From Kiritimatiellaceae bacterium (lineage in GTDB: Bacteria; Verrucomicrobiota; Kiritimatiellia; Kiritimatiellales; Tichowtungiaceae), in NCBI GenBank assembly GCA_013141415.1, contig JABFQY010000003.1:1-64000 (forward strand): 64,000 nt of DNA. Direction: 5' to 3'. Position numbers and translations under genes: made by a program. The notes under the pieces are model-generated. The model had not been told where the DNA came from. It searched no databases and worked only from the letters and a program-made list of their open reading frames with translations. The number at the start of each line of letters is the position of its first letter. Within the stretch, counting starts at the first letter, position 1. This document shows positions 1 to 64,000 of this stretch, piece by piece.

Positions 1-58
1 TGTTGCTCAGCTCCATCGCCACCAGTAACGTATCGCTGTTATGTGAGTTGTCCGTCAT
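1..58 (-). CDS. 5' end of a gene cut by the window edge, possibly an IS110-type transposase
   Basis: The first 19 codons of a minus-strand gene are visible, starting at the ATG at 58-56. A strong AAAGGAGG ribosome-binding site lies just upstream at about 63-71. The peptide begins MTDNSHNSDT and continues LLVAMELSN. A short polar start followed by a strand ending in (A/D/E)-x-(D/E)-L-S resembles the first RuvC-like strand of IS110-family transposases, but 19 residues cannot prove it. Something coding clearly starts here; the family is a guess. Confidence 0.4.
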   Translation of the reverse strand, partial: MTDNSHNSDTLLVAMELSN

Positions 59-142
59 GCTGTCCTCCTTTTGTTGTTCCACTAAGGATTATAGCGATTG
101 CGGCAACTCACATAGCATCTACAGTTTTTCTGATTCCGGTTT

Positions 143-310
143 TGTAGGCCGGGGGCCCTCCTTGTCCGCCGAAGGAGTAACCCGGCGGATACGGTTAAAT
201 ACCGAATTTCTTACGGAAATGGTATGATACATAAACCGCATAACATTCGGTTTATAAGCAAGGCAACCGGGACGGTTGCGATACGTACCGCCGCCGTCCC
301 GGCGGCCTTG
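143..310. other. Structured non-coding stretch with three hairpins
   Basis: No gene fits between 59 and 388. Three inverted repeats are visible. 148-186 has stems GCCGGG/CCCGGC (148-153 with 181-186) and CTCCTT/AAGGAG (158-163 with 172-177), and begins with TGTAGG like other palindromes in this window. 234-256 pairs TAAACCG with CGGTTTA. 259-310 is the strongest: CAAGGC/GCCTTG (259-264 with 305-310), a 2x2 mismatch, then a perfect 9-bp stem CCGGGACGG/CCGTCCCGG (267-275 with 294-302). These could be dispersed palindromes, a structured leader, or the bridge RNA of an IS110-like element. Confidence 0.45.
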
Positions 311-342
311 AATAAATGCCGAACCGGTATGATCCGGAAAAT

Positions 343-370
343 AAAAAAGCCCGTCGAGTGACGGGCTTTT
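343..370 (-). terminator. Rho-independent terminator of the large secreted-protein gene
   Basis: An 11-bp perfect hairpin with stem AAAAGCCCGTC/GACGGGCTTTT and a GAGT loop lies 19 bases past the minus-strand stop codon at 389. A run of T follows on the minus strand. The plus-strand side also ends in TTTT, so it may work in both directions. Confidence 0.85.
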
Positions 371-388
371 CGTGGAAGCGGTGACCGC

Positions 389-3300
389 TTATTCCACGGT
401 GACCTTGTAGTAGATCACCGGCAGATTTGCCCGTTCCGCATCGGTATCTGTGTAACTGGAGAAGTTGTCATCGCGGTACAGCAACGTCCAGCCGCTTAAC
501 AGATCTGTGGTGTACAAGACCGTGTAGGTACGGGGAAGATTATCGTCGGCTTTCGGCCACGAGATCGTTCTGGAACCGTCCGGGCTTTGCACAACACTCA
601 TTCCGAAAACGGAATCCGCACTGGCTTCATCGGTTCCTGCCAGCACCTCCGCTACATCGCTCATGCCGTCTTCGTCGCTGTCCAGCGAGGAAAACACGCT
701 TTCCACACTGTTGGTGGCGATAAAGAGAACTGAAACGGGAGTGCTTGTGGTTTTAATAACAAGATTCGTTGTGATATTCGTTACTCCGCCGACCACATTG
801 GTTGTGATATTCGTACCGGGAAGCAGACCCAGATGATAAATATCGAACGTGGTGTTAACAGGAACATTATTTGATCCGTCTGGAGATAGACTACGGGCAT
901 CACCGAAAATCTCAATCACCTGTGTGCCGCCGACTGGAAGAGCTCCGGATGTTGGATCCGCAGTGATTACAACCCGGTTGGACGGCTGGAGATAGAGCGC
1001 CTGTTCGCCTATTGTTTTGCGGTACAATGTTACAAAGTTGGTTGCAATAACATTGGTAACGATCGTGTCATACACATTGGTGACCGTGTAGGTGTATACC
1101 TTAAAGAGGGCGGTTGTGGTGTCATTACTCAGCGAGGCAGGCTGTGTAAAGGTGGACGTATTACGAACACCGATTACCGTGGAGGGCCAGATATCGCCCG
1201 TCAGATACTGGTATTGGAAACGAATCGACCCATCCCGGTTCAGGATAGCTTGAAAGGTGAGATTGCTTCCGCCGCCGGACTGGTTCATGTTTTCCCATGT
1301 AACCACGAGTTGACTCGAGTTACCCCAATAACGAACAGACGTACTGGTCGCAAGAAACAGGTCGCCCCAGTATGGTGCAATGAAATTATTGGGAACCGGA
1401 TTGGTGAAGGTCGTACTGTTGGAATACCCTCTGAACAAAAACGAACGATCCGCTGTCGCAAGTGTATTGGTGAAGGCAATTGTATTTGTGATGCCTCCGG
1501 TTGTGTTCGTCTGGTATTCAATCTGGTGAACCTCCATCGGGCGGGCTTCGCCCAGCGAAATTCCGCCATTCACACCGATTGAAAAATTGGTATAGACCTG
1601 GCCGTAGAACGGGAAGGAGAACCCGATCGGAAGCAACTGACTGTAGCCTTCATCGGTTCCGCCGGTCCACACGATGGCCGGATTGGCGTCCAACGGAAGC
1701 CTCGTATTCCAGACATAATTGGTTCCGCGCCATTTGTATCCGCCCGTTTGAGCGCCGGTATCGGTGATCGTATAGTCCAGCGCAACATCGCCGGTATTCG
1801 TGATCGTCATGGATGTTTTGGTGATGGCTCCGGCCGGCCCGGCAAATGTGACAGAAGGCGGGGCTCCAAGGCTCGGATGAGATAATTCAACCACGACCGT
1901 CATCGCAACGACACTGGTCGATCCGTCGCCCCAGGTGACGGTCACGTTATAGGTATTCGTCCCGGCAGTCTGTCCGGTTGCGTCCGCTGTGTAGGTAATC
2001 GTTTGATAACTTATCGCGCTCAGGGTTCCGTTGGTTGCGTTGGAGGTAACCCACGGCCGACTTTGAGGCGTCAGAAGGAGGCTTTCAGTTTCACTGCCGG
2101 ACGGGGTATAGGCGGTATTTAGCGCGTTTGAGCCGCTTTGGATACCCATCGCGCTGCCGCTCCATGAACCGTACTCATAAACATACCGGATGGCTCCATT
2201 GGTATAGAGCCAAGCCTGAAATTCATGTCCGGTCCGGTTGCCCCATGAAACAACCAGTTTGTCGGCCTGTTTCATGTAACGCACGCTGTTGGTGCTTACC
2301 GCAGTTCCCCAGAAGGGGGCGACGATCGGGTAAACGTAATGATTTGTCACATTTGCGACGATTACAGTGTTTGTAGAGGGCAGGGCAGGCGGGGTATTTG
2401 CGTTGGCACCGGCGGACGCACCGAATCCAATATTGCCAAACCGGCTGACTGAAAAGTTGGTATAGACCGTTCCGTAAAGCGGGAAACTGAAGCCGATATT
2501 CATTGCGATCGTGTCGTTACTGCCCCAGTTGGTAAACGTGGTGCTTGGATCCGGCGCATCATAGAGATTAAAGGAGACCAGCGAAGCGGTCTGAGTCGAA
2601 ACCGAATAGGTGACCGGCCACGAGCCGTTGTCGCTCAGCGCGAAGGTCGTACTCTGATTGCCGGCGTTGGTCAGCGTGATGCTTCCCGACGCGGTTCCGT
2701 CCGCGGGTACGGTAATCGTCAGCGAGGAGGACACCGACGGCACCGCCCGGTTGAAGACCTGCAGACTGAACGAAGCCGTCCACGGGCCGCTTCCGCTACC
2801 CGTGTTCGTTGCAGTAAACGTATAACTGCCATCCGGTGTTCCGGCGGCAATCACCACCTGATAAGTTGTTGAGGTGGCCGAGCCGACCGTCATGGAGTTA
2901 TAGTTCGCCGCGTTGCTCACTGCGGTAATAGTGAAATAGGCCGGATTGGCCGACAGAGTATGCAAGATGTTGGTGGCGGTAATGGCCCCGTTGTTGGTGC
3001 TGGGGATTGTGATATAGAGTGTTTCATTCGGTTCATACGCACCGGGGAGAATCCCGCCGCTGATTTCGGCGATGACCATTCCGTTGGTTAACGGCGTTAC
3101 TCTCGGACCGACATCCAACGTAACAGCGAACGAGGTTCCATTGGTCACCGGCAGACTGTACGTCGCGCTGACCGTTCCCGAAAGCTGCCCTTGCGTGGCA
3201 ACCGGTCCGGCAATCAGGCTGATGTTGCTGGCGCTGTGCGGCGCAATCGTAATCGAAGCGGGCGAAACGCTCAGCCAGCTGGCGTTATCGGTGAAAGAGG

Positions 3301-4444
3301 CATAGAGAGGAATCGTTGCGCTGTTGGAGACCACCAGCGAAGAATTGGTTGTTACCTGGTTCACATCCGCCGCCAGAGAAAAACTGGCAGGCGCGGCAAA
3401 TACCGCTTGATAGACCTGAACCGTAAAGGAACCACTGGTTGCCACGGACGGCCCGTTGGTGACGGTAATGTTCGTCACGCTAAAGGTATAGTTTCCAACC
3501 GGTGTATTGGTTGCAACGGTAAGCACGAAAGGCGTGCTATTGCTTCCGCTGGCGGCTCCGGCAATGGTGCCGAAGGTGCTGTTTGTTACTCGGGAAAAAT
3601 AAGACGCGGCGGCACCCGTTGGGATAATCACCGCCTGCACTCCCTGAGCAACCGTTCCGCTGTTATTCAGTGTCACAAACGCATTCAGCGTTTCTCCGGG
3701 TTCGGCTTTAGCATCTCCATCAGCATCCAGAACGGTTGAAGAAACGTAGGCTAAAATCGGGTTGGTTATGGCTGACGCAAATGTTCCCAGAACAATAAAT
3801 TCCTGAAGTCCATTGCCGAATCCGGGGATACCGTCGTCAGCTAGATTAGATCCGCTGACAGTGCTCATGAACCCCATAGCCACAAAGTTTTCTACCAGAG
3901 TCGATCTCCAGCCGTAGATGCGGTAATAAACCGTGCTGCTGTTTACGCCATTGCCTGCCAGATCACAAGTTATGATCGGGAAAAGTGAGGGGCCTGCCTG
4001 AGCTGAAACCACAGGAGATTGCCAGGCTGTTAAGAATGCCGTATCCGTATTTACCGAGCTGACTTTGACGACCCAGTTGGTCGGGACATTCCCATTATTG
4101 CCAGTTGCGCGGAACAGAATGTTGGTCAGATTTACAGTGCCGTTTGTTGAAGAGACAAAGCCCGCAAAATAGTCATTCGAGTTCACGGCACCGTTTAAGG
4201 TGAAGTCCGAGTTATTCCAGTGGGTAGAATAAAATCTGTTGGTTACTCCATTGACGTTAAGTCCTGATCCGCGAGTCAGGTTGTTTGAGGTAACTCCTGC
4301 TGACTGAGTGGAAAAAGAATAACTTTCTGTCGGCGGAGTCGGGTTCCCCGGCGCGCCAAACCAGTTATATGAGACAAGCACATCTGCACTCGCCGTGCCA
4401 GCCAGCAAGAGGGCTGTCGTCAAAATCAAAATCAGTTTTTTCAT
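389..4444 (-). CDS. Very large secreted surface protein with repeated beta domains
   Basis: A 1351-residue protein with a clear Sec signal peptide (MKKLILILTTALLLAG followed by TASA) and no membrane segment after it. The body is Ser/Thr/Asn/Gly-rich and beta-like, with several Ig/BACON- or NEW-type modules. Two copies of a module around residues 670-720 and 1000-1050 contain FSFPLYG or FSFPFYG followed by VYTNFS. Near the C-terminus DSDEDGMSDVAEVLAGTD is an acidic calcium-binding (thrombospondin type 3 or dockerin-like) motif, followed by a domain rich in Trp and Tyr. Such proteins are exported adhesins or polymer-binding proteins; the substrate is unknown. The gene stands alone with its own terminator, and its ribosome-binding site (GGGGTG) is weak. 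Confidence 0.8.
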   Translation of the reverse strand: MKKLILILTTALLLAGTASADVLVSYNWFGAPGNPTPPTESYSFSTQSAGVTSNNLTRGSGLNVNGVTNRFYSTHWNNSDFTLNGAVNSNDYFAGFVSSTNGTVNLTNILFRATGNNGNVPTNWVVKVSSVNTDTAFLTAWQSPVVSAQAGPSLFPIITCDLAGNGVNSSTVYYRIYGWRSTLVENFVAMGFMSTVSGSNLADDGIPGFGNGLQEFIVLGTFASAITNPILAYVSSTVLDADGDAKAEPGETLNAFVTLNNSGTVAQGVQAVIIPTGAAASYFSRVTNSTFGTIAGAASGSNSTPFVLTVATNTPVGNYTFSVTNITVTNGPSVATSGSFTVQVYQAVFAAPASFSLAADVNQVTTNSSLVVSNSATIPLYASFTDNASWLSVSPASITIAPHSASNISLIAGPVATQGQLSGTVSATYSLPVTNGTSFAVTLDVGPRVTPLTNGMVIAEISGGILPGAYEPNETLYITIPSTNNGAITATNILHTLSANPAYFTITAVSNAANYNSMTVGSATSTTYQVVIAAGTPDGSYTFTATNTGSGSGPWTASFSLQVFNRAVPSVSSSLTITVPADGTASGSITLTNAGNQSTTFALSDNGSWPVTYSVSTQTASLVSFNLYDAPDPSTTFTNWGSNDTIAMNIGFSFPLYGTVYTNFSVSRFGNIGFGASAGANANTPPALPSTNTVIVANVTNHYVYPIVAPFWGTAVSTNSVRYMKQADKLVVSWGNRTGHEFQAWLYTNGAIRYVYEYGSWSGSAMGIQSGSNALNTAYTPSGSETESLLLTPQSRPWVTSNATNGTLSAISYQTITYTADATGQTAGTNTYNVTVTWGDGSTSVVAMTVVVELSHPSLGAPPSVTFAGPAGAITKTSMTITNTGDVALDYTITDTGAQTGGYKWRGTNYVWNTRLPLDANPAIVWTGGTDEGYSQLLPIGFSFPFYGQVYTNFSIGVNGGISLGEARPMEVHQIEYQTNTTGGITNTIAFTNTLATADRSFLFRGYSNSTTFTNPVPNNFIAPYWGDLFLATSTSVRYWGNSSQLVVTWENMNQSGGGSNLTFQAILNRDGSIRFQYQYLTGDIWPSTVIGVRNTSTFTQPASLSNDTTTALFKVYTYTVTNVYDTIVTNVIATNFVTLYRKTIGEQALYLQPSNRVVITADPTSGALPVGGTQVIEIFGDARSLSPDGSNNVPVNTTFDIYHLGLLPGTNITTNVVGGVTNITTNLVIKTTSTPVSVLFIATNSVESVFSSLDSDEDGMSDVAEVLAGTDEASADSVFGMSVVQSPDGSRTISWPKADDNLPRTYTVLYTTDLLSGWTLLYRDDNFSSYTDTDAERANLPVIYYKVTVE

Positions 4445-4556
4445 AAATCACCCCAGTCGTTCTCAATCCGCATAAAAGCTATGCATCTATGACTTCCCGA
4501 AAAAAGGGAGGGGCCGGATTAACAGCGCCCTCCCTTGGATTAAGCACAGTATCAGC

Positions 4557-6326
4557 TTATTCGAAGGAGCGGGCGGTGTTAATCCGTCCCGAAGGCGTCA
4601 CCTTTTTGGCGGTCACGAAGATCATCAGATTACGCTTAACCGCACGTTCCCCTTCGTTGCGGAAGAGCCGTCCGATCAGCGGAATGCTGCCGAGCACCGG
4701 CACCTTGTCTTCGTAGGATTCGACCTTTTCGTTGATCAGGCCGCCCATACCGATGGTGGCGCCGTCGGCAATGGTGACTTCGGTTTTAATTTCACGCTTC
4801 CGGAAAATCGGCAGTTGCGCCGTGATGGGATCGTGCGTAAAAGCCAGACCAATGCGGTACTGATACCAGGTATAAGCCGAATCTGCTGGCGCGATGTCGT
4901 AAGACTGCATGCCTTCGAGTTCGAGCAGTTTCGGGTTCAATCCCAGCTCGATCTGGTCGCCGTCAACCGTCGGGGTTACATCCAGCTCAACACCCAGCAG
5001 ACGCTCGTTCCAGTCTGCGTATTTTACATGGACAATGTTACCGCCGCTTGCACCGGTTTCGTACACATCGGGATAATAGTGAAGCTGACCGACGCGGATG
5101 GTAGCTTTCTTGCCGCTCTTAGTGACAACGCGGGGAGCAGACAGCATGTCAGCGCCTGAGCTCTGATCCAGCGCGCTGATCAGGATGTCTAGCGGGGTGG
5201 ATCCGCCTTTGCTTACTCTCATGTTGGCAGGGGTTGTGCTGAATGTATCTTCCATCCGGAAGGCAGTCCAGTCGCCGGAAGCAGGGGTGACACCTTGGCC
5301 TGCTGCATTATTGAATGGAAGACCGGGGGTCGCATTGCCTGGTCCGCCGCGCAGGGCGTCGTCAAATAGATATTGTCCGGCGGGGATGTTGACTCCGCCA
5401 ACGGTGGAAATGGGCTGACCGACGATACTACGCCATTCAAAGCCGAGCTGTTCCAGTGTGCCTTCGGACACTTCGATAAACTTGGCTTCGATTTCAACCT
5501 GAGCCACCTCGGAGGAAACTTTGGAGACATCCATCGCAACCAGAATTTCTTCGATCACGGCCAGATTTTCACGGGTATTGCGAACGAAGAGCTTTTCAAG
5601 TTTCGGCTGGTAAACAGCCGAAGCGCCCTTCGGGAACGTCACTTCCGGGAACTTGCCGGTCACGTCCATGGCTTTGGCTGCATTTTTCATCTCCATCTTT
5701 TCAGCCGCTTCGGCGGAGATGGGGTAGGAGCGGAGGATCAGATCGGTCTTCCATGCGCCGGTCACATCTTTTATCGCGGAAACTTCCGTCTTGCGGGCAT
5801 CGCGTTCCAGCAATTTACGCAGATACATCCGTGCAATCAGATTTTCCGGGTCTTTCTTGATGACGGCTTCAAATCCGCGCTGAGCGCGTTCGAATTCGCC
5901 GCCGACATACAGATCGCGGCTTTCTTCAACCATTGCTTTAACGTCAGCCGGATTGGCGGCAGGAGCTTCTTTGACGGCTTCCACTGCTGCAGGTGTTTCG
6001 GCGGGAGCGGCTGCTGCAGGTACTTCAGCAACTACCGGCTTTTTATCGGCTTTGTGCCAGAATTTCCATCCTTTGGATTCTTTGGCAACGACCGGTTTGG
6101 CTTCTACTGCGGGAATTTCTGCAACCACCACCGGAGCGGGGGCCACAACGGCAGGAACAGGTTCAACAACGACCGGGGCAGTTACCGCCGGAGCGGCAAC
6201 AACCGGAGCCGCCTTGTAACCGCCGAGTTCTTTAACGATACCTTCAACGCTCTCAGACTTGTCCTGAGCGAACGCCGCGCACGCGGTCAGCGCGCCGACC
6301 ATTAAAATTTTCAGTACATTTCGCAT
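4557..6326 (-). CDS. Secretin-fold outer-membrane protein, Amuc_1098-like, with Pro/Ala/Val-rich N-terminal region
   Basis: A 589-residue protein with a signal peptide (MRNVLKILMVGALTACAAFA). Residues about 40-130 are a Pro/Ala/Val-rich spacer. A short TPR-like segment follows at about 135-170 (LYVGGEFERAQRGFEAVIKK). The rest matches the C-terminal half of type IV pilus or type II secretion secretins: an N-domain ending in VEIEAKFIEVSEGTLEQLG, a central SAPRVVTKSGKKATIRVG block, and the closing VPVLGSIPLIGRLFR and LMIFVTAK signatures. The best family match I know is the Akkermansia Amuc_1098 type. It follows a close paralogue by 23 bases in one operon and has an AAGGAG ribosome-binding site. 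No other pilus genes adjoin it. Confidence 0.85.
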   Translation of the reverse strand: MRNVLKILMVGALTACAAFAQDKSESVEGIVKELGGYKAAPVVAAPAVTAPVVVEPVPAVVAPAPVVVAEIPAVEAKPVVAKESKGWKFWHKADKKPVVAEVPAAAAPAETPAAVEAVKEAPAANPADVKAMVEESRDLYVGGEFERAQRGFEAVIKKDPENLIARMYLRKLLERDARKTEVSAIKDVTGAWKTDLILRSYPISAEAAEKMEMKNAAKAMDVTGKFPEVTFPKGASAVYQPKLEKLFVRNTRENLAVIEEILVAMDVSKVSSEVAQVEIEAKFIEVSEGTLEQLGFEWRSIVGQPISTVGGVNIPAGQYLFDDALRGGPGNATPGLPFNNAAGQGVTPASGDWTAFRMEDTFSTTPANMRVSKGGSTPLDILISALDQSSGADMLSAPRVVTKSGKKATIRVGQLHYYPDVYETGASGGNIVHVKYADWNERLLGVELDVTPTVDGDQIELGLNPKLLELEGMQSYDIAPADSAYTWYQYRIGLAFTHDPITAQLPIFRKREIKTEVTIADGATIGMGGLINEKVESYEDKVPVLGSIPLIGRLFRNEGERAVKRNLMIFVTAKKVTPSGRINTARSFE

Positions 6327-6349
6327 GATTTTACTCCTTAACTTAAAGA

Positions 6350-7849
6350 TTACTTGTTCAGGGCCAGATCCGAGGCTTTGCGACCGTTTACATCCACCTG
6401 TGTGGCAGTTACAAAGATCATCAGGTTGCGCTTGACGCTCTTTTCGCCTTCCGACCGGAAGAGGCGACCGATCAGCGGGATGCTGCCCAGCACCGGAACT
6501 TTATCTTTAAAGGTTTCCAGTTTGTCGAAGATCAGGCCGCCCATGGCGACCGTGCTGCCGTCCGCTACCGTGACCTGTGTATTAATTTCACGCAGACGGT
6601 AATAGGGAATCTTGGCTGTGAGGGGCAGGAGGGGTATTTGGATTGGGCTGTCAACAAAGCCGCTAGGAAACCATGACAGGGGAAGCCACGATCCAATTGT
6701 AGAGCCCGATGCGACAGAACCGCTTACACCAGCGCCCTGCACCGGAATAATTTTTGCATCGGTCGGTGTGGACTGGTAGGGATCGTAGCCAACCAGATCA
6801 ACCACTTTGGGTTTCAGGTCGAGGTCGATCAGCTTGTCAGCGCGGATTTTCGGGGTCACTTCAAGCTGAACGCCCATCAGCATTTTTTCGAGGTCGTTCT
6901 GAACATAGAGACTGCTGTCGGAGCTTTTTACATCGTAACCCTTCGCAATAACACGGTCTTCGCCGACCATGATCGTCGCTTTGTTGCCGTCGCGGGTGGT
7001 GATGCTTGGAGCGGAGAGAACATCGGTGTCATCCGACTGTTCCAATGCGTTAACAACGAGCGTCCAGTCTAGTCTTCCATCCCGGACAAATGTGAGAGTG
7101 TCTGAGGCTACGCCGGAACCGATGGCACCAGCCGTTGTGCGAAGGCCGGAACTCAAGAGGGGCTGACCCGCTGGGATGGAAATTGCATCCATAATGTGAA
7201 GATCGCCACCTTTGAAATTATCAAACGTCCACTTAAAGCCCAGTTCGTTAAGGGTGCTCTGGTTGACTTCCACAAATTTTGTTTCGATCTGAACCTGTTT
7301 GCCCATCAATTCGCGTACGGCACTGCTTTGTTCGGCCAGTACGTCTTCCATGGAAAGAACATTGCCAAGAGTCTGGCGGACGAAGAGGCGGTTGAATTCG
7401 GGGCGGAAGAAAGCGGAGGTTCCTTTTTTAAACTCGATGCCGCTGAAAAAACCGCTTACGTCAACGACGGTACCAGGGGCAGCTTCTGCGCCGCCGGTCA
7501 GTTCTTTGCCGACTTTGTCGGATACCTTATAGGAGCGGAAGACGATGTCGTTCGAAGAATCCCAGGCGCTGGCGATTTCAAGTGCGGCGGTTTTTTCCGT
7601 CTTATCAATCGGATTGGATTTGAATACGGCTTTAACGCCGTTGACGGCGGTTATCGTCTCATCGGAGACGAACTTAACTGTATCGCCGACCACGTTTACG
7701 GTGTCGCGCGGAGCGGATTTGATTTCTCTTACCGCGCTTTCCAGAACGACATCGCTGTCGACTGCGTAATCCTGAGCGGTGATGATCGTTTCAGCCGGAG
7801 CGCTCTGAATGAGCAATAGGGCTGTGATTCCTGCCATTACCTTTCGCAT
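6350..7849 (-). CDS. Secretin-fold outer-membrane protein, paralogue of the downstream gene
   Basis: A 499-residue protein with signal peptide MRKVMAGITALLLIQSAPAE. It shares the whole C-terminal architecture of the neighbour at 4557-6326 (QIETKFVEVNQSTLNELGF, SAPSITTRDGNKATIMVG, VPVLGSIPLIGRLFRSEGE, NLMIFVTATQ) but lacks its Pro/Ala-rich spacer and TPR-like segment. It is the first gene of the two-gene operon, with a GGAG ribosome-binding site. Two paralogous secretin subunits in tandem could form a mixed channel or two separate pores; this is inference. Confidence 0.83.
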   Translation of the reverse strand: MRKVMAGITALLLIQSAPAETIITAQDYAVDSDVVLESAVREIKSAPRDTVNVVGDTVKFVSDETITAVNGVKAVFKSNPIDKTEKTAALEIASAWDSSNDIVFRSYKVSDKVGKELTGGAEAAPGTVVDVSGFFSGIEFKKGTSAFFRPEFNRLFVRQTLGNVLSMEDVLAEQSSAVRELMGKQVQIETKFVEVNQSTLNELGFKWTFDNFKGGDLHIMDAISIPAGQPLLSSGLRTTAGAIGSGVASDTLTFVRDGRLDWTLVVNALEQSDDTDVLSAPSITTRDGNKATIMVGEDRVIAKGYDVKSSDSSLYVQNDLEKMLMGVQLEVTPKIRADKLIDLDLKPKVVDLVGYDPYQSTPTDAKIIPVQGAGVSGSVASGSTIGSWLPLSWFPSGFVDSPIQIPLLPLTAKIPYYRLREINTQVTVADGSTVAMGGLIFDKLETFKDKVPVLGSIPLIGRLFRSEGEKSVKRNLMIFVTATQVDVNGRKASDLALNK

Positions 7850-8047
7850 GCCTGACTCTCCTGTTTGTTTTTTCTGTTCCGAACCCCTAACACGACACAG
7901 TTAGCTGTAGCCCCCAGGCCACCCTAATCAAAAACTGTTGAATAATCCAGACAACCGGCGTTCCTGTCAAAGCAATAAGATGAATTGTTAAAATTCAGCA
8001 TAATCCTGCCGGATTGACAGGCGAAATCATGATTTTTAAGGAATGAC

Positions 8048-8779
8048 TTGTTCTGCCGGAGCCGTTTCTCCATCTTTACCGGCATGCTTGATTTGATTTA
8101 TCCGCGCAACTGTGTGCACTGCGGGGCTTCCGCTCCGGAACCGATGAGGCATATCTGCTGGGATTGTCTGTCGGACACACCCAAAGTCGAACCGCCGTTC
8201 TGCACTCTTTGCGGCGATCCGGTGGCAGGCGACATCCAGCACGACTACACCTGCTTCGCCTGTTCCCGCGAAACACCGTCATTTGATCGCGCCCGTTCCG
8301 CCGTCCGCTATGAAGGCGGCATAGGCACTGCTCTTCGGGAGCTTAAATATAAAAACTCACTTTGGGTTGTTCAGGATTTAACCGACCTGCTGCTTGCCTG
8401 TGTGCAGGCCGAATATCCCGAAGCCGAATTCGACTGGATCACTTCCGTACCGCTTCATCCGCCGCGCCGCCGCGAACGGGGGTTTAATCAGGCGGCCTTG
8501 ATCGGCGGGGCGCTGGCCCGCCGGATGCACCTTCCTTTCCGCGAAAACCTGCTCCGGCGCGTCCGTCCGACTGTTACCCAAACAGGTTTGACAGCTCCCC
8601 AGCGTGCCGCTAACGTGTGCGGCGCTTTTCGGGTCGGGTTTTTTGCCCGGCCGACCGGCAAAAGGATTTTACTGGTTGATGATGTGATGACGACCGGTGC
8701 CACCGTAAATGCCTGCGCGGGTGTTCTGAAAAAAGGCGGGGCGGCTTCGGTGTATGTGGTGACGGTCGCGAGAGGATGA
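8048..8779 (+). CDS. comFC: ComF family phosphoribosyltransferase-like protein
   Basis: A 243-residue ComFC/GntX-type protein. Four Cys pairs near the N-terminus (CVHC, CWDC, CTLC, CFAC) form zinc-ribbon sites. The C-terminal half is a type I phosphoribosyltransferase fold with the PRPP loop ILLVDDVMTTGAT at about residues 209-221. In transformable bacteria ComFC helps move single-stranded DNA inward, but many non-competent bacteria keep it with unknown function. The TTG start at 8048 has AAGGAA six bases upstream; an ATG at 8084 (MLDLIYPRN) matches where many homologues begin but has no ribosome-binding site. Confidence 0.85.
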   Translation: MFCRSRFSIFTGMLDLIYPRNCVHCGASAPEPMRHICWDCLSDTPKVEPPFCTLCGDPVAGDIQHDYTCFACSRETPSFDRARSAVRYEGGIGTALRELKYKNSLWVVQDLTDLLLACVQAEYPEAEFDWITSVPLHPPRRRERGFNQAALIGGALARRMHLPFRENLLRRVRPTVTQTGLTAPQRAANVCGAFRVGFFARPTGKRILLVDDVMTTGATVNACAGVLKKGGAASVYVVTVARG

Positions 8780-8786
8780 GAACAAC

Positions 8787-8866
8787 GATGGAGTGATGGA
8801 ATGATGGAGTAATGGAATTCTGCTTTTCCAAATACTCCAATACTCCAATACTCCAATTATTCCAAA
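8787..8866. repeat. Ten in-phase octamers forming an imperfect hairpin
   Basis: The comFC-accD gap is built from 8-bp units in constant phase: GATGGAGT and GATGGAAT on the left arm, CTCCAATA (three near-copies) on the right arm. The arms are roughly complementary (TGGAGT with ACTCCA), so the RNA can fold back. The last units run into the accD ribosome-binding site AAAGGA. Confidence 0.8.
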
Positions 8867-8876
8867 GGATGTTCCT

Positions 8877-9728
8877 ATGGCTTTACGATTCGGTAAGAAA
8901 AAATATTCGACGGTTCAGGTGCGCAAACGGGATGTTCCGGACGGCTTGTGGGAAAAATGCCCCGGCTGCAATGAAATCCTTTACGCCAAACAGCTCGAAG
9001 AGAGCCTTCAGGTCTGTCCGAAATGCAGTTTCCATTTCACCCTTGGCCGCCAGAAGCGCATCGAAATGTTTGCCGATGAAGGTACGTTCGTTGAATGGGA
9101 TGCAGATATTACCTCCGCCGACCCGCTTGGGTTTACCGGCAAGGATTCTTACGTCGCCAAGCTCGAAGCCAACCGGAAAAAGACCGGCTTCAAAGACGCT
9201 GTCACCTGCGGTGCCGCTCAACTCAATGGACGCGACATCGGACTTGGCGTAATGGACTTTTCTTTTCTCGGCGCCAGCATGGGCAGCGTGGTTGGTGAGA
9301 AAATCACCCGCCTCATTGAGCGCTGCACCGCCGAAAAGCGGCCGTGCATCATCGTTTGCGCTTCCGGCGGCGCCCGCATGTATGAAGGACTTTACAGCCT
9401 TATGCAGATGGCCAAAACCAGCGCCGCGCTGGCCCGCCACGCCAAAGCCGGTCTGCCGTACATTCCGGTGCTCACCCATCCGACGATGGCCGGCGTCATG
9501 GCCAGTTTCGCCACGCTTGGTGATGTCATCGTTGCCGAACCCGGCGCACTGATCGGCTTTGCCGGACCACGCGTTATTAAGGAAACCACCCAGCAGGATC
9601 TGCCGGAAGGCTTCCAGCGCGCCGAGTTCCTTGAAAAGCACGGGCTCATTGACATGGTCGTTCCGCGCCCGCAACTCAAGGCGCGTCTGGCTCTGGTTCT
9701 CGACTACATGGCCGATAATGCTCAATGA
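8877..9728 (+). CDS. accD: Acetyl-CoA carboxylase carboxyltransferase subunit beta
   Basis: A 283-residue AccD of normal length. The N-terminal zinc ribbon is present (CPGC at about residues 29-32, CPKC at about 48-51), followed by the carboxyltransferase core with GARMYEGLYSLMQMAKTSAA and HPTMAGVMASFATLGD. With AccA, which is not in this window, it transfers the carboxyl group from biotin to acetyl-CoA to make malonyl-CoA, the first step of fatty acid synthesis. The accD-folC pairing is common in bacteria. The ATG at 8877 follows AAAGGA by about nine bases. Confidence 0.97.
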   Translation: MALRFGKKKYSTVQVRKRDVPDGLWEKCPGCNEILYAKQLEESLQVCPKCSFHFTLGRQKRIEMFADEGTFVEWDADITSADPLGFTGKDSYVAKLEANRKKTGFKDAVTCGAAQLNGRDIGLGVMDFSFLGASMGSVVGEKITRLIERCTAEKRPCIIVCASGGARMYEGLYSLMQMAKTSAALARHAKAGLPYIPVLTHPTMAGVMASFATLGDVIVAEPGALIGFAGPRVIKETTQQDLPEGFQRAEFLEKHGLIDMVVPRPQLKARLALVLDYMADNAQ

Positions 9729-9792
9729 GCAATATTCAATACGCAATGCTCAAGGACTTTGAAAATGGGAATTGAACATTGAATATTGAAAA
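9723..9792. repeat. Ten in-phase heptamers spanning the accD stop and the folC start
   Basis: From the accD stop region into the first codons of folC the DNA keeps a period of seven: CAATGAG, CAATATT, CAATACG, CAATGCT, CAAGGAC, TTTGAAA, ATGGGAA, TTGAACA, TTGAATA, TTGAAAA. The TTG taken as the folC start is the first base triplet of the ninth unit. Confidence 0.8.
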
Positions 9793-11050
9793 TTCTCTCT
9801 CGTCCCTGTTTGCGCGGACAGTGCACGGCATCCAGCCTGAGCTTGATGTGACGGTTGCGCTGCTTGAAAAGCTCGGCAATCCTCACAAGAGCCTGAAATG
9901 CATCCACGTCGCCGGAACCAACGGTAAAGGTTCGGTCTGCGCCATGATGGAATCGGTTCTGCGCGCTTCCGGATTTAAAACCGGACTCTACACCTCGCCG
10001 CATTTGTTCCGCTTCAACGAACGCTTCCGCGTCAACGGGCGTGAAATTCCCGATCCGGCTTTGGCTCAGCTTATTGCCGACGTCGAAGCCGCCGCGCAAA
10101 GCCTGACAACGCGCCCGGCCACTTTTTTTGAAATCTCCACTGCCATGGCGTTTGAATATTTTAAACGCGAAAAGGTGGACTATGCTGTCATCGAAACCGG
10201 TATGGGCGGACGCTGGGACGCCACCAATGTTATTCAGCCGCTTCTTTCTGTTATCACCCGTATTGATTTCGACCACGCCGAATATCTCGGAACCGAAATC
10301 GAAAAAATCGCCGGGGAAAAAGCCGGTATCATCAAATCCGGCGCGCCGGTGATCTGCGGCCCGATGCCGGTCGAGGCCGAAGCGGTTATCTATAAAGAAG
10401 CCAAAGAGAAAAAAGTTCCAATCCTTGGAAGCGACGAAGCGGTCTTTTTCCAAATTCTGGAAGCCCGCCGTGACGATCAGCTTCTACATATCGAAGCCAG
10501 CGGCCACGAATACCCGAACGTCCGCCTGCCGCTCGCCGGAAATTTTCAGATGGAAAACTGCGGCATCGCCGTCGCCGCGCTCGAAGATCTGGCCGACATT
10601 GAAGGCATCCGCCTTCAAATGAAACGGGGGCTCGAAGCCGTCAAATGGCCAGGCCGCTTTCAGCTTCTTCAACAGAAGCCGCCGGTGCTTTATGACGGCG
10701 CGCATAATGTCTGCGGTGCCCGTGCGCTGTTCCAAACTCTGGGTGAAATTTTTCCAGGTTTTGGAAACGGATTCTTTTTCGGCTTCATGAAGGATAAAGA
10801 CGTCGAAGGAATTCTGAAAACGCTCAAACCTGCCGTCGAAAAAGCCTGGGCATTTACATTACCCGGCGACCGCGCGATGCCTGCGGAGCAGATTGCCGCC
10901 ATCGGAACAAAAATCGGAATGGACATTCAGCCCGTCAGCGGCATACAACCGGCGATCGAGTGGCTGGACGCCGGTAAAAAGCGGCTCGTTTGTTTTACCG
11001 GTTCACTGTATCTTCCCGCAGAACTAAAAAAACATGGATTTTTCAAATGA
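9779..11050 (+). CDS. folC: Folylpolyglutamate synthase / dihydrofolate synthase
   Basis: A 423-residue Mur-ligase-family enzyme that adds glutamate to folate. The ATP P-loop GTNGKGS lies at about residues 45-51. The second-domain motif FDHAEYLGTEIEKIAGEKAG is conserved, and DGAHN begins the C-terminal domain. The start is uncertain: the TTG at 9779 gives MNIENSLSSLF, matching where homologues begin, but has no strong ribosome-binding site and lies inside a heptamer repeat. It overlaps murG by four bases (ATGA), implying translational coupling. Confidence 0.93.
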   Translation: MNIENSLSSLFARTVHGIQPELDVTVALLEKLGNPHKSLKCIHVAGTNGKGSVCAMMESVLRASGFKTGLYTSPHLFRFNERFRVNGREIPDPALAQLIADVEAAAQSLTTRPATFFEISTAMAFEYFKREKVDYAVIETGMGGRWDATNVIQPLLSVITRIDFDHAEYLGTEIEKIAGEKAGIIKSGAPVICGPMPVEAEAVIYKEAKEKKVPILGSDEAVFFQILEARRDDQLLHIEASGHEYPNVRLPLAGNFQMENCGIAVAALEDLADIEGIRLQMKRGLEAVKWPGRFQLLQQKPPVLYDGAHNVCGARALFQTLGEIFPGFGNGFFFGFMKDKDVEGILKTLKPAVEKAWAFTLPGDRAMPAEQIAAIGTKIGMDIQPVSGIQPAIEWLDAGKKRLVCFTGSLYLPAELKKHGFFK

Positions 11051-12120
11051 GTGAAAAACTGCATATCGCCATCGCCTGCGGTGGAACCGGCGGACATATT
11101 TTCCCCGGACTCGCCACCGCCCGTGTTCTGAGAGAGCGCGGACACCACGTCACCCTCTGGCTCGCCGGTAAAGACGGCGAAGACACCGCCGTCAAAGGCT
11201 GGGAAGGGCGGATCGTTACGATTCCGTCGGAAGGATTTCAGTTTGGCGCTTTCCGGTCGGTGCTGACCGCGTTGCGGATTGCCGGCGCGGTGCTCCGCTG
11301 CTGGTTCATCATGCTGCGTCACCGGCCCGATGTCGTGCTGGCCATGGGCAGTTACGCTTCCATCGGCCCGTGTCTGGCGGCCCGTCTGCATGGAATTCCG
11401 TACATTCTGCACGAAGCCAACGCCATACCGGGCCGGGCGGTCCGGCTACTCGCCCCGAAGGCGCGTGCCATTGCCATTTGTTTTGAGGAAACCCGCTTTC
11501 ATCTTAAAGGAATGAATGCCGTTTCTGCCGGAATGCCGCTGAGACCGGAGATTCAGGGGACAGGAGTCAGGAATCAGGAGTCAGGATTCAATCTCCTCGT
11601 CATGGGTGGATCACTCGGCGCTCATGCCATCAACGAAATGGTTTCTGAGGCCGTTTGCGCGCTGGCCGACAGCCGGATCAGCGTGACGCATTTAACCGGC
11701 GTGGCGGACGAGCAGAAAATTGCCGGGCGCTACCGCGCCGCCGGGGTGAATGCCGAAGTGCGCGCTTTCACTCAGGATATGGTGTCGCTTTATGAAAAAG
11801 CCGCGCTGGCCATCTGCCGCTCCGGCGCGTCCACCTGCGCCGAGCTCGGCGTGTTTGCTTTACCGGCGCTGCTGATTCCGTATCCGCATGCCGCCAGCGA
11901 CCACCAGACCGCCAATGCCCGCGCCCTTGAAAAATTCGGCGCGGCGGATGTGATTCAGCAGAGCGTCATGACGGTCGAGTGGCTCAAAGGCTATCTGGCC
12001 GAACAGATCAGCGATTCGTCCCGGCTTGAAAAAATGCGTACGCGTTCCGCTGCACGCAATGTTCCGTTGAACGCAGCCGCAATCCTTGCCGGGGTGGTGG
12101 AAGAATGCGCCCGCAAATAG
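11047..12120 (+). CDS. murG: UDP-N-acetylglucosamine transferase for lipid II
   Basis: A 357-residue GT28 enzyme that makes lipid II from lipid I at the inner face of the cytoplasmic membrane. The donor/acceptor motifs are present: GGTGGHIFPGLA near the N-terminus, GSYAS at about residue 102, MGGSLGAHAIN opening the C-terminal domain, and RSGASTCAEL in the UDP-GlcNAc site. Between the domains, residues encoded by 11554-11588 (about IQGTGVRNQESG) come from a heptamer repeat. The linker position suggests the insertion is tolerated. The start overlaps the folC stop and murC starts 16 bases before its end. Confidence 0.96.
   Translation: MSEKLHIAIACGGTGGHIFPGLATARVLRERGHHVTLWLAGKDGEDTAVKGWEGRIVTIPSEGFQFGAFRSVLTALRIAGAVLRCWFIMLRHRPDVVLAMGSYASIGPCLAARLHGIPYILHEANAIPGRAVRLLAPKARAIAICFEETRFHLKGMNAVSAGMPLRPEIQGTGVRNQESGFNLLVMGGSLGAHAINEMVSEAVCALADSRISVTHLTGVADEQKIAGRYRAAGVNAEVRAFTQDMVSLYEKAALAICRSGASTCAELGVFALPALLIPYPHAASDHQTANARALEKFGAADVIQQSVMTVEWLKGYLAEQISDSSRLEKMRTRSAARNVPLNAAAILAGVVEECARK
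11554..11588. repeat. Five heptamers inside murG
   Basis: CAGGGGA, CAGGAGT, CAGGAAT, CAGGAGT, CAGGATT: a 35-bp tract of period seven within the murG reading frame, encoding the linker between the two Rossmann domains. The unit CAGGAGT is the complement of the ACTCCTG units found in the intergenic tract at 31621-31690. Confidence 0.85.
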
Positions 12121-13379
12121 ACAACCTGCTCTCAACCTCGCGCCGCATTCACATGATCGGCATCGGCGGAATCGGTATGGCGGGACTTGCTCTGCTGCTT
12201 AACGAGCGCGGGCACCGTGTCAGCGGTTGCGATGAACAGGAAAACCGGCAGACCGACTGGCTGCGCGGGAAAGGAATTTCCGTTTTGATCGGTCATGACC
12301 GGTCGCATCTGGACGGCGCCGAATGGATTATCCGTACCACCGCCGTGCCGGACGATCATCCCGAAGTGGCGAACGCGACCGTGCCGGTCAGCCGTCGCGG
12401 GGAAGTGCTACCTGCGCTGTTGCGCGACCGGTTCACCATTGCGGTCAGCGGAACCCACGGCAAAACGACGACGACGTCAATGATCGCGCAGATTCTCGGT
12501 TGCGGCTACTGCATCGGCGGCGAGGTGCCCGGTTTTGACGGCGTTGCCAAAGACGGCGAAATCATGGTGGTCGAAGCTGACGAAAGCGACGGCACGATCG
12601 TCAATTATCATCCCGACATCGCGGTTATCACGAACATCGAATACGACCACATGGAGCATCACGCCAGTGTCGAAGCGTTTGAGGCGTGCTTCAAAACCTT
12701 CATCGCCAACACAAAGCAGAAGGTTGTTTATTGCGCCGAAGATCCGGCTGCTGCGAGGCTTTGTGCCGGAAACCCGAAAGCGATTCCTTATGGCGTGGCG
12801 AGTGGCGAGTGGCGAGTGGCGTTACCGGGCCGGCATAATCGGCTGAATGCTTGCGCCGCGCTGGAAGTGTCTAAACAATGGAAAACCGGAACGGAAATTT
12901 TCCAAGCGTTGGAAGCCATCAGACCCGTTCGGCGCAGGTTTGAAAAAGTTTTTCAGGGCGAGTACACGGTCATTTCCGACTACGCGCACCATCCGACGGA
13001 AATCCGTACGCTGGTTCAGACGGTGCTGGAAACGCTCAAACCGAAACGGCTGCTTGGCGTTTTTCAGCCGCATCGCTACACGCGCACCAAGGCGCTGATG
13101 GACGATTTTCCGCCCGCGTTTCAGGGGTTGGATAAACTGTGGCTGCTGCCGGTTTATGCCGCATCGGAAAAACCGCTGGCGGGCGGAACGACGGCTGACC
13201 TTTTCAAAAAATTTCCGGCGTCCGGAAAGCCGGAAGTAAAAAGTTTGCCCGCATTGGAAAAAGCATGGCAGGAAATTCAATGCGAACTACGTGCTGGAGA
13301 TGTGTTACTAATCATTGGTGCGGGCGATGTGGATAAAATTATGGAGTGCGGCGGGAAACGAAATGCCACGCCGCTTTAG
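12105..13379 (+). CDS. murC: UDP-N-acetylmuramate--L-alanine ligase
   Basis: A 424-residue ligase that attaches the first amino acid of the peptidoglycan stem. It has IGIGGIGMAGLA near the N-terminus, the P-loop GTHGKTTTT, a YDHMEHH segment, GRHNRLNA and the C-terminal AHHPTEI. It is shorter than the usual 450-490 residues. Between IPYG and LPGRHN only nine residues (VASGEWRVA) remain, where homologues carry a longer stretch, and these are encoded by a heptamer tract. The last residues (MECGGKRNATPL) are encoded by a palindromic repeat. The motifs suggest an active enzyme, but both alterations merit a check. Confidence 0.93.
   Translation: MRPQIDNLLSTSRRIHMIGIGGIGMAGLALLLNERGHRVSGCDEQENRQTDWLRGKGISVLIGHDRSHLDGAEWIIRTTAVPDDHPEVANATVPVSRRGEVLPALLRDRFTIAVSGTHGKTTTTSMIAQILGCGYCIGGEVPGFDGVAKDGEIMVVEADESDGTIVNYHPDIAVITNIEYDHMEHHASVEAFEACFKTFIANTKQKVVYCAEDPAAARLCAGNPKAIPYGVASGEWRVALPGRHNRLNACAALEVSKQWKTGTEIFQALEAIRPVRRRFEKVFQGEYTVISDYAHHPTEIRTLVQTVLETLKPKRLLGVFQPHRYTRTKALMDDFPPAFQGLDKLWLLPVYAASEKPLAGGTTADLFKKFPASGKPEVKSLPALEKAWQEIQCELRAGDVLLIIGAGDVDKIMECGGKRNATPL
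12795..12822. repeat. Four heptamers inside murC
   Basis: GTGGCGA three times, then GTGGCGT: a perfect 28-bp tandem tract of period seven in the murC frame, encoding most of VASGEWRVA. It sits just before the LPGRHN motif of the central domain. Confidence 0.9.
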
Positions 13380-13421
13380 CTTCAAGAGAGCGGTGTCGCC
13401 CGTTGCTTGCCACCGCACCCC
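13343..13421. repeat. Long imperfect palindrome that encodes the murC C-terminus
   Basis: GGAGTGCGGCGGGAA at 13343-13357 pairs, with a few mismatches or G-T pairs, with TTGCCACCGCACCCC at 13407-13421. An inner stem pairs CACGCCGCT with AGCGGTGTC. The first 35 bases recur with one base difference at 56988-57022 inside gspJ, so this is a dispersed element. Confidence 0.85.
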
Positions 13422-13433
13422 AAAAGGCTGTTT

Positions 13434-14171
13434 ATGAGATTTGTTTTATACAACATCCGGTACGGCACGGGCGGGAGAAAACTTTTTTCTCCGCTGAACG
13501 GCTATCTGCGCCGTACCGGCAAAAACTTTGAACGCATTGCAGACTTTCTGCACGATCTGAATCCCGATGTCGCCGGACTGATCGAAGTCGATGCCGGTTC
13601 GTACCGTTCGGGGAAAAGTAATCAGGCCGAAATGATTGCCGACCGGCTGGGGCACTATCACGTTTACCGCTCAAAATACGGCGAAGAATCGCTGACAAAC
13701 CATTTCCCGATTCTGAATCAGCAGGGTAACGCTTTCGTGGTGCGTGACAGCGGTCATAAGGAAACCTTTCATTATTTTGATCGCGGCGTGAAGCGGCTGG
13801 TGATTGAGTTGGAGATGGAGAATGTCACCTTTTTTCTGATTCATCTGGCTCTCAGTTCACGTCTGCGCCACCGCCAGCTCGGCGATCTGTATGATCTGCT
13901 CCAGACGGTTAAAAAACCGCACATCGTCGCCGGTGATTTTAACGCGTTGTGGGGCGAGCAGGAGGTGCGGCTGTTTCTGGCGGCGACGGGACTTAAAAAT
14001 GCCCATGCGGCCGACTCGCCGACATTTCCAAGCTGGAAACCGAAACGCCATCTCGATTTTATTCTGCATAGCCCCGGGATCATCGTGGAGCAATGCTGGA
14101 TGCCGGACGTTCAGTTTTCCGATCACCTGCCGATTGTCTGTGATTTCACTGTGGAACAAAAAGCGAATTAG
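13434..14171 (+). CDS. Endonuclease/exonuclease/phosphatase family protein
   Basis: A 245-residue protein of the EEP fold. Seen: YNIRYG near the start, the metal-binding Glu in LIEVDAG (about residue 50), IHLALSSRLRHRQ, GDFNA (about residue 169), LDFILHS and the closing SDHLPIVCDF with the catalytic Asp-His. There is no signal peptide, so it acts in the cytoplasm. The substrate (DNA, phosphoinositide-like or sphingolipid-like ester) cannot be told. The ATG at 13434 is preferred, with AAAAGG eight bases upstream. It is the first gene of the block that separates murC from ddl. Confidence 0.88.
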   Translation: MRFVLYNIRYGTGGRKLFSPLNGYLRRTGKNFERIADFLHDLNPDVAGLIEVDAGSYRSGKSNQAEMIADRLGHYHVYRSKYGEESLTNHFPILNQQGNAFVVRDSGHKETFHYFDRGVKRLVIELEMENVTFFLIHLALSSRLRHRQLGDLYDLLQTVKKPHIVAGDFNALWGEQEVRLFLAATGLKNAHAADSPTFPSWKPKRHLDFILHSPGIIVEQCWMPDVQFSDHLPIVCDFTVEQKAN

Positions 14172-14179
14172 GAAGCGTT

Positions 14180-15592
14180 GTGAAAAAGAAACTGGCGGGT
14201 CGAAAGAATCTGATCATTATTCTTGCCGACCAATTGCGGCGGCAGGCTCTCGCTTGCTACGGCGATCCCAATGTGAGCACACCGAACATTGACCGTCTGG
14301 CCGCAAAAGGCGTGCGCTTTAATGCGGCCTGCAGTACTTATCCGGTTTGTGTTCCTTTCCGGTTTTCTCTGATGACCGGCGAGTACGGCCACGCGAGGAA
14401 TGTGCCGACCATCGACTGGCAGATGGATCCGGGCGAGCGCAGTCTGGCTGATCCGTTTAACGAAGCGGGTTATCACACGGTCTATCTCGGCAAATGGCAT
14501 CTTGACGGAATTCCGTATCCGCATTTTGATGTTCCTGTGCCGCGCGAGCGGCAGGCGCGCTGGCAGAAGTGGTACGGCTTTGAACTCTGCAATAACCATT
14601 TTAACAGCTTCTATTTCGAGGATGATGATCCCGAGAAGAAGCTCATTGAGGGGTATCAGACCGACGGATTTTTCGATCTCACCATTCATCATCTTGCTGA
14701 AAAACGACCGAAGGACAAACCGTTCTGCTGCCTTCTTTCGGTTGAGCCGCCGCATTTTCCCTATGAAGCGCCGGAAGAGGATATCGCCCGCTGGCGCGAC
14801 CGCGAACTGATCCTTCCCGCGACGTTTCAGCAGCGGGAAAATTATTTCTGTCCTGAGAGTACATGGGATCCGCCGATAGAGGCCGATGTTAACGACCGGC
14901 TCCGGCGTTTGCGCATCTATTACGCTATGATCGAGAATCTGGATCGTAACGTCGGTAAACTTCTGGACTGGCTCGATCACGAAGGTCTCGCCGAAAACAC
15001 GATTGTCTCGCTCATTGCCGACCACGGCGAAATGGGCGGCGCGCACGGTTTCCCGACCGCAATGAAGGAGAGCAGTTTTGAAGAGGCGATTGCTATACCG
15101 TTTATTGTCTGCGATCCCTCTGTCGCGCAGACCAAAGTGATTGATGATGTTCTCTGCACAGAAGATTTTTTTCCGACTTTCTGCGGCATCGCCGGAGTTA
15201 AGGTTCCTGCCGGACTCCCCGGTCTTGACTGCTCGCCGCTGATCCGCGGCGAAAGCCGTGGCCTTGAGCGTGAGAGTGTGCTGATTGAAATGGTCGAGGA
15301 GCGTCGTCCGAAAGGAACTTTCTACGGACACAGCATGCGCGGTTTGCGCGGGCCGCGTTACAAATACACCGTCTTAAGAGGGCCGCAGGGCGGTGTCTAT
15401 TCACCCGGTCATATCGCTCCGTGGCAGTTATTTGACCGGGAGAAAGATTCGCTGGAACAGCGCAACCTGTTGCTCGACCCTGAACAGGATACGGCAGAGC
15501 TTGCGCAGCGCTTGCACTGCGAGCTGGTGGAAAAACTTGAAGCGGCCAACGACGGCGAATGGATTAAGGGCTGCGCTCTTCCGTTTGCATAA
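14180..15592 (+). CDS. Sulfatase (S1 family), apparently cytoplasmic
   Basis: A 470-residue alkaline-phosphatase-fold sulfatase. The N-terminus carries LIIILADQLRRQALACYGD with a metal-binding Asp. The modification motif is CVPFR followed by FSLMTG (about residues 57-67): a Cys-x-Pro-x-Arg core, so the Cys should become formylglycine, but Phe replaces the common Ser/Ala. GKWHLDG and ADHGEMGGAHG are further active-site blocks. There is no signal peptide, so it would act inside the cell on imported sulfated sugars. The GTG start follows AGGAAG. It lies nine bases after the EEP gene, upstream of the sugar operon. Confidence 0.93.
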   Translation: MKKKLAGRKNLIIILADQLRRQALACYGDPNVSTPNIDRLAAKGVRFNAACSTYPVCVPFRFSLMTGEYGHARNVPTIDWQMDPGERSLADPFNEAGYHTVYLGKWHLDGIPYPHFDVPVPRERQARWQKWYGFELCNNHFNSFYFEDDDPEKKLIEGYQTDGFFDLTIHHLAEKRPKDKPFCCLLSVEPPHFPYEAPEEDIARWRDRELILPATFQQRENYFCPESTWDPPIEADVNDRLRRLRIYYAMIENLDRNVGKLLDWLDHEGLAENTIVSLIADHGEMGGAHGFPTAMKESSFEEAIAIPFIVCDPSVAQTKVIDDVLCTEDFFPTFCGIAGVKVPAGLPGLDCSPLIRGESRGLERESVLIEMVEERRPKGTFYGHSMRGLRGPRYKYTVLRGPQGGVYSPGHIAPWQLFDREKDSLEQRNLLLDPEQDTAELAQRLHCELVEKLEAANDGEWIKGCALPFA

Positions 15593-15698
15593 GTGGTTTC
15601 TGAAACCCATCCGTTCTGAAAATAAAAACACTAAATCATGGAATGGATCCGTTCTCTGCCGCAACATGCACACCTACACCAGTCAAAGGATTAGCAAT

Positions 15699-18600
15699 AT
15701 GAAAAACTTTCTTTGCAGAAAATGGATATTGTTTGCCAGTACCGCGCTGTTCTTTTGTTCGTTCTCAGCGGAAATTTTTGCGTCGTCACTTTCGGATAGT
15801 GTGCTGGCGTTAACGCCGCGCCGCGCCGGAATTCTTGTTCTCGTGCATGGCGATGAAGCAACAGCCAAAGGTTTTGCCGCGAACAGCCGGTTTATAATTC
15901 ATGTTCTGGCTGCGGATGACACGAAAGCTCAGGCTTTGCGCACGGCCTTGGTGCCGACCGGACTTCTCGGTCGCCGCATCTATGTCGATAGCATCACACT
16001 TCCAAAACTTCCATACGCCGATTATTCAATCGATTTGCTTGTTCATGCCGACAGCACCGCCGCCGATCTGACGCCTGCGTACTCCGCCGAGCTGCGGCGT
16101 GTGATTGCTCCGTATGTCGGCGTAGCGGTTGTCGGAAACGCCGCGAATCTTACACCGGCTCAGGTTGCCGCGTGGGCCGGGAAAGACGCCGCAGTGCCAG
16201 CCATTTCCGGCGCATGGGCCGCAATCAGCGTTCCGCCTCCGGCCGGCTGGGATCCTTGGTCGTACAAATTTCACGGGCCGGACAATCATCCTGTTTCGAA
16301 AGACACCCTTCAGCGTCCGCTCATTACCAAGTGGACGGCAAAACCGTTCGGACTCACTCAGCGCGGATGCAGTGAACTGATTGCTGGCGGGCGCATCGTT
16401 ATTGCCGCGCGGGATACAAAAGCATACCAGCCCGGAAATGAACGCAACGATATTTTCTGCGCCTTCAATTCGGCCAATGGCGCGCTTCTTTGGAAAAAAC
16501 ATCTGCCGCAAAAATTTGTCACCGGACAGAATAATATGGTGCTGACTCCCGACACGCTGTTTATGGCGCTCGGTCCGGCAGTTGCTCTTATTGATCCTGA
16601 AACCGGAACAGAACGCGGGAAGGTGACATTTGAAGGAACGAGCGGCCACATCAAGTGGATCGCGCTCTCTTCCAATTATGTTTTCGCCCTTTTCGGTGCA
16701 GCCGACCAAAGCGATACCCTGCCGCCCGATTCCTATGTCTGGGGGAAAAAGGAAATCACCGTTGCGAACGCCAATATCTCCGACACCGGGACAACCCTTG
16801 CGGCATACGATACCGTGAAAAAGACGACGGTATGGGTGCATAAAGCGCCAGGCCCGATTTCTGCACGGATGATTGCGCTGGATGGGAAGACCGTTTTTTA
16901 CAACGCCGAGAAAACTGCGATTGCCGCGCTGGATATGAAAAGCGGTGAAGTCCGCTGGCAGAACAGCAGTCCCGATATTCTGGCCGCAACGACGGAGAAC
17001 CGTGAGCTTTTCGACGGATTCGTTGGCATCAATGATCGCGGCCTGACATCACTTCTGCAGGCGATTATTATCGGCAATAACGGAACGACGCACATGGTTG
17101 CTCTCAATCCGGACACCGGAAAAGAGCTGTGGCGGAATCAAACCAAGAAAACCGGCCGCGTAGCCCGGTGGGTTGCGATGGGCAGTAAAATTCTTTTCAT
17201 GCAAAAAGGTGCGGACATTCAAACCGGAGCGGAGGTTGATGGTCTTTCATTCAAAACGGAAGGTTGCGGGATGATCACCGCCTCGCCAATGGGTATCTTT
17301 GGCACCTGCGGCCAGGCCTATGACACGCCGTCCGGCTCCGCGACGCCTTCACTTTCCGGACAGCACAAGACGCCGTGTGACGTGAGCACCTTCGTTGCCG
17401 AGGGAATGTATTTTCTCACGTCCGGACCGTGTACCTGCGGCGTTATCAGTCGCGGGATGATGGCACAGCAGGCGGCCGGAAATTTTGATTTTCATGCGAA
17501 AGCTCAGAGCGAGGAGAGGCTTCGCCGTTCCAGTGTGTCTTCGCCTGTGACCGGAAAAGTCTCCGATAGTAACGATTGGCCGACCGCGCGGCATGACTAT
17601 ATCCGTTCTGCCGCGACCCCGGTTGCGGTGGGGTCAAATCCGGCATTGGTTTGGAAATATCAGCCCGCCGTGCCGTTCAATGAAACAGAACAGGAACGCC
17701 GCTACGGTGTTGAAAACCGTCCCGCTCCGCCGGTGACGGCCGCCGGGATTGTTGTCGTCGGCGCGAGCGACGGCTCGCTCCGTGCCTGCGAAGAAGATGG
17801 CGGCAAGGAACTGTGGACGAGGTTCCTCGGCGGTTCGATTCTGGCATCTCCGACACTCGACAGCGGTCGTGTCTATGTCGGTTGCGGTGACGGCTATGTC
17901 TATTGCCTTTCTGCCTCCACCGGCGACGAACTCTGGCGGTTCCGCGCCGCGCCGACGGAACGGCGGATTATGATATTTGGACAGTTGTCGAGCGCCTGGC
18001 CGGTTCATAGCGGCATTCTGGTTCATGACGGGCTTGCCTACGCCGCCGCCGGAATGCTGCCCGAAGACGGATCTTTCGTTTACGCCCTCGATGCGAAGAC
18101 AGGGGAAATCGTCTGGCAGAAAACCGACTTAGGTCATCAGCCCGGTCAGTCGGATTTTGGCCGCGCACCGTGCGGCGGTTTTGCTCTGGGTGCAGGCCGG
18201 TTGTGGCTTCAATGCGCCAACAGCGCGTACACATCGTTTGATTGCAAAACCGGTGAAGTCCTGCCGCTTCCGGAGCGGTACCAGAAACCCGGAATCAATC
18301 AAGGTACATTGGGTTCCGACATCGGTGTTTTCGACGACCGGTTCATCGTTTCCGGCGGCCAGCGTTTCTTTTCCGATCAGTACGAGCGAACCGGCAGCGA
18401 GTTTAAAATCGGGCGCTGGGTGCGGTTCTCGTTTCTTCCTCTCGGAAAAAATGGAACTCCCGACTTTCCGGAAGTCAGCCCGCTTCCTTTCGGCATCGTC
18501 GCGCCCGCCTTCGACAAGGATCTTATGGTCATGCCGCTTTTTTACCGGCAGAAACTTTGCGGGTGGAATGCGCCCGAAGTGGCCAAGTCCCTCACTGAGA

Positions 18601-18971
18601 TTTATCAGGAAAACCGCGGGAAAAAGTTCCCGAATTATTCCGCCGAGCGCGTGTCCAGCAAAGGTGAATACAGCGCAAACGGCAGTAAGATTCCCGTTCT
18701 TCCGTATAATCGCTTTGGCCCGCTTGAACTGAATGTGAATGCGGTGGCACTTGCTTCTGACATGGTGATTGTCACCCACGGTAAAACCCTAGGGAAGGGC
18801 GATAACCCCTCAAAGTGGTTTGTAAGCGGGCTTGATCGCACAACAGGAAAGACGCTTTTTGAAACCGAACTTCCCTCCGAACCGCTGTTCGGCGGGCTGG
18901 CGATCAGCCGCAACAAGACGATTATTGTCGCGCTCCGGAACGGCGGACTGCTTTGCTTCCGCGGGAAGTAG
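15699..18971 (+). CDS. Secreted protein: Rossmann/methyltransferase-like domain plus PQQ-type beta-propeller
   Basis: A 1090-residue protein with signal peptide (MKNFLCRKWILFASTALFFC). Residues about 40-160 resemble a class I methyltransferase fold (GRRIYVDSITLPKLPYADYS, then an ELRRVIAPYVG strand) without an obvious SAM-binding glycine loop. The rest is a PQQ-binding-like propeller with repeated units such as DPETGTERGKV, DMKSGEVRWQN and DAKTGEIVWQK. A Cys-rich stretch (CDVSTF..GPCTCG) is typical of related planctomycete and verrucomicrobial proteins. The function is unknown; periplasmic binding or redox is possible. The ATG at 15699 with AAAGGA upstream is the right start; the frame stays open further upstream but has no signal peptide there. 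Confidence 0.85.
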   Translation: MKNFLCRKWILFASTALFFCSFSAEIFASSLSDSVLALTPRRAGILVLVHGDEATAKGFAANSRFIIHVLAADDTKAQALRTALVPTGLLGRRIYVDSITLPKLPYADYSIDLLVHADSTAADLTPAYSAELRRVIAPYVGVAVVGNAANLTPAQVAAWAGKDAAVPAISGAWAAISVPPPAGWDPWSYKFHGPDNHPVSKDTLQRPLITKWTAKPFGLTQRGCSELIAGGRIVIAARDTKAYQPGNERNDIFCAFNSANGALLWKKHLPQKFVTGQNNMVLTPDTLFMALGPAVALIDPETGTERGKVTFEGTSGHIKWIALSSNYVFALFGAADQSDTLPPDSYVWGKKEITVANANISDTGTTLAAYDTVKKTTVWVHKAPGPISARMIALDGKTVFYNAEKTAIAALDMKSGEVRWQNSSPDILAATTENRELFDGFVGINDRGLTSLLQAIIIGNNGTTHMVALNPDTGKELWRNQTKKTGRVARWVAMGSKILFMQKGADIQTGAEVDGLSFKTEGCGMITASPMGIFGTCGQAYDTPSGSATPSLSGQHKTPCDVSTFVAEGMYFLTSGPCTCGVISRGMMAQQAAGNFDFHAKAQSEERLRRSSVSSPVTGKVSDSNDWPTARHDYIRSAATPVAVGSNPALVWKYQPAVPFNETEQERRYGVENRPAPPVTAAGIVVVGASDGSLRACEEDGGKELWTRFLGGSILASPTLDSGRVYVGCGDGYVYCLSASTGDELWRFRAAPTERRIMIFGQLSSAWPVHSGILVHDGLAYAAAGMLPEDGSFVYALDAKTGEIVWQKTDLGHQPGQSDFGRAPCGGFALGAGRLWLQCANSAYTSFDCKTGEVLPLPERYQKPGINQGTLGSDIGVFDDRFIVSGGQRFFSDQYERTGSEFKIGRWVRFSFLPLGKNGTPDFPEVSPLPFGIVAPAFDKDLMVMPLFYRQKLCGWNAPEVAKSLTEIYQENRGKKFPNYSAERVSSKGEYSANGSKIPVLPYNRFGPLELNVNAVALASDMVIVTHGKTLGKGDNPSKWFVSGLDRTTGKTLFETELPSEPLFGGLAISRNKTIIVALRNGGLLCFRGK

Positions 18972-18980
18972 AACGGGTTT

Positions 18981-19829
18981 TCAGGCCGGGCGGCAGGCGC
19001 TGGGCGGTTTGTTCCAAAACCGTTTAAAGGTTTTTGAAAGGTGGAACGCGTCGCAGAAGCCCAGTTTCTCGGCGGTTTCCTGAACGCTCCGCCCGTTTTC
19101 GAGCATGGCTTTGGCTTCTTCCATCCGGCGTTTCAGGATGTACTGCCGTGGTGTCTGTCCAAATTCGCGTTCGAAATGATGCGCCACAAATGAAGCCGAC
19201 CGGCCCACTGTCGAGGCAAGTTGTCCGGTGGTGATTTTTTTATGCAAACGGGTTTCAATGTGATCTTCCAGTTTTTCAACCCAGGCCTTATTGCGGTAGC
19301 GGATCAACTCATTATCAATGATTGATTCGCTGACACACTTTAACAGGTGGCCGATATCAAGAGCCTTTTCAACTGTGCAGGTCGGCAGTTTGCTGTAGAG
19401 AGTTGTTAAAAATCCCGGCAGGTCGGAACCGGGAGGTCGGGTCGGATCGCGCAATTGTCCGAAGACGATGGCTCCGAGGTAAATGCCCCGCCGGTTGTAA
19501 AGCGGAACCATGCCTTCGATGAGTCCGCTGTGGCAGTGGTAGATATACACATCGCGCAGTTTTTTCGCTTCTGCCAGATGTGCTTTATCACAAGCGGCGC
19601 ATTGTGCGGCCCGCTCTTTTTTTCGCCGGAAGGCCGCGCAGAACGGTGCCATGGGTTTGACGTGAAAATATTCAAGCTCATGCTCCTGCATGTCAAAGAA
19701 GGTGATACGGATATCAAAGAGCCGGTGCAGGCGGCTCATGATCTGATCCATTTCTTTCGTTGCAACGGCATATTCGATCATACGGGCTTCCTGAGTTGAG
19801 CATGTAATATCGGTTGCAGGATAATACAT
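18981..19829 (-). CDS. AraC family regulator with PocR sensory domain
   Basis: A 282-residue regulator. The N-terminal half is a PocR-type ligand domain, marked by the Cys-rich run C-x13-C-x2-C then YIYHCHSGLIEGMVPLY. The C-terminal about 100 residues are the AraC double helix-turn-helix (RSASFVAHHFEREFGQTPRQY, LGFCDAFHLSKTFKRFW). The Salmonella PocR domain responds to 1,2-propanediol, a product of deoxy-sugar breakdown. The gene is divergent from the sugar operon starting at 19901 and probably controls it (inference). The start is set at MYYPATDIT; the upstream ribosome-binding site is weak. Confidence 0.88.
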   Translation of the reverse strand: MYYPATDITCSTQEARMIEYAVATKEMDQIMSRLHRLFDIRITFFDMQEHELEYFHVKPMAPFCAAFRRKKERAAQCAACDKAHLAEAKKLRDVYIYHCHSGLIEGMVPLYNRRGIYLGAIVFGQLRDPTRPPGSDLPGFLTTLYSKLPTCTVEKALDIGHLLKCVSESIIDNELIRYRNKAWVEKLEDHIETRLHKKITTGQLASTVGRSASFVAHHFEREFGQTPRQYILKRRMEEAKAMLENGRSVQETAEKLGFCDAFHLSKTFKRFWNKPPSACRPA

Positions 19830-19900
19830 GAAATAGTTTTCCTGTCCATTCTCCGCCTTGGCGTTTCGCGGCAGGCTGAATCCCAACAAAAGGATTTTAT

Positions 19901-20812
19901 ATGCCGTATGTCTCAACACAAACGTTAGTCCAGCGTGCCTGCAAGGCCGGGGTCGTGATTCCAGCATTCAACATTCCCTATCTGCCGATGGTGGAGCCCG
20001 TCGTGAAGGCGCTGAAAGACTGCAACAGTGTCGGCATGCTGGTGGTCGCCCGTCTGGAATGGGAAAAATTTGAATCCCGAAGTCTCGAAGCGGTGCGCGA
20101 TGAATATGAAAAGTTCAAGCTGCCCCGCCATACCCGCCTGCATCTTGACCATGTGCCGGTTATTGATGAAGACGATCTTCGCGTTGATTTCGGCGAAATC
20201 ATCGGGCGGGCGATTGCGGCAGGTTATGAATCGGTCATGGTGGACGGTTCGCGCCTGCCGCTTGATGAGAATATCGCCTGCACAAAGAAAATTGTGGATA
20301 TGGCGCATGCGGCAGGAATTCCGGTGGAAGCCGAACTGGGCGCGGTGATGGGACACGAAGCCGGGCCGCTCCCGCCGTACGAAGAGCTTTTTGCATCCGG
20401 AAAAGGATTTACCGATCCGGACGAGGCCAGACAATTTGTTAATGCGACCGGCGTTGACTGGCTGTCCGTGGCAATCGGCAATATCCATGGGGCGATTTCC
20501 GCCGCCGCCAAAGGGAAGCAGAAGGTCGCCGCCCGCCTCAATATCGAACACCTCGACCGGATTCATAAGAGCACCGGAATTCCGCTGGTGCTCCACGGCG
20601 GCACGGGCATCCGCAAAGAATACATTATGGATTCCATTCGGCACGGCATCGCCAAAATTAATGTGGCGACCGCGATCCGCCAGCCGTATGAGCAGATGAT
20701 TGGGCAGGGCGTTGCGGCGGCGCAAAATGCAGTTTATGACGCGATGTTGACCGTGATTCGTGAAGATATAGAAACAGAGGACTCTGCAAAAATTCTTAAC
20801 CCGGAAGGCTGA
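19901..20812 (+). CDS. Class II fructose-bisphosphate aldolase family protein
   Basis: A 303-residue zinc-dependent ketose-bisphosphate aldolase. Seen: HLDHVP (catalytic Asp and zinc His), VEAELGAVMGHE, a zinc His in GNIHG, and LVLHGGTGI with a zinc His followed by KINVATA. It cleaves a phosphorylated ketose into DHAP and an aldehyde. The neighbours (an isomerase and a kinase) suggest it handles the phosphorylated sugar made by them, rather than glycolytic FBP. First gene of a four-gene operon, with an AAAAGGA ribosome-binding site; the isomerase follows by two bases. Confidence 0.92.
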   Translation: MPYVSTQTLVQRACKAGVVIPAFNIPYLPMVEPVVKALKDCNSVGMLVVARLEWEKFESRSLEAVRDEYEKFKLPRHTRLHLDHVPVIDEDDLRVDFGEIIGRAIAAGYESVMVDGSRLPLDENIACTKKIVDMAHAAGIPVEAELGAVMGHEAGPLPPYEELFASGKGFTDPDEARQFVNATGVDWLSVAIGNIHGAISAAAKGKQKVAARLNIEHLDRIHKSTGIPLVLHGGTGIRKEYIMDSIRHGIAKINVATAIRQPYEQMIGQGVAAAQNAVYDAMLTVIREDIETEDSAKILNPEG

Positions 20813-20814
20813 TC

Positions 20815-22224
20815 ATGATGAAAACTAAAACCGTTACATTCGCACTCTATTTCGGCAACCGGGGTTTTTTCCCGGAAAAACTGGTTTCCGGCGCCCGCGC
20901 TGAAATGTCCGCTGTTCTCAAAAAACTGGGCTACGGCTCGTTGCTGATGGACGAATCGCTCACAAAGTTCGGGGCAATCGAAGGCGCTGATGACGGCATT
21001 AAATATGCGCAATTCCTGAAAGATAACCGCGGCCGGTATGACGGCGTCATTCTCTGCCTCCCGAACTTCGGCGATGAAACCGGCGCCATTGCCGCTCTTC
21101 AGGACTGCGGTGTGCCGATTCTGATTCAGGCGTATCCCGACGAGTTGAATAAGATGGGCTTTGCCGACCGGCGCGACGCCTTCTGCGGAAAATTTTCTGT
21201 GATGGATGTTTTCTGCCAGTACGGTCTGCCGTTTACCACCTTTCAGCCGCACACCGTGGCACCGTCCAGCAAAACCTTTGAAATGCAAATTCATCAGTTT
21301 GCGGCGGTTTGCCGCGTGACGAACAACATGAAACGGATGACGGTCGGCGCCATCGGCGCACGCACAACTGCTTTCAAGACCGTTCGCTTCGATGAGCTGA
21401 CACTTCAGCGTTACGGAATCACCACGGAAGCTCTCGATCTTTCCGAAGTGTTTCTGCGGGTTCGTGACATTAAAACAACGAGCGACTCATTTGCCGCTAA
21501 AGCCGAGCGGTTGAAAAACTATACCAACTGGAACGGTGTCCCGGCCGCAAAGTTTGAAATGCTCACCAAGGTGAATGTCGTTCTTGACGACATTATTGCC
21601 GACTACAAACTGGATTGCATGGCGCTGCGGTGCTGGATTGAAATCGAAAAAGAGCTGGGCATTTCTCCCTGCGTTTTGCTCAGTGAGCTGAACGATCGCG
21701 GAATTGTTTCGGCGTGCGAGCTGGATGTCTGTAATGCGGTGCCGATGTACGCATTGCACCTCGCTTCACAGCGTCCAGCCACCTGCCTCGACTGGAATAA
21801 TAACTACGGAGACGATCCGGATAAGTGCATCCTCTTCCACTGCGGGCCCGTGCCGCAGGGTCTCATGACCGCCAAAGGGCAGGTCATTGACCACCCGATG
21901 TTTGCCAAGGCAATGGGTGCCGGTTGCGGCTGGGGTTGCAATGTCGGGCGCATTGCTCCAACACCGATGACCTTCGCCAGCTCAAAAACCGCTGACGGAA
22001 AACTGTACTGTTATCTTGGAGAAGGTGAGTTTACGCAGGACAAAATTGCAGACGACTTTTTCGGTTGCGCCGGCGTTGCCCATATCAAAAATCTGCAAAA
22101 CGCGCTGGAGTATGTCGGTCATGAAGGCTACCGCCATCATGTCGGCGTCACGGCCGGACATGTTGCCCCGGCGGTTCGCGAAGCGTTCACAAAATATCTC
22201 GGCTACGAGCTCAAAAATCTATGA
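20815..22224 (+). CDS. L-fucose/L-arabinose isomerase family protein
   Basis: A 469-residue protein of the FucI/AraA-like fold. The N-terminal Rossmann-like domains contain YDGVILCLPNFGDETGA, and the C-terminal third has the fucose isomerase C-terminal domain with metal-ligand candidates (WIEIEKELGISPC, ELDVCNAVPMYAL, CGPVP). It should interconvert an aldose and a ketose in the cytoplasm. Exact substrate unknown; deoxy-hexoses such as L-fucose fit the context. It is coupled to the kinase by a four-base overlap (ATGA). Confidence 0.88.
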   Translation: MMKTKTVTFALYFGNRGFFPEKLVSGARAEMSAVLKKLGYGSLLMDESLTKFGAIEGADDGIKYAQFLKDNRGRYDGVILCLPNFGDETGAIAALQDCGVPILIQAYPDELNKMGFADRRDAFCGKFSVMDVFCQYGLPFTTFQPHTVAPSSKTFEMQIHQFAAVCRVTNNMKRMTVGAIGARTTAFKTVRFDELTLQRYGITTEALDLSEVFLRVRDIKTTSDSFAAKAERLKNYTNWNGVPAAKFEMLTKVNVVLDDIIADYKLDCMALRCWIEIEKELGISPCVLLSELNDRGIVSACELDVCNAVPMYALHLASQRPATCLDWNNNYGDDPDKCILFHCGPVPQGLMTAKGQVIDHPMFAKAMGAGCGWGCNVGRIAPTPMTFASSKTADGKLYCYLGEGEFTQDKIADDFFGCAGVAHIKNLQNALEYVGHEGYRHHVGVTAGHVAPAVREAFTKYLGYELKNL

Positions 22225-23708
22225 GTCTGCTCGGCATAGACTTGGGGACAACCGGCTGTAAGGCCGGTGTGTTCGGTCTGGACGGCACCTGTATGGCGCA
22301 GGCCTACCGTGAATACAATATGCTCCATCCGCAGCCCGGCTGGTCGGAACTCGACAGCGAACAGGTTTGGCGGCAAACCAGAACCGTCATCGCTGAAGTG
22401 GTTGCAAAGAGCGCCGCGGATCCGGTTACTGCACTTTCTATCAGTGCCTTCGGCGAGGCCTTTGTTCCGGTTTCGAAGTCCCGCAAGCTGCTTGATAACA
22501 GCATTCTCTGCGTGGACAACCGGGGTGAGGAACACGTTGACCGGCTGGTCGAACATTTTGGACGGGAAAATTTGTACCGGATCAATCCGAACCTGCTTGG
22601 GCCGAACTATTCGCTGCCTAAGCTGCTTTGGCTGCGCGAAAACCGTCCGGAAGTTTACCGCCAGGCTGACCATTTCCTGCTTTGGTCCGACCTGATTGCT
22701 TTTATGCTCGGTTGCGAGCCGGTTACCAATAACTCGCACGCCAACCGCACGCTGCTGTTTGATCTCGATAAAAATGATTGGTCGGACGAATTGCTCGCGT
22801 GGAGCGGAATTCCGCGCGGGAAATTAGGACGCGTCGTTTCTGGCGGTACAGTAATCGGTACGGTTTCTGACTGCATGGCAGCCGAGTTAGGTTTGTCTAA
22901 AGGAGTCCGGGTTATTGCTGGCGGTCACGATCAATGTTGCAACGCGCTTGGGTGCGGCGGCATTACGGCGGGACGTGCAGTTTACGGAATGGGATCGTTT
23001 GATTGCATCACGCCGGTGTATGCAAAACCCGCCGATCCGCTCTGTATGTTCCGTGAGAATTTGAACATCGAGCATCACGTCCTGCCGGATTTATACGTTT
23101 CCTTCCTTTATAACCAGAGCGGCCTGCTGGTGAAATGGTTCCGCGACACGTTTGCGTCCGCCGACATTCCTCCTGCCGGAGTAAATATTTATGACTACCT
23201 TGATATGGAGCTTCCGGAAGACCCGACCCGTTTGCTGGTGCTGCCGCATTTTGATATTCCTCCGCACCATGCCGGTAAAACGTCCGGCGTGATCGTCGGG
23301 CTGAAAACCGACACCGCTCGCGGTGAAATTTTGAAAGCCATTCGCGAAGGAGCTGTACTGTATTTCATGAAGAGCATCGATTCGTTGCGGCGGATTGGAA
23401 TGGATACCACGGAGTTTATTGCGTCAGGCGGCGGCGCAACGTCCAATTCAGGCTTGCAGATCAAGGCAGACATTCTGGGGATTCCGTTTGTCCGGCCCCG
23501 CATTACGGAGGCCGGCGTGCTTGGCGCGGCCATGCTGGCCGGGTTGTCCACCGATGTGTTTAAAACGGCGGAAGAGGCCGTGCATCTTTTTGTGAAGCGG
23601 GATCGTGTTTTTGAGCCGAACGCACGGCGGCACGCCATGTATCTTGAAAAGCACGCGCTCTACGAACAGCTTTATCCGTCGCTTAAACCGGTTTTACAAA
23701 CGCTGTAA
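22221..23708 (+). CDS. FGGY family carbohydrate kinase
   Basis: A 495-residue sugar kinase of the xylulokinase/fuculokinase group. The N-terminal ATPase loop is LGIDLGTTGCKAGVFGLDG, the sugar-site Asp lies in GGHDQCCNALGCG (about residue 235), and the C-terminal ATP loop is SGGGATSNSG. It would phosphorylate the ketose produced by the preceding isomerase, feeding the class II aldolase upstream. Substrate is inferred, not shown. Confidence 0.92.
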   Translation: MSLLGIDLGTTGCKAGVFGLDGTCMAQAYREYNMLHPQPGWSELDSEQVWRQTRTVIAEVVAKSAADPVTALSISAFGEAFVPVSKSRKLLDNSILCVDNRGEEHVDRLVEHFGRENLYRINPNLLGPNYSLPKLLWLRENRPEVYRQADHFLLWSDLIAFMLGCEPVTNNSHANRTLLFDLDKNDWSDELLAWSGIPRGKLGRVVSGGTVIGTVSDCMAAELGLSKGVRVIAGGHDQCCNALGCGGITAGRAVYGMGSFDCITPVYAKPADPLCMFRENLNIEHHVLPDLYVSFLYNQSGLLVKWFRDTFASADIPPAGVNIYDYLDMELPEDPTRLLVLPHFDIPPHHAGKTSGVIVGLKTDTARGEILKAIREGAVLYFMKSIDSLRRIGMDTTEFIASGGGATSNSGLQIKADILGIPFVRPRITEAGVLGAAMLAGLSTDVFKTAEEAVHLFVKRDRVFEPNARRHAMYLEKHALYEQLYPSLKPVLQTL

Positions 23709-23741
23709 CCGTCCTGTGATTTTTATTCCGGAGGTGCTGAA

Positions 23742-24770
23742 ATGAAAATGAATGAAAAAAGCCCGAACCCGTACATAGGCACCATGGATCAGCTCGCTCG
23801 CATTCGCACTTCGGTTCTCGACGATGGACGCGGACGCGGCATCCGGATGGCGGATGTTGATAACGGAAGCGGTCTGCGCTTCACGGTTCTGCTGGATCGC
23901 GGCATGGATATCGGCGACGCCTCATTTAATGGCGTTCCGTTCGCGTATCAAACGCCGGTCGGACTGGTTCATCCGGCGTATTTCGAACCCGATGGACTCC
24001 GCTGGCTGCGCAGTTTTGGCGGCGGGCTGATGACCGGTTGCGGACTGCGTAATGTCGGCTCGCCGGAAGCGGAAAATGAAATGCGGGCGGACGGGCCGCT
24101 CGGACTGCATGGCCGGCTGTCCAATACGCCCGCGGAAGAGGTCAGTGTTTCCAAAGGCTGGAAAAACGACCGTTATGAACTCAGCGTGACCGGAACGGTC
24201 TGCGAAGTCAGTTTCTTCGGAGAAAATCTAAAGCTGCGCCGGACCGTTTCGACAGCGATGGGCGACAATTCGATTTCCATCTGCGACTCCGTCACCAATT
24301 GCGGTGTTCGTTCCTCTCCGCTGATGATCCTTTATCACATTAACGCCGGATTTCCGCTTTTGGACGAATCATCCGTTGTCGAAGGAAAAGTGAAAAGCAC
24401 TGTGCCTCGTACGGAGAACGCCGCCGCGGGCATCGGCGAGTGGGGTGTTTGCCAGCCGCCGACGGAGGGCTATGCTGAGCAGTGTTTTTTCCATGACGTG
24501 GAAACTGATGCAGACGGATTTGCCCGGATGTCCCTGCGTAACTCGAAATCCGGTCTGGCCATGGAAGTGGCGTATCGCAAGGCTGAGTTGCCGTATTTCA
24601 CCCAGTGGAAAATGATGGGACGGCAGGAATATGTTATGGGTCTTGAGCCGTCAAACTGCCATCCCGACGGGCAGACAGCGGAAAAAGACGGTGGCACATT
24701 AAAAACGATTCAGCCGGATGAAACCGTCGAGTTTCGTGTCAGAATTTCTTTTGCCGCACAGAGATTGTGA
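23742..24770 (+). CDS. DUF4432 family protein, mutarotase-like
   Basis: A 342-residue protein of the DUF4432 family, which shares the galactose mutarotase beta-sandwich. Seen: FTVLLDRGMDIGDASFNG, LHGRLSNTPAEEV, an YHINAGFPLLDE stretch and GLEPSNCHPDGQ near the end. Members are usually coded with sugar catabolic genes and probably equilibrate anomers. It is the last gene of the operon and has a GGAGG ribosome-binding site. Confidence 0.88.
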   Translation: MKMNEKSPNPYIGTMDQLARIRTSVLDDGRGRGIRMADVDNGSGLRFTVLLDRGMDIGDASFNGVPFAYQTPVGLVHPAYFEPDGLRWLRSFGGGLMTGCGLRNVGSPEAENEMRADGPLGLHGRLSNTPAEEVSVSKGWKNDRYELSVTGTVCEVSFFGENLKLRRTVSTAMGDNSISICDSVTNCGVRSSPLMILYHINAGFPLLDESSVVEGKVKSTVPRTENAAAGIGEWGVCQPPTEGYAEQCFFHDVETDADGFARMSLRNSKSGLAMEVAYRKAELPYFTQWKMMGRQEYVMGLEPSNCHPDGQTAEKDGGTLKTIQPDETVEFRVRISFAAQRL

Positions 24771-24866
24771 CGAATCTCAGGATTCGGCGTTTTTGGATTG
24801 AGTCGCCGGGCCGGGCAGGTAGATTGTTGACCGTCTTCAAACTCAGGATTCATTGGGGTCAACACT

Positions 24867-25757
24867 ATGCCAAAACATTTTCAAAACGTGGCCGTCCTTA
24901 AGGGCGGCTTTTCTGCAGAGCGCGACGTATCGCTCGAATCGGGCGGTGCCATTGCCGCCGGTTTGCGTAAAGCCGGTTACACGGTGACTGAAATTGATGT
25001 GACCTCACCGGATTTCACGGTTCCGGCGGGAATCGAAGCGGTGTTTATCGCACTGCACGGCACGTTTGGCGAGGATGGCGGCGTTCAGGCGCGGTTGACA
25101 GAACTCGGACTTCCGTATGTCGGTGCCGACGCAGAATCCAGCCGCCGGTCATTCGACAAGCTTCTCACGGAAATCTGTCTGCGCGAAGCAGGCGTTCCGG
25201 TTCCGGAAAGCGAAACCCTGCGGCGCGGTGACAAACGTACTCTTTCGCTGCCGGTCGCGGTAAAACCGCCCCGGCAGGGTTCCAGCGTTGGCTGTTCGCT
25301 GGTTTTCCAGGAATCGGAATGGGCGGCGGCGATGGCGGATGCTCTGAAATATGACGATGAAGTCCTCGTTCAGCGCTTTATTCCGGGTCGCGAGTTCACG
25401 GTCGGTGTCGTGGACGGTCAGGTTCTGCCGATTGTCGAGATCGTGACGGCGGCGGGCTGGTACGACTACACCGCCAAATACAAAGTGGACACCACCCGCT
25501 ACGTTATTCCCGCCGAACTCGACGCCGCCACCGCCGCGCGGATGCAGAAGACCGCCATGGAAACCTTTGAAGCGCTCGGTGCGCGCGGTTTCGGACGCGT
25601 CGATTTCCGCATGACCCCGGAAGGCGGGCAGTTCGTTCTGGAACTGAATACCATTCCCGGATTCACCTCGCACAGCCTGCTTCCCAAGGCCGCCGCCGCC
25701 GCCGGAATTGAGTTTCCAGTGCTTTGTGATCGAATCATGAAAACCGCTTCGCTATAA
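24867..25757 (+). CDS. ddl: D-alanine--D-alanine ligase
   Basis: A 296-residue ATP-grasp ligase that makes the D-Ala-D-Ala end of the peptidoglycan stem. Motifs: ALHGTFGEDG (about residues 53-62), RQGSSVGCS, EFTVGV, and the closing ELNTIPGFTSHSLLPKAAAAAG which holds the metal-binding Glu/Asn. It reopens the dcw cluster after the 11.4-kb block and is followed by ftsQ after 30 bases. The ribosome-binding site is weak (GGGG). Confidence 0.95.
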   Translation: MPKHFQNVAVLKGGFSAERDVSLESGGAIAAGLRKAGYTVTEIDVTSPDFTVPAGIEAVFIALHGTFGEDGGVQARLTELGLPYVGADAESSRRSFDKLLTEICLREAGVPVPESETLRRGDKRTLSLPVAVKPPRQGSSVGCSLVFQESEWAAAMADALKYDDEVLVQRFIPGREFTVGVVDGQVLPIVEIVTAAGWYDYTAKYKVDTTRYVIPAELDAATAARMQKTAMETFEALGARGFGRVDFRMTPEGGQFVLELNTIPGFTSHSLLPKAAAAAGIEFPVLCDRIMKTASL

Positions 25758-25787
25758 AGGCCCCACGCACATCGACGGAGAATCGCT

Positions 25788-26642
25788 ATGGTCGCAAGAA
25801 GACGGACGCCACCGAAAATTTATTACAGCAAAACCAAAAGTAAAACCGCGAAGAAGATGGTCGTTCGCCGCGGATTTGTGATTCTTTTGCTGGCCGCGAC
25901 CGCGCTGGCTCTGCTGTTCGGGATTTTTGCCGGTCTTAAGTACACCGGATCGCTTTTTCTCTCCCGCAACCCGAAGTTTGAACTCAAGGTGATTAACATC
26001 ACGACCGACGGACGGCTTCTTCCGGAGCAGCTCCGCGAATACGCCGGACTTCAGATCGGCGCAAATCTGTTTTCAGTCGATTTTGATAAACTGCGGCGGA
26101 AGCTGGAAGAAGTTCCGCTGGTCGAGTCGGTTACCATTGACCGGAAACTGCCTGATACTCTGAACATCAACGTGATTGAACGCGTGGCGATGGCGCAGAT
26201 TCGCTGGAACACGCGCGGCCTGCCGTTCCTGGTTGATCGGTATGGCGTTGTCCTGCCGATGACTCGCAGCGGACAGGCGCTTCCGCTGATCGAGGGGCTG
26301 AATCTGAAAAGTTTGCGGCCCGGTGACCGGGTCGAAAAACCCGGCATCAGCCAATGTCTGGAGCTTCTTGCCGCCGCCGACCAGCTCAGTCTCGGTTCGC
26401 AGGTTGCGTTCGGAAGTTTTGACATTCGCTATCCAGATTTTGTTACAGCCATTGTGAACAACGACACGACAGTTCGCTTTCCGCAGCATTCGGCGCGCGA
26501 AAAACTGATCCGGCTGGTCAGCGTCCTGCAACTGTCGAACGAGCAGGGCCGCCGCGTACGAACGATTGATTTGACGCCGGACGGGCGGAATGTCCCGGTA
26601 ACATTTTATGATTTGGTGCCGGCACCGGCACCGGCGAAATAA
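25788..26642 (+). CDS. ftsQ: Cell division protein FtsQ
   Basis: A 284-residue bitopic divisome protein. A basic cytoplasmic tail of about 27 residues precedes one membrane segment (FVILLLAATALALLFGIFAG). A periplasmic POTRA domain follows (FELKVINITT to RKLPDTLNINVIER), then the FtsQ beta domain. It links FtsB/FtsL to the division complex. Its place between ddl and ftsA is the classic order. Confidence 0.92.
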   Translation: MVARRRTPPKIYYSKTKSKTAKKMVVRRGFVILLLAATALALLFGIFAGLKYTGSLFLSRNPKFELKVINITTDGRLLPEQLREYAGLQIGANLFSVDFDKLRRKLEEVPLVESVTIDRKLPDTLNINVIERVAMAQIRWNTRGLPFLVDRYGVVLPMTRSGQALPLIEGLNLKSLRPGDRVEKPGISQCLELLAAADQLSLGSQVAFGSFDIRYPDFVTAIVNNDTTVRFPQHSAREKLIRLVSVLQLSNEQGRRVRTIDLTPDGRNVPVTFYDLVPAPAPAK

Positions 26643-26654
26643 TAAGGAATTTTT

Positions 26655-27887
26655 ATGGCAGCACCTTTTATTACTGCGCTTGAAATCGGCACCACCACCA
26701 TCAAGGTGTTGATGGCGGAAGTCCGCGAAGACGGTGGACTGATGGTGGCCGGACTTGGCGAATGTGAGTCACGCGGCGTGCGCAAAGGCGAGATTGTTGA
26801 CTTTGAACTGGCGCTCGACGCAGTACGCCGCGCTATGGAAGCCGCCGAAGCGGTGGCGCACAAATCCATCGGCGAAAGTGTCTATCTGGTCGCTTCCGGC
26901 GGGCGGGTCGAAAGCTTGCTGCACATCGGCGGAATTCCGGTGCTGAACGAATACGATGAACCGGGCGGCGAAATTACCCGCGACGATATTGATCAGGCAC
27001 TTGAGGTGGCTCGAAAAATTCCGCTACCCGACGAACGGATTCGTTTGCATACACTGCAACAGAATTTTGAAGTCGATGGCCGCGGCGGCGTCGTCAATCC
27101 GGAACGGATGCTGGCCGAAGAACTGCGCGTCGGCATGCTCCTCATTCACGGCCAGCGTTCTGTAGTCGAAAATCTGAAAAAGCTGACCGAAAATGTGCCG
27201 GTCGTTTGCGCCGATGCCGCCTTCGGCGGCTTCTGCTCTGCGCTGTCGGTTCTTACGCCGGAACAAAAACGCGCCGGTGTCGTGGTGATTGACCTCGGCG
27301 GCGGCACCACCGACTTCATCGTTTACAACGCCGGTCTCGTTAAGCTGGCCGGATCCATCGCCGTCGGTGGCGACCACATCACCTCCGATATCTGTAGCGG
27401 CCTCAACCTCAACCGCCGGCAGGCTGAAGCCCTTAAGAAAGAATCCGGCAGTGCGCTGATCAACCGGCTTCAAAATGATCAGCAAATTTCTATTCCTGCC
27501 GAGGGCGGTTTCAGCGGACGGATGGTGCGCGCTGCGACATTGCACACCATTATCAACGCCCGCATGGAAGAAATTTTTAAACTGATCGCCGAAAAGATTG
27601 AAGACGACGGACTTTCCGGCCAGCTCAGTGCTGGCGTCATCCTGACCGGTGGCGGCTCGGCCATGGAAGGCATCACCGATCTGGCTCAGCAGATTTTCAA
27701 TGCGCCCTGTCAGGTCGGGCGCATTCACGACTGTGTCGGCCTTTCCACCAAACAGGAAGGGGCACGTTTCGCCGCCGCCATCGGTTGCGTACGCTATGCC
27801 GCCAGTCAGATGAAACCGGAACTGCCGATCCGCGCCGCGTGGCGCACATGGCTTTCAAAACTTTGGGGAGGCGCAAGCCATGAATAA
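26655..27887 (+). CDS. ftsA: Cell division protein FtsA
   Basis: A 410-residue actin-like protein. Phosphate loops ALEIGTTTIKVLMAEV and VVVIDLGGGTTDFIVYN and the adenosine motif LTGGGSAMEG are present. The C-terminus ends in a short amphipathic helix (WRTWLSKLWGG), the usual membrane-targeting sequence. It tethers FtsZ to the membrane. It overlaps ftsZ by eight bases, implying coupled translation. Confidence 0.95.
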   Translation: MAAPFITALEIGTTTIKVLMAEVREDGGLMVAGLGECESRGVRKGEIVDFELALDAVRRAMEAAEAVAHKSIGESVYLVASGGRVESLLHIGGIPVLNEYDEPGGEITRDDIDQALEVARKIPLPDERIRLHTLQQNFEVDGRGGVVNPERMLAEELRVGMLLIHGQRSVVENLKKLTENVPVVCADAAFGGFCSALSVLTPEQKRAGVVVIDLGGGTTDFIVYNAGLVKLAGSIAVGGDHITSDICSGLNLNRRQAEALKKESGSALINRLQNDQQISIPAEGGFSGRMVRAATLHTIINARMEEIFKLIAEKIEDDGLSGQLSAGVILTGGGSAMEGITDLAQQIFNAPCQVGRIHDCVGLSTKQEGARFAAAIGCVRYAASQMKPELPIRAAWRTWLSKLWGGASHE

Positions 27888-28995
27888 TTTGAAAAAGAGA
27901 ATACTGATACTCGGATTAGGCGGAGCGGGATGCAACACCGTTGCCCGTATTGCGCCGCGCGCTCCGGAAGGAATGGAATTCGCCGTCATGGACTGCGATG
28001 TCCAAACGCTGGAAACCTGCGCGAATATGGAAAACCGTATTGCCGTCGGCAAGGCGTTGACCGACGGGATGAGTACCGGCGGCGATCTCGAAGTCGGCCG
28101 CCGTTGCGCGGAAAATTCTGCCAGCCAGATTGAAACGCTGTTGAGCGGCGTCGATCTGCTCATCGTCATCACCGGACTTGGCGGAGGTTTTGGTACCGGC
28201 GCTTCGCCGGTCATCGCCCGTATGGCCCGCAACTTTGGTGCGGCCACTCTGTTTTTTACTATCACGCCGTTTCCGTTTGAAGGACTGGTGGCGCAGGGTA
28301 AGGCCCATGGTGCAATCCGCAAACTGCGCACCTATGCCGACGCCATTGTGCAAATGCCCAACGCGCTGATTCAGCCGGACGGCGACGTTCTGCTCGAAGA
28401 CAGTCTGGAACGCGGCAGTCGTACGCTGGCGGCTGGCGTCATTGGACTCTGGCGGATGCTGGCTTATACCGGCGTCTGCAATCTCGACTTCACCTCGCTG
28501 CAAACCATGCTCAGCTATTGCGATGCGTTCTGCCGTTTCGCTTGCGCCACGGCAACCGGAGAAGGACGCGCCGACGCGCTGATCGATTCTCTGCGCAACC
28601 ATCCGCTGGTCAAAGACAGTGAGATATTTGAAAAAGCGCCCGGCATCATCATCGGCATTACCGGTGGCGAAGATATGAAACTTTCCGAAGTTCAGCAGAT
28701 TGTCGAAGCCCTCACGCCGCACGGCGAAGAGTGCTGGGTCAAGCTGGGTATCGCGACCGATCCGGCTTTCGCGGGACGGCTTTCCGCCATCGTGCTGGCC
28801 GCCGAAGCGTGGAAAGAACCGCTGGTGGACGACGGACGCGGCGGACTCAAACCGCTTTCCGGCGACGGAAAACAGGGCGAGCTTCCGGGGCTTAAACGCT
28901 CACGTACCTTCGGCGGTGCGGAGCGCACCATCTGGAACGGCGAAGACCTCGACGTGCCCACCTACATCCGCCGTAAAATCAAACTTCCGCGCTGA
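27880..28995 (+). CDS. ftsZ: Divergent cell division protein FtsZ
   Basis: A 371-residue tubulin-like protein aligning end to end with FtsZ. The T4 nucleotide loop is GLGGGFGTG, where FtsZ normally has GGGTGTG (Thr to Phe). In the T7 loop, canonical NVDFADVR is NLDFTSLQ: the first catalytic Asp is kept and the second is Ser. The canonical AAND guanine-contact segment reads LAAG. The N-terminal loop is GLGGAGCN. The C-terminal partner peptide is well preserved (LDVPTYIRRK). Position after ftsA confirms identity. GTP hydrolysis may be slow or altered (inference). It overlaps nfeD convergently by 17 bases. Confidence 0.9.
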   Translation: MNNLKKRILILGLGGAGCNTVARIAPRAPEGMEFAVMDCDVQTLETCANMENRIAVGKALTDGMSTGGDLEVGRRCAENSASQIETLLSGVDLLIVITGLGGGFGTGASPVIARMARNFGAATLFFTITPFPFEGLVAQGKAHGAIRKLRTYADAIVQMPNALIQPDGDVLLEDSLERGSRTLAAGVIGLWRMLAYTGVCNLDFTSLQTMLSYCDAFCRFACATATGEGRADALIDSLRNHPLVKDSEIFEKAPGIIIGITGGEDMKLSEVQQIVEALTPHGEECWVKLGIATDPAFAGRLSAIVLAAEAWKEPLVDDGRGGLKPLSGDGKQGELPGLKRSRTFGGAERTIWNGEDLDVPTYIRRKIKLPR

Positions 28996-30370
28996 TTTTT
29001 TCCACGACGATGCGGCTGCCGGATGTTTCGATCACGCGGACGGCGGTGCCTTTCTCAATGAACTCGCCGCGGGTGATGACGTTGACGCGGTCATCGCCGA
29101 ACAGTGCGCGGCCTGCCGGATGCAGGTTCATTTCCGCTACACCTTCTTTACCGAGCAGATCGCTTTGGTCGTGCGCCGCCGTGAAGCCTTCGTCTTTGTC
29201 GGTGCGCTGTTGGAGCACCATCGAACGAAAGAGCTTTGATTGCGGCAGATATTTCCCGGCGAAAAATCCGACGAGGGCTGTGCCGGTCATGCCCAGCACA
29301 AGATTTCCGATCGCCAGTTGCAGTGTGCTGTCGTTGAAGGCCGGCCAGAAGTGGCCCGGAACTTTCCATGTCATGGCGTTGAGCAGAGAAATAAGAATCA
29401 ACGCGATACCGCTGATCCCGAGCACCCCGAAGCCTGGTGTGACAAACACCTCAATGAAAAGCAGGGTGAAGCCGATGATGAAGATGATAACATCTTCCAT
29501 GCCCGCCAGTCCGGCGATGTGGTGTCCGAAGAAAAAGAGTACCAGCGCCGCGGTGCCGAGTATGCCCGGCAGGCCGAAGCCCGGCGTTTTGATTTCAATG
29601 TAGATGCCGCCGAGTCCGATCATCAGCAGGATCGGCGCGAATGCGGCGATGAAGCGGGCGATCCGTTCTGCCGGTGTCACTTCGAGCGTTTTTATTTCAG
29701 CGTCCGGCAGTCCGGCCTTTTCCAGCATGGCCGTAACGTCTTTGACGGTGCCTTCGGAAAGAATTCCTTCGGCTTCGCTGGCGGTCAGCGTAAGCAGTTC
29801 GCCCGCTTTGCTGAATACATTGGTGCCGACGGTGTAGCCGAGTTCGCGGCGCACCATCGCTTCGCCAAGCTGCGGATCGTGTCCGCCCTGTTCGGCGGCG
29901 GCGCGTACCATCGCGGCGACGGCGGAGGTCATTTTTTCTTCCACGGCGTCCGGCATTTTTTCGACGCCGCCGAACGGACTCATCACCAGCGGCGTGGCCG
30001 CGCCGATGACTCCGCCGGGGGCCATGTAGATGTGTTTTGTGGCCAGCGCGATGATGGCTCCGGCGGAGTAAGCGTCTTTTTCGACGAAGGTATAAACCGG
30101 TACGTCAATCTGTCCGATCAGGCTAATGATTTCGCGCGCCTCTTTGACGCCGCCGCCGGGGGTGTTCATGACGAAGACAATCGCATCGGCCTTTTCTTTT
30201 TTGGCTTCCGTGACGCCGCGCCGGACGACGTAGAGCAGGGCGGGCTCGATCTGCTCTTTGATCGGAATCTGGTAAACGAGCGGTTTTTTAGGAGGCTCTA
30301 CGGCAGTTCCGAACATCGGCGCAATCAGAACGGCGAGCAGGATGACAAGGAATGGCTTATATGCTTTCAT
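28979..30370 (-). CDS. NfeD family membrane-bound serine protease
   Basis: A 463-residue long-form NfeD. A signal segment (FLVILLAVLIAPMFG) is followed by a ClpP-class protease domain with VMNTPGGGVKEA and the nucleophile in DAYSAGAII. Four or so membrane helices follow (IARFIAAFAPILLMIGLGG, ALVLFFFGHHIAG, VIIFIIGFTLLFIEVFV, ISGIALILISLL). The C-terminal NfeD beta-barrel contains LLGKEGVAEMNLHPAG and IEKGTAVRVIE. It probably works in membrane protein or microdomain quality control. It is convergent with ftsZ and shares 17 bases with it. Confidence 0.92.
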   Translation of the reverse strand: MKAYKPFLVILLAVLIAPMFGTAVEPPKKPLVYQIPIKEQIEPALLYVVRRGVTEAKKEKADAIVFVMNTPGGGVKEAREIISLIGQIDVPVYTFVEKDAYSAGAIIALATKHIYMAPGGVIGAATPLVMSPFGGVEKMPDAVEEKMTSAVAAMVRAAAEQGGHDPQLGEAMVRRELGYTVGTNVFSKAGELLTLTASEAEGILSEGTVKDVTAMLEKAGLPDAEIKTLEVTPAERIARFIAAFAPILLMIGLGGIYIEIKTPGFGLPGILGTAALVLFFFGHHIAGLAGMEDVIIFIIGFTLLFIEVFVTPGFGVLGISGIALILISLLNAMTWKVPGHFWPAFNDSTLQLAIGNLVLGMTGTALVGFFAGKYLPQSKLFRSMVLQQRTDKDEGFTAAHDQSDLLGKEGVAEMNLHPAGRALFGDDRVNVITRGEFIEKGTAVRVIETSGSRIVVEKISAEV

Positions 30371-30417
30371 AGCGCGGATTCTATTTCGCCGCTGTGTTGA
30401 AAGAAAGAAGAAAGCCC

Positions 30418-31344
30418 ATGCCGACCATGACCGAACTCGAAAAGCTTGTTGTGCCGCAAACGAAGCGGCCCGATTTTGACGCGTTCTGGGCTGAAACGAT
30501 CCGGCGGTGCGAAACCATTCCGCTGAACGTCAAAGGCGACACGAAGACGGAGGTTCGTGACCTGACGTTTGAAGGGCTCGACGGAACTCCAATTCATGCC
30601 TGGCTGCTGCTTCCGCCGGAAGCGAAGGAGCGGAAAGTTCCGGTACTGATTCATTGCCACGGCGCAAACCGCAGTCGCGGGAAGCCGGAAAATTTCTCCG
30701 CCTGGCTGGCGGCAGGTTGTGCGGTGATCTCTCCGGACTTCCGCTTACAGGGCGGCACGACCGGATCGAATACGCAGTTTGACGGCGACGGGAAATCCGG
30801 CTGGTGGACACCGAACCTTAACGATCTGATGAACAGTTATTTGTTCTGCGTCTGGACCGATTTTCTGCGCGCCGTCCGGCTGGCCCGCGAAACGCCGGAG
30901 ATCGATTCGAAGCGGATTGCGGTTTCCGGCCACAGTCAGGGCGGCGGACTGGCGTTAGGTCTGGCGGCGCTCGACCGGTCGGTGGCGCTTTGCATGGCCG
31001 ATGTTCCGAGTAGCTGCTGGATGGAACAGCGGATTGCAACCCGCAGCGGCGGCGGAGCCGGAATTGCTGATTACCTGCTGGCATTTCCGGAGCGGGCTGA
31101 AACCGTCCGCCGGAATATTTCATACTTCGACAACATCAACCTCGCGCCGCAGATCACCTGTCCGGTGCTGGTTTCTATCGGCATGCAGGATACGGTTTCT
31201 CCGCCGGAATGCACGTTTGCGGCTTACAACAAAATCCGGTCGCCGAAAGAGATAGTGGTTTACCCGCAGGCCGGACACGAAGGCGGCGGGAAGATTCATC
31301 TGGAACGGAAACTGGCGTTTTTAACCGCGAATGGACACGGATGA
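30418..31344 (+). CDS. Acetyl xylan esterase-like alpha/beta hydrolase (CE7 type)
   Basis: A 308-residue hydrolase. The nucleophile elbow is GHSQGGG (about residue 175), the acid is likely the Asp in GMQDTVSPP and the base the His in QAGHEGGG. An oxyanion-region HCHGANRSRG stretch precedes them. Like cephalosporin-C deacetylase and acetyl xylan esterase (CE7), it should remove acetyl groups from sugars. There is no signal peptide, so it acts in the cytoplasm. The ATG at 30418 is chosen; a GTG eight codons upstream is possible. It stands alone. Confidence 0.85.
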   Translation: MPTMTELEKLVVPQTKRPDFDAFWAETIRRCETIPLNVKGDTKTEVRDLTFEGLDGTPIHAWLLLPPEAKERKVPVLIHCHGANRSRGKPENFSAWLAAGCAVISPDFRLQGGTTGSNTQFDGDGKSGWWTPNLNDLMNSYLFCVWTDFLRAVRLARETPEIDSKRIAVSGHSQGGGLALGLAALDRSVALCMADVPSSCWMEQRIATRSGGGAGIADYLLAFPERAETVRRNISYFDNINLAPQITCPVLVSIGMQDTVSPPECTFAAYNKIRSPKEIVVYPQAGHEGGGKIHLERKLAFLTANGHG

Positions 31345-31480
31345 CAGAGGACGGGGGCAAAGGCTGTTCTGTAGGCCCAGTCCCCGACCGGGCGATGATT
31401 GAACGAAAGATTTTGACCGCTAGCCGACCTTAGGGAGACGGGCTTGAGCTTGCGAAAGCAATGAACGAAGAGAATGGCAA

Positions 31481-31552
31481 CACGCTAAGACGCCAAGACG
31501 CACGGCAGGAAGGCGGGATTGGCCACCAAAAACACGAAAAGCCACAAAAGGA
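31481..31552. repeat. Nine in-phase octamers
   Basis: Period-eight units in constant phase: CACGCTAA, GACGCCAA, GACGCACG, GCAGGAAG, GCGGGATT, GGCCACCA, AAAACACG, AAAAGCCA, CAAAAGGA. A related unit run (TAGCCACC, AAAAACAC) reappears near 34275 after the VF530 gene. Confidence 0.7.
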
Positions 31553-31620
31553 TTCTGTAAACAGGGTGATTCCGGTGTAAGAAAAGTTTGAATGTTGGGC
31601 TGGCCTCCGTTCTCCGACTT

Positions 31621-31690
31621 CTGACCCCTGACTCCTGCTCACTGACCCCTGACTCCTGCTCACTGACTCCTGTTCACTGACTCCTGATTA
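31621..31690. repeat. Ten in-phase heptamers
   Basis: CTGACCC, CTGACTC, CTGCTCA repeated twice, then CTGACTC, CTGTTCA, CTGACTC, CTGATTA: an exact period of seven over 70 bases. There is also a 21-bp super-period in the first two blocks. The complement of these units appears within murG at 11554-11588. Confidence 0.9.
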
Positions 31691-31874
31691 TCGCTTGGCT
31701 TGAAAGATTTGTCTGATAAGCTCGCGCCTTATTGAAGGGGCATTTTTTACGAGATTGTTTGGTGGGTTCTAAAATTGCCACTTTTTTGTCCTGTATTCGC
31801 GGAGTTTTTTTTCGTCTGTCGGTTCAGGTTATCGGTTGATCCATTTTTTTCTGACCTCTTCTCTTTTCTTTTCC

Positions 31875-33326
31875 CTATGTCGGGAGATTTTCCTCTGTTA
31901 AAATAAATTTTTCTCCGAACAACTTACGATATGTTTCCAAAAACTCTTTAGATTCTCGGAAAAATTTAAAAAGTGGCCATGTTGAATAGTCTTCGCGGTT
32001 CACTGGCCCTTTAGCTCCCATACTCTCCATAAGCGAAGATGCGTGATCAAATTTATCTTTAAGCACAGCCACCGCCATTCGGAGTTCTGGGCTACAGGAG
32101 CTCCAATCCTCAGAGTCTAGTGTCTCCTGACATTTTTTTTCATCGCCGGAAAATTTATGAGCAATGCATAAATTTATTAGATTAACGCGACGTATTTGAT
32201 CGGAGGATACATTTTTCAATGTGTCTGTCGAAAAAAGTAAAATTATTTTTGCTAAGTCGTAACGCTCCTCTGAAAGGAGGTCAAAGCCGGTACTGTGAAG
32301 AGCATCATCAGCCTCGGCCATGTCGTCAGGTTGTAGTTTTCTCCAAAGCACATGGCCGAGTTTTATGCCGATTTCTAAGAAGCAATCTGATGTTTTGCTG
32401 AAATAGTCGGGGGTCACATGTAGCTGGTCACCAACTTTTATGTTTTTATCCAATTCGACTCCGTGCTGACGGCAGACACGCAAATATTGAGTCGAAACAA
32501 TGCCATCACAGTGAACAAATAAGTTTCGTCTTTCAGTGATCTCAACGAATTGTGGCCAAATTTTTAATCCTTTTCTCAGCGGAAGAGCAAAGCGTTCTTC
32601 CATCCACTTAAAATGGTCGCTATGGCTGTCTCGAAGCACTGACTCGACTTCTTTTTCTATTAAGGAGTCGCGGGCAGCTTCAAGTGACCCAAAGGATGCG
32701 AGGTCAGTGTAAGTTAATGTTTTTTGTGACGATGCCAAAATATCGGGCTTTACTGAAAATGCTACACGAAGGAGTCGGCCAAGATAGGCGTCATATTTGT
32801 GGACCAACGCACATAGAAATATTGGAGGGATGTTGAATACTGCAAGCGATGCAGATGTAATTTTTTTTATTTTTTTAGAGAACTGGTGAAAATCTGCAGG
32901 CTTGATTTCAAAAGCTTCGGTTCCGTCTTCAGTTGTTCTCTGGACGCTCCTTTTTTTAATGAATGAATCCATTTCTTCTGTTGTTTTTTTGCAGGAGTCG
33001 CCCATTGCCTGCATCGTTGGCCCGAGTGCTTTAGATAAGCTCTCAATGTGAGAAACAAAACTGTCAATTTCGTCTTTGAATACTGGTTTCTTTTGGACGG
33101 GCTTCTCTTGTCTCGTTCTAGGTTTTTTAGTCGCCGACTTTTTTGATTCTATTGTGATGCTGGATGCTTGTTTCTTTTGGACGGGCTTCTCTTGTCTCGT
33201 TCTAGGTTTTTTGGTCGCCAGCTTTTTTGATTCAATTGTGGTGCTGGATGCTTGTTTATTATTCAAGCGCTTAGTGGGCAGAGATTTCTTTTTCGGTGTA
33301 GCTTTTTTTATTTGCTTAGTTGGCAT
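31875..33326 (-). CDS. HEPN-like protein with basic repeated N-terminal tail
   Basis: A 483-residue protein I do not recognise by name. The first about 85 residues are Lys/Thr-rich and contain two copies of a 28-residue unit (ATKKPRTRQEKPVQKK in each). A globular part follows, with RRNLFVHCDGIVSTQYL at about residue 285: the RNLFVH pattern fits the Rx4H motif of HEPN RNase-type domains. The remainder is helical. The start at 33326 has AGGAG six bases upstream. The gene is AT-richer than its neighbours and stands alone among repeats, suggesting transfer. A defence or toxin-like RNase role is possible but only inferred. Confidence 0.75.
   Translation of the reverse strand: MPTKQIKKATPKKKSLPTKRLNNKQASSTTIESKKLATKKPRTRQEKPVQKKQASSITIESKKSATKKPRTRQEKPVQKKPVFKDEIDSFVSHIESLSKALGPTMQAMGDSCKKTTEEMDSFIKKRSVQRTTEDGTEAFEIKPADFHQFSKKIKKITSASLAVFNIPPIFLCALVHKYDAYLGRLLRVAFSVKPDILASSQKTLTYTDLASFGSLEAARDSLIEKEVESVLRDSHSDHFKWMEERFALPLRKGLKIWPQFVEITERRNLFVHCDGIVSTQYLRVCRQHGVELDKNIKVGDQLHVTPDYFSKTSDCFLEIGIKLGHVLWRKLQPDDMAEADDALHSTGFDLLSEERYDLAKIILLFSTDTLKNVSSDQIRRVNLINLCIAHKFSGDEKKCQETLDSEDWSSCSPELRMAVAVLKDKFDHASSLMESMGAKGPVNREDYSTWPLFKFFRESKEFLETYRKLFGEKFILTEENLPT
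33087..33254. repeat. Two tandem 84-bp copies within the HEPN-like gene
   Basis: GGACGGGCTTCTCTTGTCTC at 33095 recurs at 33179, and homology extends over about 84 bases on each side of the junction. This is 28 codons, so the frame is kept. It encodes the duplicated basic unit of the N-terminal tail. Confidence 0.9.
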
Positions 33327-33612
33327 ACCAGCTCCTAACCCCGTTGAAATGTGAAGTGAATATATGTCCTTTGTAACAAGGTTCGGAGAAGAGATCAATT
33401 TTTCAATGGGTGAAAAAGTCTGGCATGAAATTCCAAATATTGGAAACGGCCGGATTTGTCGAGTTGGGTCACCCGAAAAACGAGAAAACGGATCATGAAA
33501 ACGGATCCTTGCATTGACGGGGTCCAGCCTTCGCGCAGTGTTACGGCTTAGCAGGCAGTCCTTGAATATTGATGTCCGAACATTAGAAAACCTCTGTGTC
33601 CCGGTGACCTCT

Positions 33613-33773
33613 GTGGTTAATCTCAATCAAATAGCTGGATTAAACAGTCCTATCTAAATATTAACTCTGTATAATCGGCGTCGATTCAGAGAGGAGTTTG
33701 TATGTTGTCCATTGAAGAAAACCAAAACAGCCCGCTGCATGGTTTAAGAGCCGGGGTCAGTCCGATAAAGTGA
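33613..33773 (+). pseudogene. Truncated 5' copy of the VF530 gene with its promoter
   Basis: This stretch matches 33781-33928 over the promoter region, ribosome-binding site and first 16 codons of the intact gene downstream. The ATG at 33702 gives MLSIEENQNSPLHGL, then the match ends and a stop follows at 33771-33773, leaving a 23-residue remnant. TATAAT lies at 33670-33675 and GAGAGGAG precedes the start. Confidence 0.85.
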
Positions 33774-33782
33774 CAACGCTGG

Positions 33783-33841
33783 TTAATCCTAATCAAATAG
33801 CTGGATTAAACAGGCCGATCTAAACAAGAACTCTGTATAAT
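33783..33841 (+). promoter_or_regulatory. Promoter of the VF530 gene with a possible operator
   Basis: A perfect -10 box TATAAT at 33836-33841, 28 bases before the start codon. No clear -35 box is seen at the right distance. Upstream, TTAATCC (33783-33789) and GGATTAA (33803-33809) form an inverted repeat that could bind a regulator. The same arrangement is kept in the upstream remnant copy. Confidence 0.5.
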
Positions 33842-33868
33842 CGGCGGCCGATTCAGAGAGGAGTTCGT

Positions 33869-34261
33869 ATGTTGTCGATTGAAGAAAATCAGAATAACCC
33901 GCTGCATGGGTTGAGCGCCGAGGCGATGGTGACTGAACTCGTGGAGTTTTACGGGTGGGAGATTTTATACGCCGCGCTGGGTCTCAATTGTTTTCGCATG
34001 AATCCGTCCGTTCCCAGTGCTGTGAAGTTTTTACGGAAGACGGAGTGGGCCCGGCACAAGGTCGAGAATTTTTATTTATACCGCTTCAAACGGATGCCGA
34101 AAGCCCGCGGGGTGGAATTTGATTTGGATCCGCGTGATCGCGGCTTCGCGAACGGGATTGTTCCGAAAGATCCAATGCCGCTGACCGTTGAAATGATCGA
34201 AGAGATGAAGGCGGAAGCCGCAGAGAACTACCAGAACCGCCGCTCGGATTCGCGCTACTGA
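33869..34261 (+). CDS. VF530 (DUF2132) family DNA-binding-like protein
   Basis: A 130-residue protein whose first 80 residues match the VF530 family of small DNA-binding-like proteins: VTELVEFYGWEILYAALGL, CFRMNPSVPSAVKFLRKTEWARHKVENFYL. The remaining 50 residues are an extension with charged residues ending RRSDSRY. The promoter and ribosome-binding site (GAGAGGAG) are strong. Broken copies of the same gene lie on both sides: a 5' piece upstream and a 3' piece downstream. The function of the family is not known. Confidence 0.85.
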   Translation: MLSIEENQNNPLHGLSAEAMVTELVEFYGWEILYAALGLNCFRMNPSVPSAVKFLRKTEWARHKVENFYLYRFKRMPKARGVEFDLDPRDRGFANGIVPKDPMPLTVEMIEEMKAEAAENYQNRRSDSRY

Positions 34262-34349
34262 TCGATAATGGGATTTTATAGCCACCAAAAACACAAAAAG
34301 GTTGTGTAGGAGGGCTCCATTTTCGTGCTTCTCGTGGCCATTTCTCTTT

Positions 34350-34421
34350 GAGCTGATTGCGGAGATGAAAGCGGAAGCCGAAGAGAACTACCAAAACCGC
34401 CGTTCGGATTCCCGCTATTAA
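34350..34421 (+). pseudogene. Truncated 3' copy of the VF530 gene
   Basis: The last 23 codons of a VF530 gene, ending in a TAA, are present without any 5' part. The deduced residues ELIAEMKAEAEENYQNRRSD then SRY differ from the intact gene at several positions, so this was a distinct paralogue and not a fresh duplicate. Confidence 0.8.
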
Positions 34422-34967
34422 TGCCAACCAACGGAATGAGTATTTTTTGACGCTTTGCTTCTTTTCGAAAATACGAAAAGCACGTTCGGAATACCTCAGG
34501 TCACCACCCATTCACTCCGTTCATTAGAGCAAACAGCCGAGGAAGGCAGAGACCTGAGGCCAAAGGCCGAAAGAGGCTGGCCTGCCGCAGGAAGGCCGGC
34601 AATGACGAAAGGAATGGCAACTTCCGGCAATAAACGGAACAGATTCGGAATAGAGGTCTCAGGTGAAAACGAGCTTTCATTTGAGACCTCTGTTCCGAAT
34701 CAAGCCCTGTGATGACAGGGCTACCCCGAAACTCCGGGGTGCCGTTTATTCTAAAATATTGCCACTCTCTACTCCTCTGACTTCCTCTAGCGCAGCGGGT
34801 GGTAAAATCTTCTCATCCGTGTTTTGCCACTTCGTTGCTGTCGCACTGGCTCCAGCCTGTCTCGCTTTGCTCGGCGCCGTGTAATCCGTGGTAAAAAACT
34901 CTTCCAGTATTCCGCGATCGAGGATCGCAGTTGCAATACTCCCACACTCCAATACTCCACCACTCCC
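34422..34967. other. Intergenic stretch with nested palindromes
   Basis: No supported gene between the VF530 remnant and nrdB. It holds several inverted repeats, the largest at 34629-34750, short GGCCTGCCGCAGGAAGGCCGG-like palindromes near 34577-34600, and an octamer tract that runs into the nrdB stop codon. Confidence 0.65.
34629..34750. repeat. Nested inverted repeats
   Basis: An outer pair AATAAACGG/CCGTTTATT (34629-34637 with 34742-34750) encloses a 20-bp hairpin arm pair at 34642-34661 and 34682-34701 (GATTCGGAATAGAGGTCTCA against its complement with a single G-T). A third hairpin AGCCCTG/CAGGGCT lies at about 34703-34721. The whole looks like one structured mobile or dispersed palindromic unit. 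Confidence 0.7.
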
Positions 34968-34969
34968 TT
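34938..34969. repeat. Octamer tract ending in the nrdB stop codon
   Basis: ACTCCCAC, ACTCCAAT, ACTCCACC, ACTCCCTT in exact phase of eight. The last unit supplies two bases of the nrdB stop codon at 34968-34970 on the minus strand. The unit matches the CTCCAATA octamers before accD. Confidence 0.85.
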
Positions 34970-35927
34970 ACTTGAATATATCCTGCCAGTTTCCCGTCGT
35001 TGACGCCTTGGCATATTCGGTGGAGCGGTTTTCAAAGAAGTTGGTGTGTTCGACGCCGTTGAGCATGTAGTCAAGCCACGGAAGCGGATTCTCCGGCACG
35101 GTGTAGATGCTTTTCATGCCGATGCCGATCAGACGGCGGTTGGCGATGTAGCGGATGTAGGCTTTCACTTCGTCGGCTGTGAGCCCTTCGACGGAGCCCA
35201 GCTCGAAGGCGAGGTCGATGAAGCGGTCTTCCAGTTCCACGGAGCGTTCGGCGGCGCAGTAGATTTCGTATTTCAGTTTGTCGGTCCAGAGCTCTGGATG
35301 CTCTTTGATGAACGTTTTGAAAAGCAGCGCCATCGATTCGACGTGCAGGCTTTCGTCGCGGATGCTCCAGGTGACGATCTGGCCCATCCCTTTCATTTTG
35401 TTGAAGCGCGGGAAGTTCATCAGGATGGCGAAGCTGCTGAAAAGCTGAATGCCTTCGGTGAAGGCGCTGTAAACCGCCATGGTTTTCGCCATATCGAACG
35501 GCGTTTCCATGTTGAAGTTGAGCAGGTATTCATGCTTTTCCGCCATCGCGGCGATTTCCATGAAAACGGTGTACTCATCGTCGCCGAGGCCGAGCGTTTC
35601 CAGCAGTAGCGAATAGGCGTCCTGATGAACGGCTTCCATGGCGGCGAAGGCGCTGAGCATCATGCGGACTTCCGGCACCTTGAAGGTCGGCAGGAAAAGG
35701 GTGGAGTAACCGCCTGCGACATCGACGTCGGCCTGCGTGAAAAATTTAAAAATATTCAGCAGAAGGTTTTTGTCCTTCTGCGAAATATTCTCGTTAAAAT
35801 CTTTCAGGTCGTCGGCCAGATTAATCTCACTCGGCATCCAATGCATCTGTTGTTGCATCTTGTAGGCTTCAAACGCCCAGTCGTACTCAAACGGTTTGTA
35901 ATAAGTTCTCTCTTCTAAAAGCGGCAT
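34968..35927 (-). CDS. nrdB: Class I ribonucleotide reductase small subunit
   Basis: A 319-residue ferritin-like radical protein. The metal and tyrosyl-radical spacing is canonical: EAVHQDAY has Glu, His and Tyr at positions 1, 4 and 8. AFTEGIQLF and SIRDESLHVESM provide the second metal site. Helix FFTQADVDVAGG probably gives the first Asp. It works with NrdA, coded 134 bases upstream on the same strand, to make deoxynucleotides. Length is typical for the shorter bacterial NrdB type. Confidence 0.96.
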   Translation of the reverse strand: MPLLEERTYYKPFEYDWAFEAYKMQQQMHWMPSEINLADDLKDFNENISQKDKNLLLNIFKFFTQADVDVAGGYSTLFLPTFKVPEVRMMLSAFAAMEAVHQDAYSLLLETLGLGDDEYTVFMEIAAMAEKHEYLLNFNMETPFDMAKTMAVYSAFTEGIQLFSSFAILMNFPRFNKMKGMGQIVTWSIRDESLHVESMALLFKTFIKEHPELWTDKLKYEIYCAAERSVELEDRFIDLAFELGSVEGLTADEVKAYIRYIANRRLIGIGMKSIYTVPENPLPWLDYMLNGVEHTNFFENRSTEYAKASTTGNWQDIFK

Positions 35928-35940
35928 GGGTCAACTCCGT

Positions 35941-36063
35941 TGAAATGTCGAATAATGAACAAGGAACTCCGAATGCAGAAGTGCAGTCAAATCCTGTTCA
36001 TATCCGATCATGTTTCAGTTCCTTCTAAATTCATTATTCGCGGTTCGATATTCGACATTTTCT
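35941..36063. repeat. Inverted pair of heptamer tracts between nrdA and nrdB
   Basis: Left arm 35941-35982 reads TGAAATG, TCGAATA, ATGAACA, AGGAACT, CCGAATG, CAGAAGT. The right arm 36022-36063 (CTTCTAA, ATTCATT, ATTCGCG, GTTCGAT, ATTCGAC, ATTTTCT) is roughly its reverse complement. The right arm overlaps the nrdA stop. The same sequence family occurs at 58540-58582 before gspG. Confidence 0.8.
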
Positions 36064-37837
36064 AGCCTTCACACGAAAGGCACGTGCTTTCCTTGTTGTA
36101 ATCGAGCATGACTTCGCGCGGTTTCTGTTCGGAGACGACGTCGGCGCGCTTGATCGCTTCGCTGCGGACATAGTAGAGGCTCTTGAGTCCTTTTTTCCAA
36201 GCCAGCATGTGGGTGTTGTGCAATTCCTGTTTGCTGACCAGCGCGGGAAAGAAAAGGTTAACGCTCTGCGACTGGCAGACATACTGCTGACGGTCGGCGG
36301 CAAACTCGATTACCCAGCGCTGGTCAATTTCCAGTGCCGTTTTGAACACGTCGCGCTCCCAGTCGCTCAGGAAATCAAGGTGCTGTGCACTGCCGCCCTG
36401 TGTGATGACGGACTTCCAGACTTCGGAATTATTCTGTCCGTAGCGTTCGAGCACTTCTTCGAGATATTTATTTTTCATCAGCGCCGAGCCGCTCTTGGTT
36501 TTCTGTGTGAAAGCGTTGGCGCGGAACGGTTCAATCGACGGACTGGTATTGCCGCAGATGATGGAACTGCTGGCGTTCGGCGCAATCGAAAGCAAGTGGG
36601 CGTTACGCACGCCGTAGCCTAAGCCGTCCGGGCATTCGCCGCGTTCGATGGCGAGTTGCCGGGTCGCCGCGACGGCCTGTTCTTTAATGAGCCGGAACAT
36701 CTGCATGTTGAGACCTTTGGCGATGGCGCTTTCGAACGGAATGCTGTGCGCCTGCAAATAGGCGTGGAAGCCCATTGCGCCGAGGCCGATACTACGCTCG
36801 CGCTCCGCGCTGAAGCGGGCTCGGCCAATGCTGTCGGGCGCGTTGTCGATAAACGACTGAATGACGTTATCGAGAAAACGAATCAGATCGGGAATAAACT
36901 GCGGATGATCTTTCCACTCGTCGTAGGTTTCCAGATTGACCGAACTGAGACAGCAGACCGCCGTACGCTCTTCGTTGGTCGGCAGGGTGATTTCGCTGCA
37001 CAAGTTCGACTGGTGAACTTTCAGTCCGAGCTTTTTCTGGAACTCGGGCAGGGCGTCGTTGGTGGCCTTGTCGAACAGAATGTAGGGCTCGCCGGTTTCA
37101 ATGCGGTTCTGAATCAGCTTCACCCAGATGGTTTTGGCCGACACGGTTTTCTTCACCTCTTTGGTGTGCGGGTCGATCAGTTTAAAGCTGTCGTCGAAGC
37201 CGGGAATGCGCGTCGCCTGATCGATCAGGTTCATAAACTCTTCGGTCAGCACCACGCCGTGGTGCAGATTGGTGGACTTACGGTTCACATCTCCGCCGGT
37301 CGGTTTGCGAACGTCGAGAAATTCTTCGATCTCTGGGTGATTGACCGGCAGGTAGGCGGCGTAGGAGCCGCGCCGCGTTACGCCTTGGCTGAACGCCAGC
37401 ATTTCGGCATCGACCACTTTCAGGAAAGGAATCACGCCGGTCGATTCGGAACCGTGCGACGTTTTGGAGCCGCAGGCGCGCACGTCGCCCCAGTAGCCGC
37501 CGACACCGCCGCCGAACGACGAAAGCCACGCCGTTTCGGTGTAGTGACCGGTAATGCCGCCCCGGCTGTCGGGAACGTAATTCAGAAAGCAGGAGATCGG
37601 CAGGCCGCGATTGGTGCCGCCGTTGGTCAGAATCGGGGTGGAAAACATAAACCAGAGCATGCTGGCGTAATCATAAATCCGCTGGGCCATGGCATCGTCG
37701 TCCGAAAAAGCGGCGGCGGCGCGGGCAAAGGCCTCTTGCGGGCTTTTTTCGCCGGGGAGCATATAGCGGTCTTCGAGAGTTTTACGTCCGAACTCGGTCA
37801 TCAAACTGTCGCGGGAAAAATCAATTTTAACACTCAT
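36062..37837 (-). CDS. nrdA: Class I ribonucleotide reductase large subunit
   Basis: A 591-residue catalytic subunit that lacks an N-terminal ATP-cone, so it is shorter than the E. coli protein and should have no activity-site dATP control. Seen: STPILTNGGTNRGLPISC (substrate Cys), NLCSEI (thiyl-radical Cys and catalytic Glu), LKSLYYVRSEA (radical-transfer Tyr pair) and the C-terminal redox CLSC. The start ATG at 37837 follows GAGGTG. It is cotranscribed with nrdB. Confidence 0.96.
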   Translation of the reverse strand: MSVKIDFSRDSLMTEFGRKTLEDRYMLPGEKSPQEAFARAAAAFSDDDAMAQRIYDYASMLWFMFSTPILTNGGTNRGLPISCFLNYVPDSRGGITGHYTETAWLSSFGGGVGGYWGDVRACGSKTSHGSESTGVIPFLKVVDAEMLAFSQGVTRRGSYAAYLPVNHPEIEEFLDVRKPTGGDVNRKSTNLHHGVVLTEEFMNLIDQATRIPGFDDSFKLIDPHTKEVKKTVSAKTIWVKLIQNRIETGEPYILFDKATNDALPEFQKKLGLKVHQSNLCSEITLPTNEERTAVCCLSSVNLETYDEWKDHPQFIPDLIRFLDNVIQSFIDNAPDSIGRARFSAERERSIGLGAMGFHAYLQAHSIPFESAIAKGLNMQMFRLIKEQAVAATRQLAIERGECPDGLGYGVRNAHLLSIAPNASSSIICGNTSPSIEPFRANAFTQKTKSGSALMKNKYLEEVLERYGQNNSEVWKSVITQGGSAQHLDFLSDWERDVFKTALEIDQRWVIEFAADRQQYVCQSQSVNLFFPALVSKQELHNTHMLAWKKGLKSLYYVRSEAIKRADVVSEQKPREVMLDYNKESTCLSCEG

Positions 37838-37924
37838 CAGCACCTCGTGGTTGTTATCGATTCGTTAAACCTACTAGAACGGTCATATTAATCGCGCGTA
37901 CCCGGCGGATCGGCAAGCACAAAA

Positions 37925-37940
37925 GCACAATATGTGGTGT
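37925..37940 (-). promoter_or_regulatory. Candidate NrdR box upstream of nrdA
   Basis: GCACAATATGTGGTGT resembles the 16-bp NrdR box of ribonucleotide reductase genes, which has the shape ACACAATATNTTGTGT. It lies about 90 bases upstream of the nrdA start. A second box at the usual 31-base spacing is not seen, so this is weak. Confidence 0.3.
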
Positions 37941-38019
37941 GACACCTTAAAAACCGGTACAAAATAAGGGATTGATCCGGCACTTGCCAGAGTTGATGGC
38001 GACCTGTACTTTCAGTGTC

Positions 38020-38832
38020 ATGAAGCTATTCGACAGCCATTGCCACCTTCAGTCGCCAGAGCTGATTTTAATGATTGGCGACGTGATAAATCGCGCAGAG
38101 TCGGCAGGTGTTGAGCGGATGGCTTGTTGCGGTACCAGTTCCACGGATTGGAATGAAGTATTCCAGTTGTCGGCAGAATATCCATCGGTGATTCCAATGA
38201 TCGGGATTCATCCGTGGTTTGTAGGTTGTAGGGCGGGGGCCGTGACCCCGCCGGAGTCCGCGATCACGGATCGCGGCTACACATGGGAACAAGAGTTCCA
38301 AACCTTGGAAAAACTATTGCGCGAACATCCGGAAGCGGGAATCGGCGAGACGGGGCTGGATTTTCAAAAGCGTTTTGCCAATCGTGCGGAGCAGGAGGCG
38401 AGTTTTGCGGCGCACCTTGATCTGGCGCGCGAATTGAACCGTCCGGTGGCGGTTCACTGCGTTCAAGCATGGGGGCGACTAATTGAAATTCTGCGCCGGC
38501 ATCCAGCGCCGCGCGTTTTACTGCACGCTTTCGGCGGCGCGGCGGAACTGATTCCAGAGCTGGTCGAACTGAATTGCTGGTTTTCTTTCTGCGGATCGGT
38601 GACGAACCCGACCGCCAAGCGGGTCAGGGTGGCGGTCGCCGCCGTTCCGGCAGATCGTCTGCTGATCGAAACCGATTCGCCGGATTTTGTGCCGCCGGGC
38701 TATCTGTCACCCAACGAACCGGCTAATTTGATGCAGGTCGCCAAAGGCGTTGCCGAATTGCTTGGTATTTCTCCTGACCAATTAGCCGACCTGACTTTTA
38801 CCAATGCCACACGTTTTTTTACATCTGTCTAG
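38020..38832 (+). CDS. tatD: TatD family metal-dependent deoxyribonuclease
   Basis: A 270-residue TIM-barrel hydrolase. Metal ligands are visible: FDSHCHLQ (HxH), GETGLDF (Glu), VAVHCVQAW (His), LLHAFGG (His) and IETDSPD (Asp). It removes nucleotides from DNA ends during repair or turnover. After GIHPWFV a segment of about 18 residues (GCRAGAVTPPESAITDRGYT) is encoded by a palindromic repeat at 38227-38281, inserted in frame. The ATG at 38020 (MKLFDSH) fits the family; upstream codons to 37972 do not. Confidence 0.93.
   Translation: MKLFDSHCHLQSPELILMIGDVINRAESAGVERMACCGTSSTDWNEVFQLSAEYPSVIPMIGIHPWFVGCRAGAVTPPESAITDRGYTWEQEFQTLEKLLREHPEAGIGETGLDFQKRFANRAEQEASFAAHLDLARELNRPVAVHCVQAWGRLIEILRRHPAPRVLLHAFGGAAELIPELVELNCWFSFCGSVTNPTAKRVRVAVAAVPADRLLIETDSPDFVPPGYLSPNEPANLMQVAKGVAELLGISPDQLADLTFTNATRFFTSV
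38227..38281. repeat. TGTAGG-ended double-hairpin element inside tatD
   Basis: Ends TGTAG (38227-38231) and CTACA (38277-38281) are complementary. Between them are two hairpins: GGCGGGG/CCCCGCC (38232-38238 with 38246-38252) and CCGCGATC/GATCGCGG (38258-38265 with 38269-38276). The element adds about 18 codons to tatD. Confidence 0.88.
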
Positions 38833-38888
38833 TTGCAGGCGGTTGCAAATTTCGCATATAGTGCGCCCCCTTATCCGGAGAAGCCTGT

Positions 38889-39554
38889 ATGAGCCATGAG
38901 ATCATGACGATTGAAGAGGTTGCTGAATATCTGCGCGTGTCGGAACGAACGGTCTATGACTGGGCGCAGAAAGGGCAGCTTCCCGGCGGAAAACTCGGTA
39001 CGACTTGGCGATTCAAACGCAGTGATATCGAAGTCTGGGTGAACCGTCGGATCGGAAATTCTGCCGCACCTGTCGCTCCGGTTTCTCCGGGCATGGAAAT
39101 ACTAAGCCGGGCTCTTTCGCCGGAACGGGTTGTTTTCTTTGACACAAACCAAAAAGACGCCGCGCTGAAAACACTGTGTGCCGCGATTGGAACTTCGGTG
39201 CTGGTTCATAACGAAGCCGCGCTGGAACAGGCGATTTTCCAGCGCGAGGAACTGATGAGCACCGGAATCGGTTTTGGTGTTGGTGTGCCGCATGTGCGGC
39301 TGGCATCGGTGGACGATCTGGTGATGGCGCTCGGCATCGCCCGTAAACCACTGGATGACTATTCATCGCTCGACCAGACTCCGATTCAAATTGTCTGTAT
39401 GGTGGCGGCTGGCGGAACGCAGCATCCGCAGTATATCCGCGCGCTTTCGTCGATCAGTTCCCGCCTCAAAGACGAAGCGGTACGTAAGGCTCTGATCGCG
39501 GCGCCGGACGCTGTTTCGGCTTTTAAAATTTTCATCGGCGAAGAGTCTGTCTGA
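38889..39554 (+). CDS. Helix-turn-helix fused to a PTS EIIA domain
   Basis: A 221-residue fusion. Residues 1-55 are an excisionase/MerR-type DNA-binding domain (MTIEEVAEYLRVSERTVYDW, KLGTTWRFKRSDIEVWV). Residues about 75-221 are a PTS EIIA domain of the nitrogen (PtsN) type, with the phosphorylatable His in GVGVPHVRL. Such a fusion would act as a regulator whose DNA binding depends on phosphorylation by a PTS phospho-relay. No other PTS genes lie in the window. It follows tatD by 56 bases. Confidence 0.9.
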   Translation: MSHEIMTIEEVAEYLRVSERTVYDWAQKGQLPGGKLGTTWRFKRSDIEVWVNRRIGNSAAPVAPVSPGMEILSRALSPERVVFFDTNQKDAALKTLCAAIGTSVLVHNEAALEQAIFQREELMSTGIGFGVGVPHVRLASVDDLVMALGIARKPLDDYSSLDQTPIQIVCMVAAGGTQHPQYIRALSSISSRLKDEAVRKALIAAPDAVSAFKIFIGEESV

Positions 39555-39653
39555 CCTTTTCCGTCCGGTATTTTTTCAATATTCCGGAAAAAATCAAATC
39601 GGGGTGGACATCCATTTTTTTTTGGTTATGGTATCCGTTCTCTTTTGCGCTGT

Positions 39654-39738
39654 GGTGGGGTACCGAAGTGGCCAAACGGGGCAGACTGTAAATCTGCTGG
39701 CTCTGCCTTCGAAGGTTCGAATCCTTCCCCCACCACCA
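39654..39738 (+). tRNA. tRNA-Tyr (GTA)
   Basis: An 85-base class II tRNA with encoded CCA. The acceptor stem GGTGGGG (39654-39660) pairs with CCCCACC (39728-39734). The anticodon loop is CTGTAAA (anticodon GTA), followed by a long variable arm typical of tRNA-Tyr and a T-arm GGTTCGAATCC. Confidence 0.96.
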
Positions 39739-39795
39739 TTCGACGCGACAGCGGCGAATGCCCTGAGAGAGCATGCGAGTCGAAGGGCCGCTGTC
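39739..39795. repeat. Palindrome abutting the tRNA-Tyr 3' end
   Basis: TTCGAC begins at the base directly after the encoded CCA, and GTCGAA is at 39779-39784. GACAGCGGC (39747-39755) pairs with GCCGCTGTC (39787-39795). The same type of element (TTCGAC...GTCGAA, then GGGC) starts directly after the CCA of tRNA-Thr at 46721. Confidence 0.75.
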
Positions 39796-39857
39796 TTGCT
39801 CATGGCTGGCCGTTTCCATCCGGAAATGAAAAATCCAGCCGATTGATAATCAAATTC

Positions 39858-39883
39858 CCCGTTCGTAAGGAGCGGGTTTTTTT
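39858..39883 (+). terminator. Rho-independent terminator after tRNA-Tyr
   Basis: CCCGTTC (39858-39864) pairs with GAGCGGG (39870-39876), with one G-T pair, followed by seven T. It lies 16 bases before the next gene. Confidence 0.8.
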
Positions 39884-39898
39884 GTTAGACTTCCAGCG

Positions 39899-40582
39899 AT
39901 GAAAAATGATCCACAGTTTGATTTCTGGTATGCGGTCAACAACACCGAGGTGATTTCGGTGCCGGAACGCCGCCTTGAAACGTTTGGCACTACGATGGTG
40001 AACTATCATCTGGTGACAGAGCTGATGGACTCGGTCAATAAAGTCCGGGTGCGTGAAGGAAAGTTGAAAGCGTTCCGCCCCGAAATCATCACACCGCAGT
40101 CGATTGACGAAATGATGCTCGAAGGCTTTGGCAGCGAAGCCCGTAACTACGCCGACTGGCTGCATAAAAACGCGCAGGAAATGCAAATCCTCAAGTACGG
40201 CTTTAAAGTTCAGAAACAGGAAGTGAATGACTACATCCTGACCGATCCGCTACAGATCGTCGTCGATCGCGTTAAAGATGAAGTCGCTGGACGCGCCGAC
40301 CCGCTGGGTGCCGTGCTCGTCGGCGTAGATCGTCCATGGGAAGTCTGTTTGCTGAAGCTGATGGTGGAACTGGTACAACATTCCGCGCCGGGCAATATTC
40401 AGGACATCCGCCAGCAGCAGCGCGATCACAAAGCACAGTTTCATCAGAACATCGAAAAGGCATTTTTGGCTGCTTCGCGCGATGCGACCAAGGTGCCGGA
40501 ACTGGCCGATCTGCTCCGTCGCAACGGCCTTTTCGAACGCTACGAAGACCGCTTTTTCGCCGCCGTGCGCGCTTCGAAGTGA
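39899..40582 (+). CDS. Conserved-looking protein of unknown function
   Basis: A 227-residue protein I do not recognise. It has no signal peptide and no membrane segment. Seen: FWYAVNNTEVISVPERRLETFGTT, a mostly helical acidic/basic middle with GFGSEARNYADWLHKNAQEM, and a C-terminal helical region with LADLLRRNGLFERYEDRFF. It reads as a compact cytoplasmic protein. It precedes uvrC by 49 bases and may be cotranscribed, hinting at a nucleic-acid or stress role, but no more can be said. The ribosome-binding site is weak. Confidence 0.75.
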   Translation: MKNDPQFDFWYAVNNTEVISVPERRLETFGTTMVNYHLVTELMDSVNKVRVREGKLKAFRPEIITPQSIDEMMLEGFGSEARNYADWLHKNAQEMQILKYGFKVQKQEVNDYILTDPLQIVVDRVKDEVAGRADPLGAVLVGVDRPWEVCLLKLMVELVQHSAPGNIQDIRQQQRDHKAQFHQNIEKAFLAASRDATKVPELADLLRRNGLFERYEDRFFAAVRASK

Positions 40583-40631
40583 AACGTCCCCAAGCTATGG
40601 AGAGTTTCACTTTTCTGATAGAATCCGTGGT

Positions 40632-42089
40632 ATGCAGTGGCCTGAAAATATACGAAAAAAGCTAAGGGAACTGCCGGATGAGCCGGGCGTTTACCTGATG
40701 CGCGGACGAACCGGCGGCATTATCTATGTCGGCAAGGCGGCTTCGCTTCGCAAGCGAGTCCGGAGTTATTTCCGCGACAGTACGTATCATAAAGCGGAGC
40801 CGAAACTGCGCGGACTGATCCGTTCGATTACTGATTTCGACGTGCTGGTTCTCCGGACGGATGCCGAAGCGGTGCTGACCGAAGGCAAGCTGATTAAAGA
40901 ATACAAGCCGCGCTACAACACGCTGTTTAAAGACGATAAACGGTTTCCGCTTTTGCGCGTTTATCTAAACCGTCCGTTTCCAAAGTTTGAACTCTGCCGG
41001 ATTGATAAGAATGACGGCGGAACCTGTTTTGGTCCGTACACATCCGGACTGGCGGCGCGTGCGGCGCTGGAATTTGTCGAACGGCGTTTCGGTATCCGGC
41101 AGTGCCGACCGGAACATCCGGATGCAGAAACCTATCAGCATTGTCATAACGACATTATCCGGCAGTGCGCCGCGCCGTGCGTTGGCAAGGTGACACCGGA
41201 AGACTATATGGAGCGCGTTCAGACGGCTTGCGCGTTTCTGCGCGGCGAACGTCCGGAGTTTATCAAAGAGGTGCGGGCGCAAATGGAAGCCGCCGCGGAA
41301 AAACACCGGTTCGAAGAAGCCGCCGCGCTGCGCGATATGATGTTTCTGCTGACCCGCGCCGTGAAGGAGCGGGCACTGGTACGCAAGACCGACCGGATGC
41401 TGATCGACGATGCAGATCGCGGCATTCAGGAGCTGGGTGAAGCACTGGGACTTGCCAGACCACCGCGCGTGATTGAGTGCTTTGATATTTCTAATATTTC
41501 CGGGACTTATGCCGTAGCGAGTATGGTGGCGGCGGTGGACGGCGTTCCGGCACCGCAGCGCTACCGCCGGTTCCGTATCAAAACTGTCGAAGGCAGCGAC
41601 GATCCGCGCATGATGGCCGAAGCGGTGCGCCGCCGTTACGGACGGCTCAAAGAAGAGCAGGGCGCGATGCCCGACTTGATTGTGGTGGACGGCGGAATTA
41701 CCCAGTTGCGTGCCGCCGGTGCGGCGCTGGCGGAACTCGGCGTTAAGCTTCCAATCGTTGGACTGACGAAACAGTTTGAGGAAATTGTCCGCGACAACCG
41801 GCCCGGACTGCAGCTGCCGCGCGATTCCAACGCGCTGAGGGTAATAACCGGTCTGCGCGATGAAGCGCACCGGTTTGCGATTTCGTATCACCGGCGGCTG
41901 CGTTCACAACGCATCCGCGAATCGGCGCTCGATGAAATTCCAACCATTGGGAAAAAGAAAAAAGAACTTTTGCTGAAGCACTTTGGCTCATTCGAGCGTC
42001 TTCGAAAAGCGAGTCTTGATGAGCTTTGCGCTGCCCCTGGCATCGGCCCGAAAACTGCCAGACTTGTTAGCGACCACCTTGGCCGTTAA
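40632..42089 (+). CDS. uvrC: Excinuclease ABC subunit C, short form
   Basis: A 485-residue UvrC, shorter than the usual about 600. The N-terminal GIY-YIG nuclease is intact (GVYLMRGRTGGIIYVGKAASLRKRV). The Cys quartet in CRPEHPDAETYQHCHNDIIRQC to PCVG suits the iron-sulfur site. A UVR motif follows (AEKHRFEEAAALRDMM). The second nuclease domain keeps its acidic residues (CFDISN, VVDGG). A C-terminal helix-hairpin-helix region is present (IPTIGKKKKELLLKHFGSFE, APGIGPKTA). With UvrA and UvrB it cuts on both sides of DNA damage. Confidence 0.94.
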   Translation: MQWPENIRKKLRELPDEPGVYLMRGRTGGIIYVGKAASLRKRVRSYFRDSTYHKAEPKLRGLIRSITDFDVLVLRTDAEAVLTEGKLIKEYKPRYNTLFKDDKRFPLLRVYLNRPFPKFELCRIDKNDGGTCFGPYTSGLAARAALEFVERRFGIRQCRPEHPDAETYQHCHNDIIRQCAAPCVGKVTPEDYMERVQTACAFLRGERPEFIKEVRAQMEAAAEKHRFEEAAALRDMMFLLTRAVKERALVRKTDRMLIDDADRGIQELGEALGLARPPRVIECFDISNISGTYAVASMVAAVDGVPAPQRYRRFRIKTVEGSDDPRMMAEAVRRRYGRLKEEQGAMPDLIVVDGGITQLRAAGAALAELGVKLPIVGLTKQFEEIVRDNRPGLQLPRDSNALRVITGLRDEAHRFAISYHRRLRSQRIRESALDEIPTIGKKKKELLLKHFGSFERLRKASLDELCAAPGIGPKTARLVSDHLGR

Positions 42090-42248
42090 TAAGGGAAAAA
42101 ATCTTTATTATTCTCATTGCCACGCCGTTTTTTATCATGTAAGACACCACCCCACAAACTAGACGGGGTTAACCCTACTTTCTTGTAATGGTTAAAGTGG
42201 GGTCAATCGCTTCGGAGTTGTAGGCAGGTATTTGGTTATAAACGACTT

Positions 42249-42929
42249 ATGGAAATAAAACGGCTGTATTATATTTTAGCGCTGAATGCGACCGTTTTTT
42301 CCGGTTATGCAGAAGTCGTCAACGGTTCGGTCGATAGCCCCACTATCTATGACGCGAACAGTATTAGTGTTTCTTCAGACTTAGATCAGGGATGGCATGC
42401 CCGGTCGGCGTCGTTTTACGACCTTTCAATAAACGACATCTGGTTTGGCGGGTTGACATATCAGCCCGGTTACTGGTTCGGACAGATTTACACCGACAAC
42501 TCCGCCACAACGAACACCATAGAGCTCAGCTTTGATGTGACCTATATGGGGGCCAATATACAAACTCCGAAACTCCAATATACGATTTTCGGGGCGAACG
42601 TGACCGACATCTCACAGACCGCGCTTGCCCTCAATGTGGATGATGCGCCCGCGGGATCGGCGTGGACTTTAATCGGTAACGGTTCCGTCACGACTCCATC
42701 GATCGGCAGTTATGCAACAGAAGTTGATTTCGGGGCCGAAGGGTACAAGTATATCGGCGTCCGGTTCCGGTTCAGCGGGACAACCAAGGGACGCGGAATA
42801 GACTATGCCACCGCAGTGGATAATATCTCTTTAGCACCAAACTCCGTAATTCCCGAGCCGGCAGTAATCGGACTTCTCGGAATCGGCGGCATCGTCACAC
42901 TGGTCGCTCGCCGCATTGCCCGGAAATAA
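42249..42929 (+). CDS. PEP-CTERM sorting domain protein
   Basis: A 226-residue exported protein. A short hydrophobic start (LYYILALNATVFSG) serves as a signal peptide. The body is a beta-rich domain of unknown family with WFGGLTYQPGYWFGQIY. The C-terminus has the full PEP-CTERM tripartite tail: VIPEPA, a hydrophobic stretch (VIGLLGIGGIVTLVA) and basic RRIARK. Such proteins are processed by an exosortase, not in this window, and go to the cell surface. It stands alone. Confidence 0.9.
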   Translation: MEIKRLYYILALNATVFSGYAEVVNGSVDSPTIYDANSISVSSDLDQGWHARSASFYDLSINDIWFGGLTYQPGYWFGQIYTDNSATTNTIELSFDVTYMGANIQTPKLQYTIFGANVTDISQTALALNVDDAPAGSAWTLIGNGSVTTPSIGSYATEVDFGAEGYKYIGVRFRFSGTTKGRGIDYATAVDNISLAPNSVIPEPAVIGLLGIGGIVTLVARRIARK

Positions 42930-42931
42930 TT

Positions 42932-43033
42932 TTACCGGCTTTTCTTTTTCTCAAGTTTGGCGGCTTTTTTTTCCTTCATGGTCATGGCGGGTTTCTTTTT
43001 AGTCTCTTTTTTTGAGTCCTGTGATTTTGACAT
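42932..43033 (-). CDS. Small Lys-rich protein (33 residues)
   Basis: A short gene of 34 codons: MSKSQDSKKETKKKPAMT then MKEKKAAKLEKKKSR. Half the residues are Lys or Arg. The AAAGGAG ribosome-binding site is ideal, eight bases before the ATG, and overlaps the stop codon of the HIT gene, from which it is separated by 13 bases. This places it as the second gene of a HIT operon. No family is known to me; a nucleic-acid-binding role is possible. Confidence 0.7.
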   Translation of the reverse strand: MSKSQDSKKETKKKPAMTMKEKKAAKLEKKKSR

Positions 43034-43046
43034 GTTCTGATCTCCT

Positions 43047-43550
43047 TTAGTTAAAACTCGTCACAAGCAGGTCGTAGGTGGCTTCCAGCGCCTCCGGCAT
43101 GACACGCGGCCCGCCGAGCACCGGCATAAAATTGGTATCGCCGATCCAGCGCGGCACAATGTGCTGGTGCAGGTGATCCTTAAGGCCAGCACCGGCCGCT
43201 TCGCCGAGATTGATGCCCATATTGAAACCCTGTGGCGCCATCACTTCGCCAAGTACGGCGACGGTGCGGGCGGCAAGTTCAGCCATTTCGAGATTCTCTT
43301 CCGGCGTGAGGTCAGCGAGTCCGGCGGTGTGGCGGTACGGGGCGATCAGTAGGTGTCCGCTGTTGTAGGGATAACGGTTCATCAGAACCGCGCAGGTTTT
43401 TCCACGAACGAGCAGCAGATTTTTTCGGTCATTCTGTTCCGCGAAGATCCGGCAAAGGAAACAGTCGCCTTCCTTTTCGCCGCGGATATAGTCAATCCGC
43501 CACGGAGCCCAAAGCGGGCGCTTCATTCCATTGTCCTGCGTGTTGCTCAT
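43047..43550 (-). CDS. HIT family nucleotide hydrolase or phosphorylase
   Basis: A 167-residue histidine-triad protein. The triad is HLHQHIVPRW, and the upstream CFLCRIF region is typical of the Ap4A-phosphorylase-like branch. It cleaves nucleoside phosphate derivatives such as Ap4A. Start is uncertain: a second Met (MKRPLWAPWRIDYI) nine codons in also suits the family. It is divergent from holA by 53 bases. Confidence 0.9.
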   Translation of the reverse strand: MSNTQDNGMKRPLWAPWRIDYIRGEKEGDCFLCRIFAEQNDRKNLLLVRGKTCAVLMNRYPYNSGHLLIAPYRHTAGLADLTPEENLEMAELAARTVAVLGEVMAPQGFNMGINLGEAAGAGLKDHLHQHIVPRWIGDTNFMPVLGGPRVMPEALEATYDLLVTSFN

Positions 43551-43603
43551 GGACGGGGATTATGATTAAGATGCCTCGTCAACGCAAATAAGGAATTCAG
43601 CCC

Positions 43604-44692
43604 GTGGCCGTAAAACTGATACATGGAACCGACGAATATCTGGTGAGTCACAACGCCCGCAAGGTTGTTAACGCTCTTTGCCCGGAAAGCGAACAAACCC
43701 TCAGCCTCGAAACGGTTGACGGCGACGTCAAAACGATTGACGAGGCCGTAACCGCTCTCAAGACCTGTATCGGCGCACTGCGCACAATAGGGCTGTTCGG
43801 CGGACAGAAAACCGTCTGGCTTCGCGACGTTTCCATTTTTAAAGACGCCGTGATCAGTAAAAACGAAACGGTCAAAGATTTGCTCGGCAAACTGGCCGAC
43901 GACATAAAGAAAGGTCTGCCGTCCGGACAGAACCTGATTATTTCGGCTCCCGGTGTGGATCGCCGATCCGCCTTTTACAAAGTCTGCGAATCCGCTGGCG
44001 CCGTTGAAGCTTTCGACCTGCCGGAACAGGACTACAAAAAGAAACCGGTTATCCGCGAACGGGCGCAGGCTCTGTTTGCCAAAGTGCCGTGCCGTATCAG
44101 TCCGGCGGCACTTGATTTGTTTCTGGAAAAAGTCGGTACCGACACCCGCCAGCTGATGATGGAAGCCGAAAAACTGATGATCTACATCGGCGACCGCAAA
44201 GAAATCGCCGTTGAGGATGTCAAAGCGATTACGTCGTCGTCGGCAGAAGCTGTAGCGTGGGACTTCACCGATGCACTCGGCGAAAGGCGGCTGGACGAAG
44301 CACTCAAGATTTTACGCCAGCTGATTTTTCAGGGCGAAGCACCCATCGGTATTATGTTTGCCGTCGAGAGCCTTTACCAGAATCTGATGCAGTATCGCGC
44401 CTACATCGACCAAGGTTGGCTGAAACTTTCCAGCGGCTTCGGCGCAAATGCGGTTCAATGGAGTACCGATCCGGAAATGGACAAAATGTTCGCCCAGCTT
44501 CCGGCTGATCCGCGCGAAACGCACTGGTTCCGTACATCCAAACTTGGCCAGCAGGCGAAAAACTACAGTGCCGACGAACTCCGCCGCTGTCAGAAACGTC
44601 TGCTGGAAACTCATGAACAGCTCGTCTCCAGCGGCGTTCCGCAGGAACTGATTCTTGAAATGCTCGTCATCAAGCTGATCGCCAAAGTATGA
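43604..44692 (+). CDS. holA: DNA polymerase III delta subunit
   Basis: A 362-residue clamp-loader delta. The N-terminal part has the degenerate AAA+ fold (LIHGTDEYLVSHNARK, GLFGGQKTVWLRDV, GQNLIISAPGVDRRSAFYK) and the C-terminal part the helical collar domain (VEDVKAITSSSAEAVAWDF, DEALKILRQLIFQGEAPIGI). It opens the sliding clamp. The start is a GTG with AAGGAA upstream. It overlaps the next gene by four bases. Confidence 0.93.
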   Translation: MAVKLIHGTDEYLVSHNARKVVNALCPESEQTLSLETVDGDVKTIDEAVTALKTCIGALRTIGLFGGQKTVWLRDVSIFKDAVISKNETVKDLLGKLADDIKKGLPSGQNLIISAPGVDRRSAFYKVCESAGAVEAFDLPEQDYKKKPVIRERAQALFAKVPCRISPAALDLFLEKVGTDTRQLMMEAEKLMIYIGDRKEIAVEDVKAITSSSAEAVAWDFTDALGERRLDEALKILRQLIFQGEAPIGIMFAVESLYQNLMQYRAYIDQGWLKLSSGFGANAVQWSTDPEMDKMFAQLPADPRETHWFRTSKLGQQAKNYSADELRRCQKRLLETHEQLVSSGVPQELILEMLVIKLIAKV

Positions 44693-45363
44693 GTATTCGC
44701 GACAACCTCGAAGCGGTCGAAGCACGCATTACCGCCGCCTGCGAAAAGGCCGGACGCAAACGCGCTGATATAAAGCTGGTCGCCGTTTCAAAAACAAAGC
44801 CCGCCGATGCGGTGATCGAAGCCGCCGAAGCCGGACAGATTTTGTTTGGCGAAAACCGGATACAGGAAGCGCAGGCGAAAATTCCGCTGTGTCCGGGACA
44901 TTTGCAATGGCACTTGATCGGCCACCTGCAAAGCAATAAAGCGCGCATCGCTGCTTCCGGAATGTTCCGCATGATTCATTCCGTGGATTCAGAAAAACTT
45001 CTCCGTGCACTCGATGAATACGCGGCGGTGCCGTTGCCGGTACTGATTCAGGTTAACGTGTCCGGCGAAGGCTCTAAGGAAGGTTGCGCGCCGGAAGAAG
45101 CCGCCGCACTGATCGAAGCCGCCAATCGGTGCGGTAAAATTGAAGTACATGGACTGATGACGATTCCGCCATTCACGCCTGATCCGGAAAAGGCGCGGGT
45201 TCACTTTTCCAATTTGCGGAAACTTCGCGATCGGCTTCAGCAGGAAACCGGTACGCCACTACCGGAGCTTTCAATGGGAATGTCGCATGACTTTGAAATC
45301 GCGATCAGCGAAGGCGCGACCTATATTCGCGTCGGTTCGGACATCTTTGGAGGACGATCATGA
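44689..45363 (+). CDS. YggS family pyridoxal-phosphate homeostasis protein
   Basis: A 224-residue TIM-barrel PLP protein like E. coli YggS and human PROSC. The PLP Lys is in LVAVSKTKPADAV (about residue 31), then WHLIGHLQSNKA and a LSMGMSHDFEIAISEGAT segment. It stabilises the PLP pool in the cell. It is coupled to holA upstream and proC downstream by ATGA overlaps; proC is a frequent partner. Confidence 0.94.
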   Translation: MSIRDNLEAVEARITAACEKAGRKRADIKLVAVSKTKPADAVIEAAEAGQILFGENRIQEAQAKIPLCPGHLQWHLIGHLQSNKARIAASGMFRMIHSVDSEKLLRALDEYAAVPLPVLIQVNVSGEGSKEGCAPEEAAALIEAANRCGKIEVHGLMTIPPFTPDPEKARVHFSNLRKLRDRLQQETGTPLPELSMGMSHDFEIAISEGATYIRVGSDIFGGRS

Positions 45364-46172
45364 GTGTAATGGAGTCGAAGGTAGTTTTCGTCGGCGCGGG
45401 AAATATGGCGGAAGCCATCGTCAGCGGTATGGTGACAGCACAGTTTTGTGCGCCGGAAAAAATCATCATGACGGACGTCCGCCCGGAACGGCTGGCCAAT
45501 CTCGAAGACGAATACGGTGTTTCAATTTCTACCGACAACAGCGTGGTTAAAAACGCGGAGATTGTTGTGCTGGCGGTGAAACCGCAGGTCATGGCGGACG
45601 TGCTCAAAGGCATTGCGCCGGTGCTTCGTTCCGAAACACTTGTTATCAGTATTGCCGCCGGAATTCCGACGGCGAAAATTGAAGCTGCGCTCGGCGGGAA
45701 ACGCCGTGTCGTGCGTGTCATGCCGAATACACCGGCGCTGGTCGGGCAGGGGGCTTCCGCGATTGCCGCCGGAACCAATGCCGACGAAGCTGATCTGGAA
45801 GTGACTGAAACGATTCTCGGTTGTGTCGGACTGACCGTACGGGTTAAAGAAAACGAACTGGATGCCGTCACCGCGCTGAGCGGTTCCGGTCCGGCTTATG
45901 TTTTTTATCTGATTGAAGGCATGCTGGCAGCGGCGGAAAAGATGGGACTGGATAAAGAAACGGCCCGCCGGCTGGCGCTCAAGACGGTCGAAGGTTCGGC
46001 GCGACTGATGGCTGATTCCGGCGAAGCCGCCGATGCATTGCGCGCCAAAGTGACTTCCAAAGGCGGAACCACCGAGGCGGCCATCCGTTCGCTCGACGGC
46101 GCGGGTGTGAAAGCCGCCGTTGTTCAAGCGCTGCTGGCCGCGCAAATACGCTCTGTTGAGTTATCAAAATAA
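45360..46172 (+). CDS. proC: Pyrroline-5-carboxylate reductase
   Basis: A 270-residue NADPH-dependent enzyme, the last step of proline synthesis. The N-terminal Rossmann loop is VFVGAGNMAEAIVSG, the substrate region is RVMPNTPALVGQGASA, and the C-terminal dimer helix is ALSGSGPAYVFYLIEG followed by SKGGTTEAAI. It ends directly before a terminator shared with the convergent cold-shock gene. Confidence 0.96.
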   Translation: MSVMESKVVFVGAGNMAEAIVSGMVTAQFCAPEKIIMTDVRPERLANLEDEYGVSISTDNSVVKNAEIVVLAVKPQVMADVLKGIAPVLRSETLVISIAAGIPTAKIEAALGGKRRVVRVMPNTPALVGQGASAIAAGTNADEADLEVTETILGCVGLTVRVKENELDAVTALSGSGPAYVFYLIEGMLAAAEKMGLDKETARRLALKTVEGSARLMADSGEAADALRAKVTSKGGTTEAAIRSLDGAGVKAAVVQALLAAQIRSVELSK

Positions 46173-46213
46173 AAAAAAGACCCCGGCGGTGAAAAACAGC
46201 CGGGGCCTTTTTT
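46172..46213. terminator. Bidirectional terminator between proC and cspA
   Basis: CCCCGGC (46181-46187) pairs with GCCGGGG (46199-46205), preceded by an A run and followed by a T run. It serves proC on the plus strand and the cold-shock gene on the minus strand. Confidence 0.88.
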
Positions 46214-46216
46214 CTA

Positions 46217-46420
46217 TTAGACAGCTGTTACGTTGGAAGCTTGGAGACCTTTAGCTCCCTGAGTCACTTCCATCGTTACACTCTGACCATCAGCCAGCGT
46301 GGTGTTTCCTTTAATAGCGGAGTGGTGGACAAAAACGTCCTTGCCGCCTTCCTGCGAAATAAAACCAAAACCTTTTTCGGCGTTGAACCACTTAACTGTA
46401 CCATTTACTACTTCTGACAT
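46217..46420 (-). CDS. cspA: Cold-shock protein (CspA family)
   Basis: A 67-residue RNA/DNA-binding OB-fold protein. RNP1 is KGFGFI and RNP2 is VFVHHSAI. It melts RNA structure and aids translation, often at low temperature. The start at 46420 (MSEVVNG) has GAGG upstream; earlier codons in the frame are not coding. About 200 bases to tRNA-Thr lie upstream with no gene, possibly a long leader. Confidence 0.95.
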
Positions 46421-46644
46421 ATTTACCTCATTACTCACCACCCGTCAGGGCTGGCGTTACTAAACCCCTGCTTCACTGTGAAGCAGAGCAAAACAACCCG
46501 GGGGAAAGCCGCGCTTTCTTCCGCAGAAACAAAGGTTCTAGGCCAACTGGCGCAGAAAACAAGGTTTATATTTTTCAGGTGGAGCTTTATGACGCTGAAA
46601 CTTGACTCACACAAAAAGCTCTGACTTAATACGCGCTCTTTCCG

Positions 46645-46720
46645 GCCAATGTAGCTCAGTTGGTAGAGCAGCTCATTCGTAATGAGCAGGTCATCGGTTC
46701 GATTCCGATCATTGGCTCCA
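46645..46720 (+). tRNA. tRNA-Thr (CGT)
   Basis: A 76-base tRNA with encoded CCA. GCCAATG (46645-46651) pairs with CATTGGC (46710-46716). The anticodon arm GCTCA/TGAGC has loop TTCGTAA, anticodon CGT, reading ACG. The T-arm is CGGTTCGATTCCG. The discriminator is T. Confidence 0.95.
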
Positions 46721-46787
46721 TTCGACTCGTTCGATTCGTTCACTCGCTCATGGCGGGCCAGCCACCGGGCGAACGGAGTGAGTCGAA
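46721..46787. repeat. Palindrome abutting the tRNA-Thr 3' end
   Basis: TTCGACTC starts at the base after the CCA and pairs with GAGTCGAA at 46780-46787. Inside are CACTCGCTCATGGC and GGAGTGAG-type segments. It is closely related to the element directly after tRNA-Tyr at 39739-39795. Confidence 0.8.
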
Positions 46788-46859
46788 GGGCTTGTGGCAG
46801 GCCGGCCCTACGATTGCGACCAGTTAGATACAGTTTATGATGATGAGGCAGATGTACAG

Positions 46860-47966
46860 ATGGCAAAACCAATCACTCCCTATTATCTGATCGACGAAAA
46901 AAAGCTGCTGCGGAATCTGAAGATCATCCAGCAGGTGCGCGAGTTGTCGGGGGCAAAATCGGTTCTGGCGCTGAAGTGCTTTTCAACCTGGTCCGTGTTT
47001 CCCCTGATGAGCAAGTACATGGACGGCACCACGAGCAGTTCTCTTCCCGAGGCGCGGCTGGGGTATGAGAAGTTCGGTAAGGAAGTTCACGCCTACAGCG
47101 TCGGTTTTTCGCGGGCGGAAGTCCGGGAAGTCAGCACGTTTGCCAATATGGTAATTTTCAACTCTATCTCACAGTTGAAGCAGCTTGCCCGTGAGACGCG
47201 CGGCCTGCCGCTGGGCTTGCGGATTAATCCGGGAGTCAGTCACTCCCATTATGATCTCGCGAATCCGGCCAGACGCTTTTCCCGACTGGGAGTGATTAAT
47301 CTGAAGGATGTCATGGAGGTTGCTCCACTGATCAGCGGCGTGATGTTCCATTTCAACTGCGAAAACGATGCGTTTGAAAGCTTTTCTTCGGCACTTGATA
47401 CGATTGGGAAAAAATACGGTTCGCTTCTGAAGAAAATGGAGTGGGTCAGTCTGGGCGGCGGTTTGTCTTTCACGAAAAAAGGCTATCCCGTCCGGAAGTT
47501 TTGCCGACGCCTGAAACAGTTCAGCGAGGAATTCGGCGTACAGGTGTATCTGGAGCCCGGCGAAGCCGCCATTACCGGATGTGCCGAGCTGGTGACAACG
47601 GTGCTGGATGTCGTGCATAACGAAATGGACACCGCAATTCTTGATGCTTCGATGGAAGCGCACATGCTGGATCATTTGATCTACCGCACCAGTCCGAAAG
47701 TCAATGCACCCGGACCGGGGCGCTATCCCGTCATGATCGCCGGACGCTCCTGTCTGGCAGGTGATGTTTTCGGGACCTATAAGCTCAAAAAGAAACTGAC
47801 GGTCGGCGCGGAGGTTCATCTGGCCGACGCCGCCGGATATACCATGGTGAAAAAGAACTGGTTCAATGGTCTGCCGATGCCGTCCATCTGTGTAAAAAGG
47901 CTGAACGGAAAACTGGAAACTGTCCGGCATTTTAGTTACAAGGATTACCTCGAAGGGCTTTCATAA
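46860..47966 (+). CDS. nspC: Carboxynorspermidine decarboxylase
   Basis: A 368-residue PLP fold-III decarboxylase related to DapDC. The PLP Lys is in VLALKCFSTWSVF (about residue 39), followed by SSSLPEA, the HFNCEND segment and SLGGGLSFTKKGYP. The C-terminal region has AGRSCLAGDVFG, which replaces the Cys-box of diaminopimelate decarboxylase. It decarboxylates carboxynorspermidine or carboxyspermidine to the polyamine. The next gene makes its substrate. Start at 46860 with GAGG about 11 bases upstream. Confidence 0.92.
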   Translation: MAKPITPYYLIDEKKLLRNLKIIQQVRELSGAKSVLALKCFSTWSVFPLMSKYMDGTTSSSLPEARLGYEKFGKEVHAYSVGFSRAEVREVSTFANMVIFNSISQLKQLARETRGLPLGLRINPGVSHSHYDLANPARRFSRLGVINLKDVMEVAPLISGVMFHFNCENDAFESFSSALDTIGKKYGSLLKKMEWVSLGGGLSFTKKGYPVRKFCRRLKQFSEEFGVQVYLEPGEAAITGCAELVTTVLDVVHNEMDTAILDASMEAHMLDHLIYRTSPKVNAPGPGRYPVMIAGRSCLAGDVFGTYKLKKKLTVGAEVHLADAAGYTMVKKNWFNGLPMPSICVKRLNGKLETVRHFSYKDYLEGLS

Positions 47967-47982
47967 GAATAAAGGAACGTTG

Positions 47983-49536
47983 ATGAAAAAGAATCTATTG
48001 ATTATTGGTGCTGGCGGCGTGGCGCATGTAACGGCTCACAAAGCGGCAATGAACAACGATGTGCTCGGCGATATCTGCATCGCATCGCGCACTCAGGCTA
48101 AGTGCGACGAGATTATCGAGAGCGTCCGGCGGCTGAAGCACCTCAAGGATCCGTCCAAGAAACTGTATTCACGGCAGATTGACGCCCTCGACATCCCGGC
48201 AACCGTAAAACTGATTCAGGAAACTCAGTCCGAGATGGTGATCAACCTCGGCAATGCCTTCATCAACATGTCCGTTCTGGAAGCCTGCCTTCAGACCGGC
48301 GCGGTTTACATGGATACGGCGATTCACGAAGATCCGGACAAAGTTTGCGAGCAACCACCGTGGTATGCCAATTATGAGTGGAAGCGCAAAGACCGTTGCC
48401 GTGATGCCGGACTGACAGCCATCCTCGGCGTCGGGTTCGACCCCGGCGTAGTCAATGCGTACTGCGCGTTAGCTCAGAAAAAGTATTTCGATAAGATCGA
48501 TACCATCGACATCATGGACGTCAACGCTGGCAGTCACGGCAAATACTTCGCCACCAATTTTGACCCGGAAATTAATTTCCGCGAATTCATCAAGGTGTGG
48601 ACCTGGATTGACCGGAAATGGGCGGAATACCCGACACATTCCGTCAAGCGCATGTACGACTTCCCGGTGGCCGGGCTTTGCCCGATCTACTTGAACGGAC
48701 ATGATGAGCTGCACTCACTGTCGAAAAACATTGATGCGAACAGCATCCGGTTCTGGATGGGCTTCGGCAATCATTACATCAACGTATTCACCGTACTGCG
48801 GACGCTAGGCTTCCTTGATCATCTGCCGGTAAAGCTTACCACCGGACAGGAAGTCGTTCCGCTGAAAGTTGTGAAGGCTCTTCTGCCCGACCCCAAGACG
48901 CTGGCGCCCGGCTACACGGGAAAGACCTGCATCGGCAATTTCGTAAAAGGCTGGAAAAACGGCAAGAAGCGCGAGGTCTTCATCTATCAGGTTTCCGACC
49001 ATCACGCCTGCTACGAAGAAATCGAATCGCAGGGCATCAGCTACACAGCAGGCGTTCCGCCGGTGGCGGCGGCCATGCTGGTGGCTCAGGGCGTCTGGGA
49101 TCCGAAGACCATGGTGAATGTGGAAGAACTCGATCCCGAGCCGTTCATCGCGATCCTCGACCGGATCGGTCTGCCCACGGACGTTAAGGAAATCAAGCCC
49201 GGCAGCAAATTCTCATTTGACGGCACGGTGCGGGATCTGGCGGTTGAGCTCGCAGAATCCACGGCGACGGTCACCGTTTCGGCGGCTACCCCCATCATCG
49301 CGATCGACAAGAAGTTTCAGGCAGATGCCCTTAAAAAACTGGCGGCAGAGGCGAAGAAGAAACCCGCGTCAGCTCCGGTTAAGAAAGCCAAAGCTAAAAA
49401 ACCGGTGAAGGCAAAAGCCAAAAAGATCGTCGTAAAAAAAGCCGTTTTCAAAAAAACGAAGAAGACTGCTCCGAAAAAAGTCGTCGCGAAAAAAGGCACA
49501 GCCAAGAAGGTGAAGAAAGCCGGCAAGAAGAAATAA
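47983..49536 (+). CDS. Carboxynorspermidine synthase with a histone-H1-like tail
   Basis: A 517-residue protein. Residues 1 to about 400 are the saccharopine-dehydrogenase-like carboxynorspermidine synthase (LLIIGAGGVAHVTAHKAAMN, GVGFDPGVVNAYCA), which joins putrescine or diaminopropane with aspartate semialdehyde in an NADPH reaction. Residues from about 443 onward are unlike the family: a Lys/Ala/Pro/Val-rich tail (KKAKAKKPVKAKAKKI, KKTAPKKVVAKKGTAKK) resembling histone H1 tails. It is the second gene of the polyamine set. ATG 47983 follows AAAGGA by six bases. The tail could bind DNA, RNA or polyphosphate (inference). Confidence 0.9.
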   Translation: MKKNLLIIGAGGVAHVTAHKAAMNNDVLGDICIASRTQAKCDEIIESVRRLKHLKDPSKKLYSRQIDALDIPATVKLIQETQSEMVINLGNAFINMSVLEACLQTGAVYMDTAIHEDPDKVCEQPPWYANYEWKRKDRCRDAGLTAILGVGFDPGVVNAYCALAQKKYFDKIDTIDIMDVNAGSHGKYFATNFDPEINFREFIKVWTWIDRKWAEYPTHSVKRMYDFPVAGLCPIYLNGHDELHSLSKNIDANSIRFWMGFGNHYINVFTVLRTLGFLDHLPVKLTTGQEVVPLKVVKALLPDPKTLAPGYTGKTCIGNFVKGWKNGKKREVFIYQVSDHHACYEEIESQGISYTAGVPPVAAAMLVAQGVWDPKTMVNVEELDPEPFIAILDRIGLPTDVKEIKPGSKFSFDGTVRDLAVELAESTATVTVSAATPIIAIDKKFQADALKKLAAEAKKKPASAPVKKAKAKKPVKAKAKKIVVKKAVFKKTKKTAPKKVVAKKGTAKKVKKAGKKK

Positions 49537-49555
49537 ACTTCCAGCCGAACGACTG

Positions 49556-49590
49556 AAAGGCCGCCATGCGATAAGCATGACGGCCTTTTT
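49556..49590 (+). terminator. Terminator after the carboxynorspermidine synthase gene
   Basis: AAAGGCCGCCATGC pairs with GCATGACGGCCTTT around a GATAA loop, followed by TT and more T-rich bases, 20 bases past the stop codon. Confidence 0.85.
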
Positions 49591-49630
49591 GTTTGTAGTG
49601 TCAGGTCATTAATGAACTATCGGATAGAAC

Positions 49631-49724
49631 TTGTAGGACATGCTTCCCGTATTCGGGAGCATGTGTTCTCCGATGTTGACAGGCAGACACAAGCTCTCTG
49701 AATACAGAGAAGCTCGTCCTACAA
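49631..49724. repeat. TGTAGGAC-ended palindrome with two inner hairpins
   Basis: TTGTAGGAC (49631-49639) and GTCCTACAA (49716-49724) are exact inverted ends of a 94-bp unit. Inside are CATGCTTCCCG/CGGGAGCATG (49639-49663) and AGCTCTCTG/CAGAGAAGCT (49692-49714). It fills most of the gap between the polyamine genes. Confidence 0.88.
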
Positions 49725-49821
49725 CACGACAGGTTGACTTGACGGCAAAGCGGAAATGGATGGAAGGGCTTCGACCGTTCCAGCCCTGCAATAATTTCCG
49801 ACATCTCAATCGCTACATGTT

Positions 49822-50976
49822 CTACTGATTGATATGGACGATTTTGGCGGGAGAAAACCCGTTAAAGCTCGTCGCTGAAGCGTTGCTGTAGGCGCCGATA
49901 TTCCGGCTGTACACGAGGTCGCCCAGTTCAAGATTAGTCGGCAGTTCTTCCGACATAGAAAGCACGTCGAGAGCATCGCAAGTGGGGCCGAACACGGTGC
50001 AAATCTCAATCGGCCCGCGCTTAAACGCTTTCAGCGGATACTTGCAATGGTCAAAGATAATTCCTGAGAACGTATTGTAAACGCCGTCGTCAATGTAGTA
50101 GCAGAGTTTCCCGTTGCGAACGGCTTTGCCAATGATTTGCGAAACAGCGGTACCCGCCGTCGCGACCATAAACCGGCCCGGCTCGGCTAGAATCTGAATG
50201 TCCTTGGGGAACAACCGGTTAAGCTCAGCGTTGATCTTGCGGGCGAGTTCGCTGAAGGGTTTCACGGTCGAGTCGTAGGGTGCGGGGAATCCGCCGCCGA
50301 TATCCAGGAGATTCATCTTTGTGTAGCCGCGGCTTTTTGCTTCCTCAAAAACACTGGCCGCCAGATTAATGGCCTGAACAAAATTCTCGAAGTTGGTGGT
50401 CTGACTGCCTACATGGAAGCTCAGGCCTTCCACGACCAGTCCGGCCTTGACCGCCGCCAGAATCAGATCCACCGCTTCACCCGATGCCGCGCCGCATTTT
50501 GAAGAAAGCTCGCACATGGCACCGGTATTGGGAACGCTCAGACGCAGGGCAAGCCCCGAGTTGGGCGCGTACTTTTTGATCTTCTTGATCTCTTCGTAAT
50601 TGTCGTACGTGACCAGCGCTTTGTACTGATCCAGTTCCTGCAACGCCTCATTGACCTTGATGGGATTGGCATAGATGATCTTGTCCCAGATCCATTCCTG
50701 CCGCTGCTTGGCGGGCATGTGTTTGATCAGGTCATACACAATGTTGAATTCCGGCATCGAGGCTACGTCGAAGCTGGCACCCGCATCAAACAGCGTTTTA
50801 ACAATGGCAGGATCCGGATTGGCCTTCACCGCAAAGTACGCCTGAACGCGGGGCAGGTATTTTCTGAATGTGGCGTAATTTTTACGAAGAACATTATGGT
50901 CGACCACAAAGAGCGGCGTTCCGTGAGTTTTACCGAGTTGTTTAAGCACGTTCAAATTATTCATGCCGGTGACCAT
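49822..50976 (-). CDS. Ornithine/lysine decarboxylase, fold III
   Basis: A 384-residue PLP decarboxylase of the eukaryotic ODC/LODC type. The PLP Lys is in AYFAVKANPDP (about residue 50), the substrate-shaping His in FHVGSQ, the phosphate loop in GGGFPAPYD, and the active-site Cys in GPTCDALD. It makes putrescine or cadaverine, the diamine needed by the neighbouring carboxynorspermidine synthase. Start is ambiguous between 50976 and 50964. It is convergent with the other polyamine genes. Confidence 0.92.
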   Translation of the reverse strand: MVTGMNNLNVLKQLGKTHGTPLFVVDHNVLRKNYATFRKYLPRVQAYFAVKANPDPAIVKTLFDAGASFDVASMPEFNIVYDLIKHMPAKQRQEWIWDKIIYANPIKVNEALQELDQYKALVTYDNYEEIKKIKKYAPNSGLALRLSVPNTGAMCELSSKCGAASGEAVDLILAAVKAGLVVEGLSFHVGSQTTNFENFVQAINLAASVFEEAKSRGYTKMNLLDIGGGFPAPYDSTVKPFSELARKINAELNRLFPKDIQILAEPGRFMVATAGTAVSQIIGKAVRNGKLCYYIDDGVYNTFSGIIFDHCKYPLKAFKRGPIEICTVFGPTCDALDVLSMSEELPTNLELGDLVYSRNIGAYSNASATSFNGFSPAKIVHINQ

Positions 50977-51067
50977 ATTGGTTTTTTCCGGATTTGTGTA
51001 CCCAAGATTTCAAAAAGTTGACGGGTTTCCGTTTTTTACCCGATTGAGCGTCTGTATTTGATGAAAA

Positions 51068-51115
51068 GTAGGACAGGCATCTTGCCTGTCCAGACAGGCT
51101 GGAAGCCTGTCCTAC
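51068..51115. repeat. GTAGGACAGGC-ended palindrome
   Basis: GTAGGACAGGC (51068-51078) and GCCTGTCCTAC (51105-51115) are exact 11-bp inverted ends of a 48-bp unit; GCCTGTC and GACAGGC inside also pair with the arms, so alternative folds exist. It belongs with the TGTAGG family seen at 143, 38227 and 49631. Confidence 0.88.
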
Positions 51116-51136
51116 GTTTGATTTATACCGACGAAT

Positions 51137-53347
51137 TTATTCGGCTGGCATGACTGCGGATGCTTCACCCGGAACCGCATTGGTTGATTCCTCGACAGTC
51201 GCTTTATCCTTTTTGCCCTTTTTCTTCTTCCAGTCGTCTTTCGGCGGCTCGTCGTTGCGGAGCGGGCTCTGCGACCAGCCGCGCGGCCAAAGGGTGTCCT
51301 TGGAATCAGATGCTTTATAAATCCTCTTGGCTTCATTTTGAGCCTGTTCCGGCGTGGTCAATACATACGGCGTCAGCAGAACTACCAGTTCTGTGCGAGC
51401 GTCTGAGTTATTGTGGGTGCTAAAGAGCCAGCCGAGCAAGGGGATGTCACCGAGAATCGGAATTTTACTGGCACTCTTTGAGTTCGATTTTCTAACCAGT
51501 CCGCCTAACACGACCGTAGAGCGATCTTGCACGGCAACCGTTGCGCTGATTTCACGTTTAGCGACAATCGGAACTTTATTACCGTCAATTGTTACTTCAC
51601 CGCCAACATCATCAGCGGTTTGCGTTATTTCCATCACAACGAATCCTTGCGGGTTAATGTTGGGAGTGACGGTGAGTGTAATGCCGATATTGCGATATTG
51701 GTAGGTGGAGCGGGCGCTGTAACCATCGTTAACATTTCCACCTGTTCCACTGTTGATTGACGAGGAGATGACCGGGCGTTCTTCGCCGACCGTAATTTTC
51801 GCTTCCGTATTATCCGTCGTCAGCACGACCGGTGTGGATAGAATGCGGGCATTATTGTCCGACTTAGTAGCATTGATTAGGGCTGTCATGTTTACCGAAG
51901 GGAAAATGCCATAGTAGCTCAGTCCGCTACCCAATGCCCCAACAACCGAATTAGATGCGCCCGTGTTGAGACTGCTACCATTCCAGCCCACGAGTTGTTG
52001 GATCGGATTAGTGGGGCTGTTTTTTTTCTGCGTATCATAAACCCACTGAACTCCTGTCGATAAATCGTCACCAAGATTAACACTGAGGATGACGGCTTCG
52101 ATCATGACCTGTTCGAGCATGACGTCGAGGCTGGCGATCACTTGCTTGATCGCTTCGAGATCGGATTTGCGGCCCATCAGGAGCAGGGAGTTGGAGCGTT
52201 CGTCGGAGAGAATTTTGGTGTCAGCGGAGAGGCGACCGATTGCACTTTTAGCCGCCGGGCTGATTTCCCGTCCGGTCGGCTCGACGGCGCGTTGGATAAT
52301 TTCGTCAACGGTTTTACTGCCTTCCGCTTTGCCGGTGTCACCGCCCGGTGCTTTGCTTTTTTCGGTGGCCTTGGCCGCGCCGACAAATTCATTCAGGATG
52401 CCGGAAATTTCTTTAGCTTTGGCAAATTCCAGATTAATGACTTCCACGATAACGGCTGGATCAACCGGTACGTCCAGCACCTTGATGATGTTGTCGAAGA
52501 AACCGAAGTTGGCGGCTTTCGAGAAGATGATGAGAATGTTGGTACGGTCGTCAGCGACCATTTTTACTTCGCCCTGAATCATTTCCGTCTGTGTTTCCGT
52601 TGCATCACCCGATTCGCCAGCGTCCATTTTCGGCGCGCGGATTACGCCGGGAATGGTGCGCACATCGCCGACAACGGTCTGCTCGCCTTTTTTGGTTTTA
52701 GCGGCTTCGACCAGTTCTTTCAGTTTGCCGGCGATGGTGGCGGCTTCGGCATATTTAAGCTGATAGATGCGCGGTTCAATTTTTTCAGCGGGTTGATCCA
52801 CCATGCTGACGAGTTCGACGATGCGGGCAATGTTGGCGGATGTATCGGTGACAAGGACGCTGTTGATCCGATCCATCGGTATGATTTTTCCATACCCGTG
52901 AACAAGATGCTGAATCAGCGGCTGAACGTCAGAGAAAACCACAAAGCGCAGGGGGATTACTTGAGTGATCAGCTGGTCGGCTTCGGTATATTTTTTTTCC
53001 GCATCAAACGGCTTAATTTCCATTCCTTCCTGCCGGGCGTTGGCAATCGGGACGACTTTCAGGAATTTATCGCCCATCGGAACCAGCGCAACGCCGTTCA
53101 TCGAAAGAACCGTTTCAATCGCCTGCTTCGCTTCGTTCTGCGTGAGCTGGCGGCCTTTCAAGGTGATGCGGGCGCTGAGGTCGGCCTGTTTGATGACGGT
53201 GCGGCCTGTCCATTCGCGGTAAAGTTCAACGGCTTGTTCCAGCGGAGCATCCTCGAAGCTAAGCGAGATGAGCTGTTCCTGCGCCTGCGCCGGAAATACA
53301 ATAGCGAGCAGGGCGGCGGTCAGAAGGGTAATCCATGTTGTTTTCAT
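51137..53347 (-). CDS. gspD: Type II secretion secretin GspD
   Basis: A 736-residue outer-membrane channel protein. A signal peptide (WITLLTAALLAIVFPAQAQ) is followed by the N0 domain (LSFEDAPLEQAVELYREWTG), N1-N3 (PLRFVVFSDVQPLIQHLV, YQLKYAEAATIAGKL, VEVINLEFAKAKEISGIL) and the secretin pore (VMIEAVILSVNLGDDLSTG, ARILSTPVVLTTDNTEAKI, VPIVAKREISATVAVQDRST, IPILGDIPLLGWLF). A Lys-rich tail ends the protein. No lipobox is seen. Last gene of the operon. The start at 53347 fits AAGGA better than the ATG at 53356. Confidence 0.94.
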   Translation of the reverse strand: MKTTWITLLTAALLAIVFPAQAQEQLISLSFEDAPLEQAVELYREWTGRTVIKQADLSARITLKGRQLTQNEAKQAIETVLSMNGVALVPMGDKFLKVVPIANARQEGMEIKPFDAEKKYTEADQLITQVIPLRFVVFSDVQPLIQHLVHGYGKIIPMDRINSVLVTDTSANIARIVELVSMVDQPAEKIEPRIYQLKYAEAATIAGKLKELVEAAKTKKGEQTVVGDVRTIPGVIRAPKMDAGESGDATETQTEMIQGEVKMVADDRTNILIIFSKAANFGFFDNIIKVLDVPVDPAVIVEVINLEFAKAKEISGILNEFVGAAKATEKSKAPGGDTGKAEGSKTVDEIIQRAVEPTGREISPAAKSAIGRLSADTKILSDERSNSLLLMGRKSDLEAIKQVIASLDVMLEQVMIEAVILSVNLGDDLSTGVQWVYDTQKKNSPTNPIQQLVGWNGSSLNTGASNSVVGALGSGLSYYGIFPSVNMTALINATKSDNNARILSTPVVLTTDNTEAKITVGEERPVISSSINSGTGGNVNDGYSARSTYQYRNIGITLTVTPNINPQGFVVMEITQTADDVGGEVTIDGNKVPIVAKREISATVAVQDRSTVVLGGLVRKSNSKSASKIPILGDIPLLGWLFSTHNNSDARTELVVLLTPYVLTTPEQAQNEAKRIYKASDSKDTLWPRGWSQSPLRNDEPPKDDWKKKKGKKDKATVEESTNAVPGEASAVMPAE

Positions 53348-53361
53348 AACGGTCATCCTTT

Positions 53362-53889
53362 TTAAATTTTCTTGCGGTAGGCGCAGTCAATAGTCATGGA
53401 TCCTTTAATAATCCGGTCGCGCTGGGCATCCGGCTGGGCGTTGAGCTGAAGCACATCGAAACGAACGCCCTGTTTCTGTAAATCATAAAGGAACCGCACC
53501 AGCGCGTCGAGAGAACCTTCCCAGCTACAGCTGACTCCGAGCTCGTAGAGCGAACCGGTCTGTTCCTCGCGGTAGGGCTGAGTGCGAACCAGATCGAGCC
53601 CGTGCTCATCCGCCATGCGTTTAATGAGTTTAAGCAGTTCAGCGGTGATGGCGGTTTTTTCATCGTAAAGCGGAAGCTGTCCCTGCAATTCTTCAAGCCG
53701 TTTGTACCAGACATCTTTTTCCGCCAGAATGCGCTTATGCACTTCGATCTGGTGCAGCAAACGGGTCTTCTCGGCTTTCATCTGCCGTTGCGCTTCGATG
53801 CGCGATCCGGCCAGCCAGTAGGTAAGACCAAAGAGAATCGCGGTGAGCGCGGTCAGCCCAAGCAATGTTTCGCGTTTGGAAATTTTCAT
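53362..53889 (-). CDS. Type II secretion inner-membrane protein GspM/PilO-like
   Basis: A 175-residue bitopic protein. A short cytoplasmic start, one membrane helix (TLLGLTALTAILFGLTYWLA), a coiled-coil (ILAEKDVWYKRLEELQGQLP) and a ferredoxin-like C-terminal domain (LGVSCSWEGSLDALVRFLYD). This is the layout of GspM and PilO. It overlaps gspL by four bases and lies 14 bases before gspD. Confidence 0.8.
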   Translation of the reverse strand: MKISKRETLLGLTALTAILFGLTYWLAGSRIEAQRQMKAEKTRLLHQIEVHKRILAEKDVWYKRLEELQGQLPLYDEKTAITAELLKLIKRMADEHGLDLVRTQPYREEQTGSLYELGVSCSWEGSLDALVRFLYDLQKQGVRFDVLQLNAQPDAQRDRIIKGSMTIDCAYRKKI

Positions 53890-55289
53890 GGCTTGGCCGC
53901 CTTTCCGTCTTTCGGAAGTTCAGCCGTGATGGAGAAGGTGGATACACGCTTGTCCTTGACCGTGCGGGTACTGACCGGCTGGTCTTTAACGCCGGAAAAA
54001 ATTCCTGAAGCGCCCAGTTTCTGGAAAAAGTCATAGACAGATTCCGCCTGCGCGCTGGAGCCGCGCAGACTGACAGCCTCGCCTTTTTTATAGGTGAACG
54101 AAGCAATTTCGACGCCGTCGGGCAGGGCGGTGGAAACTTCGCGCAGACATTCGAGCGCGGAGTGCGAGCGGTCGGCATATTTTTCAAGTGAAAGCATTTC
54201 TTCGCGGGCGGCCTGCGCGGCGCGCGCCGGTCCTTCGTATTTGGCGGCTTCCTTCCGCACCCGGTTATAGGAAGCCTGTTGAAGCGAAAAGACGGCTCCG
54301 GTAATCGTGATGACCGCCAGCCAGACACTGAGTACCGTGATGGCGGCAATCGTTCCGACTTTGATCAGCCGGTTGCGGCGCTGCAGTTCGATCCATTCAC
54401 GCGGCACCAGTTCGGCATGGTGCAACCGGCGTTCCGCTGTGCGCAGCGCCAGTCCTTCGGAGACGGGCGGGATAGAATTCAACTCGTGCAAATTGACCGA
54501 ACCGCCGCAGTGTTCTTTGAGCAGGTTGATAAGCTGTTCCGGAAATTTCGTTTCGCTCCAGACTTCCAGCGCACAGCCGTCGCGGTGGCCGTATTCGGCT
54601 TCGAGGGAAAGCAGCGTGTAGTGCATCTCCTCGACGATTTCGTGCATGACGGTTTCGTCGGTAAAATCATGGAAAAGCTCCAGCGACCGGAAACAAACCG
54701 GCACGCCGTCATCCACCACAATCATTGAGAACTCGGTGTGCTCCTCGAGGATGAGTACAACGCGTCCCTGACAGGGCACCTGACCGTATGCAATCAGCAG
54801 GCTCCACCACGCCAGCACTTCGGCGTCGAGACTGCGGATATAAACATTCTGCGCTTTGAAAAGGTCGCCGAGCGTGTCCACTGTTTTGCGCTGCGCGGCG
54901 ACAGCCAGAACCCGCGAATGGTTTTCGGTCTGCTTGAGTACTTCGTAGGAAACAGTCAGTTGATCGACCGGAAAGGGCGATATCTGATCCATCTGAAGTT
55001 CCACCATGCTCCGGAGTTCCTGCGCGCTGGTTGACGGCAGTTCGAGAATACGCATCAGCAGTTGCGAAGAAGGCAGAGAGACGGTGACCACACCGCGAAA
55101 GTTGCGGCGGATTCCGGAAAGAACCTCGGACGGGAAAAGCGGCGCGTTCTTCTGCTGAAAAAACCCTTCCGGAACCGGCAGAGAACCCTCGCGGATTTTT
55201 TCCGTTCCTTTGCGGCTTCTACGCAACACGGCCCACTCGACGATTTCGTCGGTGTAGTGAATGCCGGTTGTATGATTAAAAAGGAGCAT
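53886..55289 (-). CDS. gspL: Type II secretion protein GspL (PilM-PilN fusion type)
   Basis: A 467-residue protein. The N-terminal about 300 residues have an actin/PilM-like fold (VTVSLPSSQLLMRILELPS, VELQMDQISPFPVDQLTVSYE). A membrane segment follows (VGTIAAITVLSVWLAVITIT), then a coiled-coil and a PilN-like periplasmic domain (LPDGVEIASFTYKKGEAVSL). It normally bridges the GspE ATPase to the inner-membrane platform, but gspE is not in the operon. Confidence 0.85.
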   Translation of the reverse strand: MLLFNHTTGIHYTDEIVEWAVLRRSRKGTEKIREGSLPVPEGFFQQKNAPLFPSEVLSGIRRNFRGVVTVSLPSSQLLMRILELPSTSAQELRSMVELQMDQISPFPVDQLTVSYEVLKQTENHSRVLAVAAQRKTVDTLGDLFKAQNVYIRSLDAEVLAWWSLLIAYGQVPCQGRVVLILEEHTEFSMIVVDDGVPVCFRSLELFHDFTDETVMHEIVEEMHYTLLSLEAEYGHRDGCALEVWSETKFPEQLINLLKEHCGGSVNLHELNSIPPVSEGLALRTAERRLHHAELVPREWIELQRRNRLIKVGTIAAITVLSVWLAVITITGAVFSLQQASYNRVRKEAAKYEGPARAAQAAREEMLSLEKYADRSHSALECLREVSTALPDGVEIASFTYKKGEAVSLRGSSAQAESVYDFFQKLGASGIFSGVKDQPVSTRTVKDKRVSTFSITAELPKDGKAAKP

Positions 55290-55300
55290 AACTTGAACGG

Positions 55301-56320
55301 TTAACGCCTTGTTTCTTCCTGTTTTCCTTCCAGCCAGAATAGAGGAACCGCCGCCTTTTCGCCCAGCTTAAAAGAGAAGATACAGGAGATTTTACTCTGA
55401 ATCCCGCCGACCTCTCCGATGGCGGTGATCGAAACATATTCCGGCTGAACGGTAAAAATACCGCCGTGTCCCAGCGCGGCCAGATCGGCCTGAGTGATTC
55501 CATCGTCCGCCGTGCCTTCTTTGCCGTCCGGGCCGAGGCGCATTTCCATGATGGCATCAATCGTGTCATCGGGAATACTGAGACTGTTGAGTACTTCACG
55601 GCTGGCGCTGTTCGGGTTGATTTTTCCGCTGCCCCAGGTTGTGAGCTGGCTGGCAATGCCGGTGATCGGCTCGTCGGTTTTTTCGCCGTCCGGCGTGCCG
55701 TAAAGAACCTCTTCGCCCCAGTTTTTAATCAACAGTAATTCGTCCACGGTATCCACCGGCGCATTCTTGCATTCATAGCCGCGTTTTTTATAAAACGGAT
55801 CGTCCGACTCTGCGCCGTTGAGTGTGTGCAGATCATCTGGGTCTTGCCAGTCGGCGAGACAGGAGAGCATAGCATCCCAGCGGGTATTCGGAATCCCGGC
55901 CTGCTCGAACAACATTCGCCAGTCTTCGGGCTTCAGCTTGCTGATGTTGCGGCGGCCTTCTTCGTAATCAATGTGCAGCGTCACTTTGCCGTCACCAAAA
56001 TTTTCGCTGAAGTTGACCGGAACGCCGGCGGCAATTTTAACCGCCTCAGTCATATACGGATCGTCGTAAACGGTCTTTTCGCCGGTCGTGCTTTTTTCTT
56101 CCTGCACCGCAAGCATAGATCTGGCCAGCTCTACGCCAGCCAGCGCCAGCTGATCCGCTTTAAATCGCTGGCGCTGTAACGTGATCATCCTGGCTTCCAG
56201 CCGCATTTCAAAAGCAAACATGCTGACAATCAGTGAAATGATGATGAGAATCCACAGCACCACCACCAGCGCCGAACCGCGCTTCATTTCAGATTTATGA
56301 TTTCCGATTGCCGATTGCAT
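55301..56320 (-). CDS. gspK: Type II secretion minor pseudopilin GspK
   Basis: A 339-residue GspK, the large tip pseudopilin. After a short basic leader (MQSAIGNHKSEMKRG) comes the hydrophobic helix (SALVVVLWILIIISLIVSMF) and the big globular domain with an inserted helix-hairpin region (INPNSASREVLNSLSIPDDT). The Glu of the normal pseudopilin +5 site is absent, as is usual for GspK. The leader is coded by heptamers at 56285-56319. An internal Met (MKRGSALVV) is an alternative start. Confidence 0.88.
   Translation of the reverse strand: MQSAIGNHKSEMKRGSALVVVLWILIIISLIVSMFAFEMRLEARMITLQRQRFKADQLALAGVELARSMLAVQEEKSTTGEKTVYDDPYMTEAVKIAAGVPVNFSENFGDGKVTLHIDYEEGRRNISKLKPEDWRMLFEQAGIPNTRWDAMLSCLADWQDPDDLHTLNGAESDDPFYKKRGYECKNAPVDTVDELLLIKNWGEEVLYGTPDGEKTDEPITGIASQLTTWGSGKINPNSASREVLNSLSIPDDTIDAIMEMRLGPDGKEGTADDGITQADLAALGHGGIFTVQPEYVSITAIGEVGGIQSKISCIFSFKLGEKAAVPLFWLEGKQEETRR
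56285..56319. repeat. Heptamer tract coding the GspK leader
   Basis: CATTTCA, GATTTAT, GATTTCC, GATTGCC, GATTGCA in phase of seven, covering both possible start codons and the leader peptide of gspK on the minus strand. Confidence 0.85.
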
Positions 56321-56323
56321 AAT

Positions 56324-57094
56324 TTACCGCGCTTCCGAAACATCGTTGGTGACGGGCGGGCCGAGCGGGATTTCGAGAAGCTGGCGGAATTTTACCGGGT
56401 CAGAATCTTTTTTTGCCGGTTCGGCATAGAGCGTAATTTCAACCAGTCCCGGAATCGCATTGCTGTATTCCCAGCGGTCCGTCCAGCCTTCCTGGCCTTC
56501 TTTGGTGTCATATACTTTACAGCTCAGCCCTTTGATGTTTTCGCTGACGAACCAGTGTTTCTTTTCCACTTTTTCTTCATCGGCGAGATAGGGCCAGGCC
56601 GTGACGACCAATCCTTCGACCCCGTCTTCATCTTCGCCGGCGCCGACTTCGATGCGGTGCCGTCCGCGTGCATAGGCATCGCCGGGCGGAATAAACGCAC
56701 TACTGTCCGTTACCCAGCTGATGGAGTGTTCGCCTTCGCCCGCCGGATTGTCGATGATCCGGAAAGCGTATTTCTCCGGTGAATTACTTGAAAAAGCCAT
56801 TGAACGGAGCGAGGCGGTCAACTGACCGAGTACAAAATCGCCGTGATGTGCTTTATCCATCACCGTCCGGGCACCGGACCAAGCCTTCGTCACGGACGAA
56901 AAAAGCTGGCCCGCCACGGTCAGGGCAATCGCGAGGATCACGATGGCGATCATGACTTCAAGAAGGGTGAACCCGCAGCACCGCTTTGGAGTGCGGCGGG
57001 AAACGAAGTGCCACGCCGCTTTTTCACCGGCAGCACCGAGCGAAAGCGCAGTCGTGCCTTCGGCTTGCCTGCGCACTCCAGAAGGATATTTCAC
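56324..57094 (-). CDS. gspJ: Type II secretion minor pseudopilin GspJ
   Basis: A 256-residue pseudopilin. The prepilin peptidase motif is CCG then FTLLEVMIA, with Glu +5, followed by the hydrophobic helix IVILAIALTVAGQLF and a globular domain. The leader is about 41 residues, far longer than the usual 5-10, and residues about 5-35 (SGVRRQAEGTTALSLG...) are coded by a palindromic repeat at 56988-57079. The GTG start overlaps the gspI stop (GTGA). Confidence 0.88.
   Translation of the reverse strand: MKYPSGVRRQAEGTTALSLGAAGEKAAWHFVSRRTPKRCCGFTLLEVMIAIVILAIALTVAGQLFSSVTKAWSGARTVMDKAHHGDFVLGQLTASLRSMAFSSNSPEKYAFRIIDNPAGEGEHSISWVTDSSAFIPPGDAYARGRHRIEVGAGEDEDGVEGLVVTAWPYLADEEKVEKKHWFVSENIKGLSCKVYDTKEGQEGWTDRWEYSNAIPGLVEITLYAEPAKKDSDPVKFRQLLEIPLGPPVTNDVSEAR
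56988..57079. repeat. Long palindrome coding the GspJ leader
   Basis: GGAGTGCG (56988-56995) and CGCACTCC (57072-57079) are exact inverted ends of a 92-bp unit. The first 35 bases equal those of the element at 13343 in murC with one base change. Read on the plus strand it would give ECGGKRSATPL, on the minus strand it gives the GspJ leader. Confidence 0.88.
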
Positions 57095-57585
57095 TTTTCG
57101 TCCTCCGGCGGGATATAGAACCAGGTTACGGTTTCTTCAAAGCTGTCACGTCCGCGGTCAGACCAGCTGACACGGGTGCGGACGGTGTATAATCCCTTGC
57201 GGTTTTCACCTTCCGGCACCGCAATCTCGCGCTCCCAGCGGTACCCGTTTCCATGATCAAACGTTCCGGACTGAACTCCGGCGTCAACTTTTGATCGCGT
57301 CAGCGGATGTTCCGCGCCGACCTGCTGAATAAGACGCTGTGCGGTGCTGTAGCGCTGCGACTTGGTGATAATGGCCAGACAGCGCGCCGTCGCCAGCAAC
57401 AGCACACCGGAACCGATGCCGAGGATTACCACAGCCAGCATGACTTCGATCAGCGTCAGTCCGCTGGAAAATTTTTGATTTTTGATTTTTGATTTTTGAT
57501 TTCTGGCAGGAGCTTTTCCAAATACCGTCAAAGTGTATCTCTTTTTCAAATCAGCAATCGACAATCTGAAATCACAAATACTCAC
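57091..57585 (-). CDS. gspI: Type II secretion minor pseudopilin GspI
   Basis: A 164-residue pseudopilin with the motif SSG then LTLIEVMLAVV (Glu +5). The leader is about 42 residues and Lys/Gln/Ile/Asn-rich (ARNQKSKIKNQKFSSG), coded by heptamer tracts at 57471-57505 and 57547-57581. The globular part ends FYIPPEDEK. The GTG start overlaps the gspH stop by four bases. Confidence 0.86.
   Translation of the reverse strand: MSICDFRLSIADLKKRYTLTVFGKAPARNQKSKIKNQKFSSGLTLIEVMLAVVILGIGSGVLLLATARCLAIITKSQRYSTAQRLIQQVGAEHPLTRSKVDAGVQSGTFDHGNGYRWEREIAVPEGENRKGLYTVRTRVSWSDRGRDSFEETVTWFYIPPEDEK
57471..57505. repeat. Perfect heptamers in the gspI leader
   Basis: ATTTTTG four times, then ATTTCTG, in phase of seven; 35 bp inside the leader of gspI. 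On the coding strand they give the NQKSKIKNQK type of peptide. A second degenerate tract (CAAATCA, GCAATCG, ACAATCT, GAAATCA, CAAATAC) lies at 57547-57581. Confidence 0.9.
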
Positions 57586-58085
57586 CGTCCTTCCTCCACG
57601 ACGGTTACTTTTCCGGAGATTGGATTGCAGACAACCGTTGAGCGCCGGTCGTTGCCGGTGCTGAATGTTACCTTGAATCCATCATTCATACCGGCGGCGT
57701 AAAATTGCACGTCGCGGTTTCCTGCGGAATCCCGATCTGTTCCGGCAAGATTTTCGAACGAGCTGATCTCAATGTCGTCCGGCAGTTTGCGGGAAGCGTC
57801 GGGGCTGGCGCTATTGGTTCCGCACACCAGAGTCAGCCGGTTTGTTTCAAAACGGAACGTGCAGGTTTCCTGCTTCAGAATCGACAGGCTCCGCGCGTAG
57901 CGTGCCATTCGAACCGTTGAACGGGTTGCATCGGTCATTTGCGCGGACTTAAAAGTTCCCTTGAACTTCGGAACCACCACTCCGGCAGCGATCAGAATAA
58001 TCACCACCACCAGCATCACTTCAATCAACGTGAAACCATTGCCGATTGATGATTGCCGATTGATGATTGTCGAATTGCGCATCAT
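57582..58085 (-). CDS. gspH: Type II secretion minor pseudopilin GspH
   Basis: A 167-residue pseudopilin: leader MMRNSTIINRQSSIGNG, then FTLIEVMLVVVIILIAAGVV with Glu +5, and a GspH-like beta domain (ETCTFRFETNRLTLVCG). The leader is coded by heptamers at 58037-58078. The gspI start overlaps its stop. Confidence 0.87.
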   Translation of the reverse strand: MMRNSTIINRQSSIGNGFTLIEVMLVVVIILIAAGVVVPKFKGTFKSAQMTDATRSTVRMARYARSLSILKQETCTFRFETNRLTLVCGTNSASPDASRKLPDDIEISSFENLAGTDRDSAGNRDVQFYAAGMNDGFKVTFSTGNDRRSTVVCNPISGKVTVVEEGR

Positions 58086-58136
58086 GGTTTTCAGGCGATC
58101 TCCAATCTGAAATCATCAATCGAAAATCTAAAATTC
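58037..58136. repeat. Heptamer tracts in the gspH leader and the gspH-gspG gap
   Basis: Two tracts of period seven. 58037-58078: CATTGCC, GATTGAT, GATTGCC, GATTGAT, GATTGTC, GAATTGC. 58095-58136: GCGATCT, CCAATCT, GAAATCA, TCAATCG, AAAATCT, AAAATTC. The second lies between gspG and gspH and is the reverse orientation of the first. Confidence 0.85.
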
Positions 58137-58137
58137 T

Positions 58138-58536
58138 TCACTCCCAGTTATTGAACTCTTTGCCTTCCGGCGATTTGCAGGAGAGATCGAAACCGGTGCC
58201 GTGCGAGCCGGGTTTGGCGTAAACGAACGGTTGCTTCCAAGGGTCGTTGAGCTCGCTGGGTTTGATGTACGGGCCGTTGCCGTCTTTTTGGACGGTCAGG
58301 TCGGTCAGACTGTCCGGCAGGCGCAGGTTATCCATTTCATAACTCTGCACCGCGGCTTCGATGGCTTTCAGGTTTGCTCTGGCGGCAACGTCGTTAGCCT
58401 TACCGACTTTGCCGGTAATTTTCGGAACGGCGATACCAACAATGATGCCGATAATGACGATCACGAGCATGATTTCGATCAGGGTGAACCCGCTCTTTGA
58501 TTTCCGATTGGCGATTGCTGATTTTAGATTTCTCAT
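58138..58536 (-). CDS. gspG: Type II secretion major pseudopilin GspG
   Basis: A 132-residue major pseudopilin with leader MRNLKSAIANRKSKSG, then FTLIEIMLVIVIIGIIVGIA (Glu +5), a GspG globular domain and the calcium-loop region (PSELNDPWKQPFVY, GFDLSCKSPEGKEFNNWE). Pseudopilins made from it push substrates through GspD. The start is the ATG at 58536 with GAAGGAGG upstream; an earlier Met lacks a ribosome-binding site. Confidence 0.93.
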   Translation of the reverse strand: MRNLKSAIANRKSKSGFTLIEIMLVIVIIGIIVGIAVPKITGKVGKANDVAARANLKAIEAAVQSYEMDNLRLPDSLTDLTVQKDGNGPYIKPSELNDPWKQPFVYAKPGSHGTGFDLSCKSPEGKEFNNWE

Positions 58537-58582
58537 TCTGCCTCCTTCTGAATTCAACATTCCTTGTTCGATATTCGATATT
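58499..58582. repeat. Twelve in-phase heptamers spanning the gspG start
   Basis: GATTTCC, GATTGGC, GATTGCT, GATTTTA, GATTTCT, CATTCTG, CCTCCTT, CTGAATT, CAACATT, CCTTGTT, CGATATT, CGATATT: 84 bp in constant phase. The unit CATTCTG holds the start codon and CCTCCTT the ribosome-binding site of gspG on the minus strand. The outer part matches the tract between nrdA and nrdB. Confidence 0.88.
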
Positions 58583-58584
58583 TT

Positions 58585-59826
58585 TTAAACACCTAAGCCG
58601 CTGGTCAAATTGAACACCGCCATCAGCATACTGATGGCAACAAATCCGATAATGATGGCGATGCCGAGAATCAGCAACGGTTCCATCACCGTGGTCAGAA
58701 CCTTAATACTGAAATCAAGTTCACTGTCGTAACGCCGCGCGATGTTTTTGAGCGCGCCGGGCAGGTCGCCGGTTTCTTCGCCGACGGCCAGCATGTCGGT
58801 GAGCAGTTCCGGGAAAATTTTTCCGGCGGCCAGCGGACCGGCAATGCTGGAACCATCGGTGACGCGGGTGCGGGCGGCGGCAATTTCTTTGGCGATCACA
58901 TCGTTGCCGACGGTTTCTTCGGCAATCGTCAGCGCTTTCAGAATCGGTACGCCGTTGCGAATGAGCGTTTCCAGTGTCCGGGCAAAATGGGCGAACGCAT
59001 TGGCGTTGATGATCTGGCGGATGACCGGCCATTTGAGCTGGCGCGTATGCCACCAGAACCGGCCTGCCGGAGTGATGATCCATTTGCGCAGCGAAATTAT
59101 TCCGGCGGCCGACAGGATCAAAATCAGCCAGCCGTATTTAATGAGCCCGTTACTGAACGCCATTAAGATACGGGTGGGCAGGGGCAGGGTGCCGCCCAGT
59201 TCGTCAAAGATCGGTGCAAAGCGCGGGACAATGAAAACCATCAGACCAACCACTGAGATAAGGCCGATGGTCAGCACGATGGCCGGATAGATCATCGCGG
59301 TGATGACTTTGCCCCGCGCTTCCTGTACCCGCTCATAGTGATGACAAAGTCCTTCAAGCGCTTCGGCCAGTGCACCGGAAGCTTCGCCGGCGCGCACCAT
59401 GCTGATGTAAAGTTGCGGAAAGGTTTCGGGATAGATGCGGAGCGCATCGGAGAGGGCACTGCCCTGAACCACTTCGTCGCGCAGGCGGCGGATAATCTGC
59501 GCTTTGCCGTCTTCACCTTTGCGTTGCGCCAGCGTATGGAGCGCCCGGCCGAGGGTCATGCCGGACGAGAGCAGATCGGCCATTTCGCGCGAGAAAAGCA
59601 GCATATCGCGGGCGCCCATTTTGGTTTTTTTGCTGAGACCGGTTTCAAACGTAAACCGCTTTTTGATCGGGCTGGAGGCAGATTTTGAGGCCGTCTGGTC
59701 GAGTGAAAGCGGGGTGTGGCCTGCCTGTTGAAGCATCATCAGGGCGGCACGGCGGTCTGCGGCCTCCAAGGTACCGTCCACCCGTTTACCGTCGGCGCTG
59801 CGTGCGATATATTTGAAAGCAGGCAT
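58585..59826 (-). CDS. gspF: Type II secretion inner-membrane protein GspF
   Basis: A 413-residue platform protein with two GspF repeats, each with an helical cytoplasmic part (MLLFSREMADLLSSGMTLGRAL; FARTLETLIRNGVPILKAL) and a membrane segment. Three helices are clear: VITAMIYPAIVLTIGLISVV, a central LILILSAAGIISL and ILGIAIIIGFVAISMLMAVF. It is the first gene of the operon. Confidence 0.94.
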   Translation of the reverse strand: MPAFKYIARSADGKRVDGTLEAADRRAALMMLQQAGHTPLSLDQTASKSASSPIKKRFTFETGLSKKTKMGARDMLLFSREMADLLSSGMTLGRALHTLAQRKGEDGKAQIIRRLRDEVVQGSALSDALRIYPETFPQLYISMVRAGEASGALAEALEGLCHHYERVQEARGKVITAMIYPAIVLTIGLISVVGLMVFIVPRFAPIFDELGGTLPLPTRILMAFSNGLIKYGWLILILSAAGIISLRKWIITPAGRFWWHTRQLKWPVIRQIINANAFAHFARTLETLIRNGVPILKALTIAEETVGNDVIAKEIAAARTRVTDGSSIAGPLAAGKIFPELLTDMLAVGEETGDLPGALKNIARRYDSELDFSIKVLTTVMEPLLILGIAIIIGFVAISMLMAVFNLTSGLGV

Positions 59827-59899
59827 AAAACAATTTGTAATTTGCAGTTAGAAAACGGCAGGATACTAACCGCAATTCAGGGATAAAAGGAGTTTTTTC

Positions 59900-60517
59900 A
59901 TGCGTGTTGTCACACTTTTAACAATCGGTCTGTTTCTGTTTACCGCTGGATGCTCCAAAGCGCCGCAGGAAAAGGCGATTACACTCGTAAATGCCGCCGC
60001 AATTGATGCGCCGCTGCTGGAGCGGATTCGGACGTTTGCTGAACAGGAACTGCACGTTCCTGTCCGGACTTTGGAAAAACCGAAACTGGCTGGAAAAAAA
60101 AGTTTTCAGGCTTTGGAGAGCAAGATGAAGCGTCTAAAGACAGATGCCGATGTTGTTCTGATTGTACTAACCGGCTTTAATGCGGAGCCGCAACATCTGG
60201 CCGTTTATCCCGCCAGCGGAATTGCCGTCATTAACACCCAGCCGCTTTATACGAATGATACCGAAAAATTTGCCCGCCGACTGGAACGTCAGGTGATGCG
60301 TGCGGTCGCTTTCAGCTTCGGCCTGACCCCGACGCCGGATCCGTTTTGCGTCACCCGCGACTACGGATCGCTCGAAGACCTCGATACCATGGGGCGAAAT
60401 TTTTCTCCGCCATGGCAGGGCCGCTTTGCCGAAGAAGCGGTAGAGCGCGGACTTGTCCTGAAAGACACCGCCGCTTCGGTGAATTTCCAACGGCTGGAAA
60501 AACCGGCCGGACAATGA
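59900..60517 (+). CDS. Lipoprotein related to archaemetzincin, without the zinc site
   Basis: A 205-residue lipoprotein (signal LLTIGLFLFTAGC with lipobox Cys at about residue 18). The central part has LYTNDTEKFARRLERQVMRAVAFSFGL, then CVTRDYGSLEDLDTMGRNFSPPW. The order and the SLE-x-LD-x-x-GRNF pattern resemble the C-terminal part of archaemetzincins, but the zinc motif HExxHxxGxxH is not present: the matching residues are RQVMRAVAFSFG. It would therefore be a pseudo-peptidase anchored in a membrane. It lies before mreB. Confidence 0.65.
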   Translation: MRVVTLLTIGLFLFTAGCSKAPQEKAITLVNAAAIDAPLLERIRTFAEQELHVPVRTLEKPKLAGKKSFQALESKMKRLKTDADVVLIVLTGFNAEPQHLAVYPASGIAVINTQPLYTNDTEKFARRLERQVMRAVAFSFGLTPTPDPFCVTRDYGSLEDLDTMGRNFSPPWQGRFAEEAVERGLVLKDTAASVNFQRLEKPAGQ

Positions 60518-60597
60518 ACATTCAAATGGTTTCGACTTGACCGGTTTTGTTTAAACAGGCAATCATGAAGCACTTATTGAGATTTTAGAGTTTTTGA

Positions 60598-61650
<1,053 letters not shown>

Positions 61651-61690
61651 GCGTTTGGGTTCCGTTTCTTTTCGTCCCTCCGGGTTCTGA

Positions 61691-62542
61691 ATGAATGACC
61701 GGAACGGGTCTATGTTTGTAACGAGAAGTTTTTATAAGTGGGCGGCGGCAGTGATTGCACTGGTGCTGCTCTTAAATTTACCCGGCGGCTGTACCGCCCG
61801 GTTCAAAGGCGTTTTTAAAGACGCGACTTCACCCTTTCAGCATTTTTTCATCAAGACCGCGCAAAGTCTGAAAGAGGGTGCTGATGCTGTTCGCGGTTTC
61901 GGCGGTATGCTAGAACAGAACAGCCGTCTGTCTGAAGAAGTAGTCTATTTGCAGGCCAGACTGGTTGAACTGGAAAATCTGGAGCAGGCCAACCGTCACT
62001 TGCAAGACCAGCTGGATTTCTACAACCGCCAGAAGCGCGCACTCATTCCCTGCCGGGTAACTGCCCGCACAATCAGCGGCTGGTGGCAAAGTATACGGCT
62101 GGATAAAGGTAGGGCGCAGGGCGTTGAAGCCAATCGGGCTGTAATTTCACCGGACGGACTCGTTGGCAGAACGGCTGAAGTTTCCGGCTATACGGCCGAC
62201 GTACTGCTGCTTTCAGATCCGGCCTGCAAAGTTTCCGCCCGCGTGAGTCGAACCGGTTCGTTCGGATTAGTAACCGGTCACGGCGTAAACGCACAAGGCT
62301 ATCCGGTTGCCCGCATGCAATTCATTCATAAGGACGCACCGGTACAGGCGGGCGATGCGGTGGTGACATCGGGCCTTGGTGGCGTTTTCCCGAAAGACAT
62401 CCTGATCGGCTACATCGAAAGTGTCAGCATGGAAGAAACCGGACTTTACCAATACGCGGATATTATTCCTAAAGCGGTGACCGAACTGATGGACGTGGTA
62501 TTCGTCGCTTCCAAGGAAGAAAATACGGAGTCTGAAGAATGA
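61691..62542 (+). CDS. mreC: Rod shape-determining protein MreC
   Basis: A 283-residue bitopic protein with one membrane segment (AAAVIALVLLLNLPGG), a coiled-coil (LSEEVVYLQARLVELENLEQ) and the periplasmic beta domain (RTISGWWQSIRLDKGRAQGV, VISPDGLVGRTAEVSGYTAD, VTSGLGGVFPKDILIGYIES). It overlaps mreD by four bases. Confidence 0.93.
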   Translation: MNDRNGSMFVTRSFYKWAAAVIALVLLLNLPGGCTARFKGVFKDATSPFQHFFIKTAQSLKEGADAVRGFGGMLEQNSRLSEEVVYLQARLVELENLEQANRHLQDQLDFYNRQKRALIPCRVTARTISGWWQSIRLDKGRAQGVEANRAVISPDGLVGRTAEVSGYTADVLLLSDPACKVSARVSRTGSFGLVTGHGVNAQGYPVARMQFIHKDAPVQAGDAVVTSGLGGVFPKDILIGYIESVSMEETGLYQYADIIPKAVTELMDVVFVASKEENTESEE

Positions 62543-63042
62543 GCCGGCGCTTTATCACACTGGTGCTTGCAATCGGCGCACTGATTCAGACCGTTCTGCC
62601 GCAGTGGGGTGCGTTTGGATCGTTGGAACTGCCGGTTCTGACCGGCATGATGATCTGCATTGCCTTGCACGCTGACCGTGCACAAATGCTGTACGCCGCC
62701 GTAGTGGCCGGATTGCTACACGATTCGTTTTGCCCGGCACCGCTGGGGCTGTCGATTCCTTATTTCATCGGGCTGGCGGCCGGAATCAACTGGATCCGCG
62801 ACGAAATATTCGGCGACGAGCCAGCCACCTACGCAATACTTGGTGCGATCGCCGCAATTTTTGAAACCGTTTATTACGCGCTGGTTTTCTCGCTGAGCGG
62901 ACTTCGTCCGGTTTCCGGCGGCTGGCTGGCGTTGCGGCTGGCTGGCGGGCTGATAACCGGCATCGTGGTTGTTCCGCTGATTGCTTTGTCTGTTGTTCAA
63001 ATGCGGTCGTTAACTTCCCGTAACCGGAGACGCTTTATCTGA
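62539..63042 (+). CDS. mreD: Rod shape-determining protein MreD
   Basis: A 167-residue polytopic membrane protein with about five helices (FITLVLAIGALIQTVLPQ, LPVLTGMMICIALH, YAAVVAGLLHD, YAILGAIAAIFETVYYALVF, LAGGLITGIVVVPLIALSVV). Position between mreC and the PBP2 gene confirms identity. Its stop overlaps the mrdA start. Confidence 0.88.
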   Translation: MSRRFITLVLAIGALIQTVLPQWGAFGSLELPVLTGMMICIALHADRAQMLYAAVVAGLLHDSFCPAPLGLSIPYFIGLAAGINWIRDEIFGDEPATYAILGAIAAIFETVYYALVFSLSGLRPVSGGWLALRLAGGLITGIVVVPLIALSVVQMRSLTSRNRRRFI

Positions 63043-64000
63043 TGCGCATTCGCCGTACAGACCGTTTTTTTGCGCCGCGCATCTATCTGCTGCTGGGCGG
63101 CATGCTCATCGCGTTTCTGGTGCTTTGGGTTTCACTTTGGCGTCTGCAGGTGGCAAAGGTTACACAGTTTGAAAGCCGTCAGAAAATTCAAAGCCTGCGG
63201 CGTGTACGACTGCCGGGCATCCGCGGAAAAATTTATGATCGCAACGGCCTCTGTTTGGCCGACAACCGTCCGGTCTATTCCATCGCGCTGTTTCTTGAAG
63301 ATGTCCGCCGCGCCGGGTCGTGGTCCAATACCATCGATGGCGCCATGGAAGTGATTGGCACTGTGGCTCAGGTTACCGGCCTGACGCCGGCAATCGACCG
63401 GAACAGTATTTGGAAGCACATCCGCCTGCGCCTGCCGCTTCCGCTTGTGCTCTGGAGTGATATCGGCCCGAAGACAATCTCCCGTCTGGCAGAAATGGGG
63501 CATGACATTCCGGGCGTTGATATTTACACACAGGCCACCCGCGTTTATCCATACAGTCCGTACACTTCGCATCTGCTCGGTTATGTCGGCCGCGCCGATC
63601 CGGACACGATGAATGAAGAAGAGAGCTATTCTTATTATCTGCCCGACATGAGCGGTCGTTCCGGCCTTGAAAAACTTTTTGATCCCTTCCTGCGCGGCGA
63701 AGCAGGCGGCATGCTGGTGCAAATTGACGTGTCCGGTTACCGGCACGGTGAGCTGGCACATCGAGCACCGACTCCCGGCGGCGATTTGCGTCTGACGCTG
63801 GATGTGGAAGTGCAAATGCTGGCGCACAAGGCGCTCGGCGAACATCGCGGTGCCGTGGTGGTGCTGGATCCGAACAACGGCGATGTTCTGGCTATGCTCA
63901 GCGCACCGGGGTTTGATGCCAACCGGTTTGTGCCGTACATCAGCGCAGCGGACTGGCAGACGCTGAATGGCGATAAAGCCAAACCGTTACTGAACCGCGC
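63042..64000 (+). CDS. mrdA: Penicillin-binding protein 2, N-terminal part (gene runs off the window)
   Basis: The frame is open from the ATG at 63042 to the window end (about 319 residues). A basic start and one membrane helix (IYLLLGGMLIAFLVLWVSLW) are followed by the class B PBP pedestal: RLPGIRGKIYDRNGLCLADN, RVYPYSPYTSHLLGYVG, GRSGLEKLFDPFLRG and VVVLDPNNGDVLAMLSAPGFD. The catalytic SxxK lies beyond the end. It is the elongasome transpeptidase working with MreBCD. The ATG overlaps the mreD stop (TGATG). Confidence 0.95.
   Translation, partial: MRIRRTDRFFAPRIYLLLGGMLIAFLVLWVSLWRLQVAKVTQFESRQKIQSLRRVRLPGIRGKIYDRNGLCLADNRPVYSIALFLEDVRRAGSWSNTIDGAMEVIGTVAQVTGLTPAIDRNSIWKHIRLRLPLPLVLWSDIGPKTISRLAEMGHDIPGVDIYTQATRVYPYSPYTSHLLGYVGRADPDTMNEEESYSYYLPDMSGRSGLEKLFDPFLRGEAGGMLVQIDVSGYRHGELAHRAPTPGGDLRLTLDVEVQMLAHKALGEHRGAVVVLDPNNGDVLAMLSAPGFDANRFVPYISAADWQTLNGDKAKPLLNR

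Follow-up and report, generated by a model that had tools for sequence, protein, structure and literature searches.

The DNA with a seven-nucleotide period that precedes the pseudopilin cleavage sites of gspG–K belongs, with a probability of roughly 70%, to a class of short elements with degenerate units that are gained, lost and swapped often within the genus. Its members would be (GATTNNN)n arrays, single or as two facing arms, (GATTNNN)n – spacer – (NNNAATC)n; elements built from 8-mers or palindromes are exchanged alongside them. The leader and junction regions of gspG–K are a strong hotspot, and what happens in the leaders also happens elsewhere in the genome. The window, i.e. the whole stretch of 64,000 nucleotides analysed, lies on contig C3 of a 2.2 Mb genome in 7 contigs, which belongs to a Pontiellaceae-like member of the Kiritimatiellales.

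The genes of the operon are T2SS-type, with Pfam matches to a secretin, T2SSF, T2SSG, T2SSK and, in gspG, H, I and J (4/4), the prepilin N-methylation motif N_methyl. This motif suggests that prepilin peptidase removes the leaders. Gene calls beyond the tested proteins rest on an open frame and a codon score. All genes from gspF to gspK lie on the minus strand. gspF (58,585–59,826; T2SSF, 1.6e-57) served as marker for locating the operon in relatives. The major pseudopilin gene gspG (58,138–58,536; T2SSG, 2.9e-15) has the leader MRNLKSAIANRKSKSG before FTLIE, and its likely start is the ATG at 58,536, which has GGAGG ahead of it. Its leader is encoded by a single-armed (GATTNNN)n array (58,499–58,530, plus strand). 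The original prediction had taken all of 58,499–58,582 as leader; the stretch up to 58,530 is leader indeed, but a pair of short TTCGATA-type 7-mers between gspF and gspG (58,560–58,582, plus strand) precedes the likely gspG start and is thus likely untranslated and outside the leader. The gspH-like pseudopilin gene (57,582–58,085; N_methyl, 4.7e-05) also matches TIGR01708 gspH at 1.2e-09, under that model's cut-off, and its leader MMRNSTIINRQSSIGNG before FTLIE is encoded by a (GATTNNN)n array at 58,037–58,078 (plus strand). This array had been listed earlier, but its partner had been overlooked: a second (GATTNNN)n arm (58,097–58,131, minus strand) that lies between the gspG stop and the gspH start and is untranslated.

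The GTG start of the gspI-like gene (57,091–57,585; N_methyl, 5.2e-06) overlaps the stop of gspH. Its long leader, MSICDFRLSIADLKK...NQKSKIKNQKFSSG before LTLIE, holds two opposite-strand arms that flank a 41-bp spacer (57,506–57,546), namely a (GATTTTT)n array adjoining the cleavage site (57,471–57,505, plus strand) and a (GATTNNN)n array whose product, ICDFRLSIAD, directly follows the gspI start (57,547–57,581, minus strand). The leader of the gspJ-like gene (56,324–57,094; N_methyl, 1.7e-09), though long, is without heptamers and is filled by a GGAGTGC...GCACTCC inverted-repeat element (56,988–57,079; predicted hairpin z -2.3), to which an element in the gspI leader of genome G010 is related. 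Finally, the gspK-like gene (55,301–56,320; T2SSK_1st, 2e-08) has a (GATTNNN)n array (56,285–56,319, plus strand; AATC on the coding strand) in its N-terminus MQSAIGNHKSEMKRG before SALVV, between two candidate ATG starts at 56,320 and 56,287; genome G005 has an orthologous gspK array of equal length (45 nt from stop to cleavage site). The plus-strand (GATTNNN)n arrays of gspG, H, I and K read as AATC units on the coding strand and yield peptides of the NQKSKIK and SAIGNRQ type.

Chance or low complexity as the source of the period was ruled out by shuffles and a reversed-pattern control. A strict period of seven had been claimed for the DNA before the peptidase site in gspK, gspI, gspH and gspG, and every segment named has a lag-7 excess: identity at lag 7 was 96% in the best segment and 56–75% in the others, versus 6–56% at lags 5, 6, 8 and 9. 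The autocorrelation against shuffles that had been proposed as a check likewise returned an excess, with 9 lag-7 segments (at least 15/21) in the window versus 0.6 expected (200 third-order Markov shuffles, maximum 4) and 5 between 56,001 and 59,000 versus 0.025 expected from such shuffles. The pattern of three GATTKNN units followed by GATT had 27 matches in the genome and 0 in the reversed control; seven of the 27, corresponding to 6 arrays, fall in the gspG–K cluster. Six (GATTNNN)n arrays within 2.3 kb of gspG–K are far above shuffled controls.

The same regions, taken from upstream stop to cleavage site, were compared across 13 genomes within the genus. Most relatives are available as drafts, and orthologous sites of related species give partly dependent data; our p-values count them as independent unless stated. 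A lag-7 segment (at least 14/21) was present in 22/52 leader regions and a lag-8 segment in 13/52, versus 0/56 and 2/56 in the mature parts of the gsp genes, and palindromic elements occupy the remaining long leaders. In 5.9 kb of leader and junction DNA there are 37 arrays, whereas the other 85 kb of these loci gave 6 calls, among which are two stretches of N and the gspK leader of G010; across the 13 genomes, 7- or 8-mer arrays are about 100 times denser in leaders and junctions. Among 133 other co-directional junctions, sampled from 400 kb of the own genome, only one had an array.

The mature pseudopilins are conserved and the leaders vary in length and content, with sister species having different repeat families, other palindromes or short repeat-free leaders. 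As had been anticipated, leaders without repeats are shorter: the distance from stop to cleavage site in gspJ is 8, 8, 14 and 14 nt in four repeat-free species versus 89–134 nt in eight, and in gspI 29 nt in two species versus 94–236 nt in eleven. These distances belong to one residue class modulo three in 12/12 cases for gspJ and 11/13 for gspI; since the frame is kept, the inserts are therefore translated. Wrongly assigned start codons with untranslated arrays were ruled out for gspI and gspJ, where the frame is kept from a start that overlaps the upstream stop. An element is present at gspH in 12/13 species, which is more constant than pure junk would predict, and at gspJ it is absent in 4/12. 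On the GspF tree, the repeat family at gspH changed at least 9 times versus a shuffled mean of 10.1, so that it is not clustered.

Leaders had been thought tolerant of repeats because they are cut off. Their length indeed varies in frame, but since other prepilin genes of the genome (C5:239–251 kb) have short plain leaders (MKKTNKKG, MKKA) without arrays, tolerance is insufficient, and as sole cause it is ruled out. The related idea of permissive coding sites agrees with leaders that vary while the frame is kept; it does not account for the fact that the arrays are often arms of inverted elements, at sites shared with 8-mers and long palindromes.

Beyond the operon, the survey was based on the 400-kb sample of the own genome and on arrays found by pattern. 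Throughout, the AATC/GATT core is constant and the three spacer bases are nearly random: neighbouring spacer triplets have identities of 0.40/0.40/0.56 versus 0.39/0.32/0.45 for random draws. Triplets are mainly GGC, GGA, ATC and GAA, with GGG rare, and AATC is mostly followed by a purine, any base, and A or C. The unevenness between phases also holds in arrays detected without the pattern (combined p 6e-12). Within 160 bp, an AATC array has a GATT array on its left in 27/85 cases, most of which count a pair from both ends so that distinct elements are fewer than 27, and the reverse order occurs in 0/85. The two-armed element thus runs from an outer end at ATTNNN(GATTNNN)n over a spacer of 8–68 to (NNNAATC)nNNNAAT at the other outer end. 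In 50/86 arrays (eight to thirteen genus genomes) the outer end is exactly at NNNAAT, where by our own estimate random truncation would give about one in seven.

The original prediction regarded the repeats as a matter of one operon, which is contradicted by arrays in internal loops of unrelated enzymes. They lie inside a glycosyltransferase, an AddA/UvrD-like helicase, GDP-fucose synthase, an FAD oxidoreductase, aconitase and an rRNA methyltransferase, and at the N-termini of UppS and a U32-family protein; 24 of 86 arrays are internal to genes, and many more are at N-termini. In aconitase, the loop between CVAV and PDTLVGTDSH has 6–7 residues in outgroups and the sister species G004, versus 14–35 heptamer-coded residues in the other sister species. 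The own genome has SGVRGQESGIDNRQSPI there, G005 TAERQKSKVKSQKSG..., G007 DRGQESGVSQSEIGNQQSKI and G012 SSELRVSSSELGVSSSEGSGSQSSIINHQSAIL, each from a different heptamer set, and the flanking stretch is 81–86% identical among the compared sequences. Orthologues of the helicase, FAD oxidoreductase, methyltransferase and fucose synthase have a similar pattern of presence and absence. The arrays are thus in frame in unrelated genes and missing at the orthologous place in relatives. Most frames are open in the AATC sense, and 22/24 internal coding arrays use it, versus 59% expected from stop codons (p = 4e-4; the effective number is smaller because orthologous sites are among them). Peptides in this sense have a GRAVY of -0.86 and +0.11 charge per residue, versus +0.46 and -0.11 in the opposite sense. 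This bias agrees with a filter that purges harmful insertions and keeps hydrophilic loops and basic leaders. At least one array of four AATCNNN units was found in 69/195 sampled genomes of the phylum, with a reversed control that was zero or low in most genomes and high in a few. The named relatives that were recovered with the aconitase of the own genome are Verrucomicrobiota MAGs, several of them labelled Pontiellaceae or Kiritimatiellales; recurrence in such independently named metagenome genomes rules out an assembly artefact of a single genome.

Several other explanations were weighed. If the leaders were conserved functional peptides, the repeats would be a by-product of a preference for Lys, Asn, Gln and Ser. 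Basic leaders are usual in prepilins, and the arm beside the cut is in the basic sense in all four heptamer leaders of the own genome (4/4). Still, leaders of sister species cannot be aligned, and their length varies from a few to more than 40 residues, which rules out a conserved leader protein. Neither of the two results that the original prediction had named as refuting it, no period-7 excess and leaders conserved as protein, was obtained. Arrays also occur in untranslated arms and enzyme loops, and we consider this explanation very improbable. Ordinary microsatellites, formed by polymerase slippage in tolerant DNA, are a less remote but still unlikely source. Many bacteria have an excess of heptamer repeats, for which slippage linked to the polymerase footprint was proposed (PMC4692102), and some arrays here are perfect (e.g. 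57,471–57,502). However, slippage predicts neither near-random triplets beside an invariant core, nor facing arms in a fixed order, nor swaps of whole families. Tandem identical units with divergence spread evenly over the positions were not found in the arrays. Their unit structure does not fit slippage and they are not ordinary microsatellites.

It is conceivable, though we hold it doubtful, that the two-armed elements are conserved RNA hairpins, kept at the gspG–H, H–I and I–J junctions because the hairpin matters, for example by shielding the gspG transcript from 3' decay or by setting the level of minor pseudopilins, with the sequence free to change while the structure persists. One layout is made from very different families, and predicted hairpins have mean z-scores of -3.0 at G–H (10/13 below -2), -4.0 at H–I (7/13) and -2.1 at I–J (8/12), compared with +0.9 at F–G (0/13) and -0.1 in mature windows (3/56); 17/133 other junctions are below -2. 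There is also precedent in E. coli operons, where protective hairpins follow the first gene, often inside the coding region of the next (PMC5927463). Against this, facing arrays yield strong hairpins automatically, gspJ lacks an element in the four species mentioned, and most examined junctions of the sister family are without a strong hairpin. Moreover, spacer triplets are no more complementary between paired arms than between swapped arms (p = 0.96 and 0.71), which rules out that the arms are kept by base pairing. The predicted folds make a hairpin role within gspG–H–I–J possible, and it is the main rival of the reading preferred here. Also tentative is a wider version in which chromosomal elements would be defined by a period of 7 or 8 and by their facing arms, whatever the sequence; they would be rewritten or exchanged repeatedly at fixed sites, and at gspG–H–I–J the layout would be kept because an RNA hairpin there sets pseudopilin stoichiometry, with the family nearly free to turn over.

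For the preferred reading, a class of often exchanged elements, we propose that elements arrive as units and that purifying selection would clear those that damage proteins. Pseudopilin leaders would retain elements because prepilin peptidase cuts that part off, and a factor beyond leader tolerance, either a local hotspot or an RNA-level role, may concentrate them at gspG–K. No target-site duplication or mobilising gene was linked to the elements. Y1_Tnp is present in 14/14 genomes, but 0/20 Y1 loci scanned had two-armed arrays and, where anything was seen at their flanks (two cases), it was a different palindrome; a RAYT/Y1 transposase was therefore rejected as mobiliser.

Among known systems, the nearest kind are the heptamer repeats of Xanthomonas and Nostoc, GGGAATC and GGGGA(C/T)T (PMC4692102). 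As in our genomes, these have 7-bp units with constant and variable positions, and AATC plus NNN fits their AATCGGG as GATT plus NNN fits GATTGGG. They also form close opposite-strand pairs (found here in one order only) and share gene neighbourhoods in sister species while their sequence varies. In contrast, Xanthomonas repeats are 89–93% intergenic, whereas many here are in frame within genes; the known repeats are G-rich and G4-forming, whereas those described here are degenerate, lack a G-tract of three or four per unit, and have several unrelated 7- and 8-mer families sharing sites (PMC4692102). The TAACTGA repeats of Beggiatoaceae are also heptamers near start codons in operons, but are one fixed heptamer mainly in untranslated DNA 5' of starts, and facing arms or family swaps are not described in the part of that paper considered here (PMC4679880). 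Rickettsia palindromic elements likewise are short palindromes in frame inside unrelated metabolic genes; they are ~150 bp long with a conserved peptide each, and no such conserved element was found here, where degenerate period-7/8 arms of mixed families share a site (reviewed in PMC10969869). REP/REPIN are similar as dispersed short inverted repeats, but our elements have no tie to the Y1 transposases of the genus and consist of tandem, degenerate units (PMC3116915, PMC3733652). The in-frame tandem repeats of Borgs are fast-evolving, translated into extra protein and have hotspots as well, but give perfect amino-acid repeats, whereas ours are chromosomal and have degenerate units of 7 or 8 bp (PMC9879509). 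In the open-access literature we found no description of two-armed 7/8-mer elements that are read in frame within pseudopilin leaders; relative to known heptamer repeats, what is new is the combination of in-frame position, two arms and swapping of families.

Abundant heptamer repeats have been noted in bacteria for years, and their origin and role were never settled. The data argue against plain slippage as the chief cause of the heptamer unit structure and provide a comparative system in which insertion, rewriting and selection for hairpins can be tested as origins. Bacterial peptides such as NQKSKIK, SAIGNRQ or RSQESGV may be repeat DNA and not a domain signal, which is a warning for annotation. 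Lastly, the positions of the arrays map, from natural variation, the enzyme loops and leader peptides in which additional residues are tolerated.

Two-armed GATT elements, in which a (GATTNNN)n array faces an (NNNAATC)n array across a spacer, are repeated at matching junctions outside the gsp genes in different species (loci L023/L281 and L004/L277/L290), one between two kinase-like genes and one before a waaA-like gene. The repeat family is constant between species at these junctions, whereas at gspH it differs.

Within the window, a MurG-like gene (10990-12120) has TCAGGAN heptamers in its open frame at 11550-11596, and a MurC-like gene (12105-13379) has GTGGCGA heptamers at 12786-12828. These are heptamer families other than GATTNNN, and they lie in probable cell-wall enzyme genes, both named from the sequence alone. 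CTGACTC/CTGACCC heptamers were found at 31600-31700, a region without a long frame. An element at 8787-8857, flanked by a phosphoribosyltransferase-like and an accD-like gene, has two arms (GATGGAGT... and AATACTCC, three times) and shares the facing layout of the two-armed heptamer elements, with a period of 8. Another 8-mer array (34934-34966) lies directly upstream of the gene at 34968-35927 (minus strand), and an 84 bp tandem duplication lies within a long open frame (33086-33257).

Longer interspersed elements encoding RRRGFQPR...TRLEASST-type and SLYSESxCEDTRSRxREARPT-type peptides turn up repeatedly within the genus, in more than one protein or species: in gspI leaders (L082, L089) and in a helicase (L119 and L003, the latter from the source genome).

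In two species, the palindrome GGGGTCAGGCCTTGACTTTTGC... occurs on both sides of a Y1 transposase gene (L333, 813-862 and 1905-1956; L344, 812-862 and 1904-1962). Transposase and palindrome together constitute a separate, REP-like system.
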